Shown here in pieces: positions 1-27,273 of a stretch of 27,273 nt of DNA (the stretch's first letter is position 1; every line of letters starts with the position of its first letter). The stretch is taken from positions 1 through 27,273 of the IMG/VR virus record IMGVR_UViG_3300030098_001013; one strand, 5' to 3'. A model generated the notes under the pieces. It was not told the DNA's origin, searched no databases, and saw only the letters and a list, made by a program, of their open reading frames with translations. Made by a program: the position numbers and the translations under genes. The DNA comes from a virus.

Positions 1-68
1 TCGGAGAAATTAAAGAACAACTTAATAAGATTGATGAGAGATTGTATCAAATAAGTAAAAATAAATGA
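1..68 (+). CDS. 3' end of membrane-anchored coiled-coil protein (partial)
   Basis: This is the last part of the gene that appears complete at 26860-27162. The reading frame (codons from base 3) ends in ISKNK and TGA at 66-68, and overlaps the next ATG as ATGA. It is truncated here only because the window opens inside the gene. Confidence 0.9.
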   Translation, partial: GEIKEQLNKIDERLYQISKNK

Positions 69-179
69 AATGGATTGTAACGGGAATTGCCCTTTTTGTA
101 ACGGCTGTGATTAATGCACAAACTGAATCTATTTCGATAGTTCAGTATACAGCAGAATTTGCTGAGCAGGTATCTTTAG
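1..179. repeat. Left copy of 179-bp terminal redundancy
   Basis: Bases 1-179 match 27095-27273 at the same length with no gaps. There are ten mismatches, all between 75 and 118. The repeat holds the end of one gene (stop at 66-68) and the start of the next (ATG at 65), both in the same frames as the right-hand copy. This is what an assembly of a circular or circularly permuted genome looks like when it runs past its starting point. A true fixed terminal repeat is possible but less likely, because the mismatches cluster in a single stretch. Confidence 0.9.
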
Positions 180-388
180 ATGATTATAAGGATTACAATA
201 TAGAAACTTTATATATGTCTAAAGCACCTAAACGATTTAAAGATATTAAATACCTACCTACTATTGTTTTATATAATGATGGTGAGGAGGAGTTAAGAAT
301 AGAAAGCGGTATAACATTAAAACTACCTGAAAATTGGAGAGAAGAATTAAACGAGCATATAGAAGAATTATTATCACAACGATTCTAG
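65..388 (+). CDS. Exported thioredoxin-fold-like protein lacking CxxC
   Basis: This 107-residue protein starts with a signal peptide: K2, a hydrophobic stretch at about 4-16, and a likely cleavage after Ala18 before Gln-Thr. It should therefore be periplasmic. The rest resembles a minimal thioredoxin fold. A first strand (SIVQY, 24-28) is followed by a helix where thioredoxins carry WCxxC, but here EFAEQ stands there without cysteines. LPTIVLYNDG (64-73) looks like the cis-proline strand and turn, with Pro65 as the cis-proline. The mature protein has no cysteine, so redox activity is ruled out; a binding or chaperone-like role is possible but unproven. The ATG overlaps the upstream TGA by 4 nt. 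The fold call is by eye. A second allele of its 5' end is present at 27159. Confidence 0.72.
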   Translation: MKWIVTGIALFVTAVINAQTESISIVQYTAEFAEQVSLDDYKDYNIETLYMSKAPKRFKDIKYLPTIVLYNDGEEELRIESGITLKLPENWREELNEHIEELLSQRF

Positions 389-849
389 GGCTAGTTACGT
401 TTTTTACATTATCTCAAAACAATGCACCTAATGATATCCCCTTTCAGAGTTACGATAAAAAACTAAACCCAGAACACAGATTACATTTTTTAGTAGGATC
501 TACAGCTAGTGCTATGGCTTATGATTTTACATATAAAAAAACAGGTAATAAAAATAAAGCATTTTGGAATGGTGTAACAGCTTCTATTGGTATAGGTATT
601 GTAAAAGAGACTATAGATGCAGCCGCAATAAATTCACCAATAGATAAAAACGACTTATTTTCAGCAGTATTAGGTGGTGTAACAGCAGGAATAACTATTA
701 ATATACTAAATAAACCCAAAACAAATCATAGACAATTAGACAAAAAAAAAGGAGGATATTATTATGAAAAAAAACATAAAGAAATTAATAATTTTATTGT
801 TAGCTCTTATCGTAAGCATAAACGCAAACAGTCAAAAAAAGAAAGATAA
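334..849 (+). CDS. Exported YfiM/DUF2279-like protein
   Basis: This protein has 171 residues if it starts at the TTG at 334. That start gives an Arg-rich n-region and a hydrophobic stretch (about 12-27, IIITTILGLVTFFTLS), a plausible signal peptide or anchor; the first in-frame ATG (position 514) would remove this and half the domain. Family-like marks are HRLHF (48-52), KETID (91-95), and an Asp108 before a Gly-rich hydrophobic segment, a pattern found in YfiM-type envelope proteins. The C-terminus from about 130 is very basic. The gene overlaps its left neighbour by 55 nt and its right neighbour by 86 nt, so all three are probably translated from one mRNA. The role is unknown; the setting suggests the envelope at lysis or host-surface alteration. 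Confidence 0.68.
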   Translation: MERRIKRAYRRIIITTILGLVTFFTLSQNNAPNDIPFQSYDKKLNPEHRLHFLVGSTASAMAYDFTYKKTGNKNKAFWNGVTASIGIGIVKETIDAAAINSPIDKNDLFSAVLGGVTAGITINILNKPKTNHRQLDKKKGGYYYEKKHKEINNFIVSSYRKHKRKQSKKER

Positions 850-1861
850 CATATTTAAAAAGGTATTTAAGTATTCTACTATATATGGTGCTTACTCGCA
901 AACTAACTCGATACAAGCTCCACAAACATTTGTAGTTACTCAAGATAATGAGCTAATAGAAACTACTCGTAAACATCCATCTGATATGATGGCTACTTAT
1001 GGTATTAGAAAACTAGCTTTTTTTCAATATGAGGATAGAAATAAGTTTTATGATGGTACGGAAAAGAATCAATCTGTAAAATCTAATATAGGTGCTTATA
1101 AAGGCTTAGAGTATTTATATGAATATTCAAGAGGTAGACAAGCTTCTAGAGAGTTTGAAAATCAAGAAGTATTTGTTAGATATTTAGCTAAATTATGGTT
1201 AGTTAAAGGTGAGTATCAAAAGAACGAGCTAATTGATATAGACTATAAAAGTGCAGAATTAAGATTTAGATTACCAATTGGTAAAAAACTAAGTTTAAGT
1301 ATTGGCTCTATATATAGGACTTATCAGAAAGCCTATGGGCATAATCCTATTCAAAAATACTTAGAGCAAAATGATTGGTGGGAACTTGCTTACGAATACC
1401 ATACAGATCAATTATACGAGATGATAGATCCATTTACAGGAGAAAGTTTAGGCTATGATTATTTATGGTTTAACCAACAAGGGAACTTAATAGCTGCAAG
1501 TGATGCTGACTATCGTAATGGTGTATTTCAAAACGTAGTTAATCGTTACAATGCTGAGGAACTATCTAAGATAGGTAGCTTTGCGGATTTAGCAGTAGTT
1601 GCAGGTTTAGACTTTTACCACTATAACAAGAATTTCTGGTTGCATTTATACGGCAACATACTAACTAAACACCAACTAATGAGTGGAGATGAAAGATATT
1701 CTTATAATAACTTTGTAGATGGGGATTGGATAGATTATTCAGCCGGATCTGTATTTGGGTTTAGATGGGGTAAATTAGGCGTATTTACAGAAGTAACCTT
1801 GCAGAGATATTGGGATAGAAACCTAAAAGAAATTAAAGTTGGACTAAATTATAAATTATGA
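764..1861 (+). CDS. Predicted outer-membrane beta-barrel protein
   Basis: This 365-residue protein begins with a clear signal peptide (MKKN, then LIILLLALIVSI, cleavage near 22-24 before Gln-Lys-Lys). The mature part is rich in Tyr, Trp and Phe and shows alternating polar and hydrophobic strands, for example LSLSIGSIYRTY, LAVVAGLDFYHY, WLHLYGNIL and LGVFTEVTLQRY. It ends in KVGLNYKL, an amphipathic last strand as in outer-membrane barrels. A GGAGG Shine-Dalgarno at 751-755, 8 nt before the ATG, is one of the very few in this genome and suggests strong expression. The stop overlaps the next ATG (ATGA), coupling it to the M15 peptidase. No specific barrel family is recognised. Possible roles are disruption of the outer membrane at lysis or exclusion of other phages. 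Confidence 0.72.
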   Translation: MKKNIKKLIILLLALIVSINANSQKKKDNIFKKVFKYSTIYGAYSQTNSIQAPQTFVVTQDNELIETTRKHPSDMMATYGIRKLAFFQYEDRNKFYDGTEKNQSVKSNIGAYKGLEYLYEYSRGRQASREFENQEVFVRYLAKLWLVKGEYQKNELIDIDYKSAELRFRLPIGKKLSLSIGSIYRTYQKAYGHNPIQKYLEQNDWWELAYEYHTDQLYEMIDPFTGESLGYDYLWFNQQGNLIAASDADYRNGVFQNVVNRYNAEELSKIGSFADLAVVAGLDFYHYNKNFWLHLYGNILTKHQLMSGDERYSYNNFVDGDWIDYSAGSVFGFRWGKLGVFTEVTLQRYWDRNLKEIKVGLNYKL

Positions 1862-2226
1862 GATATTTTAATTACACAGAATTTGATAGCCCTGATGAGT
1901 TAGGATCAGGTAAAAATATGAATTCTGAAATATTAGAGATGTTAGACTTAGCTAGAGAAAAGTTTGACAAACCTATAAAAATAACAAGCGGTTATAGAAC
2001 AAAAGAGTACAATGAAGATCTAAAAGCAAGAGGCTATAAAGCATCACCAAACTCTAGCCACCTTAAAGGACTTGCAGTAGATATACACTGTAATAACTCT
2101 AAAGATAGATTTGAGCTAGTAGATATTCTTTTAGATGTAGGGTTTAACAGAATAGGAATAGCTAATACGTTTATACACGTTGATATCGACAAAGACAAAC
2201 CATCACACTTAATCTGGACTTATTAA
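1858..2226 (+). CDS. M15-family peptidoglycan peptidase (endolysin)
   Basis: This 122-residue protein is a compact zinc peptidase of the D-Ala-D-Ala carboxypeptidase / L-Ala-D-Glu endopeptidase group (M15A, M15_3). The usual marks are present: SGYR (44-47), SSHLKGLAVDI (66-76) giving zinc ligands His68 and Asp75, and IHVDI (106-110) giving His107. It has no signal peptide, so access to the wall would depend on the holin gene that follows. The length fits a single catalytic domain without a cell-wall-binding part. The start overlaps the barrel gene's stop by 4 nt and its own TAA shares one base with the next ATG. Confidence 0.92.
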   Translation: MRYFNYTEFDSPDELGSGKNMNSEILEMLDLAREKFDKPIKITSGYRTKEYNEDLKARGYKASPNSSHLKGLAVDIHCNNSKDRFELVDILLDVGFNRIGIANTFIHVDIDKDKPSHLIWTY

Positions 2227-2369
2227 TGGACTTTCAAATAATACTTTTGTTACCTAATGGACTTAATCTAGGATTTAATTATTTTCCTGCTAACGAAGAA
2301 TTTAATTACGAAGAAATTAATATATACGTTTTATTATTACAATTTAAATGGAGATTTTATTATGAGTAA
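2226..2369 (+). CDS. Micro-protein in lysis cassette
   Basis: This 47-residue reading frame joins its neighbours with TAATG (1-nt overlap) on the left and an 8-nt overlap with the holin gene on the right. Such tight packing favours a real gene. The protein starts MDFQIILLLPNG and ends LLLQFKWRFYYE, with a hydrophobic N-terminus and an aromatic C-terminus. It has no convincing membrane helix and no recognised domain. Its place between endolysin and holin suggests a part in lysis control, by position only. Confidence 0.68.
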   Translation: MDFQIILLLPNGLNLGFNYFPANEEFNYEEINIYVLLLQFKWRFYYE

Positions 2370-2811
2370 AAAACGCTTTAACGAAACTAAAGTTGGCAAA
2401 TTCTTATTGTCTAAAGGCAGTGATATTGTCAATTTGGTAGGCACAGCTTTACCTGACAATGGTGTATTAGGGCTTGTAAAGAACATTTTAGACAAAGATG
2501 ATAGTATGTCAGAGAAAGATAGAGAAATAGCCTTAGAGCTCTTAAAACAAGATGAGATTGAGATGCAAGAGGTAACTAAAAGGCTACAATCTGACAATGA
2601 GCACAATATTACTAGATTAGTACGCCCTATTTCTTATGGTGCTATGTTTTTATTATATATGAGCTGTATATTCTTTGATGGTAACTTAGGAGAGTTTCAA
2701 ATAAGAGAGCAATACATACCAAGTATTACATCTTTGTTTTCTACTATGACTATTTTTTATTTTGGAAGTAGAGGTATCGAGAAAGTCTTTAAAACAATAA
2801 ATAAAAAATAG
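2362..2811 (+). CDS. Holin of the 3-TM / gene-transfer-agent type
   Basis: This 149-residue protein has an N-terminal helical region (1-80, rich in Lys and Glu) followed by two clear membrane segments at about 91-106 and 119-134. The signature is TRLVRPISYG (85-93) leading into the first segment and YFGSRGIEK (133-141) closing the second, as in the family called holin of 3TMs for gene-transfer release. It forms the inner-membrane hole or triggers its opening so that the M15 peptidase can act. It is the last gene before the 115-nt intergenic gap and closes the late transcription unit. Confidence 0.82.
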   Translation: MSKKRFNETKVGKFLLSKGSDIVNLVGTALPDNGVLGLVKNILDKDDSMSEKDREIALELLKQDEIEMQEVTKRLQSDNEHNITRLVRPISYGAMFLLYMSCIFFDGNLGEFQIREQYIPSITSLFSTMTIFYFGSRGIEKVFKTINKK

Positions 2812-2926
2812 CGGTATATATAATTTATATATATTATTTATATAGTAAGTTGTTTAAGCAACATGTATATATTATTTATATATATAATAAAATTATATAA
2901 AAATTTTGTAAATTTAAAATAAAACT
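2812..2926. promoter_or_regulatory. AT-rich gap between late and early modules
   Basis: This 115-nt gap separates holin from the first early gene and is almost pure A/T. It contains a 17-nt direct repeat, TATATATTATTTATATA, at 2828-2844 and 2866-2882. The 21-nt spacer holds a small inverted repeat, GTTG/CAAC (2849-2852 and 2859-2862). It opens with CGGTATATATAA (2812-2823), close to the CGTTATA element found before late genes. It most likely carries the early promoter and perhaps the replication origin. I see no strong TTG-N19-TAnnTTTG promoter in it. Confidence 0.5.
2828..2882. repeat. 17-nt direct repeat pair flanking small palindrome
   Basis: Two exact copies of TATATATTATTTATATA occur at 2828-2844 and 2866-2882. 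Start-to-start distance is 38 nt, and GTTGTTTAAGCAAC (2849-2862) lies between them. The spacing and the central palindrome would suit a dimeric binding site or an unwinding element. AT-rich low complexity could produce this by chance, so confidence in function is low. Confidence 0.55.
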
Positions 2927-3322
2927 TTGAAAAAAGTTAAAAGAAAAACTCTTATAAAAAAATTGGATGCTATATTTAGCGAATATATAAGGCGTAAATA
3001 TGCGGACAAAAATGGTATAGTAGAATGTTATACCTGCAATAAAAAAGCATATTGGAAAGGTGAGGGTATGCAAAATGGACATTTTATTAGTCGATCAAGT
3101 AGAATTTTGAGATGGAGAGAAGACAACTGCCGCCCGCAATGTTACGCTTGTAATTGTATGAGATACGGGCAGACTTATGTTTTTGGTGCTAATTTAAATA
3201 AGGAATACGGGTTTAATAAAGCAGAGCAATTGTTAATAGAAAGTAAGAAAATTATTAAACAATCTGATCAAGATTTGTTAGATTTGATAAATATATATAA
3301 ACAAAAAGTAGAGACATTATAG
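2927..3322 (+). CDS. ninG: NinG/Rap-like recombination nuclease
   Basis: This 131-residue protein matches the lambda NinG (Rap) family. It has a zinc-binding CYTC pair (Cys34, Cys37), MQNGHFISR (48-56) with the HNH-like His52 and Arg56, then NCRPQCYAC (67-75) and a further CNCMRYG. In lambda, Rap acts on branched DNA in recombination. The N-terminus is basic. The start is TTG at 2927; no ATG lies upstream in frame and the next ATG (MQNGH) would cut the zinc site. It is the first gene after the AT-rich gap and is followed by a strong terminator, so it may form its own transcription unit. Confidence 0.88.
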   Translation: MKKVKRKTLIKKLDAIFSEYIRRKYADKNGIVECYTCNKKAYWKGEGMQNGHFISRSSRILRWREDNCRPQCYACNCMRYGQTYVFGANLNKEYGFNKAEQLLIESKKIIKQSDQDLLDLINIYKQKVETL

Positions 3323-3341
3323 TTTTTTTTTCCTTTGTTTT

Positions 3342-3375
3342 AAAGAGGTTTATTTTGGTAAGCCTCTTTTTTTTT
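3342..3375 (+). terminator. Intrinsic terminator after ninG
   Basis: Bases 3342-3352 (AAAGAGGTTTA) pair with 3359-3369 (TAAGCCTCTTT) over 11 bp with one G-T wobble. A 6-nt loop lies between them, and a run of T continues through 3375. This is a textbook Rho-independent terminator. Downstream, 3376-3431 is AT-rich leader; TAACTTTA at 3409-3416 is a weak -7-like box without a good -33 partner. Confidence 0.87.
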
Positions 3376-3431
3376 ACTAACAATAGTTTATTTTTAAAAT
3401 ATTTTTTATAACTTTAATAAAAATTAAAATT

Positions 3432-3557
3432 ATGGAAACACCAAAAGATCAACTTATAGAAATGTATTATAGAAGAATACAAGCTATGGAATTTAAAATT
3501 AATCAATTACAAACACAATTAAATAAAAACAATGAAAGGAAAAATAACACACATTAG
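3432..3557 (+). CDS. Small helical micro-protein
   Basis: This 41-residue frame has a good ATG in an A-rich context and overlaps the next gene by 26 nt. The sequence METPKDQLIEMYYRRIQ... continues with a Leu/Ile/Gln heptad-like pattern (IQAMEFKINQLQTQL), so it may form a short coiled coil. No family is recognised. It is the first frame after the terminator and would lead the replication operon. Confidence 0.5.
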   Translation: METPKDQLIEMYYRRIQAMEFKINQLQTQLNKNNERKNNTH

Positions 3558-3888
3558 TCCAAGAGGCGAATATTCAAACGCCTCGGGAGTATTTAACAAG
3601 TATCAAGTAAGATTTGATGACGGTAAAGAATATAACTTTCTCGCAAAAGGAGATTTTAAAAAGTCTGTGGGGGATTTAGTTGATTACAACGTAACCAATG
3701 AAGAATACAAAACAGCTAAGTTAGAATATAATCCTTTACCTACAGTAAACAACGTAAGCAAAGATCAACTTATTATAAGACAAAGTATGGTAAAAGCAGC
3801 AGTCGATTTTAATAGGGGTAATCCCCAATCTGATATTCATACAGTTATCGGTGATGCTCAAATATTAATAAATTTTGTAAATAAATAA
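3532..3888 (+). CDS. Probable OB-fold protein, early DNA-metabolism gene
   Basis: This 118-residue protein has an N-terminal half with an OB-like strand pattern: KGKITHISPRGEY, YQVRFDDGKEYNFLAKG, VGDLVDYNV and YKTAKLEY. The C-terminal half is helical (LIIRQSMVKAAVDFN..., then VIGDAQILINFV). It sits directly before an SSB-like gene and the helicase. A role in binding single-stranded DNA or loading the helicase is plausible from position and fold. I do not recognise a named family, and no RecT-like annealing protein is evident, so this protein or its neighbour could partner the RecE-like exonuclease. Confidence 0.6.
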   Translation: MKGKITHISPRGEYSNASGVFNKYQVRFDDGKEYNFLAKGDFKKSVGDLVDYNVTNEEYKTAKLEYNPLPTVNNVSKDQLIIRQSMVKAAVDFNRGNPQSDIHTVIGDAQILINFVNK

Positions 3889-3890
3889 AA

Positions 3891-4232
3891 ATGAATAAAA
3901 TGTCAATAAAAGGAAAAGTAAAAAAAATAACAGAAGTAGAAGAAAAGGGTAATTTTAGAGTAAGAAAGTTAGTATTAGAAACAATAGATAAATATCCACA
4001 AGTAGTAGCTCTTGATTTTACTCAAAACAATGTTGGATTGCTAGACGACCCTATATGTAAAATAGGAAACTATGTAGAAGTATTTTACAACGTAAGAGGT
4101 AGAGAGTGGACTAATGCAAACAATCAAGTTCTTTACTTTACTAGCTTACAAGGATGGAGAGTGAGAGAGTATAAAGAAGAGGTCTCTACATACGACCAAG
4201 CACCAGACCGAGAAGATGATCTTCCATTCTAA
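3891..4232 (+). CDS. SSB-like DUF3127-type protein
   Basis: This 113-residue protein starts with the OB-fold pattern of DUF3127, IKGKVKKITEVEEKG, then RKLVLETID, VVALDFTQNN, IGNYVEVFYNVRGREW and LYFTSLQGWRV. The C-terminus, APDREDDLPF, is a classic acidic single-stranded-DNA-binding tail that recruits partner proteins in bacterial SSBs. It probably coats single-stranded DNA during phage replication or recombination. The start is ATG at 3891; a second ATG at 3900 gives MSIKGKV and is equally possible. A terminator follows the stop, before the helicase gene. Confidence 0.78.
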   Translation: MNKMSIKGKVKKITEVEEKGNFRVRKLVLETIDKYPQVVALDFTQNNVGLLDDPICKIGNYVEVFYNVRGREWTNANNQVLYFTSLQGWRVREYKEEVSTYDQAPDREDDLPF

Positions 4233-4249
4233 TTAACTTTTAAAATATA

Positions 4250-4273
4250 GGGGGTTTCGTGCCCCCTTTTTTT
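4250..4273 (+). terminator. Terminator hairpin abutting the helicase start
   Basis: GGGGG (4250-4254) pairs with CCCCC (4262-4266) around a 7-nt loop, followed by seven T (4267-4273). The next base begins the helicase ATG. This hairpin should stop a share of transcription, lowering helicase mRNA relative to the SSB-like gene. Because it occupies the usual ribosome-landing region, it may also affect translation of read-through mRNA. Confidence 0.82.
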
Positions 4274-5194
4274 ATGCTTATAAACTACGATGAACATATA
4301 AATAAACTAAACGACTTTAGAAAAGGTAAAGTTAAAGAGGCCTTAAAGTTAGGTAATAAAGAACTTGACGCTTCATTCCGCTTTGTTTCCGGAAATATGA
4401 ATTTTATACTCGGGCATAATAATGTTGGAAAAACACATTTTACTTTTTATCTTATGCTGCTATACTCACTAAAACACAATATTAAATGGTTAGTTTTTTC
4501 GTCAGAAAATGATGCAGTACAGCTAATAAAAAAATTAATTGAATTTATTGAAGGCAAACCGATAAATAAAATACAGGAATCAGATTACGAACAATCAAAA
4601 GAATTTGTATATAATCATTTTAAATTTGTAGATGTAAACAGACAATACACTTATAAACAACTTTTAAAGTTAGCTACAAAAGTTAAAGAAGCTTGGGATT
4701 ATGATGGGTTGCTAATTGATCCTATAAATTCATTAAAGAAAGATTTAAGAAACACAAACGGCTATGAATACAACTACGTTCAATTAACCGATATTCGTAT
4801 TTTTTCTAAGACGCATAATATATCAACTTGGATCTGCGCTCATGCGGTGACCGAAGCGTTAAGAAGAAAACATTCTCCAAATCATGAATATGGGGGTATG
4901 ACTCCTCCTCCAACGATTGGAGATAGCGAGGGGGGCGCTGTAAATGGAAACCGTTGTGATGATTTTTTAATATGCCATCGGTATATAAGCTCGCCTGATG
5001 CTTGGATGTATACCAGGCTCTATGTAGCAAAAGTCAAAGAAATGTCTTTAGGATATAAACCAACAAGTCACGAATCACCAATACTGTTTAAATCAATATT
5101 AAATAATGTAGGCTTTGAAATAGGTGGTTATAATTTAATTAAATATCGAACTAATAAACAATTAAAAATTGACAACTCTCGAAAAGCTTGCTAA
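4274..5194 (+). CDS. DnaB/RecA-fold replicative helicase-like ATPase
   Basis: This 306-residue protein carries Walker A GHNNVGKT (47-54), SSEND (76-80) in the place of the DnaB-type catalytic Glu strand, Walker B YDGLLIDP (143-150, Asp149), and a WICAHAVTEALRR segment (187-198) that fits motif H3 of SF4 helicases. The TPPPTIGDSEGGA stretch and FLICHR strand fit the loop and strand of H4. It corresponds to only the ATPase domain of DnaB: the N-terminal collar and any primase domain are missing. I chose ATG 4274 over GTG 4259, because the latter lies inside the terminator stem and would encode PPFF from its U-tract. The end overlaps the sigma-like gene by 26 nt. Confidence 0.82.
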   Translation: MLINYDEHINKLNDFRKGKVKEALKLGNKELDASFRFVSGNMNFILGHNNVGKTHFTFYLMLLYSLKHNIKWLVFSSENDAVQLIKKLIEFIEGKPINKIQESDYEQSKEFVYNHFKFVDVNRQYTYKQLLKLATKVKEAWDYDGLLIDPINSLKKDLRNTNGYEYNYVQLTDIRIFSKTHNISTWICAHAVTEALRRKHSPNHEYGGMTPPPTIGDSEGGAVNGNRCDDFLICHRYISSPDAWMYTRLYVAKVKEMSLGYKPTSHESPILFKSILNNVGFEIGGYNLIKYRTNKQLKIDNSRKAC

Positions 5195-5666
5195 AAAACA
5201 TAAAACTTGGATTCGCTATGTTATTTCGTTCGGTTGTGATCCCGCTATAGCTGAGGATATAGTTCAAGAATGTTATATAAAAATTGATAAATTATTATCG
5301 AAAGGTTTAAATATTGATTACGGTGAAGAAATTAATTATTTTTATGTATATAAAACATTAAAAACATTGTACGGAGATTTATTAAGACAAAATAAAAAAA
5401 TAAAAAAAGTTGATATTGATGCTTTAAACAAGTATATAATTGAAGAAGAAGAACAGGTAAAAAATATTGATGTATCAAAAAAAATGCAAGAGTTAAATAA
5501 AATTTTAAATTCAATTTATTGGTATGATCGCAAAGTATTTGAAATTATATCAAGCGGGGTAACTATTGCAGAACTATCACGAAAAACAAATATAACATAC
5601 GCCTCGTTATATAATACATATAAGAATGTTAAAAATACAATAAAAAAAAATATAGAATGGGATTAG
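5169..5666 (+). CDS. Sigma-70 (ECF-like) RNA polymerase sigma factor-like protein
   Basis: This 165-residue protein has two helical parts joined by an acidic linker (about 95-102). The first (14-45, WIRYVISFGCDPAIAEDIVQ then ECYIKIDKLL) fits sigma region 2, with the typical AEDIVQE core for binding the polymerase clamp. The C-terminal part (about 120-160, FEIISSGVTIAELSRKTNIT then YASLYNTYKNVKNTIKK) fits a region 4 helix-turn-helix. The start is TTG at 5169, inside the helicase 3' end; no better start exists upstream. It could direct host polymerase to phage promoters, and a recurrent CGTTATA element before late genes is a candidate target (inference). It could also be a DNA-binding regulator only. 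Confidence 0.76.
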   Translation: MTTLEKLAKKHKTWIRYVISFGCDPAIAEDIVQECYIKIDKLLSKGLNIDYGEEINYFYVYKTLKTLYGDLLRQNKKIKKVDIDALNKYIIEEEEQVKNIDVSKKMQELNKILNSIYWYDRKVFEIISSGVTIAELSRKTNITYASLYNTYKNVKNTIKKNIEWD

Positions 5667-5788
5667 GAGATTTAATAGAAAAAATCACGACATACACGGG
5701 AATTAAATGGATTGTTAAAAAAATTTACGGCAATGATTGTGGTTGCGACAAGCGAAAAGAAAAAGCAAACAAAGTAAAACTATGGTAG
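5657..5788 (+). CDS. Conserved CGCDKRKE micro-protein
   Basis: This 43-residue protein starts MGLGDLIEKITTYTGI and ends in DCGCDKRKEKANKVKLW. The GDxIEKITxxTGI start and the CGCDKRKExxN end are a combination I recognise from small proteins of Bacteroidetes phages, without known function. Two close cysteines (28 and 30) might bind a metal. It overlaps the sigma-like gene by 10 nt and the next gene by 7 nt. Confidence 0.76.
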   Translation: MGLGDLIEKITTYTGIKWIVKKIYGNDCGCDKRKEKANKVKLW

Positions 5789-5985
5789 AAAAAGACCGAA
5801 AAAAATGGGAAAAGTTTTTAAATAGAAAAAATCAAAGCGAATTAAACAGGCAACAAATAAAACTTGTAGCACGTTTACATTCTGAATTGTATAACCATAA
5901 ATATTCTGAGCCTTGCACTTGCAATGGTAAAATATATAGAAGTTGGATCGAAGAAATAAATAAAAAATATAAAAAAACAAATTAA
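5782..5985 (+). CDS. Small basic early protein with CTC motif
   Basis: This 67-residue protein starts at ATG 5782 (MVEKDRKKWEKF). An earlier TTG at 5737 would overlap the preceding gene by 52 nt and adds an unlikely Lys/Ser-rich leader. LVARLHSELYNHKYSEPCTC followed by NGKIYRSWIEEINKKY looks like a conserved helix, Cys pair (CTC) and helix. I recognise this pattern from other Bacteroidetes phage genomes but know no function. The protein is basic and could bind nucleic acid. Confidence 0.72.
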   Translation: MVEKDRKKWEKFLNRKNQSELNRQQIKLVARLHSELYNHKYSEPCTCNGKIYRSWIEEINKKYKKTN

Positions 5986-5987
5986 TT

Positions 5988-6128
5988 ATGCCATTACCAA
6001 AACCAAAACAAAACGAAACAAGAAAAGACTTTATGCAAAGATGTATGAATAACAGTGTTATGATTACAGAATATAAAAATGCAAATCAAAGAATAGCAGT
6101 TTGTTCGTCTATTTTTAAAAAAAAGTAA
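5988..6128 (+). CDS. Micro-protein with LPKP...RCM...QRxAVC motif
   Basis: This 46-residue protein reads MPLPKPKQNE, then DFMQRCMNN and NQRIAVCSSIF. The LPKP-x-E, F-x-x-RCM, QR-x-AVC pattern is a small module common in phage proteins, often found at the ends of portal or prohead proteins. Here it stands alone among early genes. Its cysteines (19 and 39) are the conserved ones. Function is unknown. Confidence 0.75.
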   Translation: MPLPKPKQNETRKDFMQRCMNNSVMITEYKNANQRIAVCSSIFKKK

Positions 6129-6135
6129 TTAACAT

Positions 6136-6165
6136 TTGTTTATATAATATTTTTTTGTATATTAG
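6136..6165 (+). promoter_or_regulatory. Bacteroidetes-type promoter
   Basis: TTG at 6136-6138, a 19-nt spacer (6139-6157), and TATATTAG at 6158-6165 match the Bacteroidetes housekeeping promoter TTG-N19-TAnnTTTG with one mismatch in the -7 box. The ATG of the next gene is 21 nt further on. It lies in one of the few intergenic gaps of the early region and would drive 6187 to about 9880. Confidence 0.62.
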
Positions 6166-6186
6166 CAGTAAATAAAACTAATAATT

Positions 6187-6333
6187 ATGAAAACACTTAT
6201 AGACGAATTAGTAATCTTAGACGACTGCGTAGTAACAGGTACGTTTAAATGGAGGTCAGAGCTTGACCCTAATTGGAAACCTATGGTATGGAATGAAACC
6301 TTTGAATGTTGGACAAAAGATTACTGTGGCTAA
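6187..6333 (+). CDS. Small early protein, unknown
   Basis: This 48-residue frame is the first one after the promoter at 6136-6165. It reads MKTLIDELVILDDCVVTG, FKWRSELDPNW and FECWTKDYCG, rich in Trp and acidic residues, with three cysteines. The start ATG sits in an AATAATT leader typical for this genome. It overlaps the next gene by 8 nt if that begins at GTG 6326. No family is recognised. Confidence 0.65.
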   Translation: MKTLIDELVILDDCVVTGTFKWRSELDPNWKPMVWNETFECWTKDYCG

Positions 6334-6625
6334 AAAGATAAATAACCTTAAAGACTTAGAGATTTGGACCGATCTAAACTTTTTGACATCTATTGTCTCC
6401 TCCCAATTAGATAAAAGAAAATCAAAGAACTTAGAAAAGATGTCTGAATCTTTAGTCAGGGTTGTATTTTATTTTCAAGAATACTCTAACAACATACGAT
6501 TATATAAAAAAGCACTTTCAGAATATAGGCTAGCAAAAAACAGAGCTATTGAAAGAGCAAGAAAAGCAGAAAGTGAAAATAAAAAATTAAAAATTAAATT
6601 ACAAAAAAATGGTTATAGACAATGA
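6326..6625 (+). CDS. Coiled-coil early protein, unknown
   Basis: This protein has 99 residues from GTG 6326 (MAKKINNLKDLEIWTDLNF...). I chose GTG because it gives the 8-nt overlap usual in this operon; ATG 6293 (MKPLNVGQ) or TTG 6263 would overlap the previous gene by 41 or 71 nt and are weaker. The C-terminal third (about 58-93, YKKALSEYRLAKNRAIERAR, then ESENKKLKIKL) is a charged coiled coil. No enzyme motif is visible. It overlaps the following gene by 17 nt. Confidence 0.65.
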   Translation: MAKKINNLKDLEIWTDLNFLTSIVSSQLDKRKSKNLEKMSESLVRVVFYFQEYSNNIRLYKKALSEYRLAKNRAIERARKAESENKKLKIKLQKNGYRQ

Positions 6626-6770
6626 AACATTTGGGCATTTTAGAATATTAAAGCAAATGAAAAATAAAAAAAAAGTAAATGATGATTTATTAAAAGCTAA
6701 AGAACTTTTAAATAAACATGGTTTTACAATTATAGATCTAAAAAATAAAAAACCGAATGGCAAAGGATAA
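6609..6770 (+). CDS. Small basic early protein, unknown
   Basis: This 53-residue frame overlaps both neighbours (17 and 14 nt). It starts MVIDNETFGHFRILKQM and continues with a Lys-rich helix and KHGFTIIDLKNKKP. The net charge is strongly positive, so DNA binding is possible. I recognise no family. Its packing in the operon is the main reason to call it. Confidence 0.6.
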   Translation: MVIDNETFGHFRILKQMKNKKKVNDDLLKAKELLNKHGFTIIDLKNKKPNGKG

Positions 6771-7041
6771 TAATAATATTTTACTTAACGCGAATGAAAT
6801 AATATTTAATCGCAAAGAAGAAAAGCAAAGGCAATATGGGCCGATCGATGAATCAATAACTAAAGCCGCTCGTGTTGCATCAGAATTAACAAATAAAGAT
6901 ATTACAACAGAAGATATGTATAAATGCCTTATAGCTCTTAAAATAAGCCGTATGGCATATAATATAAAGAAAGATACAATGCTTGACTGCGTAGGATATA
7001 TAGCCGCATTAGATTCATTTAAAAACGGCGGATATGAGTAA
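6757..7041 (+). CDS. DUF6378-like early phage protein
   Basis: This 94-residue protein has the layout of DUF6378: ILLNANEIIFNRKEE (8-22), QYGPIDESITKAARVASELT, ITTEDMYKCLIALKISRM (49-66) and DTMLDCVGYIAALDSF (73-88). The helix with Lys-x-x-Arg (LKISR) and the closing Asp-x-x-Gly-Tyr-x-Ala are the recognisable parts. Function is unknown in the literature I know; the all-alpha pattern and the thymidylate synthase and MazG-like neighbours would suit a role in nucleotide metabolism. It overlaps the next gene by 8 nt. Confidence 0.72.
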   Translation: MAKDNNNILLNANEIIFNRKEEKQRQYGPIDESITKAARVASELTNKDITTEDMYKCLIALKISRMAYNIKKDTMLDCVGYIAALDSFKNGGYE

Positions 7042-7789
7042 ATTCGAAAAAAGGTATAAAAAATTATTACATAGTTGTTTAAATAAAGGAATTAAATGCG
7101 AAAACCGGACAGGCATTGATACGTATAAATTATTTAATAAATCTTTAAGTATAAATATAAATAAAGGTTTTCCGATTGTAACCGGTAAAAAAATATTCTT
7201 TAAAAAAGCATTAGCTGAATTTAAATGGATATATGAAGGGCAAACAGACTTAAACTATTTACATAAACATAATATATATTGGTGGGATGATTTTGCAAAA
7301 AATAATGATTTAGGAAAAGTTTACGGCTATCAAATAAGAAAATTTAACGGGGCAATAGATCAAATAGAATATGTAAAAAAAGAATTATTAAATAATTCAA
7401 GACGCGCAATTATTACATTATGGAATCCGTCAGAATTACACGAACAAGCATTACCCTGCTGTTATACACAATTAAATTTTGTTAGAATAAACTATTCTTT
7501 AAATCTATCTATATCTTTTAGAAGTTCAGATTTATTTTTAGGGCTGCCATACGATATAATATTTGGAGCATTGTTTTTACAAACTATTGCAAATGAATTA
7601 AAACTATGTCCCCGTCAATTAGCATTAAACTTAGCAGACGCACATATTTATAAAAATCATAAAAATCAAGTATTAAAATATTTAAATCAACCAATATATA
7701 AATTACCAAAATTAACAGGTGATTATAATAATTATACTTTAAAAAATTATAAAAGCGGTGATTATATAAAAGCAAAATTAGTAGTATGA
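7034..7789 (+). CDS. ThyA-family enzyme, possibly dCMP hydroxymethylase
   Basis: This 251-residue protein belongs to the thymidylate synthase fold family. Marks: NRTG (24-27, Arg25 for phosphate), LGKVYGYQ (93-100), SRR (122-124), ALPCCYTQ (139-146) with catalytic Cys143, SFRSSDLFLG (161-170), and DAHIY (202-206). In canonical dUMP-using enzymes the segment after LG reads PFN; here it is PYD, with Asp174 where dUMP enzymes have Asn (Asn177 in E. coli, Asn229 in L. casei). Known work on this family links Asn to dUMP and Asp to dCMP, as in phage T4 dCMP hydroxymethylase. Tyr144 also replaces the usual His after the catalytic Cys. The enzyme may thus make 5-hydroxymethyl-dCMP (inference). It is 4-nt coupled to a MazG-like gene. 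Confidence 0.87.
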   Translation: MSKFEKRYKKLLHSCLNKGIKCENRTGIDTYKLFNKSLSININKGFPIVTGKKIFFKKALAEFKWIYEGQTDLNYLHKHNIYWWDDFAKNNDLGKVYGYQIRKFNGAIDQIEYVKKELLNNSRRAIITLWNPSELHEQALPCCYTQLNFVRINYSLNLSISFRSSDLFLGLPYDIIFGALFLQTIANELKLCPRQLALNLADAHIYKNHKNQVLKYLNQPIYKLPKLTGDYNNYTLKNYKSGDYIKAKLVV

Positions 7790-8076
7790 GTTATTTTAAT
7801 AAAATACGCCTGTGGGCAAAAGAAAAAAACATTCTGGATCAAGGGGATATAAAAACACAATATATAAAATTGCAAGAAGAATCAGGGGAATTAGCCGAGG
7901 CAATCTTAACTAGTAATAAAAAAGAAATAAAAGACGCTGTAGGCGATATAGTAGTGGTGCTGACTTCATTAAGTTATTTTGCAGGATTTAAAATAGAAGA
8001 TGCAATTGATTTAGCTTATAAAGAAATAAAAAATAGAAAAGGAAAGATAATTAATAATACATTTGTAAAAAATTAA
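7786..8076 (+). CDS. MazG-like NTP pyrophosphohydrolase
   Basis: This 96-residue protein has the MazG metal motif: QEESGELAEAI (30-40, Glu31, Glu32, Glu35) and EIKDAVGDIVVVL (47-59, Glu47, Asp50, Asp54), that is EExxE and ExxD. The family cleaves nucleoside triphosphates to monophosphates plus pyrophosphate with magnesium. The length suits a single-domain phage enzyme. It starts within the stop of the ThyA-like gene (ATGA). If that enzyme uses dCMP, this one might supply it by cutting dCTP, as an unrelated-in-detail dCTPase does in T4 (inference). Removal of damaged nucleotides or of alarmones are alternatives. Confidence 0.88.
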   Translation: MSYFNKIRLWAKEKNILDQGDIKTQYIKLQEESGELAEAILTSNKKEIKDAVGDIVVVLTSLSYFAGFKIEDAIDLAYKEIKNRKGKIINNTFVKN

Positions 8077-8078
8077 AT

Positions 8079-9104
8079 ATGAGAATAGTCGCTAAAAAAC
8101 CATCATGGAAACATATAACATTTAAAACGCCTAAAATAGCATTTGCGGAATGGGCTAAAAACGGAGTAAAAATAAAAATAAAAGACGAAGAATATATTTT
8201 TAAATCACATGATGAAATACATCAATTAAATGTTTGTATTAATCCTTCTTTTCATAATACTGATTCTTGCTACATAACAGTATCAGAATTAAAAAGTATA
8301 CATGAAAAAAGCAAAAGAAAACAAACAATTAAATTGTTAAATGGCCAACTATATAATAAAGATGAATTATTAAAAAAAATGTATAATGATAGTTTTTATT
8401 ACGGCGAATTAGGAAAACACGCTTTAAGTTCTTCAGCTATTAAATATTTATTAGATTCGCCTAAAAGTTATGCAAGAAGTTTAAACTTTTCAACAGATTC
8501 CCGCGCTTTTAAAATGGGCAGGCTAATACATTTAGCGGCATTAGAGCCGGATAAGTTACAGTCTTTATGCCATATAGTTGAGGTGCAATCAGCTGTAACA
8601 AAAGCATACAAAGATAAAGTAAAAGAAGTAGGTAGCGATCAATTTGTATTTACACGAAAAGAATATGATAAAGCAATGTATTCAGTAGACGCTTTATTAC
8701 AAAATGATATATGGCAACAATTAACATACGGCGCAGCGCTTGAACAACCCGGGTTTGATATAGTTAACGGTTATCCGTTCCGTGCTAAAGCAGATATATT
8801 AGGAGCAGACTATGTGGCTGATTTGAAAACAACAAGTGATCTTAAAAGCTTCCCTTATAGTGCCCGTAAATATTCTTATGATGTACAAGTTTATTTATAC
8901 TGTTCAATATTTAAAATTTCTTATGATAAATTCTTTTTCTTTGTTATTGATAAATCTTCAGGCGACTTAGGATATTATGATGTGAGTAAAGAGTTTTATA
9001 ATTCAGGTAAAGATAAAGTAGAGTATGCTTTAAAAATATATGAAACATTTTTTGTAAAGCAAGAGCAAGAGTTAAATGAATATATAATAAAAGGAACATT
9101 ATGA
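8079..9104 (+). CDS. RecE/exonuclease VIII-like PD-(D/E)XK nuclease
   Basis: In this 341-residue protein, the C-terminal two thirds match the RecE / DUF3799 nuclease pattern: LSSSAIKYLLDSPKSYA (116-132), FKMGRLIHLAALEP (144-157, His151), FRAKADIL (234-241, Asp239), VADLKTTSD (246-254, Asp248 and Lys250), and YDVQVYLY (267-274, the Q-x-x-x-Y helix). It should chew one strand of double-stranded DNA ends in phage recombination. The first 100 residues form a basic region with no recognised domain. No RecT-type annealing protein follows, which is unusual; the OB-fold proteins at 3532-4232 might take that part. The stop overlaps the next ATG by 4 nt. Confidence 0.84.
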   Translation: MRIVAKKPSWKHITFKTPKIAFAEWAKNGVKIKIKDEEYIFKSHDEIHQLNVCINPSFHNTDSCYITVSELKSIHEKSKRKQTIKLLNGQLYNKDELLKKMYNDSFYYGELGKHALSSSAIKYLLDSPKSYARSLNFSTDSRAFKMGRLIHLAALEPDKLQSLCHIVEVQSAVTKAYKDKVKEVGSDQFVFTRKEYDKAMYSVDALLQNDIWQQLTYGAALEQPGFDIVNGYPFRAKADILGADYVADLKTTSDLKSFPYSARKYSYDVQVYLYCSIFKISYDKFFFFVIDKSSGDLGYYDVSKEFYNSGKDKVEYALKIYETFFVKQEQELNEYIIKGTL

Positions 9105-9532
9105 TAGAAGCAAAAAAAATAGCAGAATATATTAAAGAACTATCTGGTATAAACCCATTTGAAAATACGCGTAAAAGAAAAAACATAGAGATAAGATCTT
9201 TACTTACATTTATGTTAAGGCATCATTGTGACATGAAATTTAAAGAAATAAAAAATTTTTATATAAATAATGGTAAAAACTATGATCACGCTACTGCTAT
9301 ATATAGTTTAAGGTCTTACGAAACGCATAGAAGATATAATCCTCTTCTTGATAAATATTTTGATCTTACCTTATTAATATTAGCAGATAAATCAAAACTT
9401 CAAAAAGCTTTAATAAATCATATAGTAGATAATACACTAGAAAAAGATTTAAAGAAAGTTTTAAAATTAATAGATAGCTTACCAAAAAAAATTAATACCA
9501 GTAAAGATCATATAATAGCGGGCACAGAATGA
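9101..9532 (+). CDS. Stand-alone DnaA domain-IV-like DNA-binding protein
   Basis: In this 143-residue protein, residues 22-76 resemble the C-terminal origin-binding domain of DnaA: NTRKRKNIEIRSLLTFMLRH, MKFKEIKNFYINNGKNYDHA and TAIYSLRSYE. The DHAT (62-65) matches the DnaA signature DHST/DHTT that reads DnaA boxes. No ATPase domain is present, so it binds DNA but cannot form the usual filament. It could mark the phage origin, recruit the phage helicase, or act as a regulator. AAGGAA before the ATG is a weak Shine-Dalgarno. The C-terminal 60 residues are helical and unassigned. Confidence 0.78.
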   Translation: MIEAKKIAEYIKELSGINPFENTRKRKNIEIRSLLTFMLRHHCDMKFKEIKNFYINNGKNYDHATAIYSLRSYETHRRYNPLLDKYFDLTLLILADKSKLQKALINHIVDNTLEKDLKKVLKLIDSLPKKINTSKDHIIAGTE

Positions 9533-9675
9533 AAGATAAAAAATGGACACATAAACAAAAGATAGCACAAATAGAAAGAATAACTGCTAATCTATATATA
9601 ATGATAGATAAAATATCTAAAGAGATTATAGAGATTAAAAAAAAAATAGATGAAAAACAGAAGCCTAAATCATAG
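9529..9675 (+). CDS. Small coiled-coil protein
   Basis: This 48-residue frame overlaps the DnaA-like gene by 4 nt (ATGA) and the next gene by 26 nt. It starts MKDKKWTHKQKIAQIERI and continues with a Lys/Ile helix (MIDKISKEIIEIKKKIDEK) that looks like a short coiled coil. No known family. Confidence 0.62.
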   Translation: MKDKKWTHKQKIAQIERITANLYIMIDKISKEIIEIKKKIDEKQKPKS

Positions 9676-9880
9676 CGACAATTGGGAAACGCCTAAAGAA
9701 CTTTATGACAAGTTAAATAATGAGTTTGATTTTAATTTTGATCCTTGTCCAATAAACCACAATACAAATAAATGGGATGGGCTGAAAATAGACTGGAAAG
9801 AAAGAAACTTTATCAATCCCCCTTACACAGGTATGCACGATAGTATGATTGTAGTATTGAAACAAAATCTTGAAGATTAG
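9650..9880 (+). CDS. Truncated Dam-like DNA adenine methyltransferase
   Basis: This 76-residue protein begins like phage N6-adenine methyltransferases: NWETPKELYDKLNNEFDFNF (11-30), DPCP (31-34), KWDGLKIDW, then FINPPYTG with the catalytic NPPY (about 54-57). Family members usually continue for about another 90-100 residues with the LLPxRTDT-like strand and the second half of the fold. Here the frame stops 19 residues after NPPY, and no continuation is seen in other frames up to 9918. The protein is probably inactive or works only with a partner. It may be a decaying remnant at the boundary between early and late modules. Confidence 0.76.
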   Translation: MKNRSLNHSDNWETPKELYDKLNNEFDFNFDPCPINHNTNKWDGLKIDWKERNFINPPYTGMHDSMIVVLKQNLED

Positions 9881-9890
9881 CGTTATATAA
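9881..9890 (+). promoter_or_regulatory. CGTTATA element before terminase operon
   Basis: CGTTATATAA follows directly on the stop of the Dam-like remnant and lies 38 nt before the ATG of the small terminase gene. The same ten bases recur at 11359 and 22527, with variants at 18284 and 20157. Here the distance to the ATG differs from the usual 12 nt, which argues for a promoter rather than a ribosome-binding element. The stretch 9890-9918 is pure A/T with TTAATTAA-type palindromes until CTTTT. Confidence 0.5.
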
Positions 9891-9918
9891 TTAATTAATT
9901 AATTTAAATTAATCTTTT

Positions 9919-10167
9919 ATGGATCGTAGAAAGAATAACGGAGGACACTCAACTAAAGGCTTTGCAGGTAGAAAACCTAAAGCAGAAGAAGTAAAACTAA
10001 TAGAGAAACTTACACCACTTGAGCCTTTAGCATTTGAAGCCCTTAAAAAGGGTTTAGAAAAGGGCGACTTTAAATATGTACAACTATACTACAATTATGT
10101 AGCAGGCAAACCAAAAGAAACAAAGGACATACACATAAACGAAGATGTGCCTTTATTTATTGATTGA
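9919..10167 (+). CDS. Small terminase subunit-like protein
   Basis: This 82-residue protein has a basic Gly-rich start, NNGGHSTKGFAGRKPKAEE, as in many small terminase subunits. A helical part follows (LEPLAFEALKKGLEKGDFKY, then VQLYYNYVAGKPKETKDI), which resembles the helix and GKPKE segment of these proteins. It should bind phage DNA at the packaging start. The position directly before the large subunit, with a 1-nt overlap (TGATG), supports the call. Confidence 0.78.
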   Translation: MDRRKNNGGHSTKGFAGRKPKAEEVKLIEKLTPLEPLAFEALKKGLEKGDFKYVQLYYNYVAGKPKETKDIHINEDVPLFID

Positions 10168-11336
10168 TGCAGCTTACCAAAACTTTAGCACTTAACAAAC
10201 TACGAGAACTAGACAAAAGAGTTCGTATAATCAGAGGAGGATCATCAGCAGGTAAAACAATAGCTATAATAGCAATTCTAATTGATTATGCAATAAGACA
10301 TAAAGGAAAAGAAATAAGCATAGTAGCCGAATCAATACCACACTTACGCAGAGGTGCTTTAAAAGACTTCTTAAACATCTTAAAGGGGCTGAATAGGTAT
10401 GATGATAGAAAGTTTAACAAAAGCACTTTAAAATACGAATTTAGCAATGGTAGTTATATAGAGTTTTTTAGCACAGATCAACCAGATAAACTTAGAGGAG
10501 CTAGAAGAACAGATTTATTTATTAATGAGTGCAATAATGTTAGCTTTGATTCTTATCAACAACTAGCAGTTAGAACATCAGGTAATATATGGCTTGACTA
10601 TAACCCGGCTAACTTATTTTGGGTTGACAAAGAATTAATAGGGCAGCAAGACGCAAACTTTATAACATTAACCTATAAAGACAATGACAGTTTACCAGAA
10701 TCAATAATTAAAGAAATAGAGAAAGCCCAAGTAAAAGCTAAGACATCTACTTATTGGGCTAACTGGTGGAAGGTATATGGATTAGGGCAAATAGGTAGTT
10801 TAGAAGGCGTATGTATTCCTGACTGGAAACCTATAGACAATATACCACAAGAAGCTAGGTTATTATGTGCCGGGCTTGACTTTGGTTATAGTGTTGATCC
10901 CTCAACTATAATAAGATTATATAAATGGAATGATGCTTATATATTTGATGAGGTACTATATCGTAAGGGAATGTTAAATAGAGATTTAAGTTACTTCATA
11001 AAACAAAACAATATACAAGAACACATATACGCAGATAGTGCAGAGCCTAAGTCAATACAAGAGTTAAGAAATTATGGGCATAGAATATTCCCTGTTACAA
11101 AAGGTAAAGATTCAATAGTTTATGGTATTAACCTAATTAATCAAAATGAAATATATGTAACCTCAAAGTCTAAAAACCTTATTAAAGAATTACAAGGGTA
11201 TGTATGGGACAAAGACAAAGAAGGTAACAATTTACAAAAACCTACAGGTTTACATCCTGATTGTATTGATGCGGCACGATACGCTTTAATGATGCAATTA
11301 AAAAATCCCAACAAAGGAAAATACATAATTCAATAG
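10167..11336 (+). CDS. terL: Large terminase subunit
   Basis: This 389-residue protein has an N-terminal packaging ATPase with Walker A GGSSAGKT (24-31) and Walker B DLFINE (116-121). A C-terminal RNase-H-type nuclease has GLDFGY (236-241, Asp238), YADSAEP (288-294, Asp290) and HPDCIDAARYAL (363-374, Asp365 and Asp368). The layout fits the PBSX / Terminase_3 type. It packs DNA into the prohead. I chose ATG 10167 over TTG 10164: it shares one base with the previous stop and reads MQLTKTLALN. A CGTTATA element follows the gene. Confidence 0.93.
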   Translation: MQLTKTLALNKLRELDKRVRIIRGGSSAGKTIAIIAILIDYAIRHKGKEISIVAESIPHLRRGALKDFLNILKGLNRYDDRKFNKSTLKYEFSNGSYIEFFSTDQPDKLRGARRTDLFINECNNVSFDSYQQLAVRTSGNIWLDYNPANLFWVDKELIGQQDANFITLTYKDNDSLPESIIKEIEKAQVKAKTSTYWANWWKVYGLGQIGSLEGVCIPDWKPIDNIPQEARLLCAGLDFGYSVDPSTIIRLYKWNDAYIFDEVLYRKGMLNRDLSYFIKQNNIQEHIYADSAEPKSIQELRNYGHRIFPVTKGKDSIVYGINLINQNEIYVTSKSKNLIKELQGYVWDKDKEGNNLQKPTGLHPDCIDAARYALMMQLKNPNKGKYIIQ

Positions 11337-11358
11337 TTTCCAAAACTTTTTATTTTTA

Positions 11359-11370
11359 CGTTATATAAGT
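11359..11370 (+). promoter_or_regulatory. CGTTATA element 12 nt before tail chaperone ATG
   Basis: CGTTATATAAGT stands directly before the ATG at 11371. It is identical for 12 bases, plus the ATG, with the element at 22527-22538. It is a candidate phage promoter with a near-leaderless start, or a translation enhancer. Confidence 0.5.
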
Positions 11371-12018
11371 ATGAGAAAAGAAGTAATAGTGCCTAATTCT
11401 CTTAACGAGATAACTTTAGCTCAGTATCAAAAGTTTTTAAAGATACAAGATAATAATGATGATGAGTCTTTTCTAGCTATCAAAATGATTGAAATATTTT
11501 GTGGTATTAGATCAGATTTAATTTTAAAGATGAAGGCTACTAGCATACGAGATATTACTAACGTATTATCAGAGATGTTTAAAGAAACGCCTCCACTCGT
11601 AAAAGAGTTTACTATGAATGGAGTAGATTATGGGTTTATACCTAATATTGAAGATATGACTTTTGGTGAGTATGTAGATTTAGACACTTATATAGGTGAC
11701 TTTGATAATATTGAGAAAGCTATGGGTGTTTTATACCGCCCTATTATTCAAAGATACAGCGATAAGTATTTAATAGAAGAATACAAAGGTGATAAGTCTG
11801 ATTTAATGAAAGATATGCCAATGGATGCAGTATTAGGCTCTATTGTTTTTTTTTATCATTTAGGGATGGACTTATCGAGAACTATGCTGAGCTATTTACA
11901 GGAGGGGGAGATGAACTCAGCTCAGAGGCAAATTTTGGAAGAAAATGGGGGTGGTATCAATCAATTTACGGACTCGCTCAAGGGGATATTAGAAGATTTA
12001 AAGATATCACTAAGCTAA
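11371..12018 (+). CDS. Tail assembly chaperone-like protein (short frame)
   Basis: This 215-residue protein begins RKEVIVPNSLNEITLAQYQK, the start of a family of tail assembly proteins I recognise from Bacteroidetes phages; it then has FCGIRSDLI, a central domain to about 150, and MPMDAVLGSIVFF (150-162). The 0-frame C-terminus reads EENGGGINQFTDSLKGILED. A run of nine T (11846-11854) offers a -1 slip into a second open frame that ends at 12107. Gene pairs of this form (G and GT in lambda) help assemble the tail around the tape measure protein. Here the tape measure gene is five genes away, further than usual. Confidence 0.72.
   Translation: MRKEVIVPNSLNEITLAQYQKFLKIQDNNDDESFLAIKMIEIFCGIRSDLILKMKATSIRDITNVLSEMFKETPPLVKEFTMNGVDYGFIPNIEDMTFGEYVDLDTYIGDFDNIEKAMGVLYRPIIQRYSDKYLIEEYKGDKSDLMKDMPMDAVLGSIVFFYHLGMDLSRTMLSYLQEGEMNSAQRQILEENGGGINQFTDSLKGILEDLKISLS
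11847..11853 (+). other. Candidate -1 ribosomal frameshift site T_TTT_TTT
   Basis: In the 0 frame the codons are GTT, TTT, TTT, TAT. The last T of GTT and the two TTT codons form a perfect X-XXY-YYZ heptamer in the correct phase. A -1 slip would change reading from FFYHLGMD to FFLSFRDG. The target frame is open from 11802 to 12107. A GGAGGGGGAG run at 11901-11910 is the only other notable element nearby. A miscounted T in the assembly is the alternative explanation. Confidence 0.6.
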
Positions 12019-12107
12019 GTATGCACGAATGTTTATATGCGCTAAGCTATATGAAAGATAAGGCAGACTATGAAGCTAATCAAATTAAAAAGAAAATGAA
12101 AAAATGA
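11853..12107 (+). CDS. -1 frame extension of tail assembly chaperone
   Basis: After the slip, 84 residues follow: LSFRDGLIENYAELFTGGGD, then ELSSEANFGRKWGWYQSIYG, LAQGDIRRFKDITKLSMHEC and a charged helical end to TGA at 12105-12107. The NFGRKWGWYQSIYGLAQGD segment (11931-11987) is a strongly protein-like block that I know as the second part of such tail proteins. A fused product would have about 245 residues. No good independent start lies before the conserved block; ATG 12021 comes too late. The stop overlaps the next ATG by 4 nt, showing that ribosomes are expected to finish in this frame. Confidence 0.66.
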   Translation, partial: LSFRDGLIENYAELFTGGGDELSSEANFGRKWGWYQSIYGLAQGDIRRFKDITKLSMHECLYALSYMKDKADYEANQIKKKMKK

Positions 12108-12235
12108 TAGAAACTATTAAACACTTATTAGGACTTTGTGGAGAGCTACACCTAAATCTATTTACATTTATCATATTAGCAGCACTACCTATGCTGTACA
12201 TAACAATAAGAAAAAAAAGAAATATAAATGAGTAA
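12104..12235 (+). CDS. Small membrane protein, IKHLLGLCGE type
   Basis: This 43-residue protein has an N-terminal amphipathic part, MIETIKHLLGLCGELH, then one membrane helix (about 19-36, LFTFIILAALPMLYIT) and a basic tail RKKRNIN. The IKHxLGLCGExH start is a conserved block in small proteins placed beside tail genes in related phages; function is unknown. It is joined to its neighbours by 4- and 8-nt overlaps. Confidence 0.74.
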   Translation: MIETIKHLLGLCGELHLNLFTFIILAALPMLYITIRKKRNINE

Positions 12236-12701
12236 TCAAGGGGTAAGAGGATATTATCAAATAACACAAACTATAAAGGATCAGTTATTAGCTGATAATA
12301 ATGTTAATACTGTAACAACAGGTGATATAACAGAGATAGATTTATCTAAACAAACAATCTTTCCTTTATCTCATATTATAATAAACAGTGTTACAATAAC
12401 AGAAGAGGTGTTACAATTTAATATAAGTGTATTAGCTATGGACTTAGTAAACCTCAGCAAAGAAGAAACTACTGATATATTTAGAGGTAATGATAATGAG
12501 CAAGATGTTATTAATACACAATTAGCAGTAGTAAACAGATTAGTAGGAGCATTAAGGCAAGGCACTATACATTTTAATAAATATCAATTAACAGGAGATG
12601 CTAGTTGTGAATTCTTTTATGAAAGATTTGAGAATGAGATGGCAGGTGTAACTTGTACTTTTGATGTCTTTGTACAAAACGATATAAACCTATGCGACTA
12701 A
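12228..12701 (+). CDS. Probable tail completion / terminator protein
   Basis: This 157-residue protein reads SNQGVRGYYQITQTIKDQLL, then strands ITEIDLSK, FPLSHIIINSVTI and LQFNISVLAMDLV, a helix (VINTQLAVVNRLVGALRQG) and strands to the end (EFFYERFEN, VTCTFDVFV). This strand-helix-strand layout and the position between chaperone and an HK97-gp10-like gene fit tail terminator or completion proteins. No exact family is claimed. It overlaps its neighbours by 8 and 10 nt. Confidence 0.6.
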   Translation: MSNQGVRGYYQITQTIKDQLLADNNVNTVTTGDITEIDLSKQTIFPLSHIIINSVTITEEVLQFNISVLAMDLVNLSKEETTDIFRGNDNEQDVINTQLAVVNRLVGALRQGTIHFNKYQLTGDASCEFFYERFENEMAGVTCTFDVFVQNDINLCD

Positions 12702-13297
12702 AAGATACTAAAGAAATATTAAACAAGTTTGCTAAGTATGTTATACAACAGGCTAGAACTAATCTTACAAGAGAAAAAAAGAATTATACAAAAGAATTAT
12801 ATGATAGTCTTTTCTATAAAATCAATGAATATAAAGATAGTACAGATTTATTGTTTGGTGGTGAGGATTATTTACCTTTTGTAGATTTAGGTGTAAAGGG
12901 TAATGATCCTAGTAAGGTATCACCTAATTCAAAAAAAAAGAAACAACAAGCACCTAATTCACCTTACCGCTTTGGATCAGGAAGTAGAAGAGGAACTTTT
13001 GAGCAATTCACACAAAGAATGTCAGCCTTTGCAAAAGCTAAAAATTTAAGATTTAGACAATATAAAATAGTAAATGGGAAAAAGGTACCTACAGGTAAAT
13101 TTGCTAAAGGAGGTTATGATAGTATGGGATATGTAATAGCAAGTAATATATATAACAGAGGAATAAAGCCTAGTTTCTTTTTTACTAAACCTTTTCAAAG
13201 AGCGTTTAAATATATACCAGATGAACTAGCTGAGGCGTTTGTCTTTGATATAGAACAAGATGAGAGATTTTTTCCTGAGAATATGAATAAAAACTAA
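12692..13297 (+). CDS. HK97-gp10-like head-tail / tail completion protein
   Basis: This 201-residue protein has helix EILNKFAKYVIQQARTNL, then ELYDSLFYKINEY and LPFVDLGVKG. After a basic, Ser/Lys-rich loop (about 70-110) comes YVIASNIYNRGIKPSFFFTK and an end helix. The combination of an N-terminal helix, a substrate-like DLGVKG turn and GIKPSFFF near the end is the pattern of HK97 gp10-type neck and tail proteins. Role: joining or closing the tail at its head-proximal end. Confidence 0.62.
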   Translation: MRLKDTKEILNKFAKYVIQQARTNLTREKKNYTKELYDSLFYKINEYKDSTDLLFGGEDYLPFVDLGVKGNDPSKVSPNSKKKKQQAPNSPYRFGSGSRRGTFEQFTQRMSAFAKAKNLRFRQYKIVNGKKVPTGKFAKGGYDSMGYVIASNIYNRGIKPSFFFTKPFQRAFKYIPDELAEAFVFDIEQDERFFPENMNKN

Positions 13298-13299
13298 TT

Positions 13300-14262
13300 A
13301 TGGCAACGATATTACTAAGAACTCCTTATTTTTTAAATGTAACAACAGCTACACACTTATCAGCAAAGTTAGAGTTGACTATTGATAGTACACTAAGATA
13401 CACGATAGTAAAAAATGCTACAAATAATAGAACAGTATTTGAACTATCTACTTTAGCAAAAGATTACTATGTGCCTGATTATGGTGGAGCAACAGGAGAT
13501 GATATAGATACAGTTTCTATAAGTGCTACCTGGTATGCTTATGATGCGGTAGATGCTGGAGGCACACAATTAGCAACAGCAACAGTAACACATACTGGCT
13601 ATTATGGCTACAATACTTTTTGGGAAGGTTATGGAGATGTTGATACGACTGATGATGCAGTAACAAATACCGGCGGTACAGAAACGATTTATTTACCGGA
13701 TAACACAGCTTCATTTGCTTATGAATGGGCAGGAGGAACTTTAACTAAAAACACTATAAGCACCTCAGCTACAACAGTTGTTGGCACTAATAATACTTGG
13801 ACTATTGAGAGAATATGTAATCCTAAGTATGATGCTATACAGATGAGGTTTATTAATAAAGCAGGTATTCCACAAGATTTTTATTTTTTCTTAAAGAATG
13901 TAGAAAGTATAACTACAAAAAGTGACACGTTTAAAAGAAATATATTTACACAATCCTCTAGTTCTTATGACAAAAAGGATCATCAGATATTAACCTTTAA
14001 TAAGAATGGTAGAAAGCGTTTCTCACTAAACACTAACTATATATTAACTGCTTATAATGATGTGATACAAGATATAATGTTAAGTGAGTATGTATGGATC
14101 TATTACGATACACCAAGTGGAGATGCTTTTGTTACTAAACAATGGCACCCTGTTACAGTTGTTACTAATTCATTAACAAAGAAAACATCTGTAAACGATA
14201 AACTAGTACAATATACACTAGATGTAGAAGATGCTAACGATATTATTAATAACATTATTTAA
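13300..14262 (+). CDS. Tail structural protein, beta-rich
   Basis: This 320-residue protein is almost all beta with Thr/Ser/Asp-rich segments. It begins ATILLRTPYFLNVTTATHLS and has a beta-sandwich-like N-terminal half (to about 150), then a second half with ICNPKYDAIQMRFINKAGIP, FYFFLKNVE and YVWIYYDTPSGD. It shares one base with the 728-residue tail-tip gene that follows, and the two are probably partners in the distal tail. A virion role is inferred from place and composition. Confidence 0.58.
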   Translation: MATILLRTPYFLNVTTATHLSAKLELTIDSTLRYTIVKNATNNRTVFELSTLAKDYYVPDYGGATGDDIDTVSISATWYAYDAVDAGGTQLATATVTHTGYYGYNTFWEGYGDVDTTDDAVTNTGGTETIYLPDNTASFAYEWAGGTLTKNTISTSATTVVGTNNTWTIERICNPKYDAIQMRFINKAGIPQDFYFFLKNVESITTKSDTFKRNIFTQSSSSYDKKDHQILTFNKNGRKRFSLNTNYILTAYNDVIQDIMLSEYVWIYYDTPSGDAFVTKQWHPVTVVTNSLTKKTSVNDKLVQYTLDVEDANDIINNII

Positions 14263-16448
14263 TGAAACGTGAGATACAATTATTTATTGCAGATACAAGA
14301 GTTGATTTATTTAAAGATGAATCTATCAATATTACTGACTCTTTACAAAACATCTTAGATATAAGTAAGATATTTACGCCTTTCTCACAAACCTTTAATC
14401 TACCTGCCTCAGCAACAAACAACAAGCTATTTCAGCATTATTATAACTACAATATTACAGGCGGATTTGATGCTAGGTTTCAAGTAGAGGCAAGAATCGA
14501 AATAAATCAAGTACCCTTTAAAAATGGTAAGATAAGGTTAGATGGGGTAGGAATGAAAAACAATTTACCTTATTCTTATAAAGTAGTATTTTTTGGAAAG
14601 CCTAGTAACCTTAATGATTTATTTGGCAATGAAGATTTAAGCTCATTAAACCCATTAAGCACTTATGATTTAGATTATAATGGTGATGATTTATTTCATG
14701 CACTAGAAACCGGTTTACAAAGCTCGGGGGTGTTAGCTACAAACGACTCCAATAGGAATGTGGTTCTACCTTTAATTACATTACAAAACTATTATATATT
14801 TAATACCGGAACTACCTCAGATCCTAATATATATGATGTAACTTTTGCTAATCTTAAAAAGGAGTTAAAACCTGCTATAAAGCTAAAGCTAATAATAGAA
14901 GCTATACAAACACAATATGGTATTACTTTTAATATGTCAGATGAGGTTACTGATGACTTTGTACTTGCAGAGAATAATGATAATGTAATTACAGAAGTTA
15001 ATGATGATTTTATAGTATTAGAAAGTGCTACAGCGACTACTAAATCTTTTTTTGGTAGTGATATGTTTGATGGGCTTTATTTGTGGTTGCATAGAGAGAA
15101 AACAAGTAAGGCTGGTGCAAATGAATCATATAGTGGTATTGACTTTAGCACTAGAAATAAAAAACTAACATTATCTGATTTTAGTTATTTGTGTGGTAGT
15201 GGTGATGTATTATCAGGTGGTAAACTTACTGTAAATGCAGGTGAAACTTATAGTATTAGGGTAAGATTAGATCCTAGCATCACATCTTTTTTTGGTAAAT
15301 TAAAAGTTATAGATATAACAACTAACGAGCTATTGTTTTATAGGGATAACGTAACACTCAATCCAGCAGCTACTACAACTATTACGCTTACAAATCTAAC
15401 AAGCGGCACTTTAGATCAAAGAATATATGACATCCAATTTTTAATAGAAGATCAAAACGTGCAAGTATTCTCAGCTTTAACTGTTTGTGGGAGTGAGGCT
15501 ATGAGAATTATTAAAACAGTAAATGGAGTAGCTACAAACCACGATTATAGTAATGCTGGTTTCACTTTGGGTTATAGTATATTTATACAAGATTACTTAC
15601 CTAAAATGAAAATTATAGATTTTCTTACAGGACTTTTTAAGATGTTTAATTTGGTAGCTTACACTAAACTGGATAGCAGTACAATATATGTAGAGACTTT
15701 TGATAACTTTATGTCAGCAGGTACTACAAGGGATATAACTAAATACATAGACATTAATGATTCTACAATAGATAGATCCATACCATATAGTAGAATAGAT
15801 TTTAAATACTCTGATCCTGTCACTAAAACTGGTTTAGAATATGTAGATAAATTTAGTAAAGCGTTTGCTGATTTAAGTTATTCAGCTCCTGAAAAATATG
15901 ATGGACAATCATTTGAACAAAAACTACCTTTTCAAAGAAGCCCGTTGTTTAATATACAAAATACAACTACTGCTGTATTGAGAGCTACAGGTAATATTAT
16001 GGGTTGGTGGGTAGATGCAGATAGTAAACCTGCTTTAGGGAAACCTTATATTTTCTTTAATAGATTTTTAACATCAAGTGATCCTATAGTGGGTGGTGGT
16101 ACTTTTAGCACTTATAATGCACCATCAAACATATCAGTAGATCAGAACCACTCTTTAAGTTTCGATAATGAGTATGATGTTTATAACCTTGTTGTAAATA
16201 CTAATAATTTATTTAATAGGTTTTATCAGCAGTATATAGTACAAACATTTGATAAGAAAAACAGGATAGTAAAAGTAAAAGCACAATTACCTATAAGCTT
16301 TATGTTAAACTATAAGCTAAATGATATTATAACAATAGGTACCGAGGAATATTATATAAATAGTATAAGAATGAATTTAACAACAGGAAAATCAGAATTA
16401 GAACTAATTGTTAAAACAGCAACTTATACAGAAAGTGTATTAACGTAA
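14262..16448 (+). CDS. Large tail-tip / baseplate protein
   Basis: This 728-residue protein has an N-terminal region (REIQLFIADTRVDLFKDESI, then IFTPFSQTFNLPASATNNKL) that is a pattern I recognise at the start of large tail proteins of Bacteroidetes phages. The middle is beta-rich with a jelly-roll-like stretch (about 260-400). The last 150 residues (NRFYQQYIVQTFDKKNRIVK..., DIITIGTEEYYINSIRM, LELIVKT) resemble the hub-like closing domain of such proteins. It is likely the central tail-tip hub or a host-contact protein. No peptidase or hydrolase motif was found. It lies before the tape measure gene, whereas tail-tip genes usually follow it. Confidence 0.66.
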   Translation: MKREIQLFIADTRVDLFKDESINITDSLQNILDISKIFTPFSQTFNLPASATNNKLFQHYYNYNITGGFDARFQVEARIEINQVPFKNGKIRLDGVGMKNNLPYSYKVVFFGKPSNLNDLFGNEDLSSLNPLSTYDLDYNGDDLFHALETGLQSSGVLATNDSNRNVVLPLITLQNYYIFNTGTTSDPNIYDVTFANLKKELKPAIKLKLIIEAIQTQYGITFNMSDEVTDDFVLAENNDNVITEVNDDFIVLESATATTKSFFGSDMFDGLYLWLHREKTSKAGANESYSGIDFSTRNKKLTLSDFSYLCGSGDVLSGGKLTVNAGETYSIRVRLDPSITSFFGKLKVIDITTNELLFYRDNVTLNPAATTTITLTNLTSGTLDQRIYDIQFLIEDQNVQVFSALTVCGSEAMRIIKTVNGVATNHDYSNAGFTLGYSIFIQDYLPKMKIIDFLTGLFKMFNLVAYTKLDSSTIYVETFDNFMSAGTTRDITKYIDINDSTIDRSIPYSRIDFKYSDPVTKTGLEYVDKFSKAFADLSYSAPEKYDGQSFEQKLPFQRSPLFNIQNTTTAVLRATGNIMGWWVDADSKPALGKPYIFFNRFLTSSDPIVGGGTFSTYNAPSNISVDQNHSLSFDNEYDVYNLVVNTNNLFNRFYQQYIVQTFDKKNRIVKVKAQLPISFMLNYKLNDIITIGTEEYYINSIRMNLTTGKSELELIVKTATYTESVLT

Positions 16449-16597
16449 TGATAAGAAATATAATAGAGTTATTGCCTTATGCAAAGGCTGAAACTGAAAA
16501 TATAAAAATAGCAAAAGGTAAATATAAAATACCACAAACATTAAAAGAGGGATATAAACAAATAAAAGAACAGTTATGGCAAAGAAAGTCTATATAG
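16448..16597 (+). CDS. Small protein before the tape measure
   Basis: This 49-residue frame shares one base with the previous stop (TAATG) and overlaps the tape measure gene by 22 nt. It reads MIRNIIELLPYAKAETENIK, then IAKGKYKIPQTLKEGYK and a basic end. It may be an assembly factor or simply part of a coupling arrangement. No domain is recognised. Confidence 0.6.
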   Translation: MIRNIIELLPYAKAETENIKIAKGKYKIPQTLKEGYKQIKEQLWQRKSI

Positions 16598-18264
16598 ATT
16601 TTGAGTTAAGATACAAAGAGGCTGTAGCTAACTTAGATGAAATGCAGAAAGAGTATTCTAAGTTAGAAAAGCAAGTAGATAAAACTACAGAATCTCAAGA
16701 GGAATTAGGGAATATATTAGATAGCACAACAGGTGGGGCTATTACTAAATTTAAAAGTCTAAGAGGTACTTTAGGTAATGTAGTAAAAAGTTTTAAGAAT
16801 TTAAGGGTAGCAATATTAGCTACAGGTATTGGTGCCTTAGTCTTAGCTATAGGATCACTTGTTACAATGTTTAAAACATCTGAAGAGGGGCAAAATAGAT
16901 TTGCTAAACTAATGACTCAAATAGGCGTTGTTACAGGAAATGTAATAGACATTGTTAGTGATTTTGGTAATGTTATGTTTAATGTCTTTACAGGTAACTT
17001 TAAAGCAGCAGGCGAAGCATTAAATGAAGTAACAGAGGGTATTAAAAACTTTGGTGAAGAAACCAGAAAGGAAATAGAGATAGCAGGAGAATTAGCTGAT
17101 ATGAGAGCTAAGGCTGATATAGAGGAACGTAAATTAATTACAGAAAGAGCAGAAGCAAATCGTAAAGTAGCAGAATTAAGGGAGAAAGCAGCTGATAAAG
17201 AAAACGTAAGTGTACAAGAACGTATTGAAGCTATTAAAGAAGCTGGTAGAATAGAGGAGGAAATAACAAAAAAAGAAATAGCAGCCGCTAAACTAAGATT
17301 TGAAGCAAAGCAGGCTGAAAACGCTTTAGCAAAATCCACAAAAGAAGATTTAGATGAAGAGGCTATGCTTAAAGCTAGATTAACAGAACTAGAAACGGGT
17401 AGGTTAAGAATACAAAAAGCATTAACAGCAGAAATAACAACTGCTTTAAGAGAAGAACAAGCTGAAAGGAATGCTATATTGGCAGAACGTAAAGCTGCAG
17501 AAAAAGAATTTGCGGAAGATAATTTCTTTATACCTGGAGTTGGTTTTGTAAGCGAGGAAACCTTTACTTTATTAAAAGCTAGACAAGAAGAGGGAACTAA
17601 AAAGCAAAAAGAAGCTGATGCTCAAGCAGCGGCAGATCAAGAGGCTAGATTACAAAGAGAGAAAGAGATAGAGGCACAAAAAATAGCAATTAGAGAACAA
17701 ACCTTTAACACAGCAGTAAGATTAGCAGGAGAAGAGAGTAGATTAGGTAAAGCTATCTTAGTAGCTAAAACATTATTAGCAGCTAGGGAAAACATATTAG
17801 AGGTTAAGAAAACTTTAATTAAAGCTCAACAATCAGCAGTAGAAGCTACAGTAGATGGAGCTAAAGCAGGTAGTGCAGTAGCAGCAGGTACCGCAGAAAC
17901 CGCTAAAGTAGGTTTTCCTCAAAATATACCCTTATTAATAGCTTATGCAGCTCAGGCGGTAGGAATTATATCAGCAGTAAAACAAGCAGTAGGTAAAACT
18001 AAACAAGCTGCATCTATGGCTTCAGCAGGTGCGGGAGGGGCAGGCGGTGGCCTAAGTATATCGGCACCATCAATTTCAAGTCCAACTGTAGCAGAATCAA
18101 TACCTCCTCAATTTAACTTAGCAGGAGGTGGAGGAGCTAATGCACTAGCTTCAGCTTTAGGAGAACAACAACAAACGCCAATACAAGCTTATGTAGTTAG
18201 TGGAGATGTATCAACAGCTCAAGAGCTAGAAAGGAATATAATAACAGGAGCAACTTTAGGATAA
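16576..18264 (+). CDS. Tail tape measure protein
   Basis: This 562-residue protein starts with a short beta part (MAKKVYIDFELRY), followed by a coiled coil (14-45). A hydrophobic membrane-like segment (about 76-97, VAILATGIGALVLAIGSLVT) comes next, then very long Glu/Lys/Ala helices to about 430 and a second hydrophobic segment (PLLIAYAAQAVGIISAV). The Gly/Ala/Ser-rich C-terminus is typical of tape measure proteins. By the usual 0.15 nm per residue the tail would be about 80 nm long, a short to medium siphovirus tail (estimate). No lysozyme or peptidase domain is present. Confidence 0.86.
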   Translation: MAKKVYIDFELRYKEAVANLDEMQKEYSKLEKQVDKTTESQEELGNILDSTTGGAITKFKSLRGTLGNVVKSFKNLRVAILATGIGALVLAIGSLVTMFKTSEEGQNRFAKLMTQIGVVTGNVIDIVSDFGNVMFNVFTGNFKAAGEALNEVTEGIKNFGEETRKEIEIAGELADMRAKADIEERKLITERAEANRKVAELREKAADKENVSVQERIEAIKEAGRIEEEITKKEIAAAKLRFEAKQAENALAKSTKEDLDEEAMLKARLTELETGRLRIQKALTAEITTALREEQAERNAILAERKAAEKEFAEDNFFIPGVGFVSEETFTLLKARQEEGTKKQKEADAQAAADQEARLQREKEIEAQKIAIREQTFNTAVRLAGEESRLGKAILVAKTLLAARENILEVKKTLIKAQQSAVEATVDGAKAGSAVAAGTAETAKVGFPQNIPLLIAYAAQAVGIISAVKQAVGKTKQAASMASAGAGGAGGGLSISAPSISSPTVAESIPPQFNLAGGGGANALASALGEQQQTPIQAYVVSGDVSTAQELERNIITGATLG

Positions 18265-18283
18265 ACAAAAAAAATAAATTAAA

Positions 18284-18295
18284 CGTTATAATAAT
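18284..18295 (+). promoter_or_regulatory. CGTTATA element 12 nt before protease ATG
   Basis: CGTTATAATAAT stands directly before the ATG at 18296, at the same spacing as at 11359, 20157 and 22527. The preceding 20 nt are A-rich. It could start transcription of the head gene block. Confidence 0.48.
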
Positions 18296-19867
18296 ATGAA
18301 GATAATAGAACTAATTTTAGGAGATGGTGTTTTTTCAGGAATAGAAGCTATTTCTTTAGTCGAAGCACCTGCTATTGAAGAGGATTTTATTACTTTAAAA
18401 TCTCAAGAAGTTAAACTTGCTGAAGTATCTAGCGAGAAACGAATCTTAATGGGAGCTTTACTAGTACCCAATAAACCAATATACAGAAAGAGTGGAGAGG
18501 AAGAATATTATATATATTTCTCAAAGAAAACAATAGAGAAAGCATCTCAGCTTTATTTAATGAATGGTAAACAAAATAATGCCACTTTAGAACATCAGCA
18601 CACTTTAAAAGGATTAACTTTAGTAGAATCTTGGCTTGTTGAAGATGAAGTACACGATAAATCTAGAAAATACGGTTTAGATGTGCCCCTGGGTACTTGG
18701 ATGGGGGCAGTAAAAGTAAACTCTGATGAAGTTTGGGACGAATATGTAAAAACAGGCAAAGTAAAAGGATTTAGTATAGAAGGTTATTTTGCAGATAAAG
18801 CTGAGCGTCCACAAGAGCCGATAAATGACTTTGAAGAAGAAGAGGCAGCGGAAATGCTCCGAGATATAAGATCAATAATAAAAGAAGACAGTAGATTAAA
18901 AGAAGGTAAAAGAAGAGAATTTGAATCTTATAGCGATTACCCTCAAGCACTTAAAAATAATGCTAAAAGAGGTATAAATTTAAATGAAAAGGTAAATAAT
19001 AAATGCGCAACACAAGTGGGGAAAATACGGGCTAGACAATTATCGCAAGGCAAACCGATTTCTAAAGAAACAATTAAAAGAATGTACTCGTATTTAAGTA
19101 GAGCAAAAGAATATTATAATGAATCAGATAAAGAAGCGTGCGGTACTATTTCTTACTTATTATGGGGTGGTAAAGCGGGGTTAAGATGGTCAGAATCTAA
19201 ACTTAAAGAATTAGGCGAAATAGAATTAGCTTCTATGGTTATTAATGAGGATTTTGCAATAATAGATGATAGATTAGCTTACTCAACACAAGAGAAAGCT
19301 GAAGAAATGGCAAAGAACATAGGGTGCAAGGGTTTTCATACTCACGATTTTGAGGGAAAAACTTGGTATATGCCTTGTGAAACACATATTAAAGAAGATA
19401 TGAAAAAATGCCCCGAGGGTTTTAAAAAAGTATATGGCAAGTGTGTAAAAATGGCTGAAGTAGGAAAAAGAGGTGGTATAAAAAAATCCCCTAAAGCGCC
19501 AAAATCGAATACCCCTAATCCTAAGCCTAAAGGCAAAGGAACAGCAAAAGGGGACGCCTCAACAACAAGAGGTGCTAAAGTATCAAAAAAAGACGAAGCA
19601 ACTTTAAAAAAAAAGTCAGATGAATTTAATGAAAGATATAAAAAAAAATTAGGGTATGGTGTAAATGTAGGAATGTTAAAGGCTGTATTTCAAAGAGGCT
19701 TAGGCGCATTTAATGTTTCACACAGCCCAAGAGTAAAAAGTGCTTCTCAATGGAGTTTTGCCAGAGTAAATGCCTTTTTATATTTAGTTAAAAATGGCAG
19801 GCCTCAAAATAAAAAGTATACAACAGATTTTGACTTATTACCAAAGGGTCACCCTAAAAAACAATAA
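18296..19867 (+). CDS. Prohead protease fused to conserved C-terminal modules
   Basis: This 523-residue protein's N-terminal third is an XkdF-like prohead protease (S78-related): LMGALLVPNKPIYRK (51-65), NATLEHQHTL (95-104; catalytic His100 or His102), and VKGFSIEGYF (156-165; Ser160). Residues about 207-305 (FESYSDYPQALKNNAKRGIN, then NKCATQVGKIRARQL, MYSYLSRAKEYY and CGTISYLLWGGKAGL) form a module common beside phage head genes. A Cys/His segment follows (IGCKGFHTHDF, WYMPC, CPEGFKKVYGKC). The end (about 450-520, GYGVNVGMLKAVFQRGLGAF, DFDLLPKGHP) looks like DUF5824. The protease should cleave scaffold and perhaps itself; the other modules have no known role. Confidence 0.84.
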   Translation: MKIIELILGDGVFSGIEAISLVEAPAIEEDFITLKSQEVKLAEVSSEKRILMGALLVPNKPIYRKSGEEEYYIYFSKKTIEKASQLYLMNGKQNNATLEHQHTLKGLTLVESWLVEDEVHDKSRKYGLDVPLGTWMGAVKVNSDEVWDEYVKTGKVKGFSIEGYFADKAERPQEPINDFEEEEAAEMLRDIRSIIKEDSRLKEGKRREFESYSDYPQALKNNAKRGINLNEKVNNKCATQVGKIRARQLSQGKPISKETIKRMYSYLSRAKEYYNESDKEACGTISYLLWGGKAGLRWSESKLKELGEIELASMVINEDFAIIDDRLAYSTQEKAEEMAKNIGCKGFHTHDFEGKTWYMPCETHIKEDMKKCPEGFKKVYGKCVKMAEVGKRGGIKKSPKAPKSNTPNPKPKGKGTAKGDASTTRGAKVSKKDEATLKKKSDEFNERYKKKLGYGVNVGMLKAVFQRGLGAFNVSHSPRVKSASQWSFARVNAFLYLVKNGRPQNKKYTTDFDLLPKGHPKKQ

Positions 19868-19986
19868 TGGCTAGAAAGGTCATTAGAACATATGTAAAAC
19901 CAAAACGTAAATCTCACTCACATAGTAAAAATGCGAGTGTAGGACAAACGAGATATAAAAAAAAATATAGAGGACAAGGAAGATGA
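19867..19986 (+). CDS. Small very basic protein beside head genes
   Basis: This 39-residue protein reads MARKVIRTYVKPKRKSHSHS, then KNASVGQTRYKKKYRGQGR. Nearly half the residues are Lys, Arg or His. The pattern (RTYVKPKRK, HSKN, a final YRGQGR) is one I recognise from other Bacteroidetes phages. It could be packed with DNA or be an assembly cofactor. It shares one base with the protease stop (TAATG). Confidence 0.78.
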   Translation: MARKVIRTYVKPKRKSHSHSKNASVGQTRYKKKYRGQGR

Positions 19987-20129
19987 AAAAATTTAGAACG
20001 CCAAGTAGAACAAGCCCTAAAGGATCACGCAGAGGATGTTTATGCGCCGATAGAGATGAATACTCTGTTGAATGTTGTAAAGGCGATATGATAAATCAAG
20101 GAATTGGCAATATAACCAAAACTACATAA
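19983..20129 (+). CDS. Cys-rich micro-protein, CLC...YSxECC type
   Basis: This 48-residue protein has a basic start, MKKFRTPSRTSPKGSRRGCL, and then CADRDEYSVECCKG and NQGIGNI. The order CLC, YSxECC, QGIG is a conserved pattern I know from short phage and prophage genes in Bacteroidetes, often beside head genes. Four cysteines suggest a metal site. It overlaps its left neighbour by 4 nt. Confidence 0.76.
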   Translation: MKKFRTPSRTSPKGSRRGCLCADRDEYSVECCKGDMINQGIGNITKTT

Positions 20130-20156
20130 TTAAAAACACAAATATAAATTAATAAT

Positions 20157-20168
20157 CGTTATAGTAAT
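20157..20168 (+). promoter_or_regulatory. CGTTATA element 12 nt before scaffold ATG
   Basis: CGTTATAGTAAT lies directly before the ATG at 20169. It matches the other elements in sequence and spacing. It could give an extra transcript for scaffold and capsid, which are needed in high amounts. Confidence 0.48.
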
Positions 20169-20780
20169 ATGAAAGCAACAGAAATTTTAAAAAATATTAA
20201 AACTTTCCTTGGGGAAGAAATAATAGAAGAAACTCCGGTTGAACTTCAAGAAGAAGTTGCAGAGGAGGTAAAAGTAGAGTTGGCGCAAGCTAAACTTGAA
20301 AACGGAACACTAGTAGAATCAAGTTCATTTAAAAAAGGTGATGAAATTTTTATCTTAACAGATGATGAAAAAGTAGCTATGCCCGTAGGCGAGTACGTTA
20401 TGGAAGACGGCAAACTTCTTGTTGTTGAAGAAGAAGGCATTATTGCTGATTACAGAGTTGTATCTGATGACGTACCGCAAAAAGAGGATAAAATGAAAGA
20501 AGAAATGGATGAAGAAGCTGCAGTGTATGACTGGAAAGGCATGGAAAAAAGAATTAAAAATCTTGAAGACGCTATTGCAGATCTAAAATCTAAAATGGGC
20601 GAAAAGGAAGATTTTGAAAAAGTTGAGGAAAAAGTTAAGCAAGAGTTATCAAAAACCCCAGCGACAGAGCCTATTTCTCACACTCCAGAAGTGGAAGACA
20701 AAAAAATCAATCTAAAGTATGCGAACAAAAGAGCGCAATCTTCTTTAGATCGTGTATTAAGTAAAATGTATAATAATTAA
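20169..20780 (+). CDS. Head scaffolding protein
   Basis: This 203-residue, strongly acidic protein has an N-terminal helix, then a compact beta block (about 43-92: LENGTLVESSSFKKGDEIFI, VAMPVGEYVMEDGKLLVVEE). A coiled coil (WKGMEKRIKNLEDAIADLKS) and a basic C-terminal helix (NKRAQSSLDRVLSKMY) follow. The basic end fits the usual capsid-binding tail of scaffold proteins. The place directly before the capsid gene and after the protease is the standard one. The beta block is a pattern I know from related scaffold proteins; its role is unknown. Confidence 0.78.
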   Translation: MKATEILKNIKTFLGEEIIEETPVELQEEVAEEVKVELAQAKLENGTLVESSSFKKGDEIFILTDDEKVAMPVGEYVMEDGKLLVVEEEGIIADYRVVSDDVPQKEDKMKEEMDEEAAVYDWKGMEKRIKNLEDAIADLKSKMGEKEDFEKVEEKVKQELSKTPATEPISHTPEVEDKKINLKYANKRAQSSLDRVLSKMYNN

Positions 20781-20792
20781 AATTAATTAAAA

Positions 20793-21722
20793 ATGGCAAA
20801 TCCAACTTATACCGCTGGAACTTACTCAGGTGAATTTAGTGGTAAAATTATAGGCGCAGCGTTGTTATCAGCTTCTACTTTAGACGCAGGAGCGATTACA
20901 ATCATGCCTAACGTAAAGTTCAAATCTGTATTACAGGTAGGGGCTTGGGCAAATGTAGTAAAAGGTGCATCTTGTGATTTTGATAGCACTACTACTACTT
21001 TAACTTTAACAGAGAAAGTATTAGAGGTTAAAGAACTTCAAGCTAATGCTCAGTTATGTAAAAAAGAACTTAGAGATGAATGGCAGGCTGTTGAGATGGG
21101 ATTCTCGGCTTACTCAGAAATTCCAGCTTCTTTCGAGGAGTATGTGCTTTCAAGAGTAGCTGCTCAAGTAGCAGATGCTACAGAAACTTCTATCTGGAAT
21201 GGTGCAGCGGGCGCTGATGACTTTGATGGTTTTCAGGCTTTATGTGCAGCTGATGGAGATGTAGTTGATGTTGCAGGTACTGCTGTTGATTCAGCTAATG
21301 TAATTACAGAAATGGGTAAAGTAGTTGATGCTGCGAATGTTGCATCTTTAGCTAAATCTGACATTACTCTTTATGTATCAAATAATATAGCTCGAGCTTA
21401 TATTAGAGCTTTGGGCGGTTTTGGCACATCTGGTTTAGGTGCAGCGGGTATCAACAATCAAGGTACGGGATGGTATTCTAATGGTACTCAATTAACATTT
21501 GAAGGTATTCCTGTATTTATTTGTAATGGAATGGGTAATGATAGAATGATTCTTACTTACAAAAGTAATCTTTTCTTTGGTACCGGGCTTTTATCAGATC
21601 ATACGGAAGTACGATTTATTGATATGGCTGACAAAGACGGATCACAAAATGTCCGAGTAATTATGCGTTACACAGCAGGGTGTCAAATCGGAGTAGGGGC
21701 AGATATTGTTTACTATTCATAA
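20793..21722 (+). CDS. Major capsid protein, HK97-fold type
   Basis: This 309-residue protein, with a less A/T-biased codon choice than early genes, fits a highly expressed structural gene. It has an N-arm (ANPTYTAGTYSGEFSGKIIG), a spine-like helix (PASFEEYVLSRVAAQVADAT, about 110-130), the ITLYVSNNIARAYIRAL helix and strand, and a P-domain-like close (FEGIPVFICNGM, RMILTYKSNLFFGT, QNVRVIMRYTAGCQIG). This order is usual for HK97-fold capsid proteins of Bacteroidetes phages. A terminator follows. The call rests also on gene order protease, scaffold, capsid. Confidence 0.84.
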   Translation: MANPTYTAGTYSGEFSGKIIGAALLSASTLDAGAITIMPNVKFKSVLQVGAWANVVKGASCDFDSTTTTLTLTEKVLEVKELQANAQLCKKELRDEWQAVEMGFSAYSEIPASFEEYVLSRVAAQVADATETSIWNGAAGADDFDGFQALCAADGDVVDVAGTAVDSANVITEMGKVVDAANVASLAKSDITLYVSNNIARAYIRALGGFGTSGLGAAGINNQGTGWYSNGTQLTFEGIPVFICNGMGNDRMILTYKSNLFFGTGLLSDHTEVRFIDMADKDGSQNVRVIMRYTAGCQIGVGADIVYYS

Positions 21723-21737
21723 TAACTAATCTAAGAG

Positions 21738-21760
21738 GGGTAGTTTAGGCTACCCTTTTT
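21738..21760 (+). terminator. Intrinsic terminator after capsid gene
   Basis: GGGTAG (21738-21743) pairs with CTACCC (21750-21755) around TTTAGG, followed by TTTTT. The stem can extend outward by a wobble and an A-T pair. The next gene starts 17 nt later behind TAACTTTATAGT (21765-21776), a variant of the CGTTATA element at the same distance from the ATG. Confidence 0.84.
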
Positions 21761-21776
21761 ATAATAACTTTATAGT

Positions 21777-22301
21777 ATGGCTTGTTTATTAACTAATGGT
21801 AGAACGGTACCTTGTAAATCAGCGGTAGGTGGTTTAAAAAGTGTTTATTTCACAGATTTTGGTGGATTAGGGACTATTACAATTACTTCTTTTGAGATTA
21901 CAGCTATTACAGGTACTCCTACAGTTTATCAGTTTGATTTAAAAGGTGATTCATCTTTAGAAACTACTGTAACAAGTTCTAGAGACAATGGTACTACTTT
22001 TTATGAAAGCACCCTTACTCTTAACTTTACTTTTTTAGATAAAGATACTCAGGATGAAATAAGACTTCTTGCAATAGCTCGTCCACATATTTGGGTAGAG
22101 GATTACAATGGTAATTACTTCTTAGTAGGTAAAGAGAATGGGGCTGAATTAACTACAGGTACTTTTGGTACAGGAGCGGCTATGGGAGATAAGAGTGGAT
22201 ACTCTTTAACATTTGTAGCTACAGAGAAAGCAGCACCAGACTTCACTCAGGCTAGTGTAGTAACAGGAGCTAATCAAGGATCACAAATTACTCCTAACTA
22301 A
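21777..22301 (+). CDS. Probable major tail tube protein
   Basis: This 174-residue, all-beta protein begins MACLLTNGRTVPCKSAVGGL and has KSVYFTDFGG, YQFDLKGDSSLETTV, FYESTLTLNFTFLDKDTQ, a short helix (DEIRLLAIAR) and NYFLVGKENGAEL. The ACLLTxGRxxxCKxxVGG start marks a tail tube family I recognise in Bacteroidetes phages. It has its own transcription unit, with a terminator before and three after it, in line with a need for many copies. It lies between capsid and portal genes, away from the other tail genes. Confidence 0.74.
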   Translation: MACLLTNGRTVPCKSAVGGLKSVYFTDFGGLGTITITSFEITAITGTPTVYQFDLKGDSSLETTVTSSRDNGTTFYESTLTLNFTFLDKDTQDEIRLLAIARPHIWVEDYNGNYFLVGKENGAELTTGTFGTGAAMGDKSGYSLTFVATEKAAPDFTQASVVTGANQGSQITPN

Positions 22302-22330
22302 TAGGAATAATTAAAATCAATAAAATTAAA

Positions 22331-22359
22331 GGGGTATGTAAATCGTACTCCTTTTTTTT
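22331..22359 (+). terminator. First of three tandem terminators
   Basis: GGGGTAT (22331-22337) pairs with GTACTCC (22345-22351) with two wobbles, and eight T follow. It ends the tail tube transcript, 30 nt after the stop. The bases at 22361-22368 read TATCTTTG, an exact TAnnTTTG -7 box, but no TTG stands at the right distance upstream. Confidence 0.8.
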
Positions 22360-22413
22360 ATATCTTTGCTTTAACTTAATTTAAGTTTTCATAAATATTA
22401 GTTTTTGTTAGGA

Positions 22414-22441
22414 GGGAAGTTTTGTACTTCCCTTTTTTTTT
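22414..22441 (+). terminator. Second of three tandem terminators
   Basis: GGGAAGT (22414-22420) pairs perfectly with ACTTCCC (22426-22432) over a 5-nt loop, and nine T follow. There is no gene between the first terminator and this one, only 54 nt of AT-rich sequence. Confidence 0.85.
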
Positions 22442-22470
22442 GTATATTGTAGTAGATTAAATGTAATAAG

Positions 22471-22503
22471 AGGGAGGTTGTAGCAATACGCCTCTCTTTT
22501 TTT
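22471..22503 (+). terminator. Third of three tandem terminators
   Basis: AGGGAGG (22471-22477) pairs with CCTCTCT (22491-22497) with one wobble; the 13-nt loop is followed by a T run. The preceding 29 nt contain no gene. A CGTTATA element and the next ATG follow 30-40 nt later. Confidence 0.78.
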
Positions 22504-22526
22504 ATGTACAAAATTTAAAGAAAGTA

Positions 22527-22538
22527 CGTTATATAAGT
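22527..22538 (+). promoter_or_regulatory. CGTTATA element 12 nt before ATG, after triple terminator
   Basis: CGTTATATAAGT lies directly before the ATG at 22539 and is the same 12 bases as at 11359. After three terminators a new promoter is required for the portal operon, and this is the only recurrent element in the remaining space. This makes it the best-placed copy in favour of promoter function. Confidence 0.55.
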
Positions 22539-22904
22539 ATGATACACTTAACTACATCCGCGTCATCACAAACTTTAAAGATTATTCCTAGAAGTTATGC
22601 AGGTACTGTTAGTATGATATTGAGAGATAATTCAACAAACAATGAAACTACATACTCATCAATAAGTACAACAACGGATAAGAATTATCTAGTAATATCT
22701 AAAGCATTAAGTCCAGTATTAGTAGAGGGAAGATTTTATGACTTAACAGTAAAAGAGGGATCAAGTGTTATTTATAAAGACAAGATATTTTGTACTGATC
22801 AAACGATTAACCAAGCAAATAATGATTATTACACAGTTAATCAAGGAGCTTATACAGTTCCAACTGGTACAGATGCTTACGACAATGATTATATTATAAT
22901 ATGA
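22539..22904 (+). CDS. Small beta-rich structural protein
   Basis: This 121-residue, strand-rich protein (QTLKIIPRSYAGTVSMILRD, YLVISKALSPVL, FYDLTVKEGSSVIYKDKIFC) has a characteristic end, FCTDQTINQANNDYYTVNQG. I recognise this end from small structural genes beside portals in Bacteroidetes phages. It probably forms part of the virion; the exact place is not known. The stop overlaps the portal ATG by 4 nt. Confidence 0.66.
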   Translation: MIHLTTSASSQTLKIIPRSYAGTVSMILRDNSTNNETTYSSISTTTDKNYLVISKALSPVLVEGRFYDLTVKEGSSVIYKDKIFCTDQTINQANNDYYTVNQGAYTVPTGTDAYDNDYIII

Positions 22905-24730
22905 AAAATAAAACAGAATTAAGTATTATTAATTTAAGCACTTATACTTCTCCTCAAGTAAAAGAGAAGACTGGTACTGACTGGATTGAATTCGGATCAG
23001 ACAATAATTATTTTGGGTATCTTATTGATAGATATAATGGCTCGCCAACTAATATGGCTATTATAAATGGTATTTCTGAAATGATTTACGGAAAAGGATT
23101 AGATGCTACAGATTCACATAGAAAACCTGAGCAATATGCAATGATGATTTCATTATTTAAAGATCAAGTAGTTAGAAGATTATGCTCCGACTTAAAATTA
23201 ATGGGGCAATGTGCAATACAAGTTATTTATTCTAAAGATAGATCAAAAATTGTAGAGCTAGAGCATATACCTGTTGAAACTCTAAGAGCTGAAAAATGTG
23301 ATGACAAAGGAGAAATACCTGCTTATTATTATTTTTATGACTGGAGTAAATACAAACGAAACAAAAAGCTAAGGCGAATTCCAGCGTTCGGAATGTCAAA
23401 CGAAGGGCTAGAGATACTATATGTTAAGCCTTATAGATCAGGTTATAAATATTATAGTCCGCCTGATTATGAGGGAGGAACTCAATATGCGGAGCTTGAA
23501 CAAGAAATATCTAATTATCATCTAAACAACATTCTTAATGGCTTAGCTCCGTCGATGTTAATTAATATGAATAATGGAACCCCGTCGCCTGAGGAAAGAG
23601 AGTTAATAGAGCAAAGAATATACCAAAAATTTTCAGGAAGCAGCAATGCTGGAAAGTTTATTTTAGCTTTTAATGATGATCCAAGTACTGCCGCAACTGT
23701 CGAGCCAATTCAATTAAGTGACGCCCATAATCAATATCAGTTTTTAAGTGACGAAAGTTCTAAAAAAATTATGGTAGCACACAGGGTTGTTAGCCCTATG
23801 TTACTTGGAGTAAAAGACAATACGGGTTTTGGTAGTAATGCGGACGAATTGAAAACAGCTAGTATTTTAATGGACAATATGGTAATACGCCCCTTTCAAA
23901 CGCTTTTAATTAACGCCTTTGATAGAATTCTTGCTTATAATGATATATCGCTTCATTTATACTTTAAAACGCTCCAGCCGCTTGAATTTACAGACTTAAC
24001 TAATGTTGTGGATGCGGAAACAAGAGAAGAAGAAACAGGGGTTAAATTAAAAAAAATAAATGAGGAAAAAGTAAAGGAAAAAATAATTGAGTCTACAGAG
24101 CTTGATAAGTTTATAGAATTAGGAGAAAACGAAGATGACATATTAAAAGAATATGATTTAATTGATGAACACGAAGTTGACTATGATTTAGATGATGAAT
24201 TAAACGAAAACATTGAGCAACTAAACAATGAAGTAAAATTAGCAAGAGTAGGCAAAGCAACTCCTTATAAAGAAAGTGAGCAAGATGGTAAAAGTAAAAA
24301 GAAAGACGATGTTACATATTTAGTTAGATATATGTACACTAAAGCACCAGGCAAAGCAGATTCATCAAGAGAGTTTTGCGTTAAAATGATGAGGGCTAAA
24401 AAAGTTTATCGTAAAGAAGATATTATTGCAATGAGTGATCAAGCAGTAAATCCAGGCTTTGGAAAAGGTGGTGCAGCCACTTATTCTATATGGCTTTGGA
24501 AAGGCGGTGCCCGCTGCTTTCATAGATGGACTAGAAAGATATATGCTAGAAAAGATGGTAAAAGAGGTTTAGGAGATACTGTAAGTACAAACAAAGCAAT
24601 AAGCGAAGGTTTTAAGCCTAAGACTAATGCTAAAAAAGTAGCTATAGCACCAAGAAATATGGAATACGAAGGATATACTGCGGCATATTGGAATAAAATG
24701 GGATTCACTTATGATAATTTAAAAAGGTAA
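22901..24730 (+). CDS. Portal protein with C-terminal extension
   Basis: In this 609-residue protein, residues 1 to about 390 fit a phage portal: SPTNMAIINGISEMIYGKGL, the LKLMGQCAIQVIYS strand, VELEHIPVETLR, helices around EERELIEQRIYQKFSGSS, and VVSPMLLGV with DNTGFGSNADEL for the tunnel region. The acidic linker (about 390-450) is followed by a compact C-terminal module (about 460-609): YLVRYMYTKAPG, SREFCVKMM, YSIWLWKGGARCFHRWTRK. I know this module from other phage structural proteins without a role; its Cys and His residues could bind metal. The portal forms the head vertex for DNA entry and tail joining. Confidence 0.84.
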   Translation: MKNKTELSIINLSTYTSPQVKEKTGTDWIEFGSDNNYFGYLIDRYNGSPTNMAIINGISEMIYGKGLDATDSHRKPEQYAMMISLFKDQVVRRLCSDLKLMGQCAIQVIYSKDRSKIVELEHIPVETLRAEKCDDKGEIPAYYYFYDWSKYKRNKKLRRIPAFGMSNEGLEILYVKPYRSGYKYYSPPDYEGGTQYAELEQEISNYHLNNILNGLAPSMLINMNNGTPSPEERELIEQRIYQKFSGSSNAGKFILAFNDDPSTAATVEPIQLSDAHNQYQFLSDESSKKIMVAHRVVSPMLLGVKDNTGFGSNADELKTASILMDNMVIRPFQTLLINAFDRILAYNDISLHLYFKTLQPLEFTDLTNVVDAETREEETGVKLKKINEEKVKEKIIESTELDKFIELGENEDDILKEYDLIDEHEVDYDLDDELNENIEQLNNEVKLARVGKATPYKESEQDGKSKKKDDVTYLVRYMYTKAPGKADSSREFCVKMMRAKKVYRKEDIIAMSDQAVNPGFGKGGAATYSIWLWKGGARCFHRWTRKIYARKDGKRGLGDTVSTNKAISEGFKPKTNAKKVAIAPRNMEYEGYTAAYWNKMGFTYDNLKR

Positions 24731-24732
24731 TT

Positions 24733-25233
24733 ATGGCAACGGTTTTATTTATATCGAGAACGGACTTAGTAAAAAATTCTATCATTGACGGAAATGTAGA
24801 CACGGATAAATTTATTCAATTCGTAAAAGTAGCGCAAGAGATTGAAATACAAAATTACTTAGGAACTAAGTTATATGATAAGATAGGTGCTGATATTTCT
24901 GGCTCTGGTTTAGCGGGAAACTATTTAACATTAGTAAACGAATATGTACAACCTATGTTAATATGGTACGCTCAAGCAGAGTATATTCCGTATGCTGCTT
25001 ATGCAATAAAGCAAGGAGGGATTTATAAACATACTTCTGAGAATGCGGAGACAGTAAGTAAAACTGAGGTTGATTTTTTAGTGCAGAAGGCCAGAAATAC
25101 CGCGGAGTATTATACAAATCGATTTTTAGATTATATGGGGGCTAATAGTAATTTGTTTCCTGAATATAGTCAAAACATAGGAGGGGACGTATATCCTTCA
25201 AGTGATGGATTATTTAATGGCTGGGTGCTGTGA
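24733..25233 (+). CDS. Head-tail connector protein
   Basis: This 166-residue, mainly helical protein reads MATVLFISRTDLVKNSIIDG, FIQFVKVAQEIEIQNYLGTK, then YLTLVNEYVQPMLIWYAQAE and ARNTAEYYTNRFLDYM. The helix bundle with an IQNYLGTKLYD segment is the pattern of gp6-like head-tail connectors of Bacteroidetes phages. It follows the portal with 2 nt between, as expected for a protein that docks beneath it. Confidence 0.74.
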   Translation: MATVLFISRTDLVKNSIIDGNVDTDKFIQFVKVAQEIEIQNYLGTKLYDKIGADISGSGLAGNYLTLVNEYVQPMLIWYAQAEYIPYAAYAIKQGGIYKHTSENAETVSKTEVDFLVQKARNTAEYYTNRFLDYMGANSNLFPEYSQNIGGDVYPSSDGLFNGWVL

Positions 25234-25343
25234 TATACAAACCAAAAAGTAAAAATATAGTAAAATTAAAAAAGTATTTAAATATGAATTGGTATAGCAA
25301 TAATACACAAAACGTAACAATAACTTATAAAACTAATAAATAA
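25230..25343 (+). CDS. Micro-protein after connector
   Basis: This 37-residue frame has a GTG start overlapping the previous TGA (GTGA). It reads MIYKPKSKNIVKLKKYLNMN, then WYSNNTQNVTITYKTNK. The TAATG junction (1-nt overlap) with the next micro-gene supports translation. An internal ATG (25284) would leave only 19 residues. No family is recognised. Confidence 0.52.
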   Translation: MIYKPKSKNIVKLKKYLNMNWYSNNTQNVTITYKTNK

Positions 25344-25432
25344 TGGCATTTGGAAATATATATAACACAACTTGGTGGGGACTTCCTGAAGAGGATCGAT
25401 GGGGGGACATCTACTATGAATATACTACTTAA
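25343..25432 (+). CDS. Small WG-rich virion protein, copy 1
   Basis: This 29-residue protein begins MAFGNIYNTTWWGLPEEDRW and continues GDIYYEYTT. It is a close relative of the next gene: both have MA(F/W)G(N/K)IY(N/E)TT followed by WG and a second WG(D/N)IY. I know similar short aromatic proteins from the virion regions of Bacteroidetes phages. It shares one base with the previous stop. Confidence 0.66.
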   Translation: MAFGNIYNTTWWGLPEEDRWGDIYYEYTT

Positions 25433-25433
25433 A

Positions 25434-25598
25434 ATGGCGTGGGGTAAGATATACGAAACTACAGACTGGGGATTCGTATCTGATACTTGGGGAAATATAT
25501 ATGAGCAGTATGTAGATCCTACAAGGTTTTTTGAGATACTAACTGAGTTAGGTGATTATATAATTACTGAATTAGGTGCATATATAACAAGAGAATAA
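25434..25598 (+). CDS. Small WG-rich virion protein, copy 2, extended
   Basis: This 54-residue protein starts at ATG 25434 (MAWGKIYETTDWGFVSDTWG). Its first 25 residues align with copy 1; the additional part (DPTRFFEILTELGDYIITEL, then GAYITRE) carries an internal repeat, LGDYIITE / LGAYITRE. I chose this start, one base after copy 1's stop, over earlier in-frame codons that lie inside copy 1. The pair is likely a tandem duplication. Function unknown. Confidence 0.68.
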   Translation: MAWGKIYETTDWGFVSDTWGNIYEQYVDPTRFFEILTELGDYIITELGAYITRE

Positions 25599-25609
25599 AA
25601 TAAAATAAA

Positions 25610-26371
25610 ATGGCAAATAAAAAGTTTTCACAATTTGATTTAAAAACAACTACCGCAGATGTAGATTTTGTTGTAGGTTATGATGGCACAGATAACGTAA
25701 GAATTAGCCCATCGAACCTTACAGACTTTAATATAACAGGAGATGTGGGTGGAACTAGAGTGGTAAGTACAGGAGATACTTTAGATATAGCAGGAGGAAC
25801 GGCTATTACCTCTACAGTTGATGGTGCATCTGATACCATTACACTAGCCTTAGATGATACTGCGGTTTCAGCGGGTAGTTATACCTCAGCAGATATTACA
25901 GTAGATGCTCAGGGTAGAATAACAGCAGCAGCCAATGGATCAGGTGGTGGCGGTGGTACGGACACAGTTATTATTTATTCTAATTTTTATCACTCATCAA
26001 ATAGTATTGGGACACGATATAATATACCTATTAAATATGTAAACGAAGCTAGTGGTACTCCTAACTATGATGATATATATACGGCGCCTTATGATTGTAC
26101 ATTAACAAAAGTTTTTTTGGGTAATAATCAAGGAACGCCATCAGCTGATGGTTATACTTTAGAATATGCGCTTAATTCAACTTCTACTTTTACATCCCTT
26201 GGAACTGTAACGATAACTAATCCCGCCTCTGTAGGAATGTATGGTGAAGTAAGTCCAAGTTTATCACTTTCAAAAGGTGATAGAATTAGCTTTGCTTTCA
26301 CTTCAACAGTATCGGGTTCACAAACAGGTAAACTATTTGGGATTTCAGCAACTTTCATCTTTCAACCTTAA
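25610..26371 (+). CDS. Tail fibre / receptor-binding-like protein
   Basis: This 253-residue protein has an N-terminal adaptor, KKFSQFDLKTTTADVDFVVG, then YDGTDNVRISPSNL. Fibre-like beta repeats follow (SGDTLDIAGGTAIT-type and SYTSADITVDAQGRITAAAN). A Gly linker (112-116) comes before a C-terminal beta domain of about 135 residues (from IIYSNFYHSSNSIGTRYNIP to GKLFGISATFIF) with the look of a jelly-roll head. This order (anchor, shaft, linker, knob) is that of a fibre that touches the host surface. No chaperone domain or sugar-cleaving motif is seen. Confidence 0.74.
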   Translation: MANKKFSQFDLKTTTADVDFVVGYDGTDNVRISPSNLTDFNITGDVGGTRVVSTGDTLDIAGGTAITSTVDGASDTITLALDDTAVSAGSYTSADITVDAQGRITAAANGSGGGGGTDTVIIYSNFYHSSNSIGTRYNIPIKYVNEASGTPNYDDIYTAPYDCTLTKVFLGNNQGTPSADGYTLEYALNSTSTFTSLGTVTITNPASVGMYGEVSPSLSLSKGDRISFAFTSTVSGSQTGKLFGISATFIFQP

Positions 26372-26382
26372 AACTTAATAAT

Positions 26383-26676
26383 ATGTACACTTGGAAAATA
26401 AAAAACGTAAATGTCTATAATAATTATGATAATCTTACTGATGTAGTTTATTTAGTAAATTATTTTATAGAATATGATGAGCCGGGTGTAGGTGGCTCTA
26501 CCTTAGATGATAAACAAGAGGTTTCTACCTCTGATTTATCTAATTTTACACCATTTGATGATTTAACTGAGTCTGTAGTTATAGGTTGGGTTAAAGATGC
26601 TTTAGGTACTGATGGGGTTACACAAAAAGAAACTGAGGCAAAAAATATATTAAACACTTCAGTAAAAACTTTATAA
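26383..26676 (+). CDS. Small conserved virion-associated protein
   Basis: This 97-residue protein begins MYTWKIKNVNVYNNYDNLTD, then VVYLVNYFIEYDEPG and ends with a helix carrying VVIGWVKDALG. The YTWKI strand, DVVxxVxY strand and WVKxxLG helix form a pattern I recognise from small proteins downstream of fibre genes in various phages (DUF7936-like, tentative). It may attach to the fibre. Role unknown. Confidence 0.65.
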   Translation: MYTWKIKNVNVYNNYDNLTDVVYLVNYFIEYDEPGVGGSTLDDKQEVSTSDLSNFTPFDDLTESVVIGWVKDALGTDGVTQKETEAKNILNTSVKTL

Positions 26677-26687
26677 AATAAAAAAAG

Positions 26688-26867
26688 ATGAAATATAATT
26701 TTAAATCTAGAAAAGAATTAATACATAAAATCAATAGCATACCTACCCCGCACTCACATAAGATTCAGTTAGATGGGAATAATGCTATTATAGAATGGAA
26801 GGGTAAAGCCCCTGATGGATGGAGTGAATATAAAGCAAAATCTAAAAAGCTAAAAAAGGATGACTAA
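26688..26867 (+). CDS. Small basic protein, unknown
   Basis: This 59-residue frame has an ATG after AAAAAAAG and overlaps the next gene by 8 nt. It reads MKYNFKSRKELIHKINSIPT, then PHSHKIQLDGNNAIIEWKG, WSEYKAK and a Lys-rich end. No domain is recognised. It probably belongs to the same transcript as the fibre and lysis genes. Confidence 0.66.
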   Translation: MKYNFKSRKELIHKINSIPTPHSHKIQLDGNNAIIEWKGKAPDGWSEYKAKSKKLKKDD

Positions 26868-27162
26868 GATAGGTGAGAATACCAATGTAACTTTAGATCT
26901 TAAAACTATAGGTATTATAGTAGGTGGTGCTATTAGTTTAGCAAGTATGTATTTTGCTTTGAAGTCTGATATAGCTGTAGCAAAAGAATTACCTAAACCC
27001 GAAGTCTCTAAAATTGAGTGGAGTTATAAAGATGAGTTGGTGCGATCAGAAATATCTAACACTAATGAAAAGGTAGAGGGTTTAGAAAAATCAGTCGGAG
27101 AAATTAAAGAACAACTTAATAAGATTGATGAGAGATTGTATCAAATAAGTAAAAATAAATGA
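26860..27162 (+). CDS. Membrane-anchored coiled-coil protein (lysis-associated)
   Basis: In this 100-residue protein, a short polar start is followed by one membrane helix (about 16-36, IGIIVGGAISLASMYFAL). After KSDIAVAKELPKPE a long coiled coil runs to the end (KDELVRSEISNTNEKVEGLE, then KSVGEIKEQLNKIDERLY). This resembles XhlA-type haemolysin-associated and holin-helper proteins. It heads the envelope cassette that continues at base 65. Its 3' end is present a second time at 1-68. The exact role (holin partner, spanin-like or anti-holin) cannot be read from the sequence. Confidence 0.8.
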   Translation: MTKIGENTNVTLDLKTIGIIVGGAISLASMYFALKSDIAVAKELPKPEVSKIEWSYKDELVRSEISNTNEKVEGLEKSVGEIKEQLNKIDERLYQISKNK

Positions 27163-27273
27163 AATGGAATGTAACGGGAATTGCCCTTTTTGTATGGGTT
27201 GCTAATTTTGCTCAAACTGAATCTATTTCGATAGTTCAGTATACAGCAGAATTTGCTGAGCAGGTATCTTTAG
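27095..27273. repeat. Right copy of 179-bp terminal redundancy
   Basis: This is the same stretch as 1-179 with ten mismatches at positions matching 75, 101, 102, 105, 108, 109, 111, 113, 114 and 118 of the left copy. The first 74 and last 61 bases are identical in both copies. Confidence 0.9.
27159..27273 (+). CDS. Second allele, 5' part of exported thioredoxin-like gene
   Basis: This is the first 38 codons of the gene seen in full at 65-388. The signal peptide here reads MKWNVTGIALFVWVANFAQT, against MKWIVTGIALFVTAVINAQT in the left copy. Six residues differ, and only one codon of those touched is synonymous. Both versions remain good signal peptides with Ala before Gln-Thr. The frame runs off the end of the window. 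Confidence 0.88.
   Translation, partial: MKWNVTGIALFVWVANFAQTESISIVQYTAEFAEQVSL

Follow-up and report, generated by a model that had tools for sequence, protein, structure and literature searches.

It is very likely that a phage-encoded ECF-type sigma factor directs the host core RNA polymerase to five late promoters in this small marine phage, that residues 66 and 70 of the sigma factor read the promoters, and that the resulting mRNAs are mostly leaderless. The window, i.e., the whole stretch of DNA analysed here, is a virus record of 27.3 kb (31% GC) whose + strand holds nearly all of the long reading frames. The ends of the record (1-179 and 27095-27273) repeat with 94% identity over 179 nt, and the record therefore probably represents a circular or complete genome with a slight overlap at its ends. 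NinG-like, helicase, thymidylate synthase, MazG and exonuclease-like genes occupy the left part of the window, and terminase, protease, capsid-like and portal genes the right part. The gene for the sigma-like protein lies in the left part, directly after the helicase gene. The virus and its relatives are known from metagenomes only, and no DNA relatives of the window were found in INPHARED.

The initial annotation had listed CGTTATAnnA at 9881, 11359, 18284, 20157 and 22527, four copies 12 nt before an ATG and one 38 nt before, all heading late genes. Positions, spacing and placement were confirmed for all five, and a sixth copy at 5605, in the sigma coding sequence, had been missed. The motif itself is real, but it is one half of a bipartite promoter, as the alignment of 42 sites from relatives revealed a further box in constant position, AAAA, which occupies -17 to -14 relative to the C of CGTTATA and is separated from it by an AT-rich 13-nt spacer. 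The A box is in exact register at 5/5 late sites, with the variant AAAT at site 20157. With its two boxes, its fixed spacer, AA in the -35 box and a CGT-type -10 box, all traits of ECF promoters, the full element (C/T)AAAA-N13-CGTTATA reads as an ECF-type -35/-10 promoter. A weight matrix made from relatives alone gives the six sites scores of at least 17.8, against 8.8 for the site that ranks next in the window. The window holds six forward and no reverse copies of CGTTATAnnA vs 1.4 expected, a count reached in 0 of 100 shuffles. A count of CGTTATA over the genome, proposed earlier as a check, thus bears out the longer motif but not the heptamer alone, for which enrichment is weak (6 found vs 3.8 expected; 6 reached in 17 of 100 shuffles).

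All five late promoters lie on the + strand. Promoter 1 (9864-9893; AAAA 9864-9867, CGTTATA 9881-9887) heads the first late unit (9919-11336, + strand), a terS-like gene, named from position only, followed by terL, whose product matches Terminase_3C (5.5e-19) and phrog_2 (3.7e-42). Its predicted +1 at 9893 would give a leader of ~26 nt before ATG 9919. At the other four promoters the predicted +1 is the A of the ATG. These are promoter 2 (11342-11371; AAAA 11342-11345, CGTTATA 11359-11365; ATG 11371), ahead of the 11371 gene and a module that extends to 18264; promoter 3 (18267-18296; AAAA 18267-18270, CGTTATA 18284-18290; ATG 18296), ahead of an XkdF-type head maturation protease gene; promoter 4 (20140-20169; AAAT 20140-20143, CGTTATA 20157-20163; ATG 20169), ahead of the 20169 gene and the capsid gene at 20793; and promoter 5 (22510-22539; AAAA 22510-22513, CGTTATA 22527-22533; ATG 22539), ahead of the 22539 gene, the portal gene and onward. 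The three terminators described before 22527 are there: a terminator tool found two in tandem on the + strand (22328-22354 and 22410-22436, within 22328-22436), and a third at ~22469-22497 is readable in the sequence.

Two further sites deserve comment. The sixth match, CAAAT-N13-CGTTATATAA (5588-5614, + strand; score 17.8), includes the CGTTATAnnA copy at 5605, which encodes the invariant SLYN peptide of region 4 of the sigma factor. Codons for SLYN differ among relatives, and therefore the protein explains the position of this copy. Yet TCG, a rare codon, is overrepresented at the SLYN serine (34/111 genes vs 36/924 at other serines of the same genes). The copy may be a coding coincidence, or it may serve some lineages as an internal promoter. 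The second site is TAACTTTATAGT at 21765, which had been taken for a variant of the element. This reading is not supported: the sequence is present, but its TTATA lies 3 nt out of register and it has no A box, and relatives have only a terminator and an ATG ahead of the corresponding gene and do not keep TAACTTTATAGT. At 21722-21777, the gene after the capsid gene is preceded by a terminator-like hairpin and no late promoter, in the window and likewise in relatives, and may depend on read-through.

The element is conserved among relatives. In 80 TerL relatives CGTTATAnnA occurs 150 times forward and 10 times reverse, and 61 copies are exactly 12 nt before an ATG; with the relatives' matrix, sites for the full element at a score of at least 18 bits in 80 TerL loci number 216 forward and 0 reverse. 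Both -17 and -16 are A in 41/42 non-redundant aligned sites. AAA-N14-CGTTATA is found in 45 of 50 whole records, on one strand in nearly all, with controls near 0, and the sigma is present in 44 of the 50. The same late genes bear the element in many records, mostly with 3-6 copies per genome on the coding strand. When loci were drawn by the promoter pattern alone, the sigma appeared in 13 of 118, always on the motif's strand, and in 11 of 44 such fragments of at least 9 kb; a C/G-swapped control pattern drew the sigma in 0 of 59 loci. Relatives that keep the element and lack the sigma gene, which had been named as a possible refutation, yielded no clean case among motif-bearing records: G017, G018 and G050, in which no sigma was detected, are shorter and may be fragments, and G039 and G047 have chance-level matches. 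G035 (L332-L333; K38, T66) has a sigma of the family, yet no late promoter could be recognised in it, whatever the dialect. The records of L012 (53,010 bases) and L028 (47,685 bases), with two sigma genes and ten late promoters each, look as if two related genomes had been joined.

The sigma gene (5169-5666, + strand) has a TTG start and encodes 165 residues that match the NCBIfam sigma70-ECF model over residues 4-161 (E=3.8e-8), although the TIGR02937 score of 33.1 bits is below the family cut-off of 42.9. The sigma70-ECF model matches 22 of 23 family members (best 6e-13), and Pfam Sigma70_r2 matches 20 of 23 relatives. The region 2- and 4-like parts described by the initial annotation are borne out by profile, AF2 model and PDB comparison: region 2 (~residues 11-78) is joined to region 4 (~102-161) by a disordered linker (79-98), with no regions 1 and 3 (no sigma3). 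The AF2 model (pLDDT 79.6) has two helical domains and the disordered linker, and its leading PDB matches are all sigma factors, ECF first (sigmaE 1or7, Z 10.6), with Foldseek and VIA read for relative standing only. Single domains superpose on ECF domains at 1.5-2.6 Å (region 4 vs 2h27, 2.1 Å over 66 residues; region 2 vs 4lup, 2.6 Å over 76), and over the full length the rmsd is large, owing to the flexible connection between the domains. By its modelled fold and its predicted reading residues, the protein is an ECF-class sigma. No relatives were confirmed in bacterial genomes, and tblastn gave no match for the window sigma among 50,697 INPHARED phage records, nor for three divergent members of the family in INPHARED phages at E 0.01.

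The TTG start (5169-5194) is inside the end of the helicase gene, and several relatives likewise have Leu in an open frame at this position, which hints at low or coupled translation. The gene is followed by one for a 43-aa protein with the sequence DCGCDKRKEK (5657-5788); similar small proteins follow the sigma in at least 39 of 271 sigma loci, and a role as sigma partner is possible.

What links the sigma to the promoters most directly is that the two change together. Four sigma-positive genomes without CGTTATA (G015, G016, G023 and G038) have the same architecture with CGATATA in intergenic DNA. Sigmas with Leu/Met38 and Gly66 go with CGATATA and those with Lys-type 38 and Ser/Thr/Asn66 go with CGTTATA, with no overlap; Gln38/Gly66 genomes use TTATATA, and Lys38/Gly66 goes with TGATATA (one site). 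As a test of the residue-base rule, later contigs were fetched with two dialect sigmas, and these brought Gln38/Gly66/Asn70 sigmas with TTATATA (17 sites), Lys38/His66/Arg70 sigmas with TATTATA (7 sites) and Tyr38/Gly66 with CTATATA (2 sites). Gly66 sigmas are thus paired with CGATATA, TTATATA, TGATATA or CTATATA, i.e., A at -10, and Ser/Thr/Asn/His/Ala/Cys66 sigmas with CGTTATA or TATTATA, i.e., T at -10, with no exceptions among 108 distinct sigmas. In site counts that include redundancy between overlapping loci, non-Gly66 sigmas have 261 CGT and 0 CGA sites and Gly66 sigmas 50 CGA and 0 CGT. Apart from CGT and CGA, the trinucleotide classes were defined once the sites had been inspected; TTT, CAT and AAA, which also occur close to ATGs in Gln38/Gly66 loci, are probably unrelated and were left out. 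Two apparent exceptions, L119 and L199 (TTA with non-Gly66), came from CGTTATATAA 14 nt from the ATG being read out of register.

A scan of all sigma columns, which used no structural knowledge, found residue 66 to be the best predictor of the -10 base (108/108) and residue 70 of the -11 base (96%). In the open complex of Mycobacterium tuberculosis sigma-H the -10 element is G-11 T-10 T-9, N88, the proposed specificity determinant at T-10, forms a bond with this base, and N92 is in contact with the -11 pair (PMC6411747). The covarying columns correspond to these crystal contacts, since an ungapped alignment to the SigR helix, weak at E ~0.2-0.3 and in agreement with the fold, pairs residue 66 with N88 and residue 70 with N92; in the window sigma the predicted specificity residues are T66 and D70. 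Residues 66 and 70 thus appear to set the -10 and -11 bases, and we regard this covariation, drawn from sequence comparison, as decisive for the sigma-promoter link.

An alternative is that the link is right but 66 and 70 are clade markers that do not touch DNA, with other residues setting the dialect. We consider this unlikely, if worth keeping in mind. Independent switches are few, and the -10 base also follows residue 38 (99%). The best tree has five coinciding changes, but its well supported branches hold no more than two independent pairs, so that a sign test cannot reach 0.05; with so few tree-independent changes, the case rests on the contact match, the concerted switch across whole genomes and the new-contig test, not on a p-value. 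Against the alternative, 66 and 70 rank first for precisely the bases contacted by their sigma-H counterparts, and across the five coinciding changes CGTT members adjoin CGAT members.

The reading that we favour, with 66 and 70 as the reading residues, leads to the following mechanism. The 5169-5666 product would be a small ECF-type sigma that associates with the host core RNA polymerase and brings it to the five late promoters, with region 4 most likely reading the A box and region 2 the -10 element as C-12 G-11 T-10 T-9, residue 66 reading -10 and residue 70 reading -11. The five units would span every gene from terS to the right end. Core binding, start site, timing and leaderless translation are inferred; the element with its register, strand and conservation, the fold and the covariation come directly from the analysis. 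The phage-specific late circuit proposed earlier is upheld by the ECF fold, by same-strand promoters at the same late genes in relatives and by residue-base covariation.

Transcription would start 12 nt past the C of CGTTATA, since G is at -11 by sigma-H numbering; in 4/5 units this is the A of the start codon. The predicted +1 base is a purine in 40/42 aligned sites, terS included. The near-leaderless mRNAs of the initial annotation fit, and four late units probably give exactly leaderless mRNAs, unlike most Flavobacterium johnsoniae mRNAs, 87% of which have leaders over 10 nt (PMC6847099). The fixed 12-nt distance to the ATG in 4/5 sites could instead mark a translation-initiation signal, i.e., start-codon context and no promoter, since Bacteroidota, which lack Shine-Dalgarno sites, rely on upstream context (PMC6847099). 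This is highly improbable: the terS copy is 34-42 nt before the ATG in relatives, the spacing between A box and CGTTATA is exact at terS as well, a single -10 base changes throughout the sites of a genome together with a sigma residue, and genes within units do not have the element. That the element serves a host sigma, the phage protein having another role, has equally little chance, for although host ECF sigmas are abundant, the -10 and -11 bases track the region 2.4 residues of the phage protein and the sigma appears in contigs picked by promoter pattern alone.

Beyond the window, we think it reasonably probable that a large group of uncultured phages shares one ECF architecture with the dialects CGTT, CGAT, TTAT, TGAT, CTAT and TATT, set mainly by the region 2.4 residues 66 and 70, which changed in concert with the late promoters of each genome. 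The result would be late regulons that are orthogonal to one another and mostly leaderless.

In phage T4, too, late transcription depends on a small sigma-like protein, gp55, which recognises a single TATAAATA element with no -35 and needs gp33 and the sliding clamp; the window promoters, unlike those of gp55, have a second box at fixed spacing. The late sigma gp47 of phage 7-11 acts with host core polymerase at late promoters GTAAtg-16-aCTA (PMC8948821). Both systems have a phage-encoded sigma, with host core use inferred for ours, and bipartite promoters before late genes; 7-11 differs as an enterobacterial C3 podophage with a different promoter, and leaderless mRNA is not mentioned for it in PMC8948821. 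Phage phiEco32 gp36, again a phage sigma, for middle and late genes, uses a single element, tAATGTAtA, and has no recognisable region 4 (PMC8948821), whereas the window has two promoter boxes and a sigma with region 4. The phiEco32 and 7-11 sigmas have been termed ECF (PMC7881722), and like theirs, the promoters of the window sigma head late structural genes; the present group shows no relationship to them by sequence search, and its promoters differ in architecture and occur in several dialects. The window sigma would work like a phage ECF late sigma. Phage late sigmas are already known (phiEco32, 7-11); this sigma lineage and its promoter dialects appear new. The ECF factors M. tuberculosis sigma-H and Streptomyces coelicolor SigR share with the window sigma region 2 plus region 4, the same relative position of the +1 (predicted for the window), and a -10 GTT read through N88 and N92, matching 66 and 70. 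They are bacterial stress regulators with a GGAAT -35 and a 17-18 bp spacer, and the A-tract of the window is ~3 bp closer to the -10 than in GGAAT-N17/18-GTT; T/S and D stand where sigma-H has N88 and N92.

ECF -10 specificity has so far been studied by mutating single factors. These phages offer a natural repeat of such an experiment, in which a single residue and a single base have switched across whole genomes on several occasions, and the sigma and its signal changing together give a natural view of how a sigma reads DNA; the sigma-H study goes no further than to suggest N88 as a possible determinant of the -10 base (PMC6411747). Candidate orthogonal sigma-promoter pairs can be taken directly from the covarying phages, the element can serve to locate late genes and units of uncultured phages, and the late units allow leaderless translation to be tested in hosts of the Bacteroidota type, most of whose mRNAs carry leaders.

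Host-like promoters (TTG-N17/20-TAnnTT(T/A)G) match at similar frequency on both strands, and therefore only one is noteworthy, TTG-N19-TATATTAG at 6136-6165, shortly upstream of gene 6187; a sigma-70 consensus scan gave no excess above shuffles. The terS leader (9893-9918) carries three half-sites, TTGA, TCAA and TCAA, the first of which overlaps the predicted +1. In terS leaders of relatives, e.g., CTTGAATAATCAAGTTTTTTTCAAGATG and ATTGATTAATCAATCTTTTTCAATTATG, the outer base of the half-sites covaries (C/G/G, A/T/T, T/A/A), and the half-sites could form an operator or an alternative hairpin.
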